DNA of 64,000 nt, taken from assembly GCF_020809045.1 (NCBI RefSeq), contig NZ_CP078079.1, positions 2,790,001 to 2,854,000 on the forward strand. Direction: 5' to 3'. Each line of letters starts with the position of its first letter. Position 1 is the stretch's first letter. A model generated the notes under the pieces. That model was given only the letters and a program-made list of their open reading frames with translations. It did not search any database and was not told the DNA's origin. Position numbers and translations under genes: made by a program. The DNA comes from Pseudarthrobacter sp. L1SW. Lineage in GTDB: Bacteria > Actinomycetota > Actinomycetes > Actinomycetales > Micrococcaceae. Shown here in pieces: positions 1-64,000 of the stretch.

Positions 1-43
1 CAGGAATGACGGCTTTGCGCACTCTCGGGTTACTGGTAGTCAC
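1..43 (-). CDS. galU: UTP--glucose-1-phosphate uridylyltransferase, N-terminal fragment (cut by window edge)
   Basis: Only the first 14 codons lie in the window, read on the minus strand from GTG at 43. They encode MTTSNPRVRKAVIP. The RKAVIP stretch is the start of the nucleotide-binding motif of GalU (normally followed by AAGLGTR). GalU makes UDP-glucose from UTP and glucose-1-phosphate. The frame has a TAG stop just upstream (53-55) and a -10 box 6 nt before the GTG, which supports this start. The call rests on a short stretch plus the common actinobacterial placement of galU divergent from a 5-formyl-THF cyclo-ligase gene. Confidence 0.75.
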   Translation of the reverse strand, partial: MTTSNPRVRKAVIP

Positions 44-49
44 CGGACT

Positions 50-55
50 AATCTA
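50..55 (-). promoter_or_regulatory. -10 box of a leaderless promoter for galU
   Basis: TAGATT on the minus strand, separated by 6 nt from the GTG at 43. No Shine-Dalgarno sequence is visible, so transcription would begin at or next to the start codon. No convincing -35 was found. Confidence 0.55.
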
Positions 56-178
56 ACGTCAGCGTCAAGCATTCAGTAATCATTGGATGGCCAGCGATGT
101 CCGGTGCTGCCGGACGGACCGGCGGCACCGCGTTGGCCCGGGCATTGGCCAACGCCGCGGCAGCTACGGAGGAAAGAT

Positions 179-802
179 ATGACGCTCGAGGAAATAAAGG
201 CAGCCAAGGACCAGATACGTGTTGCCCATCGCCGCCGCCGGGCTTCCCTGACGCTCCAGGAGCGCCAGGACGCGGGGGAAGCCTTGGCGAAGCATGGCGC
301 AGCGTGGGCAGATTCAGTAACCCAGGGGAACGCAGCGACAGTCTGCGCCTACCTCGGCGTCGGGGCGGAACCGCCTACGCTGCCGCTGATCGCGGCCCTC
401 CACGATGCCGGCCACAAGGTCCTCCTTCCCGTCTGCGAACCGGGGCGGGAGCTGAAGTGGGTCTTCTGGACGCCGGGCGTCGACCTGGTGAGGAGCAGCT
501 TTGCCCCCATCCTGGAGCCTGTGGGGACACGGCATGAGATTGAGGTGGCCGGCGAAGCTGCCGCGCTTTTCATCCCTGCCACCGCGATTGATCTTGCAGG
601 CAGCAGGGTGGGCCAGGGCGGCGGTTATTACGACAAGTTCCTGGGCCACCTCGCATCAGCCGGGAAGCATATTCCGCTGGCCGCGGTGATCTACGACGGT
701 GAACTGTTGCCTGCCGGCAGGATTCCTGTAGAGGAATTCGACCGGCCCGTGCCGGGCGTTGTGCTTCCTTCCGGATTCCGGAGCCTAACGGAGGCCGCCT
801 GA
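179..802 (+). CDS. 5-formyltetrahydrofolate cyclo-ligase family protein
   Basis: A 207-aa protein of the 5-FCL/MTHFS family, which converts 5-formyl-THF to 5,10-methenyl-THF with ATP hydrolysis in one-carbon metabolism. The family signature GQGGGYYDKFL near residue 140 (substrate and phosphate binding) is intact, and the basic N-terminal stretch (HRRRRASL) is typical. The frame is open to 83, but ATG 179 is preferred: it has a strong GGAGGAAAG ribosome site just upstream, and homologues begin with this helix. The upstream extension is Pro/Arg-rich, as expected of untranslated high-GC sequence. It is divergent from galU and co-directional with the fmdB-like gene. Confidence 0.93.
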   Translation: MTLEEIKAAKDQIRVAHRRRRASLTLQERQDAGEALAKHGAAWADSVTQGNAATVCAYLGVGAEPPTLPLIAALHDAGHKVLLPVCEPGRELKWVFWTPGVDLVRSSFAPILEPVGTRHEIEVAGEAAALFIPATAIDLAGSRVGQGGGYYDKFLGHLASAGKHIPLAAVIYDGELLPAGRIPVEEFDRPVPGVVLPSGFRSLTEAA

Positions 803-828
803 CCGGGAAGGCCGGCGCAGGAGGATGG

Positions 829-860
829 TAGAATTAGCACTCAGGCCCTGTGACTGCTAA
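829..860 (+). promoter_or_regulatory. -10 box overlapped by a CIRCE (HrcA) operator before the fmdB-like gene
   Basis: TAGAAT at 829-834 is a good -10 box. From 834 runs TTAGCACTC, 9 nt, then GACTGCTAA. The CIRCE consensus is TTAGCACTC-N9-GAGTGCTAA, so the left arm is perfect and the right arm matches 8 of 9. The operator covers the expected transcription start, so HrcA binding would block the promoter. The fmdB-like gene starts 68 nt downstream with its own ribosome site. The sequence match is direct; HrcA control is inferred from the family (hrcA itself is not in the window). Confidence 0.8.
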
Positions 861-927
861 TAGACATCCAGCTGGATGACCGTGCGGCAGTCCGGGACCT
901 CTCGTTTGCCCAAGAGGAGGAGCACCA

Positions 928-1200
928 GTGCCAACGTATGCGTACGCCTGCAAGGATTGCGGCCATGCCTTTGACATCGTCCAGTCGTTCTCGGACAGCT
1001 CTCTGACGTCCTGCCCCGAGTGCCAGGGGACCCTGCGCAAGAAGTTCAACAGCGTGGGCGTCGTCTTCAAGGGTTCCGGCTTCTACCGCACGGACTCCCG
1101 GGACGCCAAGGGCAGCACGGTATCGGCCGCCCCCGCGGCGCCGCCAGCAACAGCGGCTCCTGCGTCTGCGGCTCCGGCTCCGGCGGCCGCCGCGAGCTGA
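928..1200 (+). CDS. FmdB family zinc-ribbon protein
   Basis: A 90-aa protein starting at GTG 928, six nt after the AAGAGGAGGAG ribosome site. Residues 1-45 form an FmdB/CxxC_CXXC_SSSS zinc ribbon: MPTYAYACKDCGHAFD, then SCPECQG, i.e. two CxxC pairs that can bind one zinc. Residues 46-63 (GVVFKGSGFYRTDSR) are the usual family continuation. The tail after about residue 70 is low-complexity Ala/Pro. The molecular role of the family is poorly known; it is named after a protein next to formamidase genes. The CIRCE operator upstream suggests heat or protein-stress induction here, which fits a small zinc-binding accessory protein but does not prove a function. Confidence 0.88.
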   Translation: MPTYAYACKDCGHAFDIVQSFSDSSLTSCPECQGTLRKKFNSVGVVFKGSGFYRTDSRDAKGSTVSAAPAAPPATAAPASAAPAPAAAAS

Positions 1201-1292
1201 TCCAAGGTTCCTCCGCCCGGGCGGCTGCCTGCGTTTGGACCCGGTTGTCCACATAGCTGCCATGGCTCCTGCCGCGGTCCTCAGATGCGCCC

Positions 1293-1298
1293 TAGCGT
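1293..1298 (+). promoter_or_regulatory. -10 box of a leaderless promoter for the SAF protein
   Basis: TAGCGT followed by 6 nt and ATG 1305. No ribosome binding site is visible before this ATG, which fits a leaderless transcript. Confidence 0.5.
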
Positions 1299-1304
1299 GG
1301 GCAC

Positions 1305-2072
1305 ATGCCTGCAAACGGACAGCTACGCCTGGTCAGCCCACGCACGCCACACAGACGTGGACTCCCGGGGAAAAAACAGCGCGGTGGCCCCCACGGCAGG
1401 GGCCCCGGCGCCGGCCGCAACGCAAGCCGCCGCCCGCCGGCCCGCTTTGCCGGCTGGCTGAGCCGCAACAGGAGGCTGGCGGCCGCGCTGCTCCTGTGCG
1501 CCGCAGCCGCCATCACGGTCCAGCAACTTACGCCGGCGCCGGTCTACACCATCTCCGCCCTGGCCGCCGCCCGGGACCTGCCCGCAGGCACCGCCATGGC
1601 GTCCGCTGACCTCGCCTCCGTCCAGGTCCCGCCCGGCATGCTGGCCGACGGATTCCTCCATGAACCGGGCGAGGCGGCAGGGAAGCAACTCGCGGCCCCG
1701 CTGCGCAAGGGGCAGTTACTGACGGATGCCCAACTGCTCGGTCCGGGGCTCCTGGCGGGCACTCCACCCGGATCAGCGGCTGTTCCCCTCCGCATGGCGG
1801 ATCCATCGTCCATCCAGCTCGTTTCCCCCGGTCAGCTCGTGAACGTGGTGCTGACGGCAGCCAGCGGCTACGACCAGCAGGCACCACCGGAGGTCTTGGC
1901 TTCTGGCGTGCCTGTGCTGTGGACGTCCGGCCAGGGCGGGCAGGGCGGCCAGTGGCTGGGCATGGCGGAGACTGACGGACTCATCGTGGTGGCAGCCAAT
2001 GCGGAACAGGCGGCCCGGCTTGCCGGCGCCTCCACCCAGGGGAAGCTCTTTTTCGTCTTGGTGGGGCCGTAG
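1305..2072 (+). CDS. SAF domain (CpaB/RcpC-like) membrane-anchored protein
   Basis: A 255-aa protein. Residues 1-50 are basic and Arg/Gly/Pro-rich (cytoplasmic), followed by one membrane segment (about 58-75, LAAALLLCAAAAITVQ). The SAF domain follows from about 82: AARDLPAGTAMASADL and a later GKQLAAPLRKGQLLTDAQLL, the beta-clip fold of the pilus assembly protein CpaB and of AFP/SAF proteins. The rest is an extracytoplasmic beta-rich region with a Gly-rich loop near residue 210 (GQGGQGGQW). No Flp/Tad pilus genes are nearby, so a pilus role is not supported by context. It ends convergently 90 bp from the helicase-like gene. Confidence 0.82.
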   Translation: MPANGQLRLVSPRTPHRRGLPGKKQRGGPHGRGPGAGRNASRRPPARFAGWLSRNRRLAAALLLCAAAAITVQQLTPAPVYTISALAAARDLPAGTAMASADLASVQVPPGMLADGFLHEPGEAAGKQLAAPLRKGQLLTDAQLLGPGLLAGTPPGSAAVPLRMADPSSIQLVSPGQLVNVVLTAASGYDQQAPPEVLASGVPVLWTSGQGGQGGQWLGMAETDGLIVVAANAEQAARLAGASTQGKLFFVLVGP

Positions 2073-2162
2073 CCCTTGGGGCTGTGGTCCGGGCCAGCGC
2101 CGGAGGCGCAGCGCCGGCTTCTTCCACAACGGGCAGGCACTTGCCTCAGCCTGGAGCTAACC

Positions 2163-5100
2163 TCAGCCCCAGTGGGGAGGTTTCTGTTCCTTCAGCCACG
2201 CATCGTGGTCGTCGTCTTCGCGGTCGCCCCAGCCCCGGGGTTCGTCTTCAGCTGCCTTCTTTGGCAGGGCAGGCGCGCCGGGCTGGGCGGCCGTGCCGGA
2301 CTGGGCAGCCGTGGACGCGCTGCCGGGAACAGCGCCGCGGGCGCCCTCCTCGTCCTGCCCGGGCGCAGGTGCAGCGGCGGCCTGCCCGCTGTCCGAAGCG
2401 TCGTTGTCCTGGTGGTCCGGCGCCATGGCACCCGCCTCCTTGCTGTCCGGGCCTTCGGCCTGCATTGGTTCATGGTTCGATGCCGTGTGCCGGGACACGG
2501 CATCTATTCCGTTGAGGGCCTGGTCCACGTCGTCGTCCAGGAAGGCGACGGATGTGGCCGTTCGCCCGGAGAGCGCATTTTTTTCGAGGCCAAGGTACCC
2601 TGCGATGCGGTCGGCGCAGGCGGACGGATCAGTGAACACCTCGATGGTCCACAGCGGCATGTAGCGCCAGCCATGGCGCTCCAGCAGCTGGGGACGCAGC
2701 CGGCTGCGCTCCCGGACGCTCAGGGCACGGTACTGTTCGGTGCCGTCCGATTCGATCGCCACCGGCCACGGGAGGTCTGCGTCCTCCTGGCCCATGGTGC
2801 TCAGCGGATCGGCGGCCGCCACGACGTCGATGGCGCCATCGTACTGGTGCCACACCCGGGCGCCGCGGGCGCGCAGGCGGTCTCCGAGGTCAGCCACCAG
2901 CGGATCGGCTCCGAGTGCCTGCTCGCTTGCCGCGGCGCGCGAAGCCGGAGTTCCGAGGTCCGTGTTTCCCGCGATTTCACGGTCAAGGAGGGCGTACAGG
3001 TCCACCGCACCGTGCGTCAGCCTGGTCTGGTCCAGGTCCTCCGGCCGGAAGCACGTGAGAACATGCATCGACCTGCGGGCGCGGGTCATGGCCAGGGCGA
3101 ACTTTTCCCGGCCGCCTTCGGCAGAGAGGGGCCCGAAGTTGTGCAGGGCGCGTCCGTGGGGTGTCCGGCCAAAGCCGGGCGAGAAGATGACATGGTCGCG
3201 CACCAGCCCCTGGGCCCGTTCAAGGTCAACAACACGGAAGGACTCCGGACCGGCCCCGAAGAAGCCCGCCAGGGCCGGGTAGTTGGGCAGCTGGAGCCGG
3301 ATGGATTCCCCGATCCTGGCCGCGTGGCGGAGGCTGGCCGTGACCACGGCCAGCGACGTACGCGGACGCAGCCGGGCGTGCTCGAAGACCAGCTGGACCA
3401 CCCGGTTGACTTCCGCCACCACGGATTCCACGCCTTCGTGGTCCGCACTGGGCAACCCGGTGCCGTCCGGAAGGTATTCCACCAGCAGGGACCGGTCCAG
3501 TCCGGTAGCGGACTGCCCTTCCGGGAGCCGGCGGAGGCCGCCGTCGTAAAAGTTCTTACTCAGCTGGAGGACGAGGTCCTCGTCCACCGCCCGATAGACA
3601 AAGTTGAGCCTCCACACCGGAAGGACCTTGGACAGGGCACCGAAGGCGCTCTCCACCCGCTGGTGCGCCGATTCGCCCGGTGCCAGACGCTCAACGCCTA
3701 CCGTGAAAGTGCGGGGGCTGGCAATCCGGGAATCGCCGAAGGCAATGACTTGCCGGGCACGGGCGATGGACGGAAGCACGGCCTGCAGCGAGGTCGCCTC
3801 CGCGTCCAGGATGACTACCGCGTCAAACCGCTGTTCCGCCGGCAGCAGGCCGGTCATGAGATAGGGGCTCACGGACCAGACCGGAACCAGCGTTCCGATC
3901 AGTTCAGGTGCCTGCGCCGTCAGCGACGGCAGCGACACCCTCCCGTCCTTGAGCAGGCTCCGGAGGAGGTCGGCCTGGCGGGGATGGGCTGCAATGGCGC
4001 TGCGCCACCGCTCGGCAAGGTCCCAGCGGAGGCGGGCGGCGCCGCTGGCGATGTGGGCATTGTCCGCGAGGCGGTACTCGGCCTCCAGCTTCCGCAGCGC
4101 GTCGCCGTCGGACATGGCCAGGTAGTCGTCGCCGCTGATCATGGCCTCAAGGGCTGACTGCCACCATGCCAGCTCAAGTTCGGCCGCCACGGAGCTGGCG
4201 GGAACCTCGCGCTCCGCGAGGTCGGCCAGCAGCTCGCCGAGCCCGTGCTCGCGCATGTTCTCGACGAGCAGGGTGCGCTCGGGCAGTGTCTTCAGTGTGT
4301 CGGTGTCCGCCACCAGCCGTTCAAGGCGCTCCATGAGTTCCTCGTACCGGACGGCTGCCAGGGAACCGCCGGCCGCCGTGTGGCGCAGGGCCTCGCCCAG
4401 GCGGGCAAGGTCGCTGTCCAGCGAGCGGTACATGGCGTTCATCTCGGCGAGCCCGGACGGCACGGCGGGATGCCGCTGCGTGGTGGCATAACCCGCCCAC
4501 AGCGCCCGCTGCTCCTGTACCAGCAGGAGGGACGTGTGCAGGTCGGCGATGTGGACCCCGGGCCTGACATACTCCTTCGCGACCCTCCGCAGCCTTGAGC
4601 GCTGCATGGAGGTCATCTCGATGCCGCGCTCCTTGCGCCAGGCCGACGGCGCGGTGGCCGAAATGAGGTCCGTCACGGGGCGGTCGAAAATGTCCGGCGT
4701 GAACTTGTCCAGGCTGCCCCGCACCGCCACCAGGAGCTCGAGCTGTTCACCCCATTCCGCGAAGGAGGCTCCCAGCCGGATTTCCGCATGTTCAGCCACG
4801 GCTTCCATGCGGTCGCGGAGGGCCGGCAGGCTCTTTTCCACCGAGCGGACAAGCTCCTGTGCTTCCTCGGTCTCTTTCCGCGTCAGCAGCCGGGCACCGT
4901 GCCACGGGCTGGCGGTGGAGGCCTTGCTGAAGCTTCCCAGCTCAGCTGCCCGGCGGAGCCTCCCCGCAAGCTCGTCACGGTCCCGGATGCTGTCCAGGAC
5001 GCTCCGCTTCAGCCGCACAGTGGTGGCCGGGGCGGGGTGGATCGAGGTGAGCTCCGCCAGCGACTGCATGGCCTGGTATGGGGAGCAGCCCCACCGCTGC

Positions 5101-6332
5101 CGGACGTTGTGGAGCGATGCCACATGGTCCATCAACGCGTGGCGGTGCTCAGTCAGCGTGTTGTGCAGGTTCCCCAGCTGGGGTTCCAGCGACTTTTCGT
5201 TGCGGACGATGGCACGGACCAGCTGCGCCTTGAGCTGCTGGGCGGTGACGTTCCCGGACAGCTGGAAGAGGATGGACTCCAGGCCCAGGCCCTCAAGCTG
5301 GCCGGACACTTCGTTGAGGCTGGCGCGGCGGTCCCCCACCACCAGGACGGTCTTGCCGGCATCCACCAGTGCGCCGATGGTGTTGATGGCGGTCTGGGTC
5401 TGGCCGGTGCCCGGCGGGGTCCTGACCACCAGGGAATCACCGGCACGGGCAGCGTCAATGACGTACTGCTGGTCCGTGTCCGCGTCCAGCAGGAGCAGTT
5501 CGTCCTTCGGGTGCCTGCTGTCCAGGGGAGGAAACCGTGAGGGGTCCGGCTCCTCGACGTCCACCACTTCGCCTCCGCCGGCGGTGGCCAGCGCGGAAAT
5601 GAGCGGGTTGGAGTCGTTGATCCACGGGTCGTCCAGGTTGCCGGACAGGTCCGCGAACGTGGAAACCAGCAGGTTGTGCTGCGCCTCGGCGCCGTGAATA
5701 GGCCTGATCAGCGTGCCCAGCCGGTCCAGGACGGGCTGGGGATCAAAGCGGGCCGTGCTGTAGGCGAGCCGCGTGACGGCGTTGACGTCAAAAACAATGC
5801 CATGGATGTTTTTCAGGTGCCGCACCAGGGCGGGGTTGATGTGCGCCTGCTCGGTCAGCTGGAGTTCGTAGTCGTCCTCCCCCGGCCGGACGGTGAGCGA
5901 AATGGCGGTGAGCATGACCGGGGCCGAGACGCGCTGGGGCTTGCCGCCGACGGCCGACGTCCACACCACGGTGCCTGCGGAGAGATAGCCGGCGTCAATG
6001 CCGCGCTCGTTGGACAGCTCGAAGATCTTGGACCGGATGTTCCGGGATGCCCTGGCCGCGACGACGTACTGCTGGCGGTCCCGGATCAGGGTGGACAGCC
6101 GCGTCTTGCGGCCCGCCATAAGCTGGGCCAGCCCTGACGGATGGGCGTGCGTCAGGTCGATGGAGCCCTCGGGCGTCTTGGTGAAGCGCAGCATGGTGTC
6201 TGCCCCGGTGACGGGTTTAAGCCCGGACAGCCATTTGCGGAGCTCCTCGGAGCCCTCCGGGTGGCCTTGACCAACTGACACTACTGCCTTCTTTTCTGCG
6301 CTTGCACGTGACGTCCTGGACCATACGGGCAT
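2163..6332 (-). CDS. Large superfamily-1 helicase-like protein with decayed ATPase motifs and C-terminal REase-like (MTES_1575/Vsr-type) domain
   Basis: A 1389-aa protein with the order of an Upf1-like SF1 helicase. The Walker A region (about 306-314) reads PPGTGQTQT: Gln stands where the essential Lys should be. Near residues 835-870 the DEAS/DExx position reads ILDAEATSLQ, and the following GDxxQLPPT-type motif reads GDSRIASPRTF. Motif V (LERAQGLVRDHVIF) and motif VI (LAMTRARRSMHV, near 1080) remain recognisable. The C-terminus (about 1150-1250) looks like a PD-(D/E)xK fold of the MTES_1575/Vsr type: IDVVAA, then VAIESDG, then RLRPQLLERHGW. A charged Pro/Ala/Glu-rich tail ends the protein. 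ATG 6332 follows a -10 box by 7 nt; an alternative is GTG 6281 with an AAGAAGG ribosome site. Function unknown: possibly DNA repair or defence. Confidence 0.8.
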   Translation of the reverse strand: MPVWSRTSRASAEKKAVVSVGQGHPEGSEELRKWLSGLKPVTGADTMLRFTKTPEGSIDLTHAHPSGLAQLMAGRKTRLSTLIRDRQQYVVAARASRNIRSKIFELSNERGIDAGYLSAGTVVWTSAVGGKPQRVSAPVMLTAISLTVRPGEDDYELQLTEQAHINPALVRHLKNIHGIVFDVNAVTRLAYSTARFDPQPVLDRLGTLIRPIHGAEAQHNLLVSTFADLSGNLDDPWINDSNPLISALATAGGGEVVDVEEPDPSRFPPLDSRHPKDELLLLDADTDQQYVIDAARAGDSLVVRTPPGTGQTQTAINTIGALVDAGKTVLVVGDRRASLNEVSGQLEGLGLESILFQLSGNVTAQQLKAQLVRAIVRNEKSLEPQLGNLHNTLTEHRHALMDHVASLHNVRQRWGCSPYQAMQSLAELTSIHPAPATTVRLKRSVLDSIRDRDELAGRLRRAAELGSFSKASTASPWHGARLLTRKETEEAQELVRSVEKSLPALRDRMEAVAEHAEIRLGASFAEWGEQLELLVAVRGSLDKFTPDIFDRPVTDLISATAPSAWRKERGIEMTSMQRSRLRRVAKEYVRPGVHIADLHTSLLLVQEQRALWAGYATTQRHPAVPSGLAEMNAMYRSLDSDLARLGEALRHTAAGGSLAAVRYEELMERLERLVADTDTLKTLPERTLLVENMREHGLGELLADLAEREVPASSVAAELELAWWQSALEAMISGDDYLAMSDGDALRKLEAEYRLADNAHIASGAARLRWDLAERWRSAIAAHPRQADLLRSLLKDGRVSLPSLTAQAPELIGTLVPVWSVSPYLMTGLLPAEQRFDAVVILDAEATSLQAVLPSIARARQVIAFGDSRIASPRTFTVGVERLAPGESAHQRVESAFGALSKVLPVWRLNFVYRAVDEDLVLQLSKNFYDGGLRRLPEGQSATGLDRSLLVEYLPDGTGLPSADHEGVESVVAEVNRVVQLVFEHARLRPRTSLAVVTASLRHAARIGESIRLQLPNYPALAGFFGAGPESFRVVDLERAQGLVRDHVIFSPGFGRTPHGRALHNFGPLSAEGGREKFALAMTRARRSMHVLTCFRPEDLDQTRLTHGAVDLYALLDREIAGNTDLGTPASRAAASEQALGADPLVADLGDRLRARGARVWHQYDGAIDVVAAADPLSTMGQEDADLPWPVAIESDGTEQYRALSVRERSRLRPQLLERHGWRYMPLWTIEVFTDPSACADRIAGYLGLEKNALSGRTATSVAFLDDDVDQALNGIDAVSRHTASNHEPMQAEGPDSKEAGAMAPDHQDNDASDSGQAAAAPAPGQDEEGARGAVPGSASTAAQSGTAAQPGAPALPKKAAEDEPRGWGDREDDDHDAWLKEQKPPHWG

Positions 6333-6339
6333 AGGTTCG

Positions 6340-6345
6340 AGAGTA
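6340..6345 (-). promoter_or_regulatory. -10 box of a leaderless promoter for the helicase-like gene
   Basis: TACTCT on the minus strand, 7 nt before ATG 6332. It supports ATG 6332, although GTG 6281 downstream has a better ribosome site. Confidence 0.4.
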
Positions 6346-6421
6346 GCCGCTCAGGCGGCGGGACTGAGAGACCGCAACACTGCAAAGCCCGAAATTCCGG
6401 AGGATTTCACCCCGGAACACC

Positions 6422-6455
6422 AGTGGCCGGCCTCCATTGACGGAGGCCGGCCACT
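6422..6455 (-). terminator. Hairpin downstream of guaA
   Basis: A perfect 14-bp inverted repeat (AGTGGCCGGCCTCC and its complement) with a 6-nt loop, 8 bp after the guaA stop. No clear U-tract follows on the minus strand, so it may be a U-less actinobacterial terminator or an RNA-stabilising hairpin. Confidence 0.65.
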
Positions 6456-6462
6456 CAGGATG

Positions 6463-8052
6463 CTATTCCCACTCGATGGTTCCCGGCGGCTTGCTGGTGA
6501 CGTCGAGCACCACGCGGTTGACGCCCTCCACCTCGTTGGTGATGCGGTTGGAGATCCTGGCCAGCAGTTCGTACGGAAGCCGTGACCAGTCCGCCGTCAT
6601 GGCGTCCTCAGAGGAGACGGGGCGGAGCACGATGGGGTGGCCGTAGGTGCGGCCGTCGCCCATGACTCCGACGCTGCGGACATCGGCCAGCAGCACCACG
6701 GGCATCTGCCAGACCTCGTTGTCCAGGCCCGCGGCAGTGAGCTCGGCACGGGCGATGGCGTCCGCCTTGCGCAGCAGGTCAAGGCGTTCCTTGGTGACCT
6801 CGCCGACGATCCGGATTCCAAGTCCAGGCCCCGGGAAGGGCTGGCGCCCCACAATTTCCTGCGGCAGGCCCAGCTGGGCGCCCACGGCACGGACCTCGTC
6901 CTTGAAGAGTGCCCGGAGCGGTTCGACGAGCTCGAACTGCAGGTCCTCGGGCAGGCCGCCCACGTTGTGGTGGCTCTTGATGTTCGCTGCGCCCTCGCCG
7001 CCGCCGGATTCGACAACGTCCGGGTAGAGGGTGCCCTGCACCAGGAACTTGATCTTCTCGCCGTGGGCGGCGGCCTCGGCGATGATGGCCAGCTCGGCTT
7101 CCTCGAACGCGCGGATGAACTCGCGGCCGATGATCTTGCGCTTCGTTTCGGGATCGCTGACACCGGCAAGCGCGGACAGGAAGCGCTCCTGCTCGTTGGC
7201 GACATACAGCTTCACGCCGGTGGCGGCAACGAAGTCGCGCTCAACCTGCTCGGCTTCGCCTTCGCGCAGCAGGCCGTGGTCCACGAACACACAGGTCAGC
7301 TGGTCACCGACGGCGCGCTGCACCAGGGCAGCCGCGACGGCGGAGTCCACACCGCCGGAGAGGCCGCAGATCACCCGTGCGTCGCCGATCTGCTTCCGGA
7401 TCCGCTCCACCTGTTCCTCCAGGATGTTGCCCGTGGTCCAGTTGGGCTCGATCCGGGCGCCCTTGAAGAGGAAGTTTTCCAGGACCTGCTGGCCGTAGGC
7501 GGAGTGCTTGACCTCGGGGTGCCACTGCACGCCGAACAGGCCCTTCTCCTCGTTGGCGAAGGCAGCCACCTCAGCGCCCGCCGTCGTCGCCAGCACTTCG
7601 AAGCCCTCAGGGGCCTCGTGCACGGAGTCGCCGTGGCTCATCCAGGTGTTCTGGTGCTGCGGCATGCCCTCCAGGACCGAGCGGCCTTCGCCGATGATGG
7701 TGGTCTGGGTGGAGCCGTACTCCCGCAGCCCGGTCTTGTCCACCTTGCCGCCCAGGGCGTTGGCCATGGCCTGGAAGCCGTAGCAGATGCCGAAGACCGG
7801 GACCCCGGCCTCGAAGAGGTCGGCCCCGACGCTCGGGGCACCGTCCGCGTAAACGCTGGACGGGCCGCCGGACAGGATGATGGCGGCGGGGTTCTTGGCC
7901 AGGAGCTGCTCGGTGGTGTACGTATGCGGAACCACTTCCGAATACACGTTCGCTTCCCGGACGCGGCGGGCAATCAGCTGCGCGTACTGGGCACCGTAGT
8001 CAACAACCAGCACCGGCTTCTGGGAAGTCTGGGATGCAGTGGGAGTAGTCAC
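6463..8052 (-). CDS. guaA: GMP synthase (glutamine-hydrolysing)
   Basis: Catalyses XMP + Gln + ATP to GMP in the cytoplasm. The N-terminal class I glutamine amidotransferase domain (about 14-205) shows the nucleophile elbow GICYGFQAM (Cys near 92) and the later WHPE with catalytic His-Glu. The ATP pyrophosphatase domain has the P-loop [14 protein letters not shown] (about 233-246), followed by the C-terminal dimerisation domain (GPGLGIRI; ending [10 protein letters not shown]). Length (529 aa) is normal. I chose GTG 8052 rather than ATG 8058: a TAGGCT -10 box abuts ATG 8058, so the transcript would start at about 8052 and be leaderless. guaB3 and guaB lie within 12 kb. Confidence 0.97.
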
Positions 8053-8058
8053 CGTCAT

Positions 8059-8064
8059 AGCCTA
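8059..8064 (-). promoter_or_regulatory. -10 box of a leaderless promoter for guaA
   Basis: TAGGCT on the minus strand, 6 nt before GTG 8052 and directly touching the in-frame ATG 8058. Transcription starting 6-7 nt after the box would exclude ATG 8058, so this site decides the start. Confidence 0.55.
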
Positions 8065-8150
8065 CTTTGCGCCGTTGCGCCGGCGCACCTTGAGAAGCGG
8101 TGCTGTGACGCAGCAGACTCCCCCGGCGGGCATCGCCGGGCAAGCGCTGG

Positions 8151-8675
8151 TCAGTAGCGCTGGGGGGCCTGCGGGTTGGCGGCAAGCTCGGCCTCAACCT
8201 CCGCGTGGACCTTCTTTTCCACAATGAAGGAAAGGAAAGGGACCACGCCGCCCAGTGCCAGCAGGATCAGCTTGAGGAACGGCCAGCGCATCAGGGACCA
8301 GAGCCGGAAGTTCGAGATCAGGTAGACGACGTACATCCAGCCGTGCACGATCAGGACGGCCACGGACAGGTTCACTCCGCCCAGAACCCCGGGGGGCTCC
8401 GCGTCAGCGAAGCCAAAGCCGAAAGGCTGGCCGGTGACGGCGTTGGTGCCGCCGGCGAACAGGTACTGCCCGAAGCCGTACCGGGCGGCCAGTTCCGCGC
8501 AGAGGAGCAGCAGCATGGTGCCGGTGAGGTACGCGAGCACTTTGTAGAACTTCAGGGCCGAGCGGATCTGGGCTTCCGTGCCGCCGAAGCGCCGCTTCTT
8601 GCCGGGGCGCTTCCCTGCAGTGTTGGTGCCTGCGTTGGTGCCGGCGGCGGGAGTGGCCGGTTTTGGATCAATCAT
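8151..8675 (-). CDS. DUF3817 family integral membrane protein
   Basis: A 174-aa protein. The first 35 residues are Pro/Lys-rich and cytoplasmic. Then come three membrane segments: about 46-62 (LAYLTGTMLLLLCAELAAR), 105-125 (VLIVHGWMYVVYLISNF) and 133-150 (FLKLILLALGGVVPFLSFIVE). The HGWMYVVYL block with a basic WSLMRWPF follow-up is typical of DUF3817 (YdzA-like) proteins, whose function is unknown. Its ATG overlaps the surf1 stop by 4 bp (ATGA), so the two are translationally coupled, and guaA follows 98 bp downstream. SURF1 coupling hints at a respiratory-membrane role, which is inference. Confidence 0.87.
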   Translation of the reverse strand: MIDPKPATPAAGTNAGTNTAGKRPGKKRRFGGTEAQIRSALKFYKVLAYLTGTMLLLLCAELAARYGFGQYLFAGGTNAVTGQPFGFGFADAEPPGVLGGVNLSVAVLIVHGWMYVVYLISNFRLWSLMRWPFLKLILLALGGVVPFLSFIVEKKVHAEVEAELAANPQAPQRY

Positions 8676-9523
8676 GGCTGTACCTTTTGCTGGTTCTGTT
8701 CAGGATGCTCGGGTTGTTCAGGGAGAGGGTGGTCGCCATCATGATCGAGGGCCTCCTCAAGGTCCCGGTGGTAGTCGTCCTTGACCAGGCGCCACCAGAC
8801 GAAGAGGGCAAAGCCGGCGAAGACCACCCATTCGAGGGAATAGAAGAGGTTGAGCCAGTTGATCTGCTGGGCGGGCGGCTGCGGGCCGATATCCAGGGGA
8901 AGGAGTCCACCGGGCACGGCGGCCGGGCTGACGTCCTCGCCGCCGGCTAGTTCAGCAGTGGCAGCGACGAAGCCCGGGTAACTGCTGACTTCCCAGTAGT
9001 TGATCAGCTCAGCCACGGACACTGCGGTGGCTTCGCCCGGCCGGGGTGCCGTTCCCGGCACAGGTGCCTCGGACGGCAGGAGCCGCCCCGTCAGTTCGAG
9101 GACGCCCGACGGCGGCGCCGGGACGTCTGCGGGGTCCGCCACCCATCCGCGGGCCACGGGAATCCACGTCTGGGGTGAGGCGGCCACGCCGCTCAGGGTG
9201 GGGGCGCCGGAGACGGCGAAGGCGGTAACCACCCAGTAGCCCGGCTTGCCGTCATGCAGCCGGCCGGGGACCAGGAGCTGTTTTGCGGGGTCATAGGACC
9301 CCTGCGCCGAGACCATCTGGTCGGCATCGGTCCCGTGGAAGAACTCGCCGGGCCGGAGGGTGTCCGTCAGTGGCTTGACCTGTTCAGTGGCAGGGTTGGC
9401 CGGGATTTCCGGCCGCGTGGACCGCCCGAACTGCCATTGGCTCAGCAGCACGAAGACCCCGGAGATGGCGATCGCGAAGACAAAACCGGCGATCCATCGG
9501 GGCTTAAGGGCTGTTTTCCACAC
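8672..9523 (-). CDS. SURF1 family protein (cytochrome oxidase biogenesis)
   Basis: A 283-aa protein with the SURF1 architecture: an N-terminal membrane helix (about 10-27, WIAGFVFAIAISGVFVLLSQWQFGR), a large external domain, and a C-terminal helix (about 232-247, EWVVFAGFALFVWWRLVKDD). The WQFGR motif after helix 1 and the terminal W-R-L pattern are family hallmarks; V-P-x-R-G-W appears as IPVARGWVADP. SURF1 proteins help insert haem a into cytochrome aa3 oxidase. GTG 9523 lies 6 nt after a TACGGT -10 box. The gene heads a coupled pair with the DUF3817 gene. Confidence 0.93.
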   Translation of the reverse strand: MWKTALKPRWIAGFVFAIAISGVFVLLSQWQFGRSTRPEIPANPATEQVKPLTDTLRPGEFFHGTDADQMVSAQGSYDPAKQLLVPGRLHDGKPGYWVVTAFAVSGAPTLSGVAASPQTWIPVARGWVADPADVPAPPSGVLELTGRLLPSEAPVPGTAPRPGEATAVSVAELINYWEVSSYPGFVAATAELAGGEDVSPAAVPGGLLPLDIGPQPPAQQINWLNLFYSLEWVVFAGFALFVWWRLVKDDYHRDLEEALDHDGDHPLPEQPEHPEQNQQKVQP

Positions 9524-9529
9524 GTCTTA

Positions 9530-9535
9530 ACCGTA
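9530..9535 (-). promoter_or_regulatory. -10 box of a leaderless promoter for surf1
   Basis: TACGGT on the minus strand, 6 nt before GTG 9523, with no ribosome site between. Confidence 0.45.
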
Positions 9536-9576
9536 CTTCGTACCGCTGTAGAACAACTAAACGCCGGAGCTGCTGC

Positions 9577-10065
9577 TCAGTGATCGAAGAACACCAGGCT
9601 CGAGTTGATGAGCTCCGCAATCACCTCGGGATCGTAGGCCCGGCGCAGCGATTCCCTGAACGACTCCTTGGACAGCGACCGGGCCAGCGTTGCGAGGACC
9701 TCAAGGTGGTCCGAGAAGGAACTGGCGGGGGTGGCGATCAGCAGGATCACCGTGGCAGGGCCATCGGCGGCGCCAAAATCCAAGGCATGCCCGTATTTGG
9801 CGATGCCCACGGCGATGGAGGTCTGGGACACGAACTCGCTGCGCGCATGCGGCAGGCCGATGCCGCCCGGGAGTCCTGTGGCCAGCTGGTGCTCCCGGGC
9901 ATTCACATGCTTGAGGAACCCGTCCAGGTCCGAGATGCGCCCGGCGGCGTACATCCGCTTGGCGAGCTGCGTGGCGGCGTCGGCCTTGTCCGTTGCCTCC
10001 AGCTCCAGGATCACCATTTCGGGAGTGGTGAGCTCGGCGTCGTACCGGTCTAGTGGTTCCGCCAA
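9577..10065 (-). CDS. PTS fructose/mannitol-type EIIA domain protein (PtsN-like)
   Basis: A 162-aa stand-alone EIIA domain. The phosphorylated His is visible in GGIGLPHARSEF (about residue 74), preceded by HVNAREHQLATGLPG, the conserved family lead-in. The fold ends with ASSFSDHLEVLATLARSLSK. EIIA domains carry phosphate from HPr to a sugar-specific EIIB, or act as PtsN-like regulators. No EIIB, EIIC, HPr or EI gene is in the window, so this one is an orphan and may be regulatory. It starts with TTG after a GAAGGG ribosome site and sits 41 bp downstream of glpD on the same strand, so co-transcription is plausible. Confidence 0.9.
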   Translation of the reverse strand: MAEPLDRYDAELTTPEMVILELEATDKADAATQLAKRMYAAGRISDLDGFLKHVNAREHQLATGLPGGIGLPHARSEFVSQTSIAVGIAKYGHALDFGAADGPATVILLIATPASSFSDHLEVLATLARSLSKESFRESLRRAYDPEVIAELINSSLVFFDH

Positions 10066-10106
10066 GGCGTATCCCTTCGGTCAGGAGTGCTGTTGCCGTG
10101 AATCCC

Positions 10107-11846
10107 TCAGCGCAAGGGCACGATGTCTTCCACGCCCAGGCGGGCGGCGTCTGCGGATTCGTCGTCCGGCTGTTGCTGGCTGAGGCGTTCGGCCTCCACC
10201 CGTGCGATGTAGTGCCGGACCTCGTTTTCGCGCTGTGCGTCACTCCAGCCAAGAACGTCACCCATTAGTTTAGCGACAACCGGCACCGCGGACACGCCGC
10301 GGTCCCACGCCTCGATGGAAATCCGTGTCCTCCGGGTCAGGACGTCGTGCACATGCCGCGCGCCCTCGTGGGTGGCGGCGTACACGGCCTCGGCCTGGAG
10401 GTAGTCGTCAGCGCCGGGAATCGGCTCAGCCAGGGCCGGATTCTCTTCGATGATGGCCAGCACCTCATCGGTCATGGAGCCATACCGGTTCAGCAGGTGC
10501 TCAACGCGGGCCACATGCACTCCGGATTCCTCCGCGGTCCGGTTGCGCCGGTTCCATGCCGCCCGGAAGCCGCTTGCGCCCAACAGCGGGATGGTTTCCG
10601 TGCAGCTGGGCGGAACCCGCTCGTCCATGGTGCGGGTAGCTTCATCCACCGCGTCCTTGGCCATCACGCGGTAGGTGGTCCACTTGCCCCCGGCCACCAC
10701 CACAAGGCCCGGAACGGGATGGGCCACCACATGCTCGCGGGACAGCTTGGCAGTGGAGTCGTTTTCGCCGGCGAGGAGGGGACGCAGGCCGGCGTAGACG
10801 CCCTCCACATCCTCCCGGGTCAGCGGCCGCTTGAGGACCTTGTTGACGTGTTCCAGGATGTAGTCGATGTCCTTGCTGGAGGCGGCCGGGTGGGCCTTGT
10901 CCAGGTTCCAGTCGGTGTCCGTGGTGCCGATGATCCAGTGCCGGCCCCAGGGAATGACGAACAGCACCGATTTCTCGGTGCGCAGGATCAGCCCCACCGT
11001 TGACTGGAACCGGTCGCGCGGCACCACCAGGTGGATGCCCTTGGAGGCACGCACCTTCAGCTGGCCCCGGTCGGTCACCATGGCCTGCGTTTCGTCCGTC
11101 CAGACGCCCGTGGCGTTGATGACCTGCTTGGCTTTGATGTTGAACTGCGTGCCGTCCTCGTGGTTGACCACCTTGGCCCCCACTACCCGTTCGCCCTCGC
11201 GGAGGAAATCCACCACTTTCATCTGGTTGACGGCGTGGGCGCCGTAGTAGGCGGCAGTCCGCACCAAATTGGCGCAGTATTTGGCGTCGTCCACCTGGCC
11301 GTCGTAGTAGCGGATGGAGCCCACGAAGGCGTCGTTCTTGAGGCTGGGGGCGGCGCGCAGGGTGCCACGTCGGGTGAGGTGCTTGTGGAACGGCACTCCC
11401 CTGCTGTGCCCGCTGGAGATGGACATGACGTCGTACAGTGCGATGCCGGCACCCACGTACGGGCGCTCGATGAAGGGCTTGGTCAGCGGGTACAGGAAAG
11501 GCACCGGCCGGGCCAGGTGCGGCGCCAGTTCCGAGAGCAGCAGGCCCCGCTCCTGCAGGGCCTCCTTCACCAGGCCGAAATCAAGCATCTCCAGGTAGCG
11601 GAGGCCGCCATGGATGAGCTTCGAGGACCGGGAGGACGTGCCTGCCGCCCAGTCGCTCGCCTCAACGATGCCCACCGTCAGGCCGCGGGTGACGGCGTCC
11701 AGGGCGGCTCCGGTGCCCACGATTCCGCCGCCGACAATGAGGATGTCCAGCTCCTGGCCGGGCTCCGACGTGGCGCGCAGCCGTTGGATGGATGCTTCCC
11801 TGGCTTCCGGGCCGAGGGCCCCGCCGTTAACAGGAAATCTCTTCAT
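10107..11846 (-). CDS. glpD: Glycerol-3-phosphate dehydrogenase, FAD-dependent
   Basis: A 579-aa enzyme oxidising sn-glycerol-3-phosphate to dihydroxyacetone phosphate and passing electrons to quinones at the membrane. The FAD-binding fold starts at about residue 33 (DILIVGGGIVGTGAALDAV), with the second motif GTSSRSSKLIHGGLRYLE (about 70-87). The DAO fold continues with HLVVPRDRF, and FVIPWGRHWIIGTTDTDW near 285-302, and the GlpD C-terminal cap follows. ATG 11846 has the ribosome site GGAGG 7 nt upstream. No glpK or glpF is adjacent. Confidence 0.96.
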   Translation of the reverse strand: MKRFPVNGGALGPEAREASIQRLRATSEPGQELDILIVGGGIVGTGAALDAVTRGLTVGIVEASDWAAGTSSRSSKLIHGGLRYLEMLDFGLVKEALQERGLLLSELAPHLARPVPFLYPLTKPFIERPYVGAGIALYDVMSISSGHSRGVPFHKHLTRRGTLRAAPSLKNDAFVGSIRYYDGQVDDAKYCANLVRTAAYYGAHAVNQMKVVDFLREGERVVGAKVVNHEDGTQFNIKAKQVINATGVWTDETQAMVTDRGQLKVRASKGIHLVVPRDRFQSTVGLILRTEKSVLFVIPWGRHWIIGTTDTDWNLDKAHPAASSKDIDYILEHVNKVLKRPLTREDVEGVYAGLRPLLAGENDSTAKLSREHVVAHPVPGLVVVAGGKWTTYRVMAKDAVDEATRTMDERVPPSCTETIPLLGASGFRAAWNRRNRTAEESGVHVARVEHLLNRYGSMTDEVLAIIEENPALAEPIPGADDYLQAEAVYAATHEGARHVHDVLTRRTRISIEAWDRGVSAVPVVAKLMGDVLGWSDAQRENEVRHYIARVEAERLSQQQPDDESADAARLGVEDIVPLR

Positions 11847-11921
11847 TGAACGCCTCCAGTGCCTCTTGTGCCGGTAGTAAAACCACCCTACTTGCTGGCG
11901 GCACGCTTGGGCAGGCGTCCG

Positions 11922-13058
11922 TCAGTTTCCGGCGTAAGGGGAAACCACGACGTCGACCCGCTGGAATTCCTTCAGGTCAGAGTAGCCGGTGGTCGCCATG
12001 GAGCGGCGCAGCGCACCGATGAGGTTCGAGGTGCCGTTGGTGTGGTGTCCCGGCCCGAACAAGACTTCCTCCAGCGGGCCCACGGTGCCCACGTTGGCGC
12101 GGTCGCCGCGGGGCAGTTCAAGGTGGTGGGCTTCCTGGCCCCAGTGCCAGCCCTTGCCGGGCGCCTCCTCCGCCCGTGCCAGCGCGCTGCCGAGCATCAC
12201 GGCGTCGGCGCCCATCGCGATGGCCTTGACGATGTCACCCGAGGTGCCCATGCCGCCGTCGGCAATCACGTGGACGTAGCGGCCGCCGGACTCATCCATG
12301 TAGTCGCGGCGGGCGGCAGCGACGTCGGAAATGGCGGAGGCCATGGGCGAGTGGATGCCCAATGCGCGGCGGGTGGTGGTGGTGGCCCCGCCGCCGAAGC
12401 CAACCAGGACGCCCGCGGCGCCGGTGCGCATGAGGTGCAGGGCGGGCGTGTAGCCGGCGGCGCCGCCCACGATGACGGGGACGTCCAGTTCGTAGATGAA
12501 CTGCTTGAGGTTGAGCGGCTCGTGGTCCTTGGAGACGTGCTCGGCGGAGACGGTGGTGCCGCGGATGACGAAGATGTCCACGCCGGCAGCGAGGACGGTC
12601 TTGTAGTGCTCCTGGGTGCGCTGCGGGGTGAGCGATCCCGCCACCGTCACTCCGGCCTCCCGGATTTCGGCGAGGCGGGAGGTGATCAGCTCAGGCTGGA
12701 TGGGCGCCTGGTACAGCTCCTGCATGCGGCCGGTCACGGCGGGGCTGTTGGTTTCGTCCTCCAGCGCTCCGATCTCGTCCAGGATGGGCTGCGGGTCCTC
12801 GTAGCGGGTCCACAGGCCTTCGAGGTCGAGGACACCGAGGCCGCCGAGCTTGCCGAGGGCAATGGCCGTAGCCGGGGACATCGCCGAGTCCATCGGGGCG
12901 GCGATCACCGGCATGTCGAACTGGTAGGCGTCGATCTGCCAGGAGACGGAGACGTCCTTCGGGTCGCGGGTGCGACGGTTGGGGACGATTGCTATGTCAT
13001 CCAGGGAGTAGGCACGACGCCCACGCTTGCCACGGCCGATCTCGATCTCGTAAGTCAC
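11922..13058 (-). CDS. guaB3: GuaB3 family IMP dehydrogenase-related protein
   Basis: A 378-aa (beta/alpha)8-barrel protein of the IMPDH/GMPR family, shorter than GuaB because it lacks CBS domains. Seen: the start MTYEIEIGRGKRGRRAY, the AAPMDSAMSP motif, VIVGGAAGY, and the flap region ADGGMGTSGDIVKAIAMGADAVMLG. The active-site loop reads GFGGGATTTTRR (220-231): aligned with GPGSICTTR of the GuaB in this window, Thr227 replaces the catalytic Cys. An ordinary IMP dehydrogenase or GMP reductase mechanism is therefore unlikely. The role of actinobacterial GuaB3 is, to my knowledge, unsettled. GTG 13058 follows a -10 box by 6 nt. Confidence 0.93.
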   Translation of the reverse strand: MTYEIEIGRGKRGRRAYSLDDIAIVPNRRTRDPKDVSVSWQIDAYQFDMPVIAAPMDSAMSPATAIALGKLGGLGVLDLEGLWTRYEDPQPILDEIGALEDETNSPAVTGRMQELYQAPIQPELITSRLAEIREAGVTVAGSLTPQRTQEHYKTVLAAGVDIFVIRGTTVSAEHVSKDHEPLNLKQFIYELDVPVIVGGAAGYTPALHLMRTGAAGVLVGFGGGATTTTRRALGIHSPMASAISDVAAARRDYMDESGGRYVHVIADGGMGTSGDIVKAIAMGADAVMLGSALARAEEAPGKGWHWGQEAHHLELPRGDRANVGTVGPLEEVLFGPGHHTNGTSNLIGALRRSMATTGYSDLKEFQRVDVVVSPYAGN

Positions 13059-13064
13059 TGCTCT

Positions 13065-13070
13065 AGGTTA
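13065..13070 (-). promoter_or_regulatory. -10 box of a leaderless promoter for guaB3
   Basis: TAACCT on the minus strand, 6 nt before GTG 13058. It faces the leaderless promoter of the divergent gene at 13108; only 49 bp separate the two start codons. Confidence 0.45.
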
Positions 13071-13095
13071 TCCCAGCCGCTGCGGTGTCCTTGGC

Positions 13096-13101
13096 TAGAG
13101 T
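13096..13101 (+). promoter_or_regulatory. -10 box of a leaderless promoter for the gene at 13108
   Basis: TAGAGT followed by 6 nt and GTG 13108; no Shine-Dalgarno sequence. Confidence 0.5.
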
Positions 13102-13107
13102 GGCACG

Positions 13108-13755
13108 GTGGGCAGACGCTGGATCTTTGATGGACACATTGCGGGCCTGGGCACCTCCTCCGGGCTGCGTGCGGTGGTGGGCCTCTGGCAACAGTCCCCG
13201 TTCGGCGCGTTTTCCGACGTGATGCTCCAGCAGCCGTCCGGGCGGCGGCTGCTGCTGGCACCCACCGCAGAGGTGGCGGACTTCATCTCCGGCACCTACG
13301 CGTTCGACGACGTTGTGCTGGTCGGCGTGTCCGCCCGGCTGGAGCGGGGCTCATTGAGGGTCGACGCCGGCCCGCTCGCCGTGAGCGCCAGCATCGGCAG
13401 CCGGACCCTCCTGGGCCGCACGCTGCGGGCGGTTCCCCGGCCCCTCGCCGTCCATCCCCGCTGGCTGGGGGCGGTCAGTCCTGTCGCGGGGCTGCTCAGC
13501 GGCGGCCCCCGGACCGCCGGAACGGCCGGAAGCGGCCGCCGGGAGTACTACGGGGTGAGCGACCTCCACAACATCACGTCCGCCGTCGTCAGCTGGAACG
13601 GCACGGACGCCGGCGCACTGGTGCCCATCCGCCCCGCCGTGACGTTCGGTTTCAGCAGTGTTCCGCCCCAGCCAAGCCTCGCCCGGGTCCGGACGACCAT
13701 CCTGCAAACTGGTGGCAGCGGGGACAACTCCCCATCGCGGCGGTCCCAGGAGTGA
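13108..13755 (+). CDS. Conserved hypothetical protein of actinobacterial type
   Basis: A 215-aa protein starting at GTG 13108. I do not recognise a named domain. It begins RRWIFDGHIAGLGTSSG, has a beta-rich N-terminal half (RRLLLAPTAEVADFISGTYAFDDVVLVGVSA), no membrane segment, and a Ser/Arg-rich tail. The regular hydrophobic alternation and normal codon pattern argue for a real gene. It is divergent from guaB3 and upstream of the WXG100-like cluster by 54 bp on the same strand, so it could be co-transcribed with it. Confidence 0.7.
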   Translation: MGRRWIFDGHIAGLGTSSGLRAVVGLWQQSPFGAFSDVMLQQPSGRRLLLAPTAEVADFISGTYAFDDVVLVGVSARLERGSLRVDAGPLAVSASIGSRTLLGRTLRAVPRPLAVHPRWLGAVSPVAGLLSGGPRTAGTAGSGRREYYGVSDLHNITSAVVSWNGTDAGALVPIRPAVTFGFSSVPPQPSLARVRTTILQTGGSGDNSPSRRSQE

Positions 13756-13809
13756 CGTAGGTTTTGCTGTGGGCTCTTTGGACTGTGGCAACAACATTGG
13801 GGGCAAACT

Positions 13810-14700
13810 GTGGCGCCAGGAATATATGGGGCTGACATCGATCAGCTGCGGACGCTGTCACGGTCACTGGCAACATCCGGGTCGAGCCTGAAGGGTGTGG
13901 AATCGACCGTGAATGCGCTGGTGCAGTCCGCTGCCTGGAAGGGCACCGACGGCGACAGGTTCCGCAGCGAATGGTCCTCCACCCTCCGTCCGATGCTCAA
14001 CAAAACGTCGGAGTCCCTGCAAAACCAGTCTTCAGCGTTGTTGAAACACGCTGTCGAACAGGAAACCGCCAGCAACCAGGGCGGCGCTGGTTCTTCACCC
14101 GCCTCCGGGAACGGGACCAGCACAAATTCCGCGGGTTCCGCCCCGGAAGGCGGGTGGGGTGATGCGTTCACGGACCCGGACTATCAGCATGCTCCCTCCG
14201 GCATCGAGTGGCTCCTCGAAAAAATCGGAGTTGACGACGGCAGCGCGGCATCAGGAATTGCTGCGGCCATGGTGTTTGTTGCCGACAAATTCAACTGGAA
14301 CCTGGAGCTCGCGCAGGTCCAGCCGGGCGTCAGTAAATTCTTCGACTTCATGAAGGGCACCGGGAAGGTGCTGGGCGTCCTGGGCGGGGCAACCGGTGTC
14401 CTGGACGTCCTCTCCGGAATCGATGGAAAGGACCCCTTCAGGATCGCGGACGGCCTCATTGGTGGCGGCCTCTCCGTGGCTGCCGTTGTTGCGACAGGGA
14501 CCATTGTAGGAGCACCTGCCGGTGTAGTCCTGGGCGGACTTGCCCTCGGCTGGGGACTCCTGGGAATGATGTCGGGGGATGTTCCGGTCACCAAGCGGAT
14601 CTGGGACTTCGGCGCAGGAGTGGTAGGCGCCGCCAAGGATGTGGCCTCCGGCACCCGGGATGCCCTTGGATGGGTGGGCGGTAAGCTCGGTTTCGGCTGA
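13810..14700 (+). CDS. WXG100-like protein with C-terminal membrane-active/helical domain
   Basis: A 296-aa protein. Residues 1-95 have the size and pattern of a WXG100/ESAT-6 helical hairpin with the turn motif W43-K-G45 (SAAWKGTDGDRFRSEW). A Gly/Ser/Asn-rich linker follows (about 93-115). The C-terminal part holds hydrophobic, Gly-rich stretches (KVLGVLGGATGVLDVLSG; SVAAVVATGTIVGAPAGVVLGGLALGWGLLGMM, about 226-258) and ends GWVGGKLGFG. This resembles large WXG/LXG-type substrates of type VII secretion, but I see no known toxin motif and no EccC ATPase gene in the window. GTG 13810 has GGGGG upstream. The next two genes look co-transcribed. Confidence 0.78.
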   Translation: MAPGIYGADIDQLRTLSRSLATSGSSLKGVESTVNALVQSAAWKGTDGDRFRSEWSSTLRPMLNKTSESLQNQSSALLKHAVEQETASNQGGAGSSPASGNGTSTNSAGSAPEGGWGDAFTDPDYQHAPSGIEWLLEKIGVDDGSAASGIAAAMVFVADKFNWNLELAQVQPGVSKFFDFMKGTGKVLGVLGGATGVLDVLSGIDGKDPFRIADGLIGGGLSVAAVVATGTIVGAPAGVVLGGLALGWGLLGMMSGDVPVTKRIWDFGAGVVGAAKDVASGTRDALGWVGGKLGFG

Positions 14701-14745
14701 GGCCGAGCCTGGACCAACCCGGCAACCTGATCCTGTGAGGAAACA

Positions 14746-15420
14746 ATGACAGACCCCAGCAGTACGGAAACGGAGACCGGCTCCGCCACACCCGCCTACC
14801 GGATCACGAGCCACGAAATCCTTACGCTGCTCGCCTTCGTGCCCGGGGCCGGAACTTCACTGACCCGCCGGGTCCTTGGGCTGGCCGAACTGGCTGATGA
14901 CCACGATCTTGTCCGTGCCGGCCTGGGAACACTGAACGTCAGGGACATGCTGGAGATCAACGGCGAGGAAGTGTCCCTCCGGGGGGAGGCCAAGGTTCTT
15001 GCGCAGATCTTCAGCACATCATCACAGTGGTACGACGTGACCCGGATTGGTCCCGGGTACACGTCCCCGAGCTACCTGGTGGGCTCCCCCGCCGGCCGCG
15101 CGGCCGTGTTCCTCCGACCCCTCAGCGAGTATTTGTGCCTTCCGCTCCGGGAGGACGTGGAATTGCTGGACTTCGTCCAGGCCCAGGTGGATGAGGGGGC
15201 AGCAGCCCTGGGGAACCAGGGCGGCGGCATCGTGAGCTCAAGGCGGTACAGCGCCGAAACACCGGACCCCGTCATTGCCAACATCAAGGTCCTGGAGGAC
15301 GGCACACTTCAGCTTGCCTCGGCGCCACTGGACGAGGACGGACAACTCAGAGTCCGGGACCTGGATGAGGCCCAGCAGCCCGGCCTGGCCGTACGGGCGC
15401 TGCTGGCGGCCCCGGCATGA
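14746..15420 (+). CDS. Hypothetical protein of the WXG100-like cluster
   Basis: A 224-aa soluble protein with no recognised domain. ATG 14746 follows a GTGAGGAAAC ribosome site and lies 45 bp after the WXG100-like gene. The protein is acidic, predicted alpha/beta, without signal peptide or membrane segment. Its position between a WXG100-like protein and a membrane protein suggests a chaperone, partner or immunity role, which is pure inference from context. Its stop overlaps the next start by 4 bp. Confidence 0.72.
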   Translation: MTDPSSTETETGSATPAYRITSHEILTLLAFVPGAGTSLTRRVLGLAELADDHDLVRAGLGTLNVRDMLEINGEEVSLRGEAKVLAQIFSTSSQWYDVTRIGPGYTSPSYLVGSPAGRAAVFLRPLSEYLCLPLREDVELLDFVQAQVDEGAAALGNQGGGIVSSRRYSAETPDPVIANIKVLEDGTLQLASAPLDEDGQLRVRDLDEAQQPGLAVRALLAAPA

Positions 15421-15929
15421 CGAACATGGCTGCGACCAACACTGAAGGCTTCCCGCAAATGGCCCTGGGGTACGCCCACCGCCGGGCCCGCGTTTTCTGG
15501 TTTTGGTGGATGGGCATGGTTTTCGCCGTGCCAGGCACGGTCCAGGCCGCTGTTTTGGCCGGCACAGGCCAGAACCCGGAGGACGGGCTGGTGCTGGCGT
15601 TCCTGGGGTTGGCCATCTCGGGAGCCGGGTGGCTGATGGCCGTGGGACCACGCTTTACGCGCAGCGAGCCCCGCCCGGCGAATGACGTCAACCGCGCTGA
15701 GCAGTACATCAGGATTGTTCCGGGGACCGTGATCGGCATGGTGGCGGCCATGCTGGTGCTGGTTGCAGCCGTGATGCTGGCCGCACCGCGGGGAACCTCC
15801 CCCGACGTCCTGCCCATCCTTGCGTTCCTGGCGGCGTTTCCCTTGCCCGTTGGAGCAGGAATGCTGTACTCGCGCCACCTGCACCGGCACCGGGACCGTC
15901 TCTACAAAGGCTGGCTCAGCCGCCGGTGA
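15417..15929 (+). CDS. Four-helix membrane protein of the WXG100-like cluster
   Basis: A 170-aa protein starting at ATG 15417, overlapping the previous stop (ATGA), so translation is coupled. Four hydrophobic segments are visible: about 27-45 (FWFWWMGMVFAVPGTVQAA), 58-77 (LVLAFLGLAISGAGWLMAVG), 100-122 (IVPGTVIGMVAAMLVLVAAVML) and 130-150 (VLPILAFLAAFPLPVGAGML). The tail is basic (RHLHRHRDRLYKGWLSRR). No family recognised. Confidence 0.75.
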   Translation: MTNMAATNTEGFPQMALGYAHRRARVFWFWWMGMVFAVPGTVQAAVLAGTGQNPEDGLVLAFLGLAISGAGWLMAVGPRFTRSEPRPANDVNRAEQYIRIVPGTVIGMVAAMLVLVAAVMLAAPRGTSPDVLPILAFLAAFPLPVGAGMLYSRHLHRHRDRLYKGWLSRR

Positions 15930-15969
15930 GTGGGCGGCCGCGAGGGCGCCCGGCCGGAGCCCGGGGGAC

Positions 15970-17847
15970 TCAACCGGCTTCGGCTGGTCCCTGGCCGGGG
16001 CTGGCGGGGACGCTGAGCTGGGACTCGAACATCCGGAAGTACCGCCCGCGCAGCGCCACCAGTTCCGTGTGCGTGCCCTGCTCAACGATCCGGCCGTCCT
16101 CCAGCATGTACACGATGTCCGCCTTCTCGATGGTTGCCAGGCGGTGGCTGATGGCGATGATGGTGCTGCTGCGGTCCGCGAAGAGGCGGGTGAAGATCCG
16201 GTGCTCAGCGAGGGCGTCGATGGCCGACGTCGGCTCGTCCATCACCATGAATGAAGCGTTCCGGTAGAAGTTGCGGGCCATCGCGAGCCGCTGCCACTGT
16301 CCGCCGGAGAGACCGCTGCCCTTCCGGCCACGCGGGTCCTCCATCCAGTTACTGACGTGGTTTTCCAGGCCATTGGGCAGTTTGTTGATGAATTCCAGTG
16401 CCTCCGCATCTCCGGCGGCCCTGCGGATGCGGGCGTCGTCACGCGGCGAGTCGACATCGCCGAAGTAGATGTTTTCGGCGGCGGTGGCGAACTCGTATTT
16501 GAGGAACTCCTGGCTCAGCACCGCCAGGTGGCGGTGCCAGGAGGTGACGTCGACGGCGGCGAGGTCCACGCCGTCGAGCATTACCTGCCCGGAGTCCGGG
16601 CGGTACAGCCCGGCCAGGATCCTGATCAACGTGGACTTTCCGGCACCGTTCTCCCCCACGATGGCGATGTGCTGGCCCTCGCGGATGGTGAGGCTGATCC
16701 CGCGGATCACTTCGATGTCGCTGCCGGTATAGGTGAAGCGGATGTCCTTAAGCTCCACGGTTTTTGGGGACTGCAGCAGCGGCGGCGCATGCTCCGAATG
16801 CACGGGCAGGGCCATAAACAGTTCGTAGTCCTTGAGGTTGGCCAGGTCCTCGTCAATCGAGCTGAGGGAGGAGACGAGGTTGTTCGCGGTGGACAGCGCC
16901 CTGCTGACAATCTGCTGCACGTAAAGGAACTGCCCCACGGGCTGGGCGCGGGCGATGATCTGCCCCACCACCCAGACCAGGGACACCACCTCTGCGCCGT
17001 ACTGGAGGGAATCGGCGACCAGCTGCTTGGGGATGTACCGCCGCTGGTAATCAAGGCGGCGGCGCTCGTCCGCGTCCCGCAGGCGGGAGCGGAGGTCCAT
17101 CAGGAAGCCGACGATGCCGTACAGCCGCATCTCCGCGATGTGCTGCGGCCGGAGGAGGTTCGTTTCGATCATTCTCCGCTGCCGGCGTGAGTCCACCTGT
17201 GTATTCCAGTGCGCAATCTGCTCCCTGGAGAGCTTGAACTGCAGGTAGACGCTCGGCACGATGGCCACCAGCACGATCACCGCGATCCACCAGCTCACCA
17301 GCAGCAGCGCCCCGACGGCGAGGACCACAGAGATGAGCTGGGTGAAGATGGCGGCGATCCGGTCCAGGACGCGTGCGTAGGAGTCCGAGAACCTCTTGGC
17401 CCGGTCGTACAGGTCAACGGTTTCCTTGTCGTCATACCGCCAGAACTCGAGCGCGAGGAACCTTTCGTACATCTGGTCGCCCACGATGGCGCCCACCTTG
17501 AAGCTCATGAGCTGCTGGATATAGCGGTCCACGCTGGTGAAGGCGCCCCAGAACAGGCCGAGCGCGGCGGTGATGATGACGTAGATGATGGCCGACTGCC
17601 CTGCGCCGGCATCACCGGCGTAGGCCGCTGCCAGCGCCGTGGTGGTGAGCGCGGCGAAGTAGGTGGTGACCAGCGGAAGGACGGCGGAGATCAGGGAGCC
17701 CAGGACCTTCATGACAACCGCGCCCGGGGAGGCACGGAAGCTGACCCGCAGCACCTGGGCTACGGCCCGGGCATAAGGCCGCAGGGCCAGCCGGCGCTGG
17801 GGGTCGCGTTTGGGGGTCAGTTCCGCCGGATGGCGTGGTGCGGACAT
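15970..17847 (-). CDS. ABC exporter, fused permease and ATP-binding protein
   Basis: A 625-aa half-transporter. The N-terminal half carries about five to six membrane helices (for example VLGSLISAVLPLVTTYFAAL and LISVVLAVGALLLVSWWIAVIVLVAI). The ATPase domain (from about 360) has Walker A GENGAGKST, signature LSGGQWQRLAMAR, Walker B FMVMDEPTSAID, the H-loop ISHRLATI and the D-loop. It lacks any peptidase domain. The substrate cannot be told from the sequence; it should work as a homodimer or with an unlinked partner. ATG 17847 lies 6 nt after a TAGGCT -10 box. It ends convergently 40 bp from the WXG100-like cluster. Confidence 0.93.
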   Translation of the reverse strand: MSAPRHPAELTPKRDPQRRLALRPYARAVAQVLRVSFRASPGAVVMKVLGSLISAVLPLVTTYFAALTTTALAAAYAGDAGAGQSAIIYVIITAALGLFWGAFTSVDRYIQQLMSFKVGAIVGDQMYERFLALEFWRYDDKETVDLYDRAKRFSDSYARVLDRIAAIFTQLISVVLAVGALLLVSWWIAVIVLVAIVPSVYLQFKLSREQIAHWNTQVDSRRQRRMIETNLLRPQHIAEMRLYGIVGFLMDLRSRLRDADERRRLDYQRRYIPKQLVADSLQYGAEVVSLVWVVGQIIARAQPVGQFLYVQQIVSRALSTANNLVSSLSSIDEDLANLKDYELFMALPVHSEHAPPLLQSPKTVELKDIRFTYTGSDIEVIRGISLTIREGQHIAIVGENGAGKSTLIRILAGLYRPDSGQVMLDGVDLAAVDVTSWHRHLAVLSQEFLKYEFATAAENIYFGDVDSPRDDARIRRAAGDAEALEFINKLPNGLENHVSNWMEDPRGRKGSGLSGGQWQRLAMARNFYRNASFMVMDEPTSAIDALAEHRIFTRLFADRSSTIIAISHRLATIEKADIVYMLEDGRIVEQGTHTELVALRGRYFRMFESQLSVPASPGQGPAEAG

Positions 17848-17853
17848 GCAATC

Positions 17854-17859
17854 AGCCTA
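17854..17859 (-). promoter_or_regulatory. -10 box of a leaderless promoter for the ABC exporter
   Basis: TAGGCT on the minus strand, 6 nt before ATG 17847; no ribosome site between. Confidence 0.5.
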
Positions 17860-17931
17860 GTTCCGTACAGGCGCGGGCAGGCCCTGGAGTTCGAAAACCC
17901 CATGGCCTGCCGGATCATGCTGAACCCGCGG

Positions 17932-19611
<1,680 letters not shown>

Positions 19612-21717
19612 CTATTCCATGGGTTCAATGTGAGCAACTGCACTCCAGCCCGTGGCTGCCAGCAGCCGCTCCTCGAACATGGGAATCATGCTTTCCACAT
19701 ATGTCCGGGTGAGGTGGTTGTCGTCCTTGTACACATAGACGTTCCCCACAACGCCAGGGCAGATCCCCCGCGCACAGATGAAGTCGCTCAGGTCCATCAG
19801 GTGCAGCCGGTCCAGTTTGCCCCGGTAGCCCTCCAGCGGTGACGGCTCCACCAGTGACTCTGCCAGGGGCACACTGCATTCTGCAGCGTAGGCACCGTTC
19901 CGCTGCACGCACTCAGGCATGTTGAACGTGAAGCGGGGGTTGTCCCTGATCCCGATCACCTCGATTCCCGCTTCTATGAACGGCCGGACACCGTCCAGGT
20001 AGCCCGGCACCTCTGTTTCGAAGGGCGCGTCCTCGTGCGTCAGCGTAGCCACGGTGAACACAGCGTCAGGCCGGTGTTCCAGGACGTAGGCGGCGCTGGC
20101 CCGGTTGTAGGCGTTGCACTCCGCGTTCCTGGTTTCCGATTCGGCACCGAAGCGGCACGCCGGCATCAGGAGCGTGACCAGTTCCCATCCTTTGGCGGCG
20201 GCGATGGGGGCCAGCGCACCCAGGTATTGCTGGGAGTGGGAGTCGCCCAGGACCACGATCCGCCTGGTGGCCTCCCCTTCCGGAACCTCCTGCCGGCAGC
20301 CCTCGAGGATGGGATCGCCCGTGGCGTTGGCATCGGTGCAGGGGGCATGGATCCCAGCCCAGTCGTTGTCCAGCGCGGCGGGCCCGGGAATGATCCTCGC
20401 ATCCGGGGGCGGCACCGGCGCGTTCTCCAGGTTCAGTGCCGCGGCCCCTGGCGTGAGCTCCCGCGGCTGTGCCGCCGTCGCGCTTTCCTCGGCGGTGAGC
20501 GTGGTCTGCCATACGGCGACGGGCCCGGCCAGGAGGGCACCGCAGGCAACAATGACGACGGCGGTGCGGCGCGCCCGCAGCTGGGGCCAGCGCCAGTCGC
20601 GAAGCGGCTTTTCAACGAAACGCGTGGTGAAGACGGCGAGCACGATGGACACACCGACGATCCCCAGGCCCTGGACGAGATTGGGCGCCTCCACGCCAGT
20701 GGCGGCGAGCACCAGCACCAGGACGGGCCAGTGCCACAGGTACAGGGCGTAGGAGTTGTCCCCCAGGGCCACCAGCGGCTTGCTGCTGAGGAGCCTGTCC
20801 ACGCCCCAGCGGCTGCCGGTTTGCCCCGCGACAATGACCGCGGCGCCGGCCAGGGTGGGCCAGAGCGCAACGTACCCGGGAAATGAACGGTCCACGGTGA
20901 GGAGCAGGCCGCAGGAGACCATGGCCGCCAGGCCCGCCCAGCCCAGCACCACGCGGAAGGCCCGGGCGGGTTTGAGGTGGGGCAGGGCAAGGGCCAGCAG
21001 TGACCCCAGTGCGAACTCCCAGAGGCGGGCCCTGGTGTCGAAGTAGGCGTAGGCCTGGTTGGTGGCTGTCTGCTCCACCGAGTATGCCAGTGATGACGCG
21101 AAGACCGTGCCGAAGGCCAGCCCCAGCAGTCCGCGGTAGTTGACCCGGGCCAGCGCCGGGACGCGGTGCAGCAAAGCCAGCAGCGCCGCGGTGCCCGCGA
21201 AGACGAGCGGCCACAGGATGAACACCTGGCCCTGGATGGAGAGCGACCAGAAATGCTGAAGGGGGCTGGCACCTGCGTGGTCCTGGGCGTAGTAGTCCAC
21301 CGCCGTGTCTGCGAGCAGCCAGTTCTGGCCATAGAACAACGACGCCCAGGCCTGGTCCAGGACCTGCGGCCAACGGCTCTGCGGGAGGATCAGCCAGGTG
21401 CCGGCGAGCACTCCGAGGACCACCACGACGGCGGCGGGCAGCAGCCGCTTGAACAGGTGCAGCCAGTGCGCCACAAGTCCGAACGGGCGCCCGGCTTCCG
21501 CTTTCCGGACGAAGGAAAGGGTCAGCAGGAAGGCGGAAACCAGCAGGAAGATGTCCACTCCGCCCGACACCCGGCCGAGCCAGACGTGGTAGGTGACCAC
21601 CATGAGGACCGCGAGCGCCCGTAGTCCCTGGACTTCGGGACGGAAGGCCGGTTTCCTGCCCTTGGCGGAGGCCCCGGGTACCGGTCCGGATTGGGTTCCT
21701 GTTCCCGCTATCGACAC
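19612..21717 (-). CDS. Acyltransferase 3 family protein with C-terminal SGNH domain (OafA/YrhL type)
   Basis: A 701-aa membrane O-acyltransferase. The N-terminal acyltransferase-3 domain (about 28-400) has the motif FRPEVQGLRALAVLMVVTYHVWLGRVSGGVDIFL (only its start is typical of YrhL/OafA) with ten or so membrane helices. The C-terminal extracytoplasmic SGNH hydrolase-like domain (about 480-690) shows VVLGDSHSQQYLGAL and a late DDNHLT catalytic-type Asp-His motif. Such proteins transfer acetyl groups to envelope polysaccharide or peptidoglycan; the true acceptor is unknown. GTG 21717 has GAGG upstream and lies 9 bp after the monooxygenase stop, so co-transcription is likely. Confidence 0.92.
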   Translation of the reverse strand: MSIAGTGTQSGPVPGASAKGRKPAFRPEVQGLRALAVLMVVTYHVWLGRVSGGVDIFLLVSAFLLTLSFVRKAEAGRPFGLVAHWLHLFKRLLPAAVVVVLGVLAGTWLILPQSRWPQVLDQAWASLFYGQNWLLADTAVDYYAQDHAGASPLQHFWSLSIQGQVFILWPLVFAGTAALLALLHRVPALARVNYRGLLGLAFGTVFASSLAYSVEQTATNQAYAYFDTRARLWEFALGSLLALALPHLKPARAFRVVLGWAGLAAMVSCGLLLTVDRSFPGYVALWPTLAGAAVIVAGQTGSRWGVDRLLSSKPLVALGDNSYALYLWHWPVLVLVLAATGVEAPNLVQGLGIVGVSIVLAVFTTRFVEKPLRDWRWPQLRARRTAVVIVACGALLAGPVAVWQTTLTAEESATAAQPRELTPGAAALNLENAPVPPPDARIIPGPAALDNDWAGIHAPCTDANATGDPILEGCRQEVPEGEATRRIVVLGDSHSQQYLGALAPIAAAKGWELVTLLMPACRFGAESETRNAECNAYNRASAAYVLEHRPDAVFTVATLTHEDAPFETEVPGYLDGVRPFIEAGIEVIGIRDNPRFTFNMPECVQRNGAYAAECSVPLAESLVEPSPLEGYRGKLDRLHLMDLSDFICARGICPGVVGNVYVYKDDNHLTRTYVESMIPMFEERLLAATGWSAVAHIEPME

Positions 21718-21726
21718 AAAAAGACC

Positions 21727-22833
21727 TCACTGGCGCATGGGCAAAACATCAATCCTACCGAGGCGGGGTATTTTTGCTGCCATGTACCGCGCGTCGCGGC
21801 CCACGCCTGGAAGCGTCGCGGAGACGGCCGCATACAGGAACTCCTGCCCCAGGAAGAACAGTCCGGGGGTATCCAGGGCGACGCCGCGGTGCTGCCGCGG
21901 CAGCGCGCCGCCGTCGAGCAGGGCCGGATCGATCCAGCTGAAATCGTCCCGGAATCCGGTGCACCAGATGACGTTCGCCACCTCCATCCGGGTGCCGTCC
22001 TCCAGGACCGGCTTGCCGTCCTCCACTGCGGCCACCCGCGGTGCGAGCCGCACGCCGGCCGCCGCCAGGTCCCTGGTCTTGGTCCTGATCAGGGGCGTGG
22101 CGCGCGCCGTGAAGACAGGCGCCGCCTTGCGCCCGACGGGCGTGCCAAGCGTGAGCACATGCATTCCGAGGAAGCGGATGAGCGGAAGCGCATAGCGGGC
22201 AGCGGCGCGGCCGTGCTTCAGGGGAAGCTCGCCCCCGGGCTTGCCTGCCACGGTGGTGGGGTGGGAGCGGCTCACTTCAAGGGCGATCTCCGCTCCCGAG
22301 TTGCCCAGCCCCACCACCAGGACCGGACCGTCCTGCAGCTGGCCCGGGTTCCGGTAGCCGCTGGAATGGAGCTGGAGTGTGGAGGGGGCAAGCTCCGCCG
22401 CAAAGCCGGGCACCTTGGGTGCCTGGCTCACCCCTGTGGCCACGACGGCGTTGCGCGCCTCCCAGCGGCGGCCGTTGGATGCTGCCACGAAGTGGTCCGC
22501 CTCCCGCCAGAGGCGTTCCACCCGGGTGCCGTGGAGGATCGGCAGGCCCTCCCCCGTGGCGTAGTTTTCCAGGTAGTCGGCCACCTCATCCTTGGTGGGG
22601 AAGGACAGTGGATCGGCCGGGAACGGTGTACCGGGAAGTCCGTCGAACTTCGCCGGAGTGAACAGCCGGAGCGAATCCCACCGCTGGCGCCAGGCGTCGC
22701 CGGTGCGCGGATTTTCGTCCAGGATGAGGAAGTGCCGTTGCTGCTCCTGGAGGTGGTGGCCCAGGGCGAGTCCTGCCTGGCCGCCGCCGATGATCATTGT
22801 GTCCAGCATGCCGCTCACGTTGCTGCTGTTCAT
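21727..22833 (-). CDS. Flavin-containing monooxygenase / NAD(P)-binding FAD oxidoreductase
   Basis: A 368-aa single-chain flavoprotein of the FMO/CzcO type. FAD site: MIIGGGQAGLALGHHL (about 13-28). NADPH site: VLVVGLGNSGAEIALEVS (about 172-189). Between them is the family pattern W-R-x-R-W-D-S-L-R-L-F (WRQRWDSLRLFTPAKFDGLPG), and ATG/CTGF-type motifs (VVATGVSQAPKVPGF; VIWCTGFRDDF) are intact. The substrate is unknown. ATG 22833 has an AGGAGC ribosome site. The gene overlaps the 3' end of the PQ-loop-like gene upstream. Confidence 0.92.
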   Translation of the reverse strand: MNSSNVSGMLDTMIIGGGQAGLALGHHLQEQQRHFLILDENPRTGDAWRQRWDSLRLFTPAKFDGLPGTPFPADPLSFPTKDEVADYLENYATGEGLPILHGTRVERLWREADHFVAASNGRRWEARNAVVATGVSQAPKVPGFAAELAPSTLQLHSSGYRNPGQLQDGPVLVVGLGNSGAEIALEVSRSHPTTVAGKPGGELPLKHGRAAARYALPLIRFLGMHVLTLGTPVGRKAAPVFTARATPLIRTKTRDLAAAGVRLAPRVAAVEDGKPVLEDGTRMEVANVIWCTGFRDDFSWIDPALLDGGALPRQHRGVALDTPGLFFLGQEFLYAAVSATLPGVGRDARYMAAKIPRLGRIDVLPMRQ

Positions 22834-23173
22834 GGCTTTGCTCCTGTTGGGTTGATGGGAATGCCTTTTTCTGAGCCTTCCTGTCTTCCTCCCGTGGCGC
22901 CTTCCCGGCGCGGCCTGCGTCCCTGTAGCGGAGCCACCAGCCCAGCATCAGGGCGGAGGCCAGGACGTAGGCGAGGTGGAGGGCCCAGATGGGGCCGGCC
23001 GGGAGGTTGAACACGTAGACGGAATGGACCGCGTTGGCCACGTTTGTCAGCATCAGGTTCCCCAGGCTGTAGGAGCCCAGGTCCCTGGTCCGCGCCGCCT
23101 TGGCGAGCATGGGCAGCATTCCGACGGCAAAGAGCACCGTGGAAAGGGTGCCGGCGAGGACTGGGAGGTTCAT
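22586..23173 (-). CDS. Small PQ-loop/SemiSWEET-like membrane protein with overlong, overlapping C-terminus
   Basis: A frame of 195 codons. Residues 1-85 look real: three membrane helices (about 4-24, 34-56, 62-82) and GMLPMLAKAARTRDLGSYSL, close to the PQ-loop pattern of SemiSWEET-type transporters though PQ is PM here. From about residue 114 the frame runs 248 bp into the monooxygenase gene as Arg/His/Pro-rich shadow-like sequence. The functional protein is probably about 90-115 aa, and the stop may have been lost by a small frameshift near the junction. ATG 23173 follows a TAGCCT -10 box by 6 nt. Confidence 0.6.
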   Translation of the reverse strand: MNLPVLAGTLSTVLFAVGMLPMLAKAARTRDLGSYSLGNLMLTNVANAVHSVYVFNLPAGPIWALHLAYVLASALMLGWWLRYRDAGRAGKAPREEDRKAQKKAFPSTQQEQSHEQQQRERHAGHNDHRRRPGRTRPGPPPPGAATALPHPGRKSAHRRRLAPAVGFAPAVHSGEVRRTSRYTVPGRSTVLPHQG

Positions 23174-23179
23174 GCTTGA

Positions 23180-23185
23180 AGGCTA
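23180..23185 (-). promoter_or_regulatory. -10 box of a leaderless promoter for the PQ-loop-like gene
   Basis: TAGCCT on the minus strand, 6 nt before ATG 23173, with no ribosome site. Confidence 0.45.
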
Positions 23186-23265
23186 TGGGCCCGGTCCGGG
23201 TGGCCGCGTCGGGCGAAACATGCAAGTGCGCGGCAGGGCCTGCTGGGTAATTTTGTGTACGCCTC

Positions 23266-24909
23266 CTAGCCTGTGAGCCCGTGTTCGAAGGCATATTTGG
23301 TGGCTGCGGCCCGGGAGGACAGTCCGAGCTTCAGGAAGATGTTGCTGATGTGCCGGGCCACGGTTTTCTCGCTGAGGAAGAGGTGTGCGGCGATGGCGCG
23401 GTTTCCTTGCCCGGAAGCCACGAGCCGAAGCACCTCAACCTCCCGCGGGGTCAAGAGGCCCTGGCGCCGGCCGGGGTCGTCCTGGCCTGCCTGGATGAGG
23501 GAAGCCGCCCACGCGGCGGCCGGAGCGGCGCCAAGGTCGAGGAATTCTGCATGGGCGGACTCAAAATCCATGAGCGCGGATGCTTCGTCGCCCAGCGCAC
23601 GGCAGGCGATTCCGATCAGCACCCGGCACCGGGCGGCCTCATACGGCACGCCCAGTTCAGCCCACAGGTGCCAGGCCTGCCGCAGGGAGACGCACGCGGC
23701 GGCAGGGTCGTCCCCGGCCAGCCGGACCTCTCCATCAGCTTGGCTGGCCGCGGCCCGGACCATGGGTTTGGGGTACTCCCGGGCGAAGAACTCCAACTCA
23801 GCGGCAGCCCGGGCTGCCGCTTCCGGATCTGCCGCTGCCAGTTCGATTTCCACGATCGCCGGCAACAGGTGCCGGCGGGTGGCCTGGTCAGCTTCGCCTG
23901 CGGCCCGCCGTATCATCGTTTGCGCCTGCTGCGGGTCGCCACGGGCCAGCCACAGGAGCGCAAGGCCTGGTTGGGGGTCGTAGCCGCTCCGCGCCGCCTG
24001 CCGGTAGGAGGCCTCGGCTGCGTCCAGGCTGCCGGCCAGGCGCTGCACCTCGCCCTGCTGGTAGTAGCCGCCGAACAGCGCCTGGGGATCACCGTTGATA
24101 GCCCGTTTCTGGGCGACCGCCGCTGCCTCCAGCGCTTCAGGCCAGGCGCCGTGGAGCCGGAAGAGTTCGGCGCGGTGGCCCTGGCACTGGCCGCTGAAAG
24201 GAACCATGTCCGGGCGGGCGGCGCACCAGCGGTCCAGGGCCGCCGTCCACTGCAGCGCCCTCTCCAGGTCGAAGGCCAGATGGCAGTTGCCGATCACCGC
24301 GCAGTAGATGATGCCGGAAGGGATCGGGGAGAGCTCCCCTGTTGTCACGGCGATCATTGCTTCATCGAACAAGCTGATTGCCTCGTCAGCCCGGCCCAGC
24401 ATCAGGGTGGCCTGGCCGGTGCCCAGGAGGCCCAGCGCGGACAGGTCCTTGTCCTGGAACCTTCGGCCGGCGTCGGCGGCCTGGGAGAAGAGCTGGAGTG
24501 CGCCTGCGGGATCCCCGCCATAGAGTTTGCCCAGGGCTGCGGGGACCAGCAGGAACCCCTCCACGACGTTCGGCTCCGTCAGCTCGTCCAGGAGCCGCTG
24601 GCCGCGGGCGAACCATCCCCCGGCCTGTGCCGCCTCGCCGAGGTTCATGAACTGGATCCCCAGCCAGCCGGCACACCGGGCGGCGCCCGCCACATCGCCG
24701 ACTTCCAGGTATTCCTCGTGGGCGCGGGTCAGTGTGTGCAGTCCTGTTGGCGTGTTGCCGGTCAGGATTTCGGCGGTGGCCAGCCGTTCAAGGTCGGCAG
24801 CGGGGAGTCCGCCACGCTGGTCCGCGTCCGTGTAGCTCCTGAGGGCATCGGTCCAGCGATTCTCCCGGAAGGCCAGCCTGCCGTCGTCGATGGCCGTTTC
24901 AGTTGACAC
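23266..24909 (-). CDS. LuxR-type transcriptional regulator with TPR-like N-terminus
   Basis: A 547-aa protein. Residues about 15-460 are Ala/Leu-rich helical repeats of TPR type (for example AGGWFARGQRLLDELTEP, GLLGTGQATLMLGRADEAISLFDEA). The C-terminal 65 residues are a LuxR helix-turn-helix: LTPREVEVLRLVASGQGNRAI, then HLFLSEKTVARHISNIFLKL. There is no receiver domain and no P-loop, so it is neither a response regulator nor a full LAL/MalT protein. GTG 24909 has GAGGAGG five nt upstream. Its targets are unknown; the PQ-loop-like and monooxygenase genes downstream on the same strand are candidates. Confidence 0.9.
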   Translation of the reverse strand: MSTETAIDDGRLAFRENRWTDALRSYTDADQRGGLPAADLERLATAEILTGNTPTGLHTLTRAHEEYLEVGDVAGAARCAGWLGIQFMNLGEAAQAGGWFARGQRLLDELTEPNVVEGFLLVPAALGKLYGGDPAGALQLFSQAADAGRRFQDKDLSALGLLGTGQATLMLGRADEAISLFDEAMIAVTTGELSPIPSGIIYCAVIGNCHLAFDLERALQWTAALDRWCAARPDMVPFSGQCQGHRAELFRLHGAWPEALEAAAVAQKRAINGDPQALFGGYYQQGEVQRLAGSLDAAEASYRQAARSGYDPQPGLALLWLARGDPQQAQTMIRRAAGEADQATRRHLLPAIVEIELAAADPEAAARAAAELEFFAREYPKPMVRAAASQADGEVRLAGDDPAAACVSLRQAWHLWAELGVPYEAARCRVLIGIACRALGDEASALMDFESAHAEFLDLGAAPAAAWAASLIQAGQDDPGRRQGLLTPREVEVLRLVASGQGNRAIAAHLFLSEKTVARHISNIFLKLGLSSRAAATKYAFEHGLTG

Positions 24910-25035
24910 GTTGACCTCCTCGGGCGCCGTCCGCCCAGCCGGCCTCGTTGCCCCGGGCGCCGGGCATCCGGGACCTAAGCGCCACGCTACGCCCGGTGCA
25001 CACCGGGCACAAGCGGCAGGACGGGGCGCCTCCCG

Positions 25036-26559
25036 CTACGGCCGGAGCAGCGCGCGGAGCGTCTGGATGGTGTCCGCTTCCGCCGCGGCCTTGTCGTCTC
25101 GGTAGCGCTTGACCCGCGCGAACCGCAACGCGATGCCGCCGGGATAGCGGGATGACTGCTGCACGCCGTCGATCGCTATTTCCACGACGGTAACGGGCTG
25201 CACCCACACCGTGCCTGCCGTGCGGCGAACCTCGAGCTCCTGGAAGCGCCCGGTCTGCCAGCGCAGCAGCTCATCCGTGAGGCCCTTGAAGGTCTTGCCC
25301 ACCATCACGTAGCCGCCGGGTTCGCTAAATTCGCCGGTGGGGTCCAGGGCTCCGAGGTGCAGGTTCGACAGCAGCCCGGTGCGCCGGCCCGAGCCCCACT
25401 CGCAGGCGAGGACCACGAGGTCATAGGTGAGCACCGGCTTCACCTTGATCCAGTTGGAACCGCGCCGGCCGGCCGCGTAGGGCGATCCCACGGCCTTCAC
25501 CACCACGCCCTCGTGCCCGGCTGCGAGCGCATCACGGGACACCCTCTCTGCGACGGCTGCATCGGCCGTGATCTCGCCGGGGATCCGGAGCCCGGGCGCG
25601 ATGCTATCAAGCACGCCGATGCGGGTGGACAGCGGCTCGTCAAGCAGGTCCCGCCCGTCAAGGTGCAGCACATCGAAGAACCAGGGGTGCAGCAGCGTTT
25701 CGCGGACAGCGTCCGCCCCGAACCGGGACATGGTCTCCTGGAACGGCCGCGGGCCCCCGTCCTCGTCCAAGGCGAGCGTCTCGCCGTCGAGGATCACGTC
25801 CCGCACGTCGAGGCCGCGAATCGCCGCCACCACCTCGGGCAACCGGTGGGTCACGTCGGCCAGGGTGCGGGTGTAGATGCGCACGTCGTCGCCGGTGCGG
25901 TGCACCTGGATGCGCGCGCCGTCGAGCTTGTATTCCACGGACGCCTCCCCGGTGGCTTCCAGCGCCGCGCTGGCGCTGGCCGCGGTTGAGGCGAGCATGG
26001 GCTGCACCGGACGCCCGACGACGAGGCCGACGGCGTCCAGCTGGGCGGGCGTTCCGGTGATGGCCAGCAAGGCGGTCCCGCCGAGATCGCCGGAGAGCAT
26101 GGCCGCGCGGCGGACGGCCTCGACGGGCCGGTCGGAGGCACGGGCCACCGCATCCGTCAGTACACCCTCCAGGGCACCGGTCCGCAGTTCTCCGAGCAGC
26201 ACGCCGGCGATGAATGCCTGCTCGCGTTCAGTGGCTGCCGCCGTGAGCGTCCTGAGCGTCGCGGCGCGTCCTGCTGCCGATCCCGCGCCTGCTGTTGCAA
26301 GCAGCCGGTCCAACGCAACATCGAGGTCCGCGACAGTCAGGCTCGGCTCGGCGGCGGGCTCCCCCATGGCGGCTGACATGCCGCGCCAGCCGACCCCTAC
26401 CCGGCCTTGGCGGGGCTTGGCAACCAACAGCCCAACCGCCGTCGCGATCTCTGCGGGCTCAAGCCGGCGCAGCAGGTGGGCCAGCGCGTCCACCTTCACG
26501 AGCCGGGACCGGGTGGACGCCACGGCATCCGCAGTTCTGACAAGCTCGTCCAGCAGCAT
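25036..26559 (-). CDS. ligB: ATP-dependent DNA ligase (LigB type)
   Basis: A 507-aa ligase. The N-terminal helical DNA-binding domain (about 1-170) is followed by the nucleotidyltransferase core with the AMP-accepting lysine in YKLDGARIQVHR (about 208-219), motif III FFDVLHLDG, motif IV GHEGVVVKA and motif V WIKVKP. The OB domain follows, ending with RFARVKRYRDDK. It complements the NAD-dependent LigA expected elsewhere. The frame is open to 26670, but ATG 26559 (MLLDELVRTADAV) fits the family start. No polymerase or Ku gene is linked, so it is not an NHEJ LigD. Confidence 0.95.
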   Translation of the reverse strand: MLLDELVRTADAVASTRSRLVKVDALAHLLRRLEPAEIATAVGLLVAKPRQGRVGVGWRGMSAAMGEPAAEPSLTVADLDVALDRLLATAGAGSAAGRAATLRTLTAAATEREQAFIAGVLLGELRTGALEGVLTDAVARASDRPVEAVRRAAMLSGDLGGTALLAITGTPAQLDAVGLVVGRPVQPMLASTAASASAALEATGEASVEYKLDGARIQVHRTGDDVRIYTRTLADVTHRLPEVVAAIRGLDVRDVILDGETLALDEDGGPRPFQETMSRFGADAVRETLLHPWFFDVLHLDGRDLLDEPLSTRIGVLDSIAPGLRIPGEITADAAVAERVSRDALAAGHEGVVVKAVGSPYAAGRRGSNWIKVKPVLTYDLVVLACEWGSGRRTGLLSNLHLGALDPTGEFSEPGGYVMVGKTFKGLTDELLRWQTGRFQELEVRRTAGTVWVQPVTVVEIAIDGVQQSSRYPGGIALRFARVKRYRDDKAAAEADTIQTLRALLRP

Positions 26560-26641
26560 GGCAATCAGTCTGCCACGCACGTGGACGGACGGCTGGCCGC
26601 TGATGCTGGACAGCGCGAAATGCCAGTTCCAGACTGGACCC

Positions 26642-27244
26642 ATGGGAATCATCGTCGCGAACCTGTTCATGACCCTCGACGGCGTCTACCAGGCGCCCGG
26701 CGGCCGCGAGGAGGACACCGCGGGCGGCTTCGCCTTCGGTGGGTGGCAGGCGCCGGTGTCCGACGACGAGGCTGAAGCGTCCATCGAGGCTGGGATCAAC
26801 CAGATCGACGCCCTGCTTCTCGGCCGGAAGACCTACGACATCTTCGCTTCCTACTGGCCCCACCAGTCCGGCGACATTGGCGGCACGCTCAACCGCGTGC
26901 CCAAGTACGTTGTCTCCGGCACCCTCACCGCTCCTGGCTGGGCGGGCACAACAGTCCTGCCGGATGCCGAGGCCGCGGGCCGGCTGCGGAAGGACTACGA
27001 GCAGGTCCATATGTTCGGCAGCGGCGTCCTCATCCGTTCGCTGCTCGCGGCAAATGTGCTCGACCGCCTCCACCTCTGGCTGTACCCGGTCACCCTGGGG
27101 CAGGGCAAGCGCCTTTTCGACGCCGGGACCATCCCCGCCACGTTCCGCCTCGCCGAGCCGGCGCGCAGCTTCCCGAAGGGGGCGGTGTCGCTGGTCTACG
27201 AGCGCGCGGGGGGCGTGGAGACCCAGGACATGCCGGGGACTTGA
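26642..27244 (+). CDS. Dihydrofolate reductase family protein (RibD C-terminal fold)
   Basis: A 200-aa protein starting at ATG 26642 (MGIIVANLFMTLDGVYQAPG). The fold is that of the RibD-C/DHFR-like reductases: MTLDGV near the start, LLLGRKTYDIFASYWP (about 60-75), PKYVVSG, and HMFGSGVLIRSLLAANVLDRLHLWLYPVTLGQGKRLF, typical of the YyaP/YwjB group. These proteins bind NADPH; real substrates are mostly unknown and true DHFR activity is doubtful. It is divergent from ligB (82 bp) and ends before the bidirectional terminator shared with groEL. Confidence 0.92.
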   Translation: MGIIVANLFMTLDGVYQAPGGREEDTAGGFAFGGWQAPVSDDEAEASIEAGINQIDALLLGRKTYDIFASYWPHQSGDIGGTLNRVPKYVVSGTLTAPGWAGTTVLPDAEAAGRLRKDYEQVHMFGSGVLIRSLLAANVLDRLHLWLYPVTLGQGKRLFDAGTIPATFRLAEPARSFPKGAVSLVYERAGGVETQDMPGT

Positions 27245-27255
27245 TCCCTAGGCCC

Positions 27256-27295
27256 ACAAAAAACCGGCCCAGCGGATGCTGGACCGGTTTTTTGT
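27256..27295. terminator. Bidirectional intrinsic terminator between the DHFR-like gene and groEL
   Basis: An inverted repeat with AAAAAACCGG on the left and CCGGTTTTTT on the right, stem extended by (G/T)CCAGC pairing, loop near 27272-27277. It gives a U-tract on both strands and lies between two convergent genes. Confidence 0.92.
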
Positions 27296-27326
27296 GCATG
27301 CACGGTTGCCCGCACGGAGCCACAGG

Positions 27327-28949
<1,623 letters not shown>

Positions 28950-29014
28950 TCAAGACAGAACCCCGCGCAGCTGACCAGCAGAATGCAAGACCAGCGGCAC
29001 GGGGATCCGGGGAG

Positions 29015-29308
29015 TTACTTTACGACGATCGCCAGGACGTCGCGGGCGGACAGCACGAGGTACTCGGTGCCGCCGGTCTTGACTTCGGTTCCGCCGTACT
29101 TGGAGTAGATAACGACGTCGCCGACGGCTACGTCGACAGGAACGCGGTTGCCGTCTTCGAAGCGGCCGGGGCCTACAGCAACAACTTCGCCTTCCTGGGG
29201 CTTCTCCTGCGCGGAGTCCGGGATGACCAGGCCGGAAGCCGTGGTCTGCTCGGCTTCGAGCGGGCGGACAACAATACGATCCTCAAGAGGCTTAATAGAG
29301 ACCGACAC
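29015..29308 (-). CDS. groES: Co-chaperonin GroES (10 kDa)
   Basis: A 97-aa lid protein of the GroEL cavity. Seen: [16 protein letters not shown], the mobile loop [27 protein letters not shown] (ends of the loop recognisable), and [16 protein letters not shown] 29308 has the ribosome site AAAAGGAG 8 nt upstream. It is first gene of groES-groEL, about 135 nt downstream of the promoter. Confidence 0.98.
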
Positions 29309-29418
29309 TCGGACCTCTCCTTTTCGTCAGCAAATTCGTGGACTGGAAAGCATTCCGCCGTGGCTGGCAAACCGTCGTCGCGGTGCCGGCAGCAGCCTGG
29401 CTGGCAGCTCTTCATGTA

Positions 29419-29445
29419 TTAGCACCCTCCTAGGGAGAGTGCTAA
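29419..29445 (-). promoter_or_regulatory. CIRCE operator 1 (HrcA) for groES-groEL
   Basis: TTAGCACCC, 9 nt, GAGTGCTAA: 8 of 9 in one arm and a perfect other arm compared with TTAGCACTC-N9-GAGTGCTAA. It covers the predicted transcription start just downstream of the -10 box. Confidence 0.95.
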
Positions 29446-29450
29446 TGAAG

Positions 29451-29479
29451 ACTCTATGTAAGGGTTAGCACTCGGTCAA
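29451..29479 (-). promoter_or_regulatory. groES-groEL promoter
   Basis: On the minus strand: -35 TTGACC (29474-29479), 17-nt spacer, -10 TAGAGT (29451-29456). The -35 lies inside CIRCE operator 2 and the start region inside CIRCE operator 1. Confidence 0.75.
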
Positions 29480-29491
29480 GGCGAGTGCCAG
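29465..29491 (-). promoter_or_regulatory. CIRCE operator 2 (HrcA) for groES-groEL
   Basis: TTAGCACTC, 9 nt, GAGTGCCAG: one perfect arm, and 7 of 9 in the other. It overlaps the -35 box of groES and ends 29 bp before the -10 box of the divergent EamA gene, which could also be affected. Confidence 0.88.
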
Positions 29492-29520
29492 CATTTCGTC
29501 ACGGGCGGACACCATCCATG

Positions 29521-29526
29521 TACATT
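29521..29526 (+). promoter_or_regulatory. -10 box of a leaderless promoter for the EamA transporter
   Basis: TACATT followed by 6 nt and GTG 29533. No Shine-Dalgarno sequence is present. Confidence 0.45.
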
Positions 29527-29532
29527 TGACCG

Positions 29533-30465
29533 GTGCGAGCAGCCCTGTACCTGACCCTTGCCACCCTCTTCTGGGCGGGCAACTTCGTTGTAGGGCAGGC
29601 CGCCATGGAAACCATGCAGCCGCTCCAGTTGACCTTCTGGCGCTGGGCCCTGGCTGCCGTGCCGCTGCTGGTCCTTGCCCAGGCCGTTGACCGGCCCGAC
29701 TGGCGCGCTGTCCTGCGCCGCTGGCGCATGCTCCTGCTCCTGAGCTGCCTGGGCATGAGCGCCTACACACTGCTGCTCTACAGCGCACTGGGACACACCT
29801 CGGCCCTGAACGCTTCCCTGGTGACTGCCGCGAACCCGGCCCTGATCATGGTCCTGGCCGCCATCCTGCTCCGGGACAGGCCGGGCCCGCTGAGCTGGGT
29901 GGGCGTTGCCCTGGGCCTGGCAGGGGTCCTGCTGGTCCTCACCGGCGGCAACCTGCAGCGGCTGCTGACTTTCTCCATCGACGCCGGTGAATTGCTGATC
30001 GTTGCGGCCATCACCGTCTGGGGTTTTTACACCATCACTGCGCGCAGGCTGTCCGTCCCGGCGATTACGTCTACCGCGGTGCAGGTGGCCATGGCGGCCG
30101 TTGTCCTGGTCCCCTTTGCGGTGGCAGCGGGAGCCGGGCTGCCGGCCACTCCCTCGGAGGGCTGGTCGCTGGCGTACATCGCCCTGTTCCCCTCGCTGGG
30201 TTCCTACCTGCTCTGGAACCTGGCCCTCAAGCGCACCACGGCTGCCAACGCCGGCAACTACCTGAACCTCATCGCAGTGTTTACCGCCATCATCACCATT
30301 ACCTTGGGGCAGCCCATCACCGTCCCCCAGGTCCTGGGCGGCATCCTGGTTATTTCAGGCGTCCTGCTCACCAGTGCGGGCAGCAAGCCACCTCAGCGGC
30401 CCAGGTCGTCGAAGTCGACGTCCTCTCCGCCGTCGGCCTCCCCCGGGGAATTCCGCCCCCGGTAG
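29533..30465 (+). CDS. EamA/DMT family transporter
   Basis: A 310-aa inner-membrane protein with two EamA repeats of about five helices each (repeat 1 about 3-135, beginning LTLATLFWAGNFVVGQAAM; repeat 2 about 150-290). Family pattern TFWRWALAAVPLL and the late P-x-x-x-YLLWNLAL region are visible. DMT proteins export small metabolites; the substrate is not predictable. The C-terminal 25 residues are Ser/Pro/Arg-rich and overlap the 3' end of the convergent gene by 73 bp. GTG 29533 is probably leaderless. Confidence 0.92.
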   Translation: MRAALYLTLATLFWAGNFVVGQAAMETMQPLQLTFWRWALAAVPLLVLAQAVDRPDWRAVLRRWRMLLLLSCLGMSAYTLLLYSALGHTSALNASLVTAANPALIMVLAAILLRDRPGPLSWVGVALGLAGVLLVLTGGNLQRLLTFSIDAGELLIVAAITVWGFYTITARRLSVPAITSTAVQVAMAAVVLVPFAVAAGAGLPATPSEGWSLAYIALFPSLGSYLLWNLALKRTTAANAGNYLNLIAVFTAIITITLGQPITVPQVLGGILVISGVLLTSAGSKPPQRPRSSKSTSSPPSASPGEFRPR

Positions 30466-30770
30466 AGGAGGAAGGCAGAAGCCAGGGCAGTCAACAGGGA
30501 TGCGACAAGGAAGACGACGCTGCCGGCCCGGGCACCGTCGTAAAGCCCGCGGATATCCCGGGCCTCCTGGGTGTCGTCCTGGATGTTGTTGCCGCCCACC
30601 GAGTAGACCGTGGCGTTGAAGGTGTCCAGGAAGAAAATGACCACCAGGAGCGCGAGGCACACCACGGCCACCACCGAACTGGCGATCAGTGCCGGCCGGG
30701 CAAACCTCGCCAGCCCGCCGTCCCCGGGTTGGGGCTGACGGGACTGCTGGGGACCTGCACTCTGGTTCAT
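30393..30770 (-). CDS. Hypothetical two-helix membrane protein
   Basis: A 125-aa protein starting at ATG 30770 (MNQSAGPQQSRQP). Two membrane helices are clear: about 26-48 (ALIASSVVAVVCLALLVVIFFL) and 83-103 (SVVFLVASLLTALASAFLLY). The tail is acidic (EADGGEDVDFDDLGR). The frame is open far upstream through the divergent methyltransferase gene, but that part is shadow. ATG 30770 sits 7 nt after a TAGTGT -10 box. No family recognised. Confidence 0.75.
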   Translation of the reverse strand: MNQSAGPQQSRQPQPGDGGLARFARPALIASSVVAVVCLALLVVIFFLDTFNATVYSVGGNNIQDDTQEARDIRGLYDGARAGSVVFLVASLLTALASAFLLYRGRNSPGEADGGEDVDFDDLGR

Positions 30771-30777
30771 GGCTTCA

Positions 30778-30783
30778 ACACTA
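30778..30783 (-). promoter_or_regulatory. -10 box of a leaderless promoter for the two-helix membrane protein
   Basis: TAGTGT on the minus strand, 7 nt before ATG 30770. It is one of a divergent leaderless pair; the partner is at 30812. Confidence 0.5.
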
Positions 30784-30811
30784 TCGGCATCGCGGCGTGC
30801 CGCTCCTCCAC

Positions 30812-30817
30812 TAGGCT
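30812..30817 (+). promoter_or_regulatory. -10 box of a leaderless promoter for the THUMP-like methyltransferase
   Basis: TAGGCT followed by 7 nt and ATG 30825. Confidence 0.5.
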
Positions 30818-30824
30818 GGAACCC

Positions 30825-32123
30825 ATGGCTCACGCTCCCCAGGACCAGATTGCACCGCTGCTCACCCCTGAAGGCTGGGAGCTCCTGGCGTCCCTGGGCC
30901 CCTACCAGGAGGAGAAATCCTTCGAGCTGAACTCCGCCCTCCGCAAGGCAGGCCACTCCCCCGAACTGGTTTCCGCCGTCCTCACCCAGTCCAGGCTCCG
31001 CACCAAGGCCGCCGCGAAATTCGGTGAGTTCGCCCGCAGCATGCTGTTCACCCAGGCGGGGCTGGAACAGGCAACCCGGCTGAACGTAGCCGCCCGCCAC
31101 GCCCAACGGTTCGCCGAGGCCGGCATCCGCCACGTGGCGGACCTCGGCTGCGGCCTCGCTGCGGACTCGCTGGCGCTGGCATCGATGGACATCAACGTCA
31201 CCGCCGTCGAGATGGACGAGACGACGGCGGCCTGCGCCACGGTGAACCTCATTCCGTTCCCCAACGCCACAGTGGTCCACGCGGACGCCACGGCTGTGCC
31301 GCTGGACGGGGTCGACGGCGTCTGGCTGGATCCCGCGCGCCGCGTCACCTCCAGTTCGGGGACCAAACGGATTTGGGACCCGGAAGCATTCTCTCCGCCG
31401 TTGTCCTTCGTGGAGAAGCTGGCGGCGTCCGGGCTGGCCGTGGGCGTCAAGATGGGGCCCGGCATGCCGCATGAGTCCGTTCCGCCCGGCTGTGAGGCGC
31501 AGTGGGTTTCGGTAGCCGGCGACGTCACCGAGGTGGCGCTGTGGTTCAACGCGGTGCGCCGGCCCGGAGTCCGCCGGGCTGCGCTGGTGCTCGGCGCCCA
31601 GGGCGCGGCCGAGCTGACCAGCGGCGAGGACTTTGGGGCGGGGCCAGCGGCACCGGTGGGGCCGGTGGAGGGATACCTGTACGAACCGGACGGCGCCGTG
31701 ATCCGGGCCGGCCTGGTGGCCGACGTCGCACTGCAGCTGGACGGGCACCTGGTGGATGAGCACATCGCCTACATCTGCGCTCCCCGCCTGGTGGACACCC
31801 CGTTCGCGCGCGCCTACAAGGTCCTGGACGTGATGCCGTACAACGTGAAGGCGCTGAAGGCCTGGGTGAAGGCGGAGGGCATCGGCGTGCTGGACATCAA
31901 GAAGCGCGGCACCGCCGTCACACCCGAAGAACTGCGCAAGCAGTTGCTGCCCGCAGGGAAGAACCCAGCCGGGAAGAATGCAGGGGGGAAAGCAGCTGGC
32001 AAGAAGGCCGGGGCCAAAACAGCCACCCTGGTCCTGACCCGCATTGGGGAGGACCGGGTGGCCATCGTGGTGGAGCCGGTGCAGGGCACTGCCGGCGAAG
32101 AAACGGCTACTGCGCGCGCATGA
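30825..32123 (+). CDS. Class I SAM-dependent methyltransferase with C-terminal THUMP-like domain
   Basis: A 432-aa protein. The SAM-binding motif is VADLGCGLAADSLAL (about 105-119), followed by acidic motif II TAVEMDE, and a DGVWLDPARR catalytic-type loop (about 164-173). The C-terminal half has the THUMP-like region of this actinobacterial family (LVDTPFARAYKVLDVMPYN; EGIGVLDIKKRGTAV) split by a Lys/Ala/Gly-rich insert (about 382-405). It probably modifies RNA, but the target is not known. The ATG lies 7 nt after a -10 box. Its 3' end overlaps the convergent shikimate dehydrogenase-like gene by 17 bp. Confidence 0.88.
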   Translation: MAHAPQDQIAPLLTPEGWELLASLGPYQEEKSFELNSALRKAGHSPELVSAVLTQSRLRTKAAAKFGEFARSMLFTQAGLEQATRLNVAARHAQRFAEAGIRHVADLGCGLAADSLALASMDINVTAVEMDETTAACATVNLIPFPNATVVHADATAVPLDGVDGVWLDPARRVTSSSGTKRIWDPEAFSPPLSFVEKLAASGLAVGVKMGPGMPHESVPPGCEAQWVSVAGDVTEVALWFNAVRRPGVRRAALVLGAQGAAELTSGEDFGAGPAAPVGPVEGYLYEPDGAVIRAGLVADVALQLDGHLVDEHIAYICAPRLVDTPFARAYKVLDVMPYNVKALKAWVKAEGIGVLDIKKRGTAVTPEELRKQLLPAGKNPAGKNAGGKAAGKKAGAKTATLVLTRIGEDRVAIVVEPVQGTAGEETATARA

Positions 32124-32925
32124 ACTCCTCGGCGGCACGCACCTGCCCGGCCGTGGGCCGGACGCCGGTGTAGAGCACAAACTGCTCCAGCGCCTGGATG
32201 GTGGCCACTTCCGCACCGGTAATTACCGGCTTACCTGCCGCCCGTGCTGCCTTGACCAGTGGCGTCTCGGCAGGCAGCGCAACGACGTCGAACACCACGC
32301 GGGCGGCGGCGATCGCTTCCTGCGGAAAGGCGAGCGACTCAGCCTCCGGCCCTCCGGCCATGCCGATGGGGGTGACGTTGATGATCAGGTCAGCCGTCCC
32401 GCCGTCGAGCGCTGCCCGCCATTGGAAGCCGTACTGTTCGGCGAGCGCCCGGCCCGTGCTTTCGTTCCGCGCGAGGACAGTGACGTCGGTGAAGCCGGCG
32501 TCGCGCAGCGCCGCGACGGTCGCCTTGGCCATCCCGCCAGCGCCCTGGACCAGGACGGAGTAGCCGGTGGGCACCTTGTTGGTGGCCAGAAGCTGTTCGA
32601 TTGCCGTGTAGTCGGTGTTGTAGGCCTTGAGGTGCCCGTCAGTGTTCACGATGGTGTTCACGGAATCGATGGCCTTGGCGGAGGGGTCCATCTCGTCCAC
32701 GAGGGCGATCACATCTTCCTTGTACGGCATGGAGATGGCGCAACCCCGGATGCCCAGCCCGCGGACCCCGGCGATGGCCTGTTCCAGGTTGGTGGGGGCG
32801 AACGCCTTGTAGATCCAGTTAAGGTTCAGCTGCTCATACAGGTGGTTGTGGAAGCGGGTCCCGTTGTTGCTGGGCCGGGCCGAGAGCGAGATGCAGAGGG
32901 TCATGTCTTTATTCAGAATGGGCAC
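32107..32925 (-). CDS. Shikimate dehydrogenase-like protein (SdhL/HI0607 type)
   Basis: A 272-aa NAD(P)-dependent oxidoreductase. The substrate domain starts ILNKDMTLCISLSARPSNNG, typical of the SdhL branch rather than of AroE proper, and keeps SMPYKEDV (Lys of the catalytic K-D pair), VNTIVN and YNTDYTA. The Rossmann domain has VLVQGAGGMAKATVAAL (about 127-143) and VTPIGM. SdhL enzymes reduce dehydroshikimate slowly and their role is uncertain. GTG 32925 gives the family length (HI0607 about 271 aa) and lies 6 nt after a TTAAAT box; ATG 32904 is the alternative. Confidence 0.88.
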   Translation of the reverse strand: MPILNKDMTLCISLSARPSNNGTRFHNHLYEQLNLNWIYKAFAPTNLEQAIAGVRGLGIRGCAISMPYKEDVIALVDEMDPSAKAIDSVNTIVNTDGHLKAYNTDYTAIEQLLATNKVPTGYSVLVQGAGGMAKATVAALRDAGFTDVTVLARNESTGRALAEQYGFQWRAALDGGTADLIINVTPIGMAGGPEAESLAFPQEAIAAARVVFDVVALPAETPLVKAARAAGKPVITGAEVATIQALEQFVLYTGVRPTAGQVRAAEEFMRAQ

Positions 32926-32931
32926 CCCACC

Positions 32932-32937
32932 ATTTAA
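32932..32937 (-). promoter_or_regulatory. Possible -10 box for the shikimate dehydrogenase-like gene
   Basis: TTAAAT on the minus strand, 6 nt before GTG 32925. Its -35 region would fall inside the 32948-33013 palindrome. Confidence 0.3.
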
Positions 32938-32947
32938 CCCGCTCCCT

Positions 32948-33013
32948 CCCAACTGGGTAGCGCCAAGTGTCGTTTTGGGGGTTCAAAACGACACTTAGCG
33001 CTACTTAGTTGGG
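32948..33013. repeat. Long near-perfect palindrome (30-bp arms, 6-bp loop)
   Basis: Left arm 32948-32977, loop 32978-32983, right arm 32984-33013; 27 of 30 positions pair. The core is AAGTGTCGTTTTG against CAAAACGACACTT, flanked by GTAGCGC and CCCAACT blocks. It abuts the stop codon of the GH3 gene and is followed by no U-tract on either strand. It could be a REP/MITE-like intergenic palindrome, a U-less terminator, or an operator over the promoter of the next gene. Confidence 0.9.
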
Positions 33014-34708
33014 TTAGGGGCAGCCGGTTCCCGCGGGGAAGCTTCCGACGGCGGCGGGCAGCTTCCCGGGGGCGGGCGCCTTTCCTGCCAGGACGGCGGC
33101 CAGGGCGTCGAAGGCGCCATCGCTGCGGCCATAGAGGGCCATCTTCACCGGAGCGGCCGAGTCCTGCAGCGGCCAGGGAGCATCGAGGGCGACGGCGATG
33201 TCCCCTTCCGCCCCGCGCCCGCCGTAGCCGATCAGGGTGACCAGCGGCCCGGAGCCCACGGACAGTCCGGCCCGGCCGGCAGCAGCTTCAAACCGGGCCC
33301 TGTCCGCCGGCCCGCCGCCGGCCACCCGCACCGCCCCCGGCACCAGCGGGCCGGTGCACGGTCCGGAGAGCATGGTGACTGCAGCGGCCGAAACCCGGGC
33401 TGAGAGGGATCCCCCGCTTCCCGCCGGCGCACCGGTTGCCGCAGCAGTCCGGCCGTGCCACGCCATCATGGTGGCCACCCGCCGGGCGGCTTCATCCAGG
33501 CGTTCAGCCGGCAGGCTGCCGGATGCAACGGCCTGGACAATGGCCGCATGCGCCTGCGCCACGTCGGCCGGCATGAGCAGGAGGTCCGCACCGGCGGCGA
33601 GGGCCATCACGGCGGCCGTTCCGCCGGGGTACTGCTTGGTCACCGCGCCCATGTTCAGGGCGTCCGTCACCGCCACCCCTTTGAAGCCCAGGCCCCGCAG
33701 CGCCGCGTACGTGGGTCCCGAGAGCGACGCCGGGACGCCGGGTTCCAGCGCCGGGACGGCGATGTGTCCGGTCATCACCATCGGCGAACCGGCGGCGACG
33801 GCGGCCTCGAACGGCTTCCAGTCGCGGCCGCTGAGTTCCGCAACGGACGCGGGCTGCACGGGGAGGCCCACGTGGGAATCAACGGCCACCGAGCCGTGCC
33901 CCGGGAAGTGCTTGACGGCCGGCAGGACTCCAGCGGCGAGCATCCCCTGGGCGAACGCGACGCCGAGGGAGGCGGCAGCGCCCGGGTCCGAGGACATGGA
34001 CCTGGCACCGATGGTGGGGTCCTTCGGGCCGATGGTGACGTCCGTATCGGGAGCGAAATCCACGTTGAACCCCAGCGGCACAAGCTCAGCCGCCAGCCCC
34101 TGCCCTGCCTCCTTGGCCAGCGGCGCGCTCCCGGCTGCCCCGTAGCTCATGGGCGTGGGCCATTCCGTCAGGGGCGGCCCCAGCCTGGCAACCTGGCCGC
34201 CTTCCTGGTCCACCGCGATGATCCCGGGCCAGGGGCGGCCGGCTGCGGCCTGGGCCAGCCGCTGGTTGATCGCAGCCATGCCGGGCACGTCCATCCTGCC
34301 CTGGGGGTCGAGCGGAACGTTGTCGCCCATGATGATGGACCCGGCAAGGTGCAGGCGCTCGATGGCGGCAGCGTGGGCCTCCACCTCCCTGCCCTTGAAG
34401 AACGGCAGGAGGACCTGCCCCGCTTTCTCTTCGGTGGTCATCGCGGCCACGGCGGCGGCGGCCTTGTCCGCGTCGCGCTGCTGGGGACCCCAACCCAGTG
34501 GCCTGGCACCCGGATCAGGTGCCGGCGAGGAGGTGGCGGGCGCCGTCGTGGTACCCGTAGGGGTGGGCGGGGCTGGAGCGGAAGGGGCCGACGACGGGAC
34601 GGGCCCGGGTGCGGCCATGCAGGACGCCAGGGCTACTGCGGCAGAGGCTGCCGCCAGGAGTGGGAGGGTTTTGTTAGGACTGTCACGCAGGTGTTGGAAC
34701 AAGGCCAT
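33014..34708 (-). CDS. Glycoside hydrolase family 3 lipoprotein (beta-N-acetylhexosaminidase type)
   Basis: A 564-aa protein. The N-terminal signal peptide ends in a lipobox-type VALASC (Cys near 30), then a Pro/Thr/Ser-rich linker to about 75. The GH3 domain carries the NagZ-type motif KHFPGHGSVAVDSH (about 268-281; the catalytic His-Asp pair) and the nucleophile region VAVTDALNMGAV (Asp near 350). Expected to remove N-acetylglucosamine from peptidoglycan fragments or chitin oligomers outside the membrane. ATG 34708 is preferred because a TAGCAT -10 box lies 7 nt upstream; a TTG at 34711 is also in frame. Confidence 0.93.
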   Translation of the reverse strand: MALFQHLRDSPNKTLPLLAAASAAVALASCMAAPGPVPSSAPSAPAPPTPTGTTTAPATSSPAPDPGARPLGWGPQQRDADKAAAAVAAMTTEEKAGQVLLPFFKGREVEAHAAAIERLHLAGSIIMGDNVPLDPQGRMDVPGMAAINQRLAQAAAGRPWPGIIAVDQEGGQVARLGPPLTEWPTPMSYGAAGSAPLAKEAGQGLAAELVPLGFNVDFAPDTDVTIGPKDPTIGARSMSSDPGAAASLGVAFAQGMLAAGVLPAVKHFPGHGSVAVDSHVGLPVQPASVAELSGRDWKPFEAAVAAGSPMVMTGHIAVPALEPGVPASLSGPTYAALRGLGFKGVAVTDALNMGAVTKQYPGGTAAVMALAAGADLLLMPADVAQAHAAIVQAVASGSLPAERLDEAARRVATMMAWHGRTAAATGAPAGSGGSLSARVSAAAVTMLSGPCTGPLVPGAVRVAGGGPADRARFEAAAGRAGLSVGSGPLVTLIGYGGRGAEGDIAVALDAPWPLQDSAAPVKMALYGRSDGAFDALAAVLAGKAPAPGKLPAAVGSFPAGTGCP

Positions 34709-34715
34709 CAATACG

Positions 34716-34721
34716 ATGCTA
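34716..34721 (-). promoter_or_regulatory. -10 box of a leaderless promoter for the GH3 gene
   Basis: TAGCAT on the minus strand, 7 nt before ATG 34708. It decides between ATG 34708 and the upstream TTG 34711. Confidence 0.5.
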
Positions 34722-34815
34722 CCCCTGCACTAGACTTGAACCACCCGTTCGCCTGCCGGCAACAGCCTGTCAGTGACGGCGTGAGCCAGCGGCAAACAGG
34801 ACAGTTAGGAAATGC

Positions 34816-35967
34816 GTGAAGATCGATTTCGCCCCCTCAAGGCAGTCAACCCTGGGCGTTGAATGGGAACTCGCGCTGGTGGACGGCAGGACAGGCGAAC
34901 TCGCATCCGTTGCCAATGAGGTGCTCCGCGGCGTTGCCTCACGCCACCCGGAACTGAACGATGACGACGAGCACCCGCACATCAAGCAGGAACTGCTGCT
35001 GAACACTGTTGAGCTGGTGACCGGCATCTGCGAGACCGCCGCTGAGGCCAAGGAAGACCTGAGCCGCTCGCTGGCTGCCGTCCGCGAAATCACCGATCCC
35101 ATGGGCGTGGAGCTCTTTTGCGCGGGAAGCCACCCGTTCAGCCCGCCGCAGCTCCAGCCGGTGACGGACAAAGCCCGCTACGCCAAGCTGATCGACCGCA
35201 CCCAGTGGTGGGGCCGGCAGATGGTCATTTACGGTGTGCACGTCCATGTGGGGCTGGACCGCCGCGACAAGGCCCTGCCGGTGCTGGACGGCCTGGTCAA
35301 CTACTTCCCGCACTTCCAGGCGCTCTCCGCATCAAGCCCGTTCTGGGGCGGCGAGGACACGGGCTACGCTTCGCAGCGCGCTCTGATGTTCCAGCAGCTC
35401 CCCACCGCCGGGCTGCCGTTCCAGTTCCGCTCATGGGAGGAATACGAGTCCTACGTCCAGGACATGTTCACCACCGGCGTGATCGACACCCTCTCGGAGA
35501 TCCGCTGGGACATCCGGCCGGTGCCCAACCTGGGGACCATCGAGATGCGCATTTGCGACGGCCTGGCCACGCTCGAGGAAGTCGGCGCCATCGCCGCCCT
35601 CACCCAGTGCCTGGTGGACGAGTTCTCCACCATCCTGGACAATGGCGGCACCATCCCCACCATGCCGCCGTGGCACATCCAGGAAAACAAGTGGCGCGCG
35701 GCCCGCTACGGCATGGACGCCATCATCATCCTGGACGCCGCGGGCAAGGAGCAGCTGGTCACCGAGCACCTGCTGGAGACCCTGAACCGGCTTGAGCCCG
35801 TGGCTGCCAAGCTTCGTTGTGCCGACGAACTTGCTGATGTGGAGAAAATCATCCGCCGAGGTGCCGGCTACCAGCGCCAGCGCCGCGTGGCGGCTGAACA
35901 CGGCGGGGACCTACGGGCCGTGGTCCTGGACCTGGTCAAGCAGATGCGCAACGGCCCCACCGCCTGA
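34816..35967 (+). CDS. Glutamate--cysteine ligase family 2 protein (YbdK-type carboxylate-amine ligase)
   Basis: A 383-aa ATP-grasp-like ligase of the GCS2 family. Seen: STLGVEWELALVDGRTGEL (about 11-29, substrate/metal site), ELLLNTVELVTGICETAAEA, GSHPFSPP, YGVHVHVGLDRRDKAL (about 140-155) and IEMRICDGLATLEEV. These enzymes join glutamate and cysteine; actinobacteria that make mycothiol lack glutathione, so this copy may act on another amine. GTG 34816 follows AGGAAA by 5 nt. A TAGACT box at 34731-34736 could give a leadered transcript. Divergent from the GH3 gene. Confidence 0.92.
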   Translation: MKIDFAPSRQSTLGVEWELALVDGRTGELASVANEVLRGVASRHPELNDDDEHPHIKQELLLNTVELVTGICETAAEAKEDLSRSLAAVREITDPMGVELFCAGSHPFSPPQLQPVTDKARYAKLIDRTQWWGRQMVIYGVHVHVGLDRRDKALPVLDGLVNYFPHFQALSASSPFWGGEDTGYASQRALMFQQLPTAGLPFQFRSWEEYESYVQDMFTTGVIDTLSEIRWDIRPVPNLGTIEMRICDGLATLEEVGAIAALTQCLVDEFSTILDNGGTIPTMPPWHIQENKWRAARYGMDAIIILDAAGKEQLVTEHLLETLNRLEPVAAKLRCADELADVEKIIRRGAGYQRQRRVAAEHGGDLRAVVLDLVKQMRNGPTA

Positions 35968-35982
35968 CTTCCCCTGCCGAAT

Positions 35983-36052
35983 CGGGGCACTTCAACACGC
36001 ACACGCCGGCCGCCCTCGTGATTTACGACGGCGGCGCCCCCAAAGTGCCCCG
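35983..36052. repeat. Short inverted repeat between the GCS2 gene and tsaD
   Basis: CGGGGCACTT at 35983-35992 and its exact complement AAGTGCCCCG at 36043-36052, with a 50-bp GC-rich middle. It lies between two convergent genes. It could be part of a termination structure; there is no U-tract. Confidence 0.4.
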
Positions 36053-36077
36053 CGACGGTTGGCGGGACGCCCTGCCG

Positions 36078-37181
36078 TCAGGCGGGCAGGGAGACCGACG
36101 TGACCGGCATGGACGAGTCCGGTGCGAAATGGATGCCGCTGGGTTCCACTCCCGCCATCACCAGCTGCGCGCCCAGCGCGGCCACCATGGCGCCGTTGTC
36201 CGTGCAAAGGTCCAGCGGCGGCACATGCAGCCGGATCCCGGCGGAGGCGCAGCGCTGGCCGGTGAGCTCGCGGAGACGGGAATTTGCCGCCACGCCGCCG
36301 CCCAGGAGCACGTCCTTGATGCCGTGCTCACGGCAGGCCAGCACCGCCTTGGACGAGATGATGTCCACCACGGCCTCCTGGAAGGCGGCGGCGATGTCAG
36401 CCACCGGAATCTCTTCGCCGCGCGCCTCGAACTGCTCCACGCACCGGGCCACCGCGGTCTTGAGGCCGCTGAAGGACCAGTCGTAGCGGTGCTTGCCGGG
36501 CTCTTCGGCGGTGCCCATGTACTTCGGCTGGCTCAGGCCGCGGGGGAAGCGGATGGATTTCGGGTTGCCGGTGCGGGCCACCTTGTCGATGGCGGGCCCG
36601 CCCGGGTAGCCGAGGCCGAGGATCCGCGCCACCTTGTCATAGGCCTCGCCGGCGGCGTCGTCGATCGTGGAGCCGAGGAGCACCACGTCGTCGGTGATGC
36701 TGTTGATTTTCAGGATTTCCGTGTGGCCGCCGGAGACCAGCAGCGCGCCGAGGTTGTCCGGAAGCTGCGGGGCGGCGCTGCCCTGCCGGGCGGCGTTCTT
36801 CCCGTCCAAAAGTCCCACGCCCACATGGGCCACCAGGTGGTTGATGGCGTACAGGGGTTTGCCGGTGGCCACGGCCAGGGCCTTGGCCGCGCAGACGCCC
36901 ACCATGAGGGCCCCGGCCAGGCCGGGTCCCGAGGTGACGGCGATGGCATCCACCTCGTCGAGGGTGACGCCGGCCTCGGAAAGCGCCTGCTCCAGGGTGG
37001 GAACGAAGGCGTCCAGATGGGCCCGGGAGGCGATCTCGGGAATGACGCCACCGAAACGGACGTGCTCGTCCATCGAGGAGGACACGGTGTTGGTCAGCAG
37101 CGTTGTTCCGCGGACCACGCCGACGCCTGTCTCGTCGCAGGACGATTCGATGCCCAGCACCAGTGGCTGCGAGCGGTTCAT
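36078..37181 (-). CDS. tsaD: tRNA N6-adenosine threonylcarbamoyltransferase
   Basis: A 367-aa ASKHA-fold enzyme. With TsaB and TsaE it transfers threonylcarbamoyl from TC-AMP to A37 of ANN-decoding tRNAs (t6A). The start [17 protein letters not shown], the metal-binding HxxxH in [12 protein letters not shown] (about 112-123), [11 protein letters not shown]-type [11 protein letters not shown], and [12 protein letters not shown] are intact. ATG 37181 overlaps the rimI stop by 4 bp. It is the last gene of the alr-tsaE-tsaB-rimI-tsaD operon. Confidence 0.97.
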
Positions 37182-37729
37182 GGCTGGCCTCCTTCCTTGG
37201 GATTCACGTCGTCGGCGCCGGTTCCTGGGGTGCCTGTTGCAGAGGTGCCTGTTGCAGGGGTGCCGGCGAGCTGGAGGCGCATGATGAGGGCGTCGGTGCC
37301 GTCGCGGTAGTACCGGGGGCGGATGTGGATCTGTTCGAAGCCGAAGCGGACGTACAGCTGCTGGGCACGCGGGTTGTCCGCCCGTACCTCCAGTAGGACG
37401 TCTGCTGCCCGCCTGCGTCGGGCTTCGTCGATGAGGCTGGTGAGCAGCGCAGTGCCGATGCCCCGCCCCTCATATTCAGGGACGACGGCGATGGTCTGGA
37501 CGTCCGCGATGGGCTCGATGCACATCAGGCCGGCGTAGCCCACGATGCCGTCACTGCCCTGCGCCACCAGGTAGCGGCGGGTTTCCGGCTGGGACAGTTC
37601 GTCAAGGAACATCTGCAGGGGCCAGGCATCCACCGGGAAGAGCCGCTGCTCCAGGGCACTGACGGCGGGAATGTCATCCAGTGTCATGTCGCGGACAGTG
37701 ATGCCGTGGCTGCGGGGGTCGGCGTTCAC
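37178..37729 (-). CDS. rimI: Ribosomal-protein-alanine N-acetyltransferase RimI-like GNAT protein
   Basis: A 183-aa GNAT acetyltransferase. Acetyl-CoA site: [22 protein letters not shown] (core R-G-x-G-x-A, about 87-100); late motif ALIMRLQL and [12 protein letters not shown] typical of RimI next to tsaB/tsaD. It is expected to acetylate the N-terminus of ribosomal protein S18 or other proteins. The C-terminal 20 residues contain a short [10 protein letters not shown] repeat. It overlaps both neighbours by 4 bp, so translation is coupled. Confidence 0.93.
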
Positions 37730-38397
37730 AGGGCCCTCTTCCTCGGTCCGGGCACCTGGGCGTCGGATTCCCTGAGGTACAGCGGAGTGGAGTCCAGGAG
37801 CCCGTTGCCTTCCGCCAGCCGGGCAAGCGCGAACTTTCCCAGGAACAGGGCGTCCGGCTGTTCCTCCGTGAATCCGGGGTGGGCATCCAGGGCATCCGCG
37901 TACAGGCCGGCGCCGGCGCCGAAGGCCGGCAGGTCCGGCAGCTCGCCCGCGAAACTGACGTGGGGGCCGTCCTCCAGGACCGGAAGCTGGCCGTCCGCAA
38001 CGCTGTAGCGCGCCCAGTAGACCTCTTTCCGGCGGGCGTCGGTCACCACCAGGAACTCCGCGACGGCTGCAGCGGATTCCGCCACCTCCAGGGCCACGGC
38101 GTCCAGGCTGACCAGCCCGTAGAGGGGCCTTCCCCAGACAAAGGCCAGGGTCCGGGCGGTCGCAATTCCAGACCGCAGTCCGGTGAACGGCCCGGGTCCC
38201 ACACCCACCACCAGGGCGTCGATGTCCTGCCCGGCCACGCCGGCACCGGCGAGCAGGTCCTCGATTCCCGGGGCCAGCACTTCGGCATGGCTGCGGGTGT
38301 CCTCGGTGGAGAAGCTGGCCAGCACGTGCCCGGGAGCCTCGGATGAGACCAGGGCGGCGCTGGCAACGGCGGAGGTGTCAATGGCGAGGACCAGCAT
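37726..38397 (-). CDS. tsaB: tRNA threonylcarbamoyladenosine biosynthesis protein TsaB
   Basis: A 223-aa scaffold partner of TsaD in t6A synthesis. Family start MLVLAIDTSAVASAALV, the motif VVGVGPGPFTGLRSGIATARTLAF (about 65-88, core GPGPFTGLR), and DARRKEVYWARY. It lacks the metal-binding His residues that TsaD has, as usual for TsaB. Its ATG overlaps the tsaE stop by 1 base (TGATG). Confidence 0.95.
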   Translation of the reverse strand: MLVLAIDTSAVASAALVSSEAPGHVLASFSTEDTRSHAEVLAPGIEDLLAGAGVAGQDIDALVVGVGPGPFTGLRSGIATARTLAFVWGRPLYGLVSLDAVALEVAESAAAVAEFLVVTDARRKEVYWARYSVADGQLPVLEDGPHVSFAGELPDLPAFGAGAGLYADALDAHPGFTEEQPDALFLGKFALARLAEGNGLLDSTPLYLRESDAQVPGPRKRAL

Positions 38398-39008
38398 CAG
38401 CGGACCCCTTCCGTGGCGGCGCCGAGTTCAGGGGCGGCAGCCCACCGCGGGCCGTACCCGCGCATGACGATGGTGCGCGGCTCGTCCATGTCCTCTGTGT
38501 CGAAGTCCAGGCCAGCAGACTGCAGCCCTGCAGAGGACGCGCCGGCAGAGGGCAGGCCGGCTCCGAGTCCGATCGCCCGGTGCAGGTCGATCTCCAGCCT
38601 GCTCTCGCTAAGGTGTTCCACCCGGTCCCGGCCCCACTCCACCACCGTGACGGCGGAGTCCATGGTGTTTTCCAGGTCGATGTCGTCGATTTCGGCAGCG
38701 GAACCCAACCGGTATGCGTCCACATGGACCAGGTCCGGGCCGCCGGGCCGTGGACCGTCGGCCAGGTTGGGGTGGATGCGGACCAGGACGAACGTGGGGG
38801 AAATGATGCCCTCCCGGACGCCCAGCCCTTCTCCCAGCCCCTGTGTGAAGGTGGTCTTCCCGGCACCCAGCTCACCGCTCAGCACCAGCAGGTCCCCGGC
38901 CTCCAGGGCCGCCGCAAGGCTGACGGCGAGCGCATGGGTCTGCTCCGCCGTCGTGGCTGTGAAAGTCTTTTCCCAGTTGGGCAGGGCAGCCTCGCCGTTG
39001 GTGCTCAC
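38397..39008 (-). CDS. tsaE: tRNA threonylcarbamoyladenosine biosynthesis ATPase TsaE
   Basis: A 203-aa P-loop ATPase of the t6A complex. Walker A: LGAGKTTFTQGLG within VLSGELGAGKTTFTQG (about 43-58). The ISPTFVLVR motif and the DAYRLGSAAEIDDI metal/catalytic region follow, and VVEWGRDRVEHL matches the family. The C-terminal 45 residues are an Ala/Gly/Ser-rich extension beyond the usual length of about 155 aa. The start overlaps the alr stop by 4 bp. Confidence 0.95.
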   Translation of the reverse strand: MSTNGEAALPNWEKTFTATTAEQTHALAVSLAAALEAGDLLVLSGELGAGKTTFTQGLGEGLGVREGIISPTFVLVRIHPNLADGPRPGGPDLVHVDAYRLGSAAEIDDIDLENTMDSAVTVVEWGRDRVEHLSESRLEIDLHRAIGLGAGLPSAGASSAGLQSAGLDFDTEDMDEPRTIVMRGYGPRWAAAPELGAATEGVR

Positions 39009-40225
39009 GAGGACGTCTCCTGGCTGGACGCGGAGCGCTGGTCCTCTTCGTTGACGAAGTACCGCGGCACCCTGGGGCTGATCCTGGTGACGATCTCGTA
39101 ATTGATGGTTCCGGCTGCGCGCGCCCAGTCATCGGCGGTAGGGCCGCCGTCCGCGCCGTCGCCGAACAGCTCCGCCTCCGCGCCTAGCAGGTCCGCGCCG
39201 CCGGGGCCGTCGTCGCCCATGTCGATGACCATCTGGTCCATCGCAATCCTGCCCACCACGGGGTATGTCCTGCCCGCCACCCGCACCGGCCCGCCGGTGG
39301 CAACCCGCGGGACGCCGTCGGCATAGCCCATCGGAATCAGTCCCAGCGTGCTGGGGCCGCTGGTGTGGTAGCGGAGGCCGTAGGAGACGCCTTGGCCGTC
39401 CGGCACGCCCTTGCACTGTGACACCAGGGTCCGCAGGGTCATGGCCGGTCGGAGTCCCAGCTCGGCGGAGCTCTGCCCGCTGAAGGGCGAGAGACCGTAA
39501 ATGCCAAGGCCCACCCGGACCAGGTCGAAGTGGGTGTCCGGCCGGGAGAGCGTGGCCGGGGTGTTGGCCAGGTGCCGGACCTCCGGGTCCACGCCGGCGT
39601 CCTCGGCAACGGCGAGGACTTCCCGGAACGTGGCCAGCTGCTGGTCTGTTTCGGGGCGCTCGGGCTCATCGGCAACCGCAAGGTGGGAGAAGATTCCCAC
39701 CACCCGCAGCAGGCCCTGGTCCTGGTATTCCATGGCTTCGCCCACCAGCTGGTCCCAGGTGTCCAGGGCGGCTCCGTTCCGTCCCAGGCCGGTGTCCACT
39801 TTCAGGTGGATGCGGGCGGGGCGCTCCTGTTCCCGGGCCGCGGCCACGACGCTTTCCAGCTCCCAGCCCGAGCAGCCAATATCGACGCCGGCCGCCACAG
39901 CAGCACCAAAGTTGCTTTCCGTGGTGTGCAGCCAGGCGAGCAGCGGCGCCTCGATGCCGGCAGCGCGCAGCGCCAGCGCCTCGGATATGTGGGCCACCCC
40001 CAGCCAGGAGGCGCCTGCCTCCAGGGCGGCCCGCGCCACCGGAACCGCGCCGTGCCCGTACGCATCAGCCTTCACCACGGCCATGACTTTCGCCGGGGAC
40101 GCGGCAGCGGCCAGGCGCCGGACGTTGTGCCGGATGGCGTCGAGGTCGATCACGGCGGACCGTTCATATCGGGGGCCGTGCCCCGGGGCAGCACTGGATT
40201 CTCCGGTTGTTGCGGGGTAAGTCAC
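39005..40225 (-). CDS. alr: Alanine racemase
   Basis: A 406-aa PLP enzyme making D-alanine for peptidoglycan. PLP-lysine motif: VMAVVKADAYGHGAVPVA (Lys near 47). LKVDTGLGRNG, GLGIYGLSPFSG and the catalytic-Tyr region SYGLRYHTSGP are intact, and the C-terminal domain has GRIAMDQMVIDMGD. The first 20 residues are a Gly/Pro/Ala-rich extension. GTG 40225 lies 7 nt after a perfect TAGAAT -10 box, so alr heads a leaderless operon with tsaE, tsaB, rimI and tsaD. Confidence 0.96.
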   Translation of the reverse strand: MTYPATTGESSAAPGHGPRYERSAVIDLDAIRHNVRRLAAAASPAKVMAVVKADAYGHGAVPVARAALEAGASWLGVAHISEALALRAAGIEAPLLAWLHTTESNFGAAVAAGVDIGCSGWELESVVAAAREQERPARIHLKVDTGLGRNGAALDTWDQLVGEAMEYQDQGLLRVVGIFSHLAVADEPERPETDQQLATFREVLAVAEDAGVDPEVRHLANTPATLSRPDTHFDLVRVGLGIYGLSPFSGQSSAELGLRPAMTLRTLVSQCKGVPDGQGVSYGLRYHTSGPSTLGLIPMGYADGVPRVATGGPVRVAGRTYPVVGRIAMDQMVIDMGDDGPGGADLLGAEAELFGDGADGGPTADDWARAAGTINYEIVTRISPRVPRYFVNEEDQRSASSQETSS

Positions 40226-40232
40226 CCTAGTG

Positions 40233-40238
40233 ATTCTA
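40233..40238 (-). promoter_or_regulatory. -10 box of a leaderless promoter for alr-tsaE-tsaB-rimI-tsaD
   Basis: TAGAAT on the minus strand, 7 nt before GTG 40225. No ribosome site lies between. Confidence 0.6.
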
Positions 40239-40266
40239 GTGCTGGCGCTTCAGGCCGAATAATCCG

Positions 40267-41358
40267 TCAGGCGTCCGAGAGGTGGGCGATGGTGGCCGAC
40301 GCCCGGCGCTGGGCGGCGAGCGGGACATCCTGGATGATGTCGGCGAGGAAGCCGAAGCGCCGCAGCCATTGGCTCGTCTGCCGTTCGGGACGGGCGTTGG
40401 CGCGCTTCCACCAGTCGGCAATGTCGCCCCAGCCGGGGGCAGCCAGCGATCCGCCCACCTCCTGCACCGCCAGCGAGGCGCAGAGGTTGGCGAAGCGCAA
40501 CCTGTTGCCCAGCGGCCAGCCGGCCAGGCTGCCAACGATGAACGCGGCGTCGAAGCAGTCCCCCGCGCCGGTGGGATCGTAAGCCTTGACCGGCAACGAA
40601 GGTACCCATTCCTCTTCCCCCGTCTCGGAATCCACGGCCATCGCGCCCTGGGCGCCGAGCGTCACCACCGCCACCGGGACCCGGTCCGCCAGCGCGTAGA
40701 GGGCGGTCCACGGATCGTCCTTCCCCGTGAAGGCCATGGCCTCGCGCTGGTTGGGGAGGAAGGCATGGAAGTACTGCAGGTTGTCCAGCCGGGCGGGCGC
40801 CCATTCTCCGCTGGGGTCCCAGCCGACGTCGCCGAACAGCTTGACCCCCGCGTGGTGCGCTGCCTTGGCCCACGGCTCGATCTCCCTGCCCACTTCCGCG
40901 ATGCCTGCGAGCGCAGGGGGCGGGTCCCCGATCAGCTCGGAGGAGGTGATCGGGGCTGCGTGGCCGTGGGTCACCATGGACCGGTCCTTCTCCACGCAGA
41001 GGGAGACTGTGACGGGCGAGTGCCAGCCGGGCACTTTTTGCGACAGCGTGAGGTCCACATGCTCCTGGCCGGACAGGATCTTCCAGTTGAAGTCCCCGTA
41101 GCCGTCGTCCCCGAACGCGGCCGCCAGCCCTGTCTTCAGGCCCAGCCGGGCCGCAGCGATGGCCTGGTTGGCAACCCCGCCGGGGCAGCTGCCCATGCCG
41201 TCGCTCCAGATTTCGGTGCCGGGCTCCGGCGCGTGCGGAAGGCCGGTGAAAATGATGTCCTGGAAGACAGTTCCGGCCAGCAGCACATCGAATCCGGGCG
41301 TGGACGGCGGGCGGACAGCTGCCAGGGGGTCGAACGGGCGGGCTGGGATCGCGTCCAT
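40267..41358 (-). CDS. PfkB family carbohydrate kinase
   Basis: A 363-aa sugar kinase. N-terminal family signature region: GSCPGGVANQAIAAARLGLKTGLAAAFGDDGYG (only partly matched at ends; GGVANQA-IAAARLG is typical). C-terminal signature AYDPTGAGDCFDAAFIVG with the GAGD anion hole and catalytic Asp (about 285-302). The sugar is not predictable. It faces the GH4 gene across a 69-bp divergent promoter region; the pair may handle one phosphorylated sugar or glycoside, as an inference. ATG 41358 is 6 nt after a -10 box. Confidence 0.92.
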   Translation of the reverse strand: MDAIPARPFDPLAAVRPPSTPGFDVLLAGTVFQDIIFTGLPHAPEPGTEIWSDGMGSCPGGVANQAIAAARLGLKTGLAAAFGDDGYGDFNWKILSGQEHVDLTLSQKVPGWHSPVTVSLCVEKDRSMVTHGHAAPITSSELIGDPPPALAGIAEVGREIEPWAKAAHHAGVKLFGDVGWDPSGEWAPARLDNLQYFHAFLPNQREAMAFTGKDDPWTALYALADRVPVAVVTLGAQGAMAVDSETGEEEWVPSLPVKAYDPTGAGDCFDAAFIVGSLAGWPLGNRLRFANLCASLAVQEVGGSLAAPGWGDIADWWKRANARPERQTSQWLRRFGFLADIIQDVPLAAQRRASATIAHLSDA

Positions 41359-41364
41359 GTCCGC

Positions 41365-41370
41365 ACACTA
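41365..41370 (-). promoter_or_regulatory. -10 box of a leaderless promoter for the PfkB kinase
   Basis: TAGTGT on the minus strand, 6 nt before ATG 41358. It is divergent from the GH4 promoter. Confidence 0.5.
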
Positions 41371-41414
41371 CGCCCTGCCGCTGACATCCGGTAGGGGCCC
41401 GCCCGGCACGGGCC

Positions 41415-41420
41415 TAGACT
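41415..41420 (+). promoter_or_regulatory. -10 box of a leaderless promoter for the GH4 gene
   Basis: TAGACT followed by 7 nt and ATG 41428. Confidence 0.55.
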
Positions 41421-41427
41421 GCTGGTT

Positions 41428-42870
41428 ATGCGGCTTCTTATTGCCGGCGGCGGGGGTTTCCGGGTGCCGCTGATCTACCGGGCACTGGCATCCGGCCGCT
41501 TTGCCGGGATGGTCACCGACCTTGTGCTGTACGACGTCGACCCCGCCCGCCTCGATGCTGTCACCGCTGTTCTCCGCAGCATGCCGGAAGCGCCGGGTGC
41601 GCGCCTTGCCGTCCATCCCACCACCGACCTTGTGGAGGCGCTGGCAGGTGCCGGGATGGTGTTCGCCGCCATCCGGCCGGGCGGTACCGCGGGACGGGTT
41701 GCGGACGAAAGAGTGGCGCAGGACCTTGGCCTGCTGGGCCAGGAAACAACCGGCGCCGGCGGGATTTCCTACGCCCTGCGGACCATCCCGCACATGCTCC
41801 GCCTGGCCCGGCTGATGAAGGAGCATTGCCCGGATGCCTGGCTGATCAACTTCACCAACCCCGCCGGAATGGTCACGGAGGCGCTGCTTCCCGTGCTGGG
41901 CGGGAAGGTGATCGGCATCTGCGACTCCGCAGGGGCCCTGGTGCAGCGGGCCGCACGGGCGGCCGGCGCGGCGCTTCCGGAAGGACGGCTCGACGGCGTG
42001 GGCTACTACGGGCTCAACCACCTGGGCTGGCTGTACCGGCTGGAGTCCGCCGGGCGGGATGTGCTGCCGGAGCTACTTGAGGACCCGCGGGTGCTGGGCT
42101 CGTTCGAGGAGGGCCGGCTGTTCCCGCAGCCGTTCCTGGCCGGCCTTGGCGCACTGCCCAACGAATACCTCTATTACTACTACCAGCACGACGCCGCGCG
42201 GACGGCGATGCGCGCGGCGTCCCGTACCCGCGGCGAGACCATCCACGGCCAGCAGCAGGAGCTTTATCCGCGGCTGGCCGCAGCCGGCACCGATGCCTTC
42301 CGGCTGTGGGAAGAGGCGCGCCGGTCCCGCGAGGAGGGCTACCTGGCCGAGGCCCGCAGTGAAAGTGGGCAGCGGGACGAGGAGGACTTGGCGGGCGGCG
42401 GCTACGAGCGGGTTGCCCTTGCCGCGATGCACGCCCTGTCCGGTGCAGGCGACACCCAGCTGATACTCAACACCCGCAACTCGCTGCCCGCATCACAGCA
42501 ACCCGGGCCGGACGCCGCCGTGCCACCCGCCGCCCAGCCAGCCACTGCTCAACCAGCCACTGCTGAACCGGCGATTCCGGGGCTGGCGGCGGACGCCGTC
42601 GTCGAAGTTCCCTGCACGGTGACCACCAACGGCGCCGTACCACTGGCCCAGCAGGCTCCCCCGGAGCCGCAGCTGGCACTGCTCCGGCGGGTGAAGGAGG
42701 TGGAGCGGCTGACGGTGCGGGCGGCCACGGACGGGAACCGGGACGCTGCCCTGGAGGCGTTCACGCGCCATCCCCTGGTGGATTCCCGGGAGCTGGCCGT
42801 GCAGCTGCTGGCGGGCTACGAGCGGGAGTTCCCGGCCCTCCGGGACCTGTGGCGCCGTGGCGGGCGTTGA
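41428..42870 (+). CDS. Glycoside hydrolase family 4 protein (6-phospho-beta-glucosidase type) with Ala/Pro/Gln insert
   Basis: A 480-aa NAD+- and metal-dependent glycosidase. Rossmann start LLIAGGGGFRVPLIYRAL, the family block NFTNPAGMVTEALL, and the metal ligands Cys in GICDSAG (about 170-176) and His in YYGLNHLGWLY (about 191-201) are intact. NGAVPL near 395 also fits. Between about residues 350 and 386 sits an insert rich in Ala, Pro, Gln and Thr, encoded partly by 15-bp tandem repeats. It splits the conserved N-T-R-N and VEVPCTVTTNGA blocks that are close together in other GH4 enzymes. Leaderless start. Confidence 0.92.
   Translation: MRLLIAGGGGFRVPLIYRALASGRFAGMVTDLVLYDVDPARLDAVTAVLRSMPEAPGARLAVHPTTDLVEALAGAGMVFAAIRPGGTAGRVADERVAQDLGLLGQETTGAGGISYALRTIPHMLRLARLMKEHCPDAWLINFTNPAGMVTEALLPVLGGKVIGICDSAGALVQRAARAAGAALPEGRLDGVGYYGLNHLGWLYRLESAGRDVLPELLEDPRVLGSFEEGRLFPQPFLAGLGALPNEYLYYYYQHDAARTAMRAASRTRGETIHGQQQELYPRLAAAGTDAFRLWEEARRSREEGYLAEARSESGQRDEEDLAGGGYERVALAAMHALSGAGDTQLILNTRNSLPASQQPGPDAAVPPAAQPATAQPATAEPAIPGLAADAVVEVPCTVTTNGAVPLAQQAPPEPQLALLRRVKEVERLTVRAATDGNRDAALEAFTRHPLVDSRELAVQLLAGYEREFPALRDLWRRGGR
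42535..42564 (+). repeat. 15-bp tandem repeat inside the GH4 gene
   Basis: Two adjacent 15-mers, CAGCCAGCCACTGCT and CAACCAGCCACTGCT, encode QPATA twice; a third, degenerate copy (EPAIP) follows. Being a multiple of three, copy-number change keeps the frame. Confidence 0.8.
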
Positions 42871-42945
42871 GGGAGGAGTAGTGTTTTATCGGATGCGCAC
42901 ACTACCGGCGCTGCCAGGACACGCCGGTGGCCGGAAGGAGGTCCC

Positions 42946-44211
42946 ATGGCACTGATCCGCAGGGTCGCTTTGCTCTCCCTCCACACCTCCCCCATGGAGC
43001 AGCCGGGCTCCGGCGACGCCGGCGGGATGAACGTCTACATCCGCGAACTTGCATCAGCCCTGGCCGAGGCAGGGGTTGAGGTGGAGATCTTCACCCGGTC
43101 CACCTCAGCCAACCAGCCCGCCGTCGAACATCCGGATCCCGGCGTCTGCGTGCACAACGTCCTGGCCGGGCCCCTGAAGAAGATCCCCAAGGAAGAGCTT
43201 CCGGGCCTGCTGCACAGCATGGTGGCTGAGATCGAGCAGATCCGCCGCCGCCAGCCGCACGGGCGCTACGACGTGATCCATTCGCACTACTGGGTCTCGG
43301 GAATTGCGGGGCTGGAGCTGTCCGCACTCTGGGGCGTGCCGCTGGTCCACACCATGCACACGATGGCCAAGGTCAAGAACCTCCTGCTCGAATCAGGTGA
43401 ACAGCCGGAGCCGCGGCGGCGGGAACTGGGCGAGCACAACATTGTTGACGGCGCGGCCCGGCTCATCGCCAACACGAGCGCCGAGGCAGCAGAACTGGTG
43501 TCGCACTACGGCGCCACGTACGACCGGATCGACATCGCCCCGCCCGGCGTGGACCTCAGCACCTTCACGCCTGCCTTCCGGGCCAGGTCCAGGGCAGAGC
43601 ACGGCATCGGTCCAGGGACGTTCCACCTTGTGTTCGCCGGCCGCATCCAGCGGCTGAAGGGGCCCCAGGTCCTGGTCAGGGCCGCCGCGCTCCTTCGGCG
43701 GCGCCGCCCGGACATCGACCTCCGGGTTACCATCCTCGGATCGTTGAGCGGGAACAAGGAATTCAACCTCCGGCGCCTGGTCTCCGAGGCGGAAATGGAC
43801 GACGTCGTCACGCAGCTTCCGCCGGTCAAGGCACCTGAGCTGGCGGCCTGGTTCAGGGCAGCGGACGTGGTGGTCATGCCCTCCTTCAGCGAATCCTTCG
43901 GGCTGGTGGCGCTCGAAGCGCAGGCCTGCGGCACACCCGTGGTGGCCACCCGGGTGGGCGGGCTGTCACGGGCGATCTTCCATGGCAGGACCGGACTGCT
44001 GGTGGACGGGCACCACGCCGCCGACTGGGCGGACGCGCTGGAGGCCCTGTACGACGATCCCGCCACCCGCGAAGACATGGGGCGGGCCGCCGCCATCCGC
44101 GCCCAGAACTCCGGATGGGCCCGCACTGCGGCGATCACGCTCGAAAGCTACCATGCCGCCGTCGACCGCTACTCGGGGAGCCGGCTGGTGCAGGCCTTTC
44201 CGGCCTCATGA
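42946..44211 (+). CDS. mshA: D-inositol 3-phosphate glycosyltransferase (MshA-type, GT4)
   Basis: A 421-aa GT-B glycosyltransferase. MshA joins GlcNAc from UDP-GlcNAc to inositol-3-phosphate, the first step of mycothiol synthesis. Seen: LLSLHTSPMEQPGSGDAGGMNVYIREL (acceptor site; GTGDAGGMNVYV in canonical MshA), HSHYWVSGIAG, VFAGRIQRLKGPQVLVRA and PSFSESFGLVALEAQACGTPVVA (E-x7-E donor motif). ATG 42946 has the strong ribosome site GGAAGGAGG. Ino1, source of the inositol phosphate, lies 2 kb downstream. Confidence 0.92.
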   Translation: MALIRRVALLSLHTSPMEQPGSGDAGGMNVYIRELASALAEAGVEVEIFTRSTSANQPAVEHPDPGVCVHNVLAGPLKKIPKEELPGLLHSMVAEIEQIRRRQPHGRYDVIHSHYWVSGIAGLELSALWGVPLVHTMHTMAKVKNLLLESGEQPEPRRRELGEHNIVDGAARLIANTSAEAAELVSHYGATYDRIDIAPPGVDLSTFTPAFRARSRAEHGIGPGTFHLVFAGRIQRLKGPQVLVRAAALLRRRRPDIDLRVTILGSLSGNKEFNLRRLVSEAEMDDVVTQLPPVKAPELAAWFRAADVVVMPSFSESFGLVALEAQACGTPVVATRVGGLSRAIFHGRTGLLVDGHHAADWADALEALYDDPATREDMGRAAAIRAQNSGWARTAAITLESYHAAVDRYSGSRLVQAFPAS

Positions 44212-44259
44212 CTGTTCCCCTCCACGCAAACCTGACCGTACCCGCCAAACAGAAGGACA

Positions 44260-45939
44260 ATGATGCCCTCCACCCCAAGTGACCTGGAGATCGCCAGGGC
44301 GGCACGGATCCGGCCCATCGAGGAAATAGCTGCTGCGGCCGGCATTAACGCCGACGCCCTGGAACAGTACGGGCGCTACAAGGCGAAGATCGACCCCGCG
44401 CGGCTGCAGGCTCCTGCTCCGGCCGGGAAGGTGGTGCTGGTCTCCGCAATGTCCCCCACGCCCGCCGGCGAGGGGAAGTCCACCACCACGGTGGGGCTGG
44501 CGGACTCCCTGGCCCGGGCGGGCCACAAGGTGATGATCGCCCTGCGCGAGCCGTCGCTGGGCCCGGTCCTGGGCATGAAGGGCGGCGCCACCGGCGGCGG
44601 CTACTCCCAGGTGCTGCCGATGGACGAAATCAACCTCCACTTCACCGGCGATTTCCACGCCGTGACGGCCGCCAACAATGCCCTGATGGCGCTGGTGGAC
44701 AACCACATCTACCAGGGGAACCAGCTCAACATCGACCCCCGGCGCATGACGTTCAAACGGGTCCTGGACATGAACGACCGCGCCTTGCGGGAAGTGGTCA
44801 TCGGGCTGGGCGGGCCCACCCAGGGGATTCCGCGGCAGGACGGTTTCGACATCACGGTGGCGTCCGAAATCATGGCGGTCTTCTGCCTGGCGACTGATGT
44901 GGCAGACCTCCGTTCCCGACTGGGCCGGATCACGTTCGGCTACACCTTCGACCGGGCCCCTGTCACGGTTGCGGACCTGGGCGTGCAGGGTGCGCTGACG
45001 CTCCTGCTGAAGGAAGCCATCAAACCCAACCTGGTGCAGACCATCGCCGGCACCCCCGCCCTTGTCCACGGCGGTCCCTTCGCCAATATTGCCCACGGCT
45101 GCAACTCGCTGATTGCCACCCAGACGGCCCGGCGGCTGGCGGACATCGTGGTCACGGAAGCTGGCTTCGGCGCCGACCTGGGCGCCGAAAAGTTCATGGA
45201 CATCAAGGCCCGGACCGCCGGCCTGGCGCCTTCAGCGGTTGTGGTGGTGGCAACCGTGCGCGCCCTGAAAATGCAGGGCGGGGTGGCCAAGGACCAGCTC
45301 ACCGTGCCGGACCTGGCCGCCCTCGAGGCCGGTGTGGCAAACCTGCGCCGGCACGTCCGGAACGTGGAGAAGTTCGGGGTGCCGCCCGTGGTGGCCATCA
45401 ACAGGTTCGCGTCCGATTCCGCTGAGGAACTCGACTGGCTGCTGGCCTGGTGCGCCGCGGAGGGCGTTCCGGCCGCCGTCGCCGATGTCTGGGGGCATGG
45501 GGGCGGAGGCGACGGCGGGGACGAACTTGCCGCGGTTGTAGCCCAGGTAGCCGCCCGCCCGAACAGCTTCCGGCACCTGTACCCCCTGGAACTGCCGGTG
45601 GAGGACAAGATCCGGACCATCGCCCAGGAGATCTATGGGGCGGACGGCGTGGATTTCTCGGTTCCTGCCTTGAAGCGGCTGGCGGATATTGAGCGGAACG
45701 GGTGGGGCGGGCTGCCGGTGTGCATGGCCAAGACGCAGTACTCGTTTACGGACGACGCGTCCCGCCTCGGCGCACCCAAGGGCTTCACCATCCACGTGCG
45801 GGACCTCCTGCCCAAGACCGGCGCAGGGTTCATTGTGGCGCTGACCGGAGCGGTCATGACCATGCCGGGCCTGCCTGCGGCCCCGGCGGCAATGCGGATG
45901 GACGTGGACAGCGACGGCAACCCCGTGGGCCTCGCCTAG
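44260..45939 (+). CDS. fhs: Formate--tetrahydrofolate ligase
   Basis: A 559-aa enzyme forming 10-formyl-THF from formate, THF and ATP. The P-loop is [18 protein letters not shown] (about 67-84). [26 protein letters not shown] and [18 protein letters not shown] are strongly conserved. [12 protein letters not shown] and [32 protein letters not shown] (end region) complete the family pattern. ATG 44260 is followed at once by a second ATG (44263); AGAAGGA lies upstream. It ends at the repeat array that separates it from convergent ino1. Confidence 0.96.
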
Positions 45940-45957
45940 CGCCCCGCCGCCCCCTGC

Positions 45958-46053
45958 GACGCTCTCTCACTTAACGTGGGCTTTCCACAGACGCTCTCTC
46001 ACTTAACCTGGCCTTTCCACAGACGCCCTCTCACTTAACGTGGGCTTTCCGGC
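45958..46053 (+). repeat. Left arm: three tandem 32-bp repeats
   Basis: Copies start at 45958, 45990 and 46022, exactly 32 bp apart. The core is CTCTCTCACTTAACGT (third copy CCTCTCACTTAACGT), followed by GGGCTTTCC. Copies 1 and 2 end in CACA and are almost identical (2 differences in 32). A decayed fourth copy (GATCCTCTCGCATGTTCC) may begin at 46054. Confidence 0.92.
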
Positions 46054-46149
46054 GATCCTCTCGCATGTTCCGGCGAGTCAGGGACTCTGGCGGCCGCCGC
46101 CAGTGCGGCCACAAGGGCCGGGTCGGCATGCCCACCCGGCCGCAACGAC

Positions 46150-46245
46150 GCGGCGCTCCCCCACCAGAGTGAGAGAGCGCCGCGTGAATACCCACATTAA
46201 GTGAGAGAGGATCGTCCAGAAACCGACGTTAAGTGAGAGAGGGTC
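46150..46245 (-). repeat. Right arm: three inverted 32-bp repeats
   Basis: Read on the minus strand, copies start at 46245, 46213 and 46181, again exactly 32 bp apart. The first two carry CTCTCTCACTTAACGT and CTCTCTCACTTAATGT. The innermost keeps CGCTCTCTCACT and then diverges. The arm is inverted relative to 45958-46053. Confidence 0.9.
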
Positions 46246-46270
46246 GCAAGGGGGCAGACGGGCTCAACGC

Positions 46271-47356
46271 TTAGCGCTCGAGGTCTCCGCGGATGAAGGC
46301 TTCCACCTTTTCGCGGGCGAGGTCGTCGTTGAACTGCTCCGGCGGGGACTTCATGAAGTAGCTCGATGCCGAAAGCAGGGGTCCGCCGATGCCGCGGTCC
46401 AGGCCGATCTTGGCGGCGCGGATGGCATCGATGATCACGCCGGCGGAGTTGGGTGAGTCCCAGACCTCCAGCTTGTACTCAAGCGACACGGGCGCGTCGC
46501 CGAAGTTGCGGCCCTCAAGGCGTACAAACGCCCACTTGCGGTCATCGAGCCACTGGACGTAGTCGGACGGGCCGATGTGCACGTCCTTGGCGGCCAGTTC
46601 GGCTTCCACGTTGGACGTGACGGCCTGGGTTTTCGAGATCTTCTTGGACTCCAGCCGGTCGCGCTCCAGCATGTTCTTGAAGTCCATGTTACCGCCGACG
46701 TTCAGCTGGTAGGTGCGATCCAGGGTGACACCGCGGTCTTCGAACAGCTTGGCCATGACGCGATGCGTGATGGTGGCGCCGATCTGGCTCTTGATGTCGT
46801 CGCCCACGATCGGCACGCCGGCGGCGGTGAACTTGTCAGCCCACTCCTTGGTTCCGGCGATGAACACGGGCAGGGCGTTGACGAAGGCAACCCCGGCGTC
46901 GATGGCGCACTGGGCGTAGAACTCTGCAGCTTCCTGCGAGCCGACGGGCAGGTAGCAGACCATAACGTCAACGTTGGCGTCCTTGAGTGCCTGGACAACG
47001 TCCACGGGCTCTTCGGTGGACTGCTCGATGGTCTCGAGGTAGTACTTGCCGAGGCCGTCGAGGGTGTGCCCGCGCTGGACGGTGATGCCGGTGGGCGGCA
47101 CGTCGGCGATCTTGATGGTGTTGTTTTCGCTGGCCAGGATGGCGTCGGCCAGGTCAACGCCGACCTTCTTGCCGTCGACGTCGAACGCGGCGACGAACTC
47201 AACGTCACCCACGTGGTACTGGCCGAACTCAACGTGCATCAGGCCGGGGATCGTGGCCTTGGGGTCTGCGTCCTTGTAGTAGTGGACGCCCTGGACCAGC
47301 GAAGCGGCACAGTTTCCTACGCCGACGATTGCAACACGAATCGGATGTGAAGACAC
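46271..47356 (-). CDS. ino1: Inositol-3-phosphate synthase (actinobacterial Ino1)
   Basis: A 361-aa NAD-dependent enzyme converting glucose-6-phosphate to inositol phosphate. The Rossmann motif is [19 protein letters not shown] (about 6-24). [41 protein letters not shown] and [19 protein letters not shown] are characteristic, and [19 protein letters not shown] lies near the end. The frame is open to 47461, but GTG 47356 has AAAGGAG 4 nt upstream and matches the family start. It supplies mycothiol (MshA at 42946) and phosphoinositides. Confidence 0.96.
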
Positions 47357-47463
47357 GGAACTCCTTTGAGGACAAACGTCAGCCGGCCGGTTCGGCTTCG
47401 GAGGAAGTACGACGGCGGCCGGCAGGCACGGCGCCGCGCGGCGCCTTTTCATAGTACCCAACG

Positions 47464-47497
47464 GAGTGGGACAAGGGAGTGTTCCCCTGTCCCACTC
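47464..47497 (-). terminator. Hairpin downstream of the aldo/keto reductase gene
   Basis: A 14-bp stem (GAGTGGGACAAGGG against CCCCTGTCCCACTC, 13 paired) with a 6-nt loop, 22 bp after the reductase stop. No good U-tract follows on either strand. It could act as a U-less terminator. Confidence 0.6.
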
Positions 47498-47518
47498 AGT
47501 GAAACAGCCGTAACGGAG

Positions 47519-48559
47519 TCAGACGGTCTGCTTCCAGAGGTTGATGTCCGATTCCACGGCGAATTCATCGATGGCGTTCAGCTCATCCGCGGTGAAGTCG
47601 AGATTGTTGATGGCGGACAGGGTGTCCTCCAACTGCCGGACGCTTGAGGCACCGATCAGGGCGGACGTGACCGGCGAGCCCTTCGGCTGGTCCCGCAGGA
47701 TCCACGCGACGGCCATCTGGGCCAGGGACTGCCCGCGGCCCTCGGCGATCCTGTGCAGGCCCCGGACCCGGTCCAGCTTCTCGTCGGTGATCAGGCCTTG
47801 GTCCAGGGACTTGTGCTGCGCGGCCCGGGAATCGGCGGGAATGCCGCTGAGGTACCGGTCCGTCAACATGCCCTGGGCAAGCGGTGAGAAGGCGATGGAG
47901 CCCGCCCCCACCTGGTCCAAAGCCTCGTAGAGGTTGGGGGTGCCGTTCTCGGTCCAGCGGTTGAGCATGGAGTAGCTGGGCTGGTGGATCAGCAGCGGCG
48001 TGCCGAGTTCCTTCAGGATCCGGGCCGCCTCAAGCGTCTGCTCCGGGGTGTAGGAGGAGATGCCGGCGTAGAGTGCCTTGCCCGAACGGACGGCGTGGTC
48101 CAGGGCGCCCATCGTCTCTTCCATCGGAGTCTCGGGATCCGGCCGGTGGCTGTAGAAGATGTCCACGTAGTCCAGGCCCATGCGCTGCAGGGACTGGTCC
48201 AGGCTGGAAATGAGGTATTTGCGGGAGCCCCATTCCCCGAACGGGCCAGGCCACATGTAGTAGCCGGCCTTGGTGGAGATGATGAGTTCGTCGCGGTAGG
48301 GCTTGAAGTCGTCACGCAGGTGCCGGCCGAAGTTGGTCTCGGCCGATCCGGCGGGCGGGCCGTAGTTGTTGGCGAGGTCGAAGTGGTTCACGCCGAGGTC
48401 GAAGGCGCGGCGGAGGATGGCGCGCTGTTCGTCAAAGGGCTTGTCGTCGCCGAAGTTGTGCCAGAGGCCGAGGGAGATGGCCGGGAGTTTGAGTCCGCTG
48501 CGGCCGACGCGGCGGTAGGGCATGGATTCGTAGCGGTCTTCCGCCGCGGAGTAAGTCAT
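47519..48559 (-). CDS. Aldo/keto reductase (YghZ / L-glyceraldehyde 3-phosphate reductase type)
   Basis: A 346-aa NADPH-dependent oxidoreductase. The start YESMPYRRVGRSGLKLPAISLGLWHNFG is typical of the YghZ/AKR14 group. The catalytic tetrad is visible: Asp and Tyr in HFDLANNYGPP (about 54-64), Lys in LIISTKAGYYM and His in YSHRPDPETP. The C-terminal cofactor site is ALIGASSVRQLEDTLSAI. It probably detoxifies aldehydes such as methylglyoxal. ATG 48559 is chosen (GGATGGG upstream); the frame is open to 48628. Co-directional with treX-Y-Z but separated by their terminator. Confidence 0.94.
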   Translation of the reverse strand: MTYSAAEDRYESMPYRRVGRSGLKLPAISLGLWHNFGDDKPFDEQRAILRRAFDLGVNHFDLANNYGPPAGSAETNFGRHLRDDFKPYRDELIISTKAGYYMWPGPFGEWGSRKYLISSLDQSLQRMGLDYVDIFYSHRPDPETPMEETMGALDHAVRSGKALYAGISSYTPEQTLEAARILKELGTPLLIHQPSYSMLNRWTENGTPNLYEALDQVGAGSIAFSPLAQGMLTDRYLSGIPADSRAAQHKSLDQGLITDEKLDRVRGLHRIAEGRGQSLAQMAVAWILRDQPKGSPVTSALIGASSVRQLEDTLSAINNLDFTADELNAIDEFAVESDINLWKQTV

Positions 48560-48604
48560 AGGTCCCATCCTGCCAGCTGTGACGCGGGCAACAACCGAAG
48601 GAGC

Positions 48605-48644
48605 AAAAGTTACGCCGCGGGCTGACAACAGCCCGCGGCGTAAC
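48605..48644 (-). terminator. Intrinsic terminator of the treX-treY-treZ operon
   Basis: A perfect 15-bp stem (GTTACGCCGCGGGCT and complement, 48609-48623 and 48630-48644) with a 6-nt loop. On the minus strand it is followed by TTTTG. It lies 17 bp after the treZ stop. Confidence 0.85.
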
Positions 48645-48661
48645 CTTGCCTGAACGGCGGG

Positions 48662-50431
48662 TCAGGACTTCACAATAGCTGCACTCCAAGGCGCCAGCGC
48701 CAGGGCTTCACCCTCAAGGGCGGTAGCCTCATCGGTCACCAGCAGGACTGAGCCGGGGACATTTTCCAGCCGAACCTTGGCGTCCGACAGGTTCAGCAGC
48801 ACCTCAACGCTCCCCCGCCGGAAACGCAGCCAGCCGGCGTCGTCGTCGTACGTCACGTCCGTCCCGCCAAAGCCAAGCCCGGCAAGTTCGGCGTGCTCCC
48901 GGCGAAGCGCCGTCAGGGAACGGTACAGCTCCAGCAACCGCGCGTGGTCGCCCCCGGCGGCCTCGTCCCAGTTCAGCTTGGACCGGCGGAAGGTTTCCGG
49001 ATCCTGGGGATCGGGCACGACGGCGGGATCCCACCCCATGCGCTCGAACTCCTTGATGCGCCCTTCCGCAGTCGCCTTGCCGAGCTCCGGTTCCGGGTGC
49101 GAGGTGAAGAACTGCCAAGGCGTGCTGGCGGCAAACTCCTCGCCCATGAACAGCATCGGCGTGAAGGGCGAGGTCAGCGTGAGTACGGCGGCAATGGCCA
49201 GCTGCCCGTAGGACAGCGACTGGGACAGCCTGTCCCCTGTGGCTCGGTTGCCGATCTGGTCGTGGTTCTGGTTGCAGACCACCAGCGCCGCCGGGTGTAC
49301 CAGCGAAGCGTTGATGGGCCGGCCGTGGTGGCGCCCCCGGAAGCTGGAGTAGCTGCCGTCGTGCAGGAAGCCGTCCTTGAGGACCTTCGCCAGCACCCCC
49401 AGGGACTGGAAGTCGGAGTAGTACCCGGTGGTCTCGCCGCTGACGCTGACATGGACCGCGTGGTGGAAATCGTCGCTCCACTGCCCGTCCAGTCCGTAGC
49501 CGTTGGCATCCCGGGGATAGAGCAGGCGCGGATTGTTCAGGTCCGATTCTGCGATCAGGGTTTTCGGCAGGCCCGTTTCGGCGGAGACCGCGTCGCCCAG
49601 GGCACCGAATTCCTCCAGGATGTGCACGGCCCGCTCGTCGCGCAGGGCGTGCACCGCGTCCAACCGAAGCCCGTCCACGTGGTAGTCGCGGAGCCATAGC
49701 GCCAGGTTGTCCAGGATGTACTCGCGCACCACGTCGGAGCCGGGGCCGTCCAGGTTCACCGAGTCGCCCCATGTGTTGGCGTCGCCCTGCTTCAGGTACG
49801 GGCCGAACCTGGGCAGGTAATTGCCGCTGGGGCCGAGGTGGTTGTAGACAACGTCCTGGATGACCCCAATGCTGGCAGCATGCGCCGCGTCCACGAACTG
49901 CTGGTAGGCCGCCGGCCCGCCGTAACCTTCATGGACCGCGTACCACTGGACGCCGTCGTACCCCCAGTTGTGGGTTCCGTTGAAGCCGTTGACCGGCAGC
50001 AGTTCCACGAAGTCGACGCCGAGGTCTGCCATGTAGCCCAACTTTGCGGCTGCGGCCTCCAGGGTTCCCTCTGGCGTGAAGGTTCCCACGTGGAGTTCGT
50101 AGATGACAGAACCCTGCAGCTCCTTCCCCTTCCAGCCGCTGTCCTGCCAGGCGTGGGCGGCGGGATCAAAGGTCCTGGACAGTTCATGTACTCCCGCCGG
50201 CAGCCGGCGCGAGCGCGGATCCGGCACCGGGTGGCCGTCCCCGTCCAGCAGGTAGCCGTAGTCCACCTCGCCACTGCCCGGCGCGTCCGGAGCGGTCCAC
50301 CAGCCTTCCGAGCCGGGCGCCGTCTCCTTCTTCAGCATCGGGTACTGCCGGCCGTCGGCCACTAGGGTCACCGAAGAGGCCTCCGGAGCCCAGACGTCGA
50401 AGCGCTCGGGGCCACTGTTCACAAGGGTCAT
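48662..50431 (-). CDS. treZ: Malto-oligosyltrehalose trehalohydrolase
   Basis: A 589-aa GH13 enzyme releasing trehalose from maltooligosyl-trehalose. An N-terminal CBM48-like beta domain (about 1-90, [18 protein letters not shown]) precedes the barrel: [12 protein letters not shown], nucleophile in [16 protein letters not shown] (about 225-240), acid/base Glu in [14 protein letters not shown], and [19 protein letters not shown], a TreZ hallmark. ATG 50431 overlaps the treY stop by 4 bp. Last gene of the treX-treY-treZ operon. Confidence 0.97.
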
Positions 50432-52755
50432 GCCTGTTCTCCATCCACCGGTACCAGCAAAGCCACCGGGTAGGTACCCAGCACGTCCGCGACCGAAACG
50501 GCGCCAGCTGCGTAACCGGCGCCGGTGAGCGCGTCCTGCATGGCAACGGGAAGTTCGACGGCGGTGTCCCGCCAGCCGCCGTCGGCTGCCAGTCCGGCGG
50601 GCAACCGGGTGGCCAGCGTCAGGGCACCGGGCGCGCCTTCCGTCCCGCGGTGGAACGCGAGCAGGTGCCCGGCCGCCGGACCTGTGGCCGTCGCCGGGCT
50701 GTAGCCCTGGAACAGTTCGGGCCGGTCGCGCCGGAGCCGGAGTGCCCGGGAGGTGACCAGGAGCTTGCTGGCTTCGGTACCCGCCTCAGGCAATGTTCCG
50801 CCGTCGAGCTTTGCCAGCTCCTCCTGGCGGACCGCAAAGTCCACCGGCCGCCGGTTGTCCGGATCCGTGAGGGACCGTTCCCAGAACTCGCTGCCCTGGT
50901 ACACATCCGGCACGCCGGGCATGGTCAGCTGGACCAGTTTGGCGGACACGGAATTGGAGGCGGCGTGCGAATCGATCCGTGCCACGAAGTCCTCCACCAC
51001 TTTGGTGACCCGCTCGTCGTCGAACACGGCGTCCACCGCCGCCTTGACCTGCGATTCGAACTCCTCGTTCGGGTCCGTCCAGGTGGTGGAGTTGCCGGCT
51101 TCCCGGGCGGCCTTTTCCGCGTAGCCCTGGAGCCGTTCCCGGCTGGCCGGCCAGGCGGCGACGATCGCCTGCCAGAGAAGGTTCTCGTACGGGCCGTCAG
51201 GAACGGGGGCCAGCTCCCGGAGGGTGTCCAGGGTGTCCGTCCACTCCTGGGGAAGTTCGGCGATGACCGAGATCCGGGCCCGGGCGTCCTCGCTGCGCTT
51301 GGTGTCGTGGGTGGACAGGGTGGTCATGGACAGGGGCAGTTCCTGCTGGCGCCGCAGCATCCGGTGGTGGAACTCCTCCGGGGACACCGAGAACTCGGTG
51401 GGCTCGGCGCCCACCTCGGTCAGGGTGCCCAGGCGGGTGTAGCGGTAGAACGCAGTGTCCTCCACGCCTTTGGCCATCACCATGCCGGAGGTCTGCTGGA
51501 ACCGGACTGCGATGGGGTTGGCAGGGTCGAGGAGCAGCGGCAGCAGCGTCCCCACCGCAACGTCCAGCTCGGGCCGGCGGGCGGCGGCGGACTCGCACGC
51601 CTCCTTGAGGATCTCGGCACCGGTAGGCAGGTAGCTCCGGTACACCGGGAAGGCCGCGATGATTTCCGCAATGGCGTCAGCGGCCTGCTCCACCGAAAGT
51701 CCGTGGGATTCCGGCACCAGCCGGGCCAGCCGCAGCACCTCGGACCGGAGGATACCGTCCGCGATCATCCGCTTGGTGCCGCGGATCATCTCGGCGTAAT
51801 CCGCCGGAGCTGGTGAGCCCCGCAGGGCAGCGTCCAGGGCATCCAGCGCCTGCTGGCCGGCCGGGTCAATGAACACCCGGTCCACATCCGCCAGTGCGTC
51901 ATAGCCGGTGGTGCCCTCGGTGGCGAAGTCCTGCGGCAGGACCTCGCCCGGCTCGAGGATCTTCTCCACCAGCACGTAGGCTCCGCCGGTGAGGTCCTTC
52001 AGCCAGCGAAGGTAGCCCGCAGGATCAGCCAGGCCGTCCGGGTGGTCCACCCTCAGGCCGTCCACCAGGCCTTCCTTGAACCACCGGCCCACCTCGGAAT
52101 GCGCCTTCTCGAAAACGCTGGCAAGTTCCACCCGGATGCCCGCCAAAGTTGTGACCGCAAAGAAACGCCGGTAGTTCAGCTCGGCATCCGCGCGGCGCCA
52201 GTCCATCAGCTCGTAGTGCTGGCGGCTGTGCACCTCCTGGGGCGTATCGCCGTCGGAGTAGGAACCTTCGGCGAGCGGGAAGCGGTGGTCGTAGTAGTGG
52301 AGCTCCCCGTCCTTGACCTCCAGCTTGTCCAGGTCCTCGCCGGAGCCGAGCATCGGCAGCCGGATCTTTCCTCCGCCCAGGTCCCAGTCGACGTCGAAGG
52401 CTTCAGCATAGGGCGAGCCCTGCCCTTCCTTCAGCAGGGACCACCACCACGGGTTCTGGGCAGGCGTTGCCACGCCCACGTGGTTAGGCACGATGTCCAC
52501 CAGGACGCCCATGCCGTGTTCGCGGGCAGCCCTGGACAGGGCGAGCAGGCCTTCGGGGCCGCCCCGCTCCGGGTCCACGGCGGAGGGGTCGGTCACGTCA
52601 TAGCCATGGTCCGAGCCCTGCTCAGCGGTCAGGATGGGTGAGAGGTAGACCCAGTCGACGCCGAGGTCCTTGAGGTAAGGGACCTTTTCCGCGGCGTCGA
52701 ACAGGGTGAAGCTCTTGCGGATCTGCAGGCGGTAGGTGGACGCGGGAACCCTCAT
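50428..52755 (-). CDS. treY: Malto-oligosyltrehalose synthase
   Basis: A 775-aa GH13_26 enzyme that turns the reducing end of maltodextrin into a trehalosyl unit. The start [32 protein letters not shown], the nucleophile in [20 protein letters not shown] (about 229-248), the acid/base Glu in [15 protein letters not shown], and [14 protein letters not shown] are all characteristic. Length is normal. ATG 52755 overlaps the treX stop by 4 bp, so translation is coupled. Confidence 0.97.
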
Positions 52756-55007
52756 TTGTTGGGGGACTTCCGTGCGCCCACCTTGGTGGTCTTCCCGGGC
52801 TCGGCCACCATGGGCGCGGTGAGCGACTCGGTTTCGCTGGTGGCGGTCTGGGTCAATGCCGCGAGGGAGGCCGCCACGGAATGGTCGGGTTCCACTTCCT
52901 CGATGGTGTGGGCCCGCAGGACCACCAGGGACTTCGCCTCCACGGGCAGCGGCTCGCCGGCGTTGACCGGCTTGGTGTCCGCGTTCTGCCCTGCGGTGTC
53001 GATAATGACGTCCCAGGCGGGGGCGTACTCGTCGGATGGCAGCGTGAACTTCACAGTGTCATCGTGCGCGTTGAAGTACAGCAGGAAGTTCACGTCGGTG
53101 ATCCTCCGCCCGCGGCTGTCCTTGCCCTGGATGCCGTGCCCGTTCAGGAAGACGCCCACGGACCGGCCGAATCCGCTGTCCCATGCTTCCGGCTTCATGG
53201 TCTCGCCGGACGGGTCCAGCCATACGATGTCCGGCAGGCGTTCGCCCTCGCCCCGCAGCACGGGCCGGCCGTCGAAGAACCGGCTGCGGCGGAAGGTGGG
53301 GTGCTTGGCGCGCAGCGCGTTGACCGCTGACGTGAACTCGATCAGCGGCTGGTCCACCGTGTCCCAGTTGATCCAGGTCAGTTCGGAGTCCTGGCAGTAG
53401 CCGTTGTTGTTGCCCTGCTGGGTGCGGCCCAGTTCGTCGCCATGCAGGAGCATGGGGACGCCCTGGGACAGCAGCAGCGAGGCGATGAAGTTCCGCTGCT
53501 GGCGGGCGCGCAGGCCAAGGACTACGGGGTCATCGGTGGGACCTTCAACACCGCAGTTCCAGGACCGGTTGTGGGATTCGCCGTCGTTGTTGCCCTCGCC
53601 GTTGGCGTCGTTGTGCTTCTCGTTGTAGGACACCAGGTCCGCCAGTGTGAAGCCGTCGTGCGCGGTGACGAAGTTGATGGACGCCACGGGGCGCCGGCCG
53701 GAGTGCTCGTAGAGGTCCGCGGAGCCGGTGATGCGGGAGGCGAATTCGCCGAGCGTGGCGGGCTCGCCCCGCCAGAAGTCGCGGACGGTGTCGCGGTACT
53801 TGCCGTTCCATTCCGTCCACTGCGGCGGGAAGTTGCCCACTTGGTAGCCGCCGGGGCCCACGTCCCAGGGTTCGGCGATGAGCTTGACCTGGGAGACTAC
53901 CGGGTCCTGCTGGATGAGTTCGAAGAAGGTGGACAGTTTGTCAACGTCATAGAACTCACGGGCCAAGGTGGAGGCGAGGTCGAAGCGGAAGCCGTCCACG
54001 TGCATCTCGGTGACCCAGTAGCGCAGCGAGTCCATCAGCAGCTGGAGGGAGTGCGGCTGGCGGACGTTCAGGGAGTTACCGGTGCCGGTGTAGTCCATGT
54101 AGTGCTTCTCGTCGCCCTCCATCAGCCGGTAGTAGGCGGCGTTGTCGATGCCCTTGAAGGACAGCGTGGGACCCAGGTGGTTGCCTTCGGCGGTGTGGTT
54201 GTACACCACGTCCAGGATGACCTCGATGCCGGCCTTGTGCAGGGACCGGACCATGGCCTTGAAGTCCTGGACCTGCTGGCCGGTGTCGCCGGTGGAGCTG
54301 TAGGTGTTCTGCGGCGCGAAGAAGCCAATGGTGTTGTAGCCCCAGTAGTTGTTCAGGCCCTTGTCCTGCAGGGTGCCGTCGTTGACGAACTGGTGCACCG
54401 GCATCAGTTCGATGGCGGTGACGCCGAGCTTCTGCAGGTGGGAGATGACGGCGGGATGCGCCACGCCGGCATAGGTGCCGCGCTGCTCCTCGGGGATTTC
54501 CGGGTGCAGCTGGGTGAGGCCCTTGACGTGGGCTTCGTAGATGACCGACTGGTGGTAGGGGATCCGCAGGTTCTGGTCGCCGTCCCAGTCGAAGAACGGG
54601 TTGATGACCACGCCCATCATCATGTGGCTGGCGGAATCCTCGTTGTTGATCGAGTCCGGCTCGCCCAGGTTGTAGGTGAACAGCGACGGATCCCAGTCGA
54701 CCTGGCCGTGGACAGCCTTGGCGTAGGGGTCCAGCAGGAGCTTGTTGGGGTTGAAGCGGTTGCCGGACGCGGGGTCGTAGGGCCCGTGGACGCGGTAGCC
54801 GTACTTCTGGCCGGGCTGGACCTGCGGGATGTAGCAGTGCCACACATACCCGTCCACTTCGTCCAGTTCGATGCGGGTTTCCTTGCCCTCCTCGTCAAAA
54901 AGGCAAAGTTCGACCTTTTCTGCTCGTTCGCTGAACAGGGCAAAGTTGGTGCCGGTGCCGTTGTACGTGGCGCCAAGGGGATAAGCCGATCCAGGCCAGA
55001 CTTCCAT
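52752..55007 (-). CDS. treX: Glycogen debranching enzyme
   Basis: A 751-aa GH13_11 isoamylase-type enzyme (TreX/GlgX) cutting alpha-1,6 branches of glycogen to feed TreY. N-terminal CBM48 (about 8-110, [31 protein letters not shown], matched at its ends), [15 protein letters not shown], nucleophile [15 protein letters not shown] (about 333-347), acid/base [20 protein letters not shown], and [24 protein letters not shown] 55007 has the SD AGAGGAG, which can pair with a complementary segment upstream (see 55011-55041). First gene of the operon. Confidence 0.97.
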
Positions 55008-55010
55008 AAT

Positions 55011-55041
55011 GCTCCTCTTTGTGATTCGGCAGCAGAGGAGC
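55011..55041 (-). promoter_or_regulatory. Possible RBS-sequestering hairpin in the treX 5' leader
   Basis: On the minus strand GCTCCTCT (55034-55041) is followed by 15 nt and then AGAGGAGC (55011-55018), which contains the treX ribosome site. The 8-bp perfect pairing would hide the site. Regulatory meaning is inference. Confidence 0.45.
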
Positions 55042-55074
55042 AGGAGCGCCCCTACTGCCGGTGCGAACTAATGC

Positions 55075-56670
55075 CTACCGTAGCGGCTGGCTGTGACTAT
55101 TACATTTCCCGGCCCCAGCGTTACTAAGCATGCTGACTTTACCCCACACTTCGGGTAAGGCGTCGGCAATTCCGCCAGCAGCGATCGGACCGCCGGAGCA
55201 AGCGTCCGACGCCGAGGTGCCGGCCCTGCCGTGCAGCGCGGCTCCCAGCGCGGCAATGGCCGCCCACCGCGCCTCCGCGTCGATGCCTGCCTTCCGGAAG
55301 CGTCCGACGTCGGAACCTCCCTGGGCGAGCAGCGCACCAATGACGCCGGCCAGGACGTCCCCGCTGCCGGCGGTGGCGAGCCAGGGTGTGCCGTCGGCCT
55401 GGCTGTACACGCCGCCGGAGGGGGCGGCCACCAGGGTGGTGGCGCCCTTGAGCAGCACTGTGGCACCGGTCAGTTCCGAAGCCCGGCGGACGGCGGCCAG
55501 GGTGCCGGCCTCGACGGCATCCCTGTCCTCGGTCCCGCCGAGGCGCTGCAGGAGTGCGGCCAGCTCGCCGGCATGCGGGGTGAGCACAACGTGCGGCGGC
55601 AGGACATCGGGCAGCGCGGGCAGGGCCCCGGCATCCGCCACAACCGGGAGGTCGGAGTCCACGGCGTCGCGGGCGCGCTGGAGCTGGTCGTGGTCCCCCG
55701 GCCCCATCCCCGAGCCCACCAGCCACGCTTGGACACGGTTCTCGGCAACGGTGCCGGTGCTGCAGACCACCTCGGGGCAGGATTGCCGCACCAGGTCCGC
55801 CACTTCGGGCGGACCGAGGTAGCGGACCATCCCCACCCCGGCTGCCAGCGCGCCCCGGCAGGCCAGCACGGCCGCCCCTGGATAGTCGGCGGAGCCTGCC
55901 ACCACCCCCAGCACCCCGCGCGAGTACTTGTGGGCGCGGCGGGCCGGGCGTGGCAGCAGCCGGGCCAGGTCCAGGCCGTCGAGCCGGTGCAGCGAAGGTT
56001 CGGGAAGGTGTTCCTCGATGCCGATCGGCACCACGTCCACCCTGCCGGCGTAGTCGGCACCGGGGTCGGCCAGCAGGCCCGCCTTGGCGCCGCCGAACGT
56101 GACGGTCAGGTCCGCCGGCAGCACCGGCAGGAAGGCCTCGCCGCTATCGGCGTCCACCCCGCTGGGAAGGTCGCAGGCCACAACAAAGCTGTGTCCGCCG
56201 CGGCCGGCCACAAGCCCGGCGAGGGCGGACACAAGGTCGGCAGCGCTCCCCCGCAGCCCGCCTTTCGCACCTGTGCCCAGCACGGCATCGATGACGACGT
56301 CGGCAGGCGCCGCCTCTGCCGCCAGTTCCCCGGGTGCCGCTTCCGTAACGTGCCGCAGCCGGCCGCCGGCGCGCTCAAAGGCAGCCAACGCCAGGGCGTG
56401 GGCGGAGTCCCCGGTGAGCACCGCCGTCGTACGCATACCCCGGGCCGCTAGGAAAGCGGCCGCGTACAGGCCGTCCCCGCCGTTGTTGCCCTTGCCGGCC
56501 AGCACCACGACGCTGGCGCCGTAGATTCGGCGGCCGCGGGCCTTCAGCTCCGCGATGACCGCATTGGCAAGGCCGTGCGCCGCGCGCTGCATGAGGACGT
56601 CGGCCAGTCCGGAGGCGAGGAGCGGTTCCTCGGCTTGCCGGACCTGGGTGCCGGTGTAGGCGCTGATCAC
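55075..56670 (-). CDS. nnr: Bifunctional NAD(P)H-hydrate epimerase / ADP-dependent NAD(P)H-hydrate dehydratase
   Basis: A 531-aa repair enzyme for hydrated NADH and NADPH. Epimerase domain (about 1-220): VVVLAGKGNNGGDGLYAAAF and VVACDLPSGVDADSG. Dehydratase (CARKD/ribokinase-like) domain (about 235-510): KYSRGVLGVVAGSADYPGAAVLA, VLTPHAGELAALL, VLLKGATTLVAAP and the ADP site LATAGSGDVLAGVIGALLAQG. GTG 56670 starts the frame, 24 bp after the acpS stop, so acpS-nnr are likely co-transcribed. Confidence 0.95.
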   Translation of the reverse strand: MISAYTGTQVRQAEEPLLASGLADVLMQRAAHGLANAVIAELKARGRRIYGASVVVLAGKGNNGGDGLYAAAFLAARGMRTTAVLTGDSAHALALAAFERAGGRLRHVTEAAPGELAAEAAPADVVIDAVLGTGAKGGLRGSAADLVSALAGLVAGRGGHSFVVACDLPSGVDADSGEAFLPVLPADLTVTFGGAKAGLLADPGADYAGRVDVVPIGIEEHLPEPSLHRLDGLDLARLLPRPARRAHKYSRGVLGVVAGSADYPGAAVLACRGALAAGVGMVRYLGPPEVADLVRQSCPEVVCSTGTVAENRVQAWLVGSGMGPGDHDQLQRARDAVDSDLPVVADAGALPALPDVLPPHVVLTPHAGELAALLQRLGGTEDRDAVEAGTLAAVRRASELTGATVLLKGATTLVAAPSGGVYSQADGTPWLATAGSGDVLAGVIGALLAQGGSDVGRFRKAGIDAEARWAAIAALGAALHGRAGTSASDACSGGPIAAGGIADALPEVWGKVSMLSNAGAGKCNSHSQPLR

Positions 56671-56694
56671 GTCGGTCCTGGAGCGGGCGCCGGC

Positions 56695-57042
56695 TCAGCC
56701 TTCGGCCAGGACCGTGGCCGTGGCGATGCCGCCGTCGTGGCTGATGGAGAGGTGCCAGCGCTTGACGCCCTTGGCCTCTGCCACGGCCAGCACGGTGCCC
56801 TTCACCTGGACGGTGGGCCCGTTGTGGTCCAGGCCGATCCAGCAGTCCTGCCAGTTCATGCCGGCGGGCGCTCCCAGGACCTTGGCCACAGCTTCCTTCG
56901 CGGCAAACCGCGCGGCGAGGGACCGGGTGTTCAACTCCCGCTCGGCAGGAACGAACAGCCGGTCCCGGAGGCCGGGGGTGCGCTCAAGCTGGCGGCCGAA
57001 CCGCTCGATGTCTACAACGTCAACGCCAATGCCAACAATCAT
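56695..57042 (-). CDS. acpS: Holo-[acyl-carrier-protein] synthase
   Basis: A 115-aa enzyme moving 4'-phosphopantetheine from CoA to acyl carrier protein. The Mg-binding motif is [19 protein letters not shown] (Asp near 8); the second motif is [18 protein letters not shown] (about 43-60, Glu-Lys) and [15 protein letters not shown] closes the fold. ATG 57042 is 7 nt after a TAGAAT -10 box and has no ribosome site, so it is probably leaderless. CoaA, needed for CoA, lies nearby. Confidence 0.95.
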
Positions 57043-57049
57043 GCGGCTT

Positions 57050-57055
57050 ATTCTA
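57050..57055 (-). promoter_or_regulatory. -10 box of a leaderless promoter for acpS-nnr
   Basis: TAGAAT on the minus strand, 7 nt before ATG 57042. A terminator upstream separates this unit from glmS. Confidence 0.6.
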
Positions 57056-57189
57056 CGGTGGCGCCCGATGACTCCCGCCCCTGCCGGGCCCGGCAGGAAT
57101 GCGTGGTTTTTGGGCCCACAGCTTAATGGCTGCCCTGTGCTGCCGGGCCCCCTGCTGCCGGGACCGGCAAAAGTCACGCGAACAGGTTC

Positions 57190-57231
57190 CAAAAACGCTG
57201 AAGCCCCGGGCGGCGTGCCCGGGGCTTCAGC
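57190..57231 (-). terminator. Intrinsic terminator of glmS
   Basis: A perfect 14-bp stem (GCTGAAGCCCCGGG and complement, 57197-57210 and 57218-57231), loop of 7, followed on the minus strand by GTTTTTGG. It begins 17 bp after the glmS stop. Confidence 0.92.
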
Positions 57232-57248
57232 TTTTCGATCACGACTGG

Positions 57249-59135
57249 TTACTCGACCGTGACGCTCTTGGCGAGGTTGCGTGGCTGGTCCACGTCGTAG
57301 CCCTTGGCCTGGGCGAGTTCCGCGGCGAAGATCTGCAGCGGGACGGTGGTCAGCAGCGGCATCAGCAGCGTGGGCGTCTCCGGGACGTAGAAGACGTGCT
57401 CGGCGTAGTCGCGGACGGCGGTGTCGCCTTCCTCGGCGATGACCAGGGTGCGGGCACCGCGGGCGCGGACTTCCTGGATGTTGGAGACCACCTTGGCGTG
57501 CAGGGAGTCGCGGCCGCGCGGGGACGGGACCACCACGAACACCGGCTGGCCTTCATCGATCAGGGCGATGGGGCCGTGCTTGAGCTCGCCGGCGGCGAAG
57601 CCCTCGGCGTGGATGTACGCGATTTCCTTCAGCTTCAAAGCGCCTTCGAGGGCCACGGGGTAGCCCACGTGGCGGCCCAGGAACAGCACCGACTTCTCGT
57701 TGGCCATGCTGCGGGCCAGTTCGCGGAGCGGGCCGGCGTTGTCCAGGATGGTCTGGATCTTCGCGGGGATCTTGTTCAGGTCCGCGAGGACGTCCTTGAT
57801 CTGGCCGGAGAAGATGTTCCCGCGCAGCTGGGCCAGGTACAGGCCCAGGAGGTACGCGGCGGTGATCTGGGCCAGGAACGCCTTGGTGGAGGCCACCGCG
57901 ATTTCCGGGCCGGCGTGCGTGTAGAGCACGGCGTCGGACTCGCGCGGGATGGTGGAGCCGTTGGTGTTGCAGATCGAGATGGTCTTGGCGCCCTGCTCCC
58001 GGGCGTACCGGACGGCCATCAGGGTGTCCATGGTTTCCCCGGACTGGCTGATGGACACCACCAGGGTGTTCGCGTCCAGGATCGGGTCCCGGTAGCGGAA
58101 CTCGTGCGCGAGCTCCACCTCGGTGGGGATCCGGCACCAGTTCTCGATCGCGTACTTGGCCACCATGCCCGCATACGCGGCGGTGCCGCAGGCCAGGACG
58201 ATGATCTTGTTGACCTGCTTCAGCTGCTCCGGATCGATCCGCAGCTCATCCAGGGTCAGCTTGTGGTTGATGTCGGAGCGGCCCAGCAGGGTCTGCGCGA
58301 CGGCGTCGGGCTGGTCATGGATTTCCTTCTCCATGAACGAGCTGAACCCGCCCTTTTCGGCGGAGGCAGGATCCCAGTCCACGTGGTATTCCTTGCCCGC
58401 GGCCGGGTTGCCGTAAAAGTCGGTGATCTCCACCGTGTCCGCGGTGATCGTGACAATCTGGTCCTGGCCCAGCTCCACCGCACGGCGGGTGTAGTCGATG
58501 AACCCGGACACGTCCGAGCCGAGGAAGTTCTCCCCCTCGCCCAGGCCCACCACCAAGGGCGAGTTGCGGCGGGCTGCCACCACAACGTCGGGCTGGTCAG
58601 CGTGGACCGCAAGGAGCGTGAACGCACCCTCAAGGCGCTGGCAGGCGAGCTCCATGGCCCGGGTCAGGCCGCCGTCGGACGCGTCCCCGCCAAGCTTGTT
58701 CCGGAAAATGTCACCCAGCAGCGCCGCGGCCACCTCGGTGTCCGTCTCGGACAGGAACGTCACGCCCTTGTCCAGCAGCTCCTGCTTGAGCTCGGCGAAG
58801 TTTTCGATGATGCCGTTGTGGATCACGGCGAGCTTGCCGCCGTCGGCCAGGTGCGGGTGCGCGTTCCGGTCCGTCGGGCCGCCGTGCGTGGCCCAGCGGG
58901 TGTGGCCGATCCCGGTGACCGTCTCCGGCAGCGGACGCGCCTCGAGTTCGGTGATCAGGTTGCTCAGCTTCCCGGACTTCTTCCGGGACTCGATCACGCC
59001 CTGGGACACCACAGCCACCCCGGCGGAGTCGTAGCCCCGGTATTCCAGGCGGCGCAGCCCCTCAAGGACAACATCCAGCGCACTGTGACTTCCGCCGTTA
59101 TCAGAACGGCCTACATATCCCACGATTCCACACAT
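57249..59135 (-). CDS. glmS: Glutamine--fructose-6-phosphate aminotransferase (isomerising)
   Basis: A 628-aa enzyme making glucosamine-6-phosphate for UDP-GlcNAc. The N-terminal amidotransferase begins MCGIVGYVG with nucleophile Cys2, then [28 protein letters not shown] and [11 protein letters not shown]. Two SIS domains follow: [37 protein letters not shown], and later [22 protein letters not shown]; the end reads [11 protein letters not shown] as in all GlmS. The start is leaderless. No glmS ribozyme is recognisable upstream, as expected in Actinobacteria. Confidence 0.98.
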
Positions 59136-59142
59136 AGGCTCA

Positions 59143-59148
59143 AGACTA
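59143..59148 (-). promoter_or_regulatory. -10 box of a leaderless promoter for glmS
   Basis: TAGTCT on the minus strand, 7 nt before ATG 59135. Confidence 0.55.
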
Positions 59149-59268
59149 TCGGCAGGGGTGCCCTACATCTAAACCGGGACACTCTGCGCGGGCCGTTATA
59201 CGCAGTGAGCTTTGGCGCAGCCGCCGCGCTCAAATCAGCTTCCATTTCGCTATGCGCCGGGCGAGGGG

Positions 59269-59274
59269 CAGAAT
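59269..59274 (+). promoter_or_regulatory. Probable -10 box of a leaderless promoter for coaA
   Basis: CAGAAT (5 of 6 as TAGAAT) followed by 7 nt and GTG 59282. It favours GTG 59282 over the in-frame ATG 59252. Confidence 0.4.
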
Positions 59275-59281
59275 CTCTAAC

Positions 59282-60247
59282 GTGACTTTGCAACGCAACG
59301 AGGCGAACGGGGAGGGTGTCTCCCCGTTCGTCGAGCTGGACCGGCAGACCTGGTCCCGGCTCGCAGACGAGATGGAACAGCCTCTCAACCAAGAGGACAT
59401 CATCCGTCTCCGCGGCCTCGGGGATCCCTTGGACATGAAAGAAATCCGAGAGGTCTACCTTCCCCTGTCTCGGCTCCTCCACCTGTATGTCGAGGCTGCC
59501 GGGCAGCTGCACGCCGCCACCACCACGTTCCTGGGTGAGCACACCCAGCGCACCCCGTTTGTGATCGGCGTGGCGGGGTCCGTGGCGGTGGGGAAGTCGA
59601 CCATTGCGCGCGTGCTCCGTGAGATGCTGCGGCGCTGGCCCGGCACCCCCAATGTGGAACTGATCACCACGGACGGCTTCCTGTACCCGCTCGCCGAACT
59701 TAAGCGGCGGCAGCTGCTGGAGCGCAAGGGCTTCCCGGAGTCGTACGACCGGCGTGCCCTGCTGCGTTTTGTGAGTGAAATCAAGAGCGGCGCGGAGGAA
59801 GTACGCGCCCCGTGGTATTCGCACGTGACGTATGACATCGTCCCGGAAAAGGAAGTGGTGGTCCGCCGGCCGGATGTCCTGATTGTCGAGGGGCTGAACG
59901 TCCTGGCACCGGCGCGGCCGCGGCACGACGGCCGGCAGGGCCTGGCGTTGAGCGACTTCTTTGACTTCTCCATTTACGTCGATGCCAAGACCTCCTACAT
60001 CGAGGAATGGTACGTGGACCGGTTCCGCAAGCTGCGGAGCACCGCGTTTGCCCAGCCGGAATCGTACTTCCACCGCTACGCCACTCTGTCCGACGAGGAA
60101 GCCGAGGTCACCGCGCGGGACATCTGGAAGCGGATCAACGAGCCCAACCTGGAGGAAAACGTCCTGCCGACCCGGGGACGGGCGCAGCTGGTGCTGACGA
60201 AGGAGGCGGACCACTCGATCCGCCGGATGTTGCTCCGGAAGGTTTAA
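59282..60247 (+). CDS. coaA: Type I pantothenate kinase
   Basis: A 321-aa kinase phosphorylating pantothenate, the first step of CoA synthesis. [20 protein letters not shown] is the family start; the P-loop is [17 protein letters not shown] (about 91-107); [29 protein letters not shown] and [25 protein letters not shown] are intact. GTG 59282 is chosen from the -10 box spacing and the common start [11 protein letters not shown]. It is divergent from glmS; the GC-poor -10 regions of the two lie in a 146-bp gap. Confidence 0.95.
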
Positions 60248-60252
60248 CCCAG

Positions 60253-61128
60253 GTGTGCCACGACTGCTCCGCTGGCCCCTCCCTTGCGGCAGCCGCGACC
60301 AGCCGGCGCAGCTTCACCCGCTTCCTCGCGGCCGGTGCCGGACTGACCGTTTTGGCAGCGTGCACGCCGGAGGCACCCGCGGCAGTGGCGCCGTCGTCCG
60401 CTTTCGCCTCTTCACCCATTACCTCTACGCCCGCTCCGGAAAGCACGACGGCGGCGCCCGCCACCGAGGTTGCCGCGCCTGTTGCGCCGTCCCCCGCGCC
60501 GTCGCCCTCCGCAGCGCTGCCGCGGCAGTTCTCCGTCACGGACCCTGCAAGCCCTTGGCTGGTGGTCAACAAGCACCGCCCCCTGGTCCCGGCTACCTAT
60601 GTGCCGGCTGACCTGGTGGCGCCCGCCGTCGCGATGACCGCTTCCGGTGAGGCTACGCTGCTGAACAGCACGACGGCGGCCGCTGCGGAGGCGATGTTTG
60701 CGGCTGCCGCGCGGGATGGCGTTGCCATGGTCCTGGCCAGCGGGTACCGCTCCTACGCCACGCAGGTGGCAACGTACAACAATTATGTTGCTGCGCGGGG
60801 CCAGGCGGATGCGGACACTGCAAGTGCCCGGCCCGGCTACTCGGAACACCAGACGGGGTGGGCGTTCGACATCGCCGACGGCGCGGGGGCGTGCAGTTTC
60901 CAGCCCTGCTTTGCGGACCAGCCCGCGGCAGTGTGGGCTAAGGCGAACGGGCACAGGTTCGGGTTCGTGGTGCGGTACCCGTGGATGTTCCATCCGATCA
61001 CGGGGTACTACTACGAGCCGTGGCACCTGCGGTACATCGGGGTCGAGGCGGCCACGGACATGGTCGCGCGCGGGATTTTCACACTCGAGGAGTACTTCGG
61101 CGTGGAGGCTGCGCCGGGATATCCGTAG
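60253..61128 (+). CDS. D-alanyl-D-alanine carboxypeptidase family (VanY/M15B) lipoprotein with Tat-type signal
   Basis: A 291-aa secreted peptidase. Residues 17-37 read SRRSFTRFLAAGAGLTVLAAC: a twin-arginine motif, a hydrophobic stretch and a lipobox ending in Cys, suggesting export by Tat and lipid anchoring. A Pro/Ala/Thr-rich linker follows to about 98. The M15B domain has SGYRSYATQVATYNNYV, the zinc motif SEHQTGWAFDI (His and Asp) and the catalytic Glu/His in YEPWHLRYIG (about 257-266). It would trim peptidoglycan stem peptides. GTG 60253 follows GGAAGG by 10 nt and is 5 bp after the coaA stop, so co-transcription is likely. Confidence 0.9.
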   Translation: MCHDCSAGPSLAAAATSRRSFTRFLAAGAGLTVLAACTPEAPAAVAPSSAFASSPITSTPAPESTTAAPATEVAAPVAPSPAPSPSAALPRQFSVTDPASPWLVVNKHRPLVPATYVPADLVAPAVAMTASGEATLLNSTTAAAAEAMFAAAARDGVAMVLASGYRSYATQVATYNNYVAARGQADADTASARPGYSEHQTGWAFDIADGAGACSFQPCFADQPAAVWAKANGHRFGFVVRYPWMFHPITGYYYEPWHLRYIGVEAATDMVARGIFTLEEYFGVEAAPGYP

Positions 61129-61136
61129 GCGTGCGC

Positions 61137-61142
61137 TAGTTT
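61137..61142 (+). promoter_or_regulatory. -10 box of a leaderless promoter for mscL
   Basis: TAGTTT followed by 7 nt and ATG 61150. It lies just after the VanY-type stop. Confidence 0.5.
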
Positions 61143-61149
61143 GGTTCCT

Positions 61150-61554
61150 ATGCTGACTGGATTCAAGAACTTCATTATGAAGGGCAACGTTGTTGACCTT
61201 GCCGTCGCCGTGGTTATTGGCACTGCCTTCGGCGCAGTGGTGACGGCGATGGTGAACAAGGTGCTCATGCCGTTCATCGCCGGGCTGACCGGTTCACCCA
61301 ACTTCGACAGTTTTGCCCGTATCGATTTCAACGGGAACTTCATCGAGTTCGGCGTCCTGCTGACGGCAATCGTCAATTTCCTGTTGGTCTCGGCAGCCAT
61401 CTACTTCGTTGTGGTGATGCCCATGAACCTCATGATCGAGCGCCGTAACCGCAGGCTCGGGATTGGCCAGGACGTCAAGAAGGAGTCGGCGGAGGACCCG
61501 CAGATAGCCCTGCTTACGGAAATTCGGGACGCTTTGAAGAGCCGGGCGTCCTAG
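61150..61554 (+). CDS. mscL: Large-conductance mechanosensitive channel
   Basis: A 134-aa pentameric channel that opens under membrane tension and releases solutes on osmotic downshock. N-terminal helix and TM1: LTGFKNFIMKGNVVDLAVAVVIGTAFG (matched at family positions FKxFxxRGNVVDLAVGVVIG); TM2: FGVLLTAIVNFLLVSAAIYFVVV (about 72-95); charged C-terminal helix with LLTEIRDAL. ATG 61150 is preferred to TTG 61141 because of the -10 box. It ends at a strong terminator. Confidence 0.96.
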   Translation: MLTGFKNFIMKGNVVDLAVAVVIGTAFGAVVTAMVNKVLMPFIAGLTGSPNFDSFARIDFNGNFIEFGVLLTAIVNFLLVSAAIYFVVVMPMNLMIERRNRRLGIGQDVKKESAEDPQIALLTEIRDALKSRAS

Positions 61555-61570
61555 CGTCTTTCCAGACGAC

Positions 61571-61610
61571 AGTGGCCCGTTCCCCTTGGGAACGGGCCAC
61601 TTCTTGTTTG
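61571..61610 (+). terminator. Intrinsic terminator of mscL
   Basis: A 14-bp stem (AGTGGCCCGTTCCC and complement, 61571-61584 and 61588-61601) with a 3-nt loop, followed on the plus strand by TCTTGTTTG. It also lies 18 bp beyond the glmM stop of the opposite strand. Confidence 0.85.
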
Positions 61611-61618
61611 CCGGCGTG

Positions 61619-62980
61619 TTACTCGCTGACCAGTTCGAGTGCCAACTCGGTGCGCACCACCTGAGCCAGGTGTTCGGCGATGGACTGCGCTGTGTTTTCG
61701 TCAGCGGCTTCCACCATCACGCGCACCACCGGCTCCGTGCCGGAGGGTCGGAGCAGCACACGGCCAGTATCGCCAAGCGCGGCCTCCGCCGCCGCCACGG
61801 CCTGGGCCAGGACGTCGTTGTTGCCCACCCGGGTGCGGTCCACGCCCTTGACGTTGATGAGCACCTGCGGAAGCTTGGTCATCACGGTGGCCAGTTCCTT
61901 GAGCGGCTTTCCGGTCAGGGCAATCTGGGCCGCCAGCTGCAGGCCGGTGAGGACGCCGTCGCCCGTTGTGGCGTGGTCGGCGAAGATCACATGGCCGGAC
62001 TGTTCGCCGCCCAGGTTGAACCCGCCGTCGCGCATCTCCTCAAGGACGTAGCGGTCCCCCACGGCTGTTTCGCGGATGGTGATGCCCGCGTTGCGGAGCG
62101 CGATCTTGAGGCCGAGGTTGCTCATGACCGTGGCCACCAGGACGTCGTCCTTGAGTTTGCCGGACTTTTTCAGGGCCACAGCGAGGATGGCCATGATCTG
62201 GTCGCCGTCCACCTCGTTGCCTTCGTGGTCCACAGCGAGGCAGCGGTCGGCGTCGCCGTCGTGGGCAATGCCGAGGTCGGCACTGTACTTCAGCACCGCC
62301 TCCTTGAGGGGGCCGAGGTGGGTGGAGCCGACGCCGTCGTTGATGTTGTGGCCGTCAGGCTCGGCGCCGATGACGACGACGTCCGCGCCGGCGTCCTTGA
62401 ACACCTGGGGTGAGCAGCCGCTGGCGGCGCCGTGCGCGCAGTCGAGGACCACTTTGAGGCCTTCGAGGTTGTGCGGCAGCGTGCGCAGGAGGTGGACGAT
62501 GTAGCGGTCCTCGGCGTCGGAGAAGCGCTGGATGCGGCCCACGTCGGCACCGACCGGGCGCACCGCTTCCTTGGACATCTGCGCCTCGATGGCGTCCTCA
62601 ACGTCGTCCGGGAGTTTCTGGCCGCCGCGGGCGAAGAACTTGATGCCGTTGTCCGGCGCCGGGTTGTGGGACGCCGAGATCATTACACCGAAGTCAGCGT
62701 CCAGGTCAGCTACCAGGTAGGCCGCCGCGGGCGTGGGAAGGACGCCAGCATCGTAGACGTCAATGCCCGAGCTGGAGAGCCCGGCCTCCACCGCCGCGGC
62801 GATGAACTCACCACTGGCGCGCGGGTCACGGGCCACCACGGCACGGGGCCGGGAGCCGTTCGAGTTGCGGTCGTGGCCGAGTACGACGGCGGCCGCCTGG
62901 GCCAGCTGCATAGCCAGCTCTGCTGTCAGCAGGCCGTTGGCCAGCCCCCGGACACCATCAGTTCCAAATAATCTAGGCAC
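61619..62980 (-). CDS. glmM: Phosphoglucosamine mutase
   Basis: A 453-aa enzyme converting glucosamine-6-phosphate to glucosamine-1-phosphate, next after GlmS in UDP-GlcNAc synthesis. [14 protein letters not shown] starts the family; the phosphoserine is in [19 protein letters not shown] (about 97-115); the metal loop is [13 protein letters not shown] (about 238-250); the sugar loop [10 protein letters not shown] and phosphate site [15 protein letters not shown] are intact. GTG 62980 lies 6 nt after a TAGACT -10 box. Confidence 0.97.
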
Positions 62981-62986
62981 CGGTCA

Positions 62987-62992
62987 AGTCTA
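62987..62992 (-). promoter_or_regulatory. -10 box of a leaderless promoter for glmM
   Basis: TAGACT on the minus strand, 6 nt before GTG 62980. Confidence 0.55.
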
Positions 62993-63032
62993 GTGGATGG
63001 GGGTTCAGCACCTTGTATCTACGAGTCGGTAG

Positions 63033-64000
63033 CTAGGAGTCGCAGCCGACAAACCTGTACAGGACCGCGTCCCCTTCCTGGTCTACCTTGACGAAGGCTG
63101 AAGAGTTATTCGGGACCTCTATGCCCGGGAAGTCGTTGACTTCCTTGCGTTTTGGATCAATGTATTGCCTGCCAAAGTCCAAGACGAACTGAATGTTCTC
63201 CCTTTTCACGGCCTTGCATACGTCAGATTCAGGGTTTGCCTGGTTAAGCTTTTCCGCCGCTAGCAGGCGGTCCGGATTGGACCCTGTATACGCGTGCGCG
63301 AAGAGAACTCGGCGGTCTGCAATGGCGTATGCCGTAGAGCTGCCGTCCCACGGATTATTGGCAATAACGGCACCTTTTGGTACATGAGCACCTAACCGGT
63401 TGAGCAACTCAAGTTCGTTGGGACTGAGCAGAGGCGACACGTCAGCTAAAGCGTAGGTTCGCTCCCGGCCGGGCGCTGTTTCGGAGTTCGTTGGCCAAAT
63501 GACGATGGACAGGGCCAATGCTGCGAGGCCCACTGGAACGACCCAGCGGACCCTGTATCGCTTCAAGCTTTCGAAGATCCAAGCACTGGCTGCGCCGGCA
63601 AGTACCGCCCAGAACATCGGAAGGAGTGCTGCAAGGCGAGGAGGGTCGCCGAACCACGCGCCGATGATAATCTCCCTGACCAGGGGCGCCGAGGCCGGAA
63701 CAGCGGCTGCGACCAAGTACAGTGCCACCGCGCCCCCATAGGACGCCAGGAACCATCGTGCAGTTGGCTGCCGAACTAGCTTTGCGGTGCCAATCAAAGT
63801 CAGTGCGGCGAGGGCCCAAGCCACATCGCCATGGGTAGGTGCGGTGAGAAGTACACTCGCGGCTGCGGCCGGGAAGGAATCAATTGGATCCCAAGTAGTG
63901 GTCCAAGGCCGTACGACCACCCACACTATGAGGCCCGAGGACAATGCGGTAATCCATATAGCCGTCCACTTCAGATATCCAAAGAGATCCGACCGCCGTT
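63033..64000 (-). CDS. DUF6541-like polytopic membrane protein, C-terminal part (cut by window edge)
   Basis: At least 321 codons remain open to the window edge on the minus strand, so the gene starts beyond 64000; the internal TTG at 63944 is not the start. The visible part has about four membrane helices followed by an external domain (from about 63470 down to the stop) with NNPWDGSSTAYAIADRRVLFAH, a Cys pair (SDVCKAVKR and the terminal VGCDS) and IQFVLDFGRQYI. This matches my memory of DUF6541 envelope proteins. Base composition is clearly poorer in G+C than in all neighbours, which suggests a different history. Function unknown, probably in envelope glycan work. Confidence 0.72.
   Translation of the reverse strand, partial: RRSDLFGYLKWTAIWITALSSGLIVWVVVRPWTTTWDPIDSFPAAAASVLLTAPTHGDVAWALAALTLIGTAKLVRQPTARWFLASYGGAVALYLVAAAVPASAPLVREIIIGAWFGDPPRLAALLPMFWAVLAGAASAWIFESLKRYRVRWVVPVGLAALALSIVIWPTNSETAPGRERTYALADVSPLLSPNELELLNRLGAHVPKGAVIANNPWDGSSTAYAIADRRVLFAHAYTGSNPDRLLAAEKLNQANPESDVCKAVKRENIQFVLDFGRQYIDPKRKEVNDFPGIEVPNNSSAFVKVDQEGDAVLYRFVGCDS

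Follow-up and report, generated by a model that had tools for sequence, protein, structure and literature searches.

Between the convergent genes fhs and ino1, the stretch of Pseudarthrobacter sp. L1SW DNA analysed here (64,000 nucleotides, hereafter the window) holds an array of inverted 32-bp repeats. The reading that we consider probable is that these repeats resemble those of REP/RAYT systems but are paired with a nuclease-type protein unrelated to RAYTs, the window array being best read as a gene-less copy of a dispersed family, F1; the association of the repeats with the nuclease-type gene, exceptions included, is well supported.

Structure and dispersal of the repeats

The left arm comprises three 32-bp units directly 3' of the fhs stop codon (45958..46053, + strand; cores at 45962, 45994 and 46026), with starts at 45958, 45990 and 46022 and the 32-bp spacing that the original prediction gave for three direct copies, and its last core is a degenerate fourth, GATCCTCTCGCAT (46054..46066, +). 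The right arm lies directly after the ino1 stop codon and is made of inverted 32-bp units (46150..46245, - strand); two of the three inverted copies predicted there have full cores (46229 and 46197), and the third has only a partial one (46168-46177). The linkers, all of which had been described as drifting, are unlike each other within the right arm and alike within the left. A centre without units (46067..46147, unstranded) precedes an inner hairpin, ACGCGGCGCTCCCCCAC-loop-GTGAGAGAGCGCCGCGT (46148..46185, unstranded), and the inverted arms, taken as 45950-46035 and 46168-46253 (86 nt each), have 73% complementarity. As originally described, the array stands between two convergent genes, whose stop codons face it: fhs (44260..45939, +; end 45939) and ino1 (46271..47356, -; end 46271), which are named as in the original prediction and would encode formate-tetrahydrofolate ligase and inositol-phosphate synthase, respectively. 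Five core matches (at most two mismatches) occur in the window, every one within the array (100 shuffles: mean 0.29, largest 2). Folding of the array gives z scores of -9.0 as DNA and -9.6 as RNA, and Rfam families at gathering score gave no match in the window and five other loci. One unit succeeds another every 32 bp, and in many arms the same linkers return, in keeping with the original view that this is not a CRISPR array, a candidate ruled out by repeats without unique spacers.

In 30 genus relatives the fhs-ino1 site holds, among the matches listed, arrays or hairpins with different cores (fhs being absent from the fetched stretch in some of them); several have a gene of ~1 kb between the arms, and arrays occur with or without the gene. 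In one close relative, G021, whose ino1 is 98.6% identical, a MerR-type gene stands between the counterparts of the window's two arms, which are ~1.2 kb from each other there: the DNA before that gene (L097) aligns with the left arm and most of the centre (to 46141), and the DNA on its other side aligns with the right arm, the MerR segment being present in G021 and absent from the window. This composite nature of the site accounts for the irregular spacing within the window array. Elsewhere, arms that are adjacent at genome positions 2893125-2893315 are ~7.8 kb apart in another relative, G040 (L302:6895 and 14703). From these two cases, the repeats may mediate deletions.

Far from being confined to this site, the F1 core, CTCTCTCACTTAA, is found 71 times (at most one mismatch) in the 4.10-Mb genome, with 3 matches for the reversed control, bearing out the predicted REP-like dispersal. 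The matches form 39 clusters, one of which (2528971) is probably due to chance. A typical intact element consists of tandem units, (GACGCTCTCTCACTTRATGCG..)n, followed by a hairpin, CTCTCTCACTTTC-loop-GAAAGTGAGAGAG, and then by inverted units. The inverted arms foreseen in the original prediction recur in that most intact elements have facing outer cores 82 + 32k bp apart (exceptions 72 and 92); several one-armed arrays, judged by eye, are without the inner hairpin. Position at gene ends, likewise foreseen, is seen by the approximate gene calls of a simple codon-usage script: a stop codon lies within 60 bp of the outer end in 34 of 52 arms and a start in 2, the outer neighbour presents its stop in 39, its start in 11 and is uncalled in 2, and no arm of the 52 lies inside a called gene. 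In 16 aligned elements two-sided changes preserve the pairing of the inner stem. Across linker columns 24-31, pairing is missing from 79 of 128 cells; on folding, an element would thus form a long hairpin interrupted by an internal bubble. One element, at 3.82 Mb, has a DNA folding z of -10.5. The hairpins are strong, but a T-run after the inner stem is not consistent, and by eye linkers carry T-runs or A-runs.

Several features of genomic placement were recorded beside these. The interval 0.73-2.70 Mb (48% of the chromosome) holds just 5 of the 39 F1 clusters, and a second repeat family (see below) is listed throughout it. A putatively IS30-like transposase frame lies inside one F1 element (L033:5162-6520; genome 235162-236505), at the place of which G040 has an uninterrupted element; the same IS-like end adjoins another F1 arm at genome 3956029 (L060), and this insertion sequence may thus favour F1 palindromes. 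A strand-specific 3'-UTR (Rho) signal from arm orientation was dropped as a candidate, since every inward-facing pair has a '+' left arm, which leaves one-armed cases, few in number, as the only ones in which orientation is informative. An apparent replichore polarity in high-copy genomes was set aside as a suspected artefact of match order, forward matches coming first under a cap. In six low-copy genomes (G174, G075, G066, G067, G039 and G181), core orientation follows the contig half, + in the first and - in the second, at 21 of 22 sites; with the contig start assumed to be at the origin, this polarity looks replication-oriented, and gene orientation may account for it.

The associated gene and its product

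A REP-type transposase (TnpA-REP) had been suggested as the partner. The genome of the organism has no match to the Y1 family PF01797, with a control positive in 5 of 14 genomes, and a RAYT/Y1 transposase is thus ruled out as partner for this genome. The REP-like reading therefore stands for dispersal, gene-end position and inverted arms and falls for the TnpA-REP partner, a different protein family being associated. At 166.4 kb a gene of the kind found at the fhs-ino1 site of relatives (L125) lies between CTCTCTCACTT arrays, the one gene with F1 flanks found in this genome vs 71 cores. The product of the ~1-kb gene in those relatives matches DUF559, and its match to MTES_1575, described in PMC3710099 as a Vsr-type nuclease domain, is below the curated cut-off. 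A paralogue at 1.14 Mb, L127, has a different palindrome on both flanks, and as predicted this palindrome is dispersed (119 matches at up to two mismatches vs 9 for the control), many of the matches being paired exactly 32 bp apart. One solo palindrome of this second family (TAGCGCYAAGTGTC...) lies in the window at 32950..33013 (unstranded). For the third paralogue, L126, the predicted dispersed flank family was not found (30 matches in the genome vs 34 for the control).

A full element has, in order, inward tandem 32-bp units, CCTGTGGATAACTTCTGC, an open reading frame of ~315 residues and inverted units. It was examined in the best 80 of 170 relatives from a scan of genome contigs, all labelled Arthrobacter, Pseudarthrobacter or Paenarthrobacter. 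The motif TGTGGATAAC (at most one mismatch) stands 41-87 bp upstream of the start used in 80 of 80 loci, and TGTGGATAA, part of a conserved block CC-TGTGGATAACTTCTGC, is exact in 77 of 80. The exact 9-mer TGTGGATAA occurs 77 times, counting both strands, in all 534,636 bases of the 80 loci, and is thus confined to its position before the gene. The longer CCTGTGGATAACTTCTGC upstream of the nuclease genes (L142-L221) was also seen to be strongly conserved (80/80 loci). The CCTGTGGATAACTTCTGC/TGTGGATAA block contains the sequence of a perfect DnaA-box 9-mer; a promoter role for the conserved block is as possible as a DnaA-box role. One or both of fhs and ino1 lie within the fetched flanks (up to 3 kb) in 52 of the 80 loci, and in the 42 loci where both are present the nuclease-type gene is between them in every case (42/42); in 16 loci (L142-L156 and L216) the neighbours are instead those of the copy at 166 kb, and in 12 loci neither set is present. 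The fhs-ino1 site is thus the commonest home of the gene family in this sample, and the window is gene-less there.

Within a locus, the upstream and downstream flanks match as inverted sequences with a mean of 17.2, vs 10.3 ± 0.45 when permuted (maximum 12.1 of 2000 permutations; 77 of the 80 loci). This match is an average effect across loci: in 18 of 77 it is 10 or less, no better than the permuted mean, and a locus's own partner flank is best or tied in just 16 of 77, an outcome to which cores common to close relatives contribute. The more identical two proteins are, the more alike their cores (Mantel rho 0.47; largest permuted value 0.27). At the gene borders, a TGAG-type core contains or adjoins the stop codon in 35 of the 80 loci, and a core directly precedes the TGTGGATAAC box in 5.

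The protein was modelled with AlphaFold for L142 (57 sequences, mean pLDDT 88.4, pTM 0.85). In structural comparison, whose Z scores cover the families listed by VIA-align, model residues 203-306 resemble I-Bth0305I (3r3p; Z 11.9, rmsd 2.5, 96 residues), the C-terminal domain resembles E. coli Vsr (1cw0; Z 9.9), and residues 3-198 resemble AbiEi (Z 11.4, rmsd 5.3, 176 residues); Foldseek alone gave no match for the model at E <= 0.001. AbiEi profiles match all four proteins compared (best E: L125 4.6e-08, L127 3e-11, L142 3.2e-07, L201 2e-14), and a sequence search of the PDB returned just 3r3p (E 0.11) and 3hrl (E 0.35). All 57 aligned proteins share E206, D238, Q249, D251, H255 and D264, in which the conserved acidic and histidine residues of the Vsr-like fold are represented and which are presumably catalytic. 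From model and profiles, the protein is predicted to join two domains, one AbiEi-like and DNA-binding, the other a nuclease domain of Vsr/I-Bth0305I type (DUF559). The idea, raised originally, that the array may be a binding array for a repeat-recognising protein fits the AbiEi-like domain of the associated protein.

Distribution among genomes

Core types were fixed from the gene flanks before searching (44 loci in 43 genomes). The type D core, CTTCCTCACCTTT, has 5, 7, 6 and 3 copies in its four genomes, 1 in three others and 0 in 36. The type E core, CTCTCTCACATCC, has 53, 28, 40, 17 and 10 in five type E genomes, 1-10 in 13 others and 0 in 25; three type E loci (L206, L209 and L215) have slightly different cores beside the gene itself. 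The window-type core, ACGCTCTCTCACTT, is present at least once in 112 of 198 genus genomes and at least 10 times in 57. For all three core types tested, genome-wide copies are thus concentrated where the gene bears that core. Relatives of the L125 protein at E <= 1e-20 are found in 196 of the 198 genus genomes, and it is the close form of the protein that is associated with copy number: at least 10 copies of ACGCTCTCTCACTT are present in 39 of 43 genomes with an L125 match at E <= 1e-150 vs 18 of 155 others, and all 32 genomes with a match at E <= 1e-160 have 15-115 copies. At equal ino1 distance (96-98%), genomes with the gene hold 68, 69, 74 and 87 copies vs 0, 0, 0, 0, 0, 0 and 5 in those without it. 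Exceptions occur in both directions: 18 genomes have at least 10 copies without a close full-length gene (G028 with 38, G093 with 32 and G175 with 53, for example), and 4 have a close gene and 0-5 copies. In the 92.5-96% ino1 stratum two genomes without a close full gene hold 53 and 61 copies, and one of these two, G095, has a shorter L125 match at 85% identity. With such strong contrasts and such exceptions, gene presence is a strong but imperfect predictor of copy number. Descent is partly controlled in these comparisons, and much of the correlation between gene and core could reflect common descent.

Across the order, 205 of 297 genomes, belonging to 69 of 94 genera, have relatives at E <= 1e-10. 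In 25 loci of the order search (23 outside the genus and 2 inside), the flanks match with a mean of 17.5 vs 8.8 ± 0.70 when permuted (maximum 12.96); the repeat sequences of these loci differ from those of the window, and a DnaA-box-like 9-mer is present in 9 of the 25. Two distant loci, L286 and L287, were seen to have AGTGGCCACTTCCCCGTGTG-type and longer GATATCGGCCGCAGGTGCAGG-type tandem arrays, inverted across the gene.

Conservation of the nuclease falls short of that of the genes beside it. Across the 38 loci where fhs and ino1 are both present, mean identity is 0.69 for the nuclease vs 0.87 for fhs and 0.94 for ino1, and the nuclease is the less conserved in 701 of 703 pairs relative to fhs and in 703 of 703 relative to ino1. 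The tempo of the repeats was compared with G040, which has 80-91% DNA identity to the genome of the organism over the window: of 11 stretches tested, two of them the two arms of the gene-bearing element, 9 are common to both genomes in place, several with changed unit numbers, so that repeat movement appears slow or past. At 158802 the place is taken in G040 by 790 bp of other DNA (of which 420 bases were inspected) with no core at up to one mismatch, and no clean insertion was seen among the 11 stretches.

Possible mechanism, alternatives and known systems

The repeats and gene share several features with REP/BIME/REPIN-RAYT systems as portrayed in PMC2817692 and PMC3116915: extragenic palindromic repeats in inverted doublets able to form hairpins, a gene flanked by two inverted copies and co-varying with its repeats, gene presence that tracks repeat number (here with exceptions), and a gene that evolves faster than its neighbours. 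Unlike REP-RAYT, the protein here is an AbiEi-like and Vsr-type nuclease fusion rather than a Y1 enzyme, the arms are tandem 32-bp units, and a conserved TGTGGATAAC motif precedes the gene. In the mechanism that we infer, the AbiEi-like domain would read the 32-bp units, the Vsr-type domain would nick a hairpin whose paired cores have a largely unpaired linker bubble between them, and repair or template switching would carry copies into gene ends, much as has been put forward for RAYTs and REPs; slippage or unequal recombination would then alter unit number locally. Only tentatively do we extend this to the broader proposal that AbiEi-like/Vsr-type fusions might be a second, independently evolved enzyme class that founds and maintains REP-like families, that the paralogues might have evolved their own repeats, and that the enzyme might act on bubble-bearing hairpins.

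Among the alternatives, the repeats could be host 3'-end devices (bidirectional terminators, Rho sites or mRNA-stabilising hairpins) spread by gene conversion, with the nuclease gene as a passenger. The excess of stops over starts within 60 bp of outer ends (34 vs 2 of 52 arms), the marked stability of the hairpins (z -10.5 for the DNA of one element, RNA z -9.6 for the window) and the covarying inner stem are as expected of such devices, yet by eye a U-tract does not consistently follow the inner hairpin and several one-armed arrays have no hairpin at all, and the pairing of core types with protein types is left unexplained; we consider this explanation unlikely. A little less likely again is homing, in which a free-standing homing endonuclease gene invades pre-existing palindromes and the solo arrays are its empty targets. 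Like the Vsr-fold homing endonucleases of I-Bth0305I type, to which the nuclease domain is closest, the protein has the predicted C-terminal fold (Z 11.9) and its gene lies inside palindromic sequence; cores at the gene borders (before the TGTGGATAAC box in 5/80 loci, at the stop codon in 35/80) indicate that the gene splits a palindrome, and at one site the arrays of relatives occur with or without the gene. Unlike that type, however, the gene here is free-standing between host genes and dozens of uninterrupted related palindromes, all of them self-targets under homing, persist in the same genome, where one F1-flanked gene was found vs 71 cores; nor does homing itself explain the origin of the solo arrays.

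A purely regulatory role, with an AbiEi-like repressor, the repeat as its operator and the dispersed copies as a regulon or titrating sponge, is very improbable. PMC7319586 describes AbiEi and Rv2827c as binding inverted repeats at their own promoters, and the AbiEi-like domain here agrees with them in N-terminal fold and sequence profile; but unlike them the protein carries a nuclease domain, whose candidate residues, invariant in 57/57, a pure repressor would not need, and the solo arrays are mostly at gene 3' ends and not at promoters. The elements also resemble MITEs and terminal-inverted-repeat transposons in having gene-bearing and gene-less forms with inverted ends, but differ from these in that no known transposase is encoded by the gene that the element carries.

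PMC2817692 ascribes REP-like repeats to a single class of enzymes, the RAYTs, and the RepRanger paper (PMC12306157) has a table of palindrome counts for Arthrobacter livingstonensis and no mention of RAYT. Full-text literature, a scope with subscription journals mostly outside it, gave no match for the core sequence, nothing for an AbiEi-DUF559 pairing, DUF559 with inverted repeats, a REP-Vsr link or REPIN/RAYT in Actinobacteria, and only papers off-topic by title for AbiEi with homing endonuclease and DUF559 in Arthrobacter. The reading of REP/RAYT-like repeats with a nuclease-type partner places the signature of those systems (inverted flanks, matching cores and a copy number that goes with gene presence) beside a protein of another kind, in a RAYT-less genome, which suggests an unrecognised route to repeat acquisition in bacteria. 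The widespread DUF559/MTES_1575-like group, annotated as of 'unknown function', gains a testable function from it, and the natural protein-repeat pairs, with their many different cores, are material for learning how such proteins read DNA.
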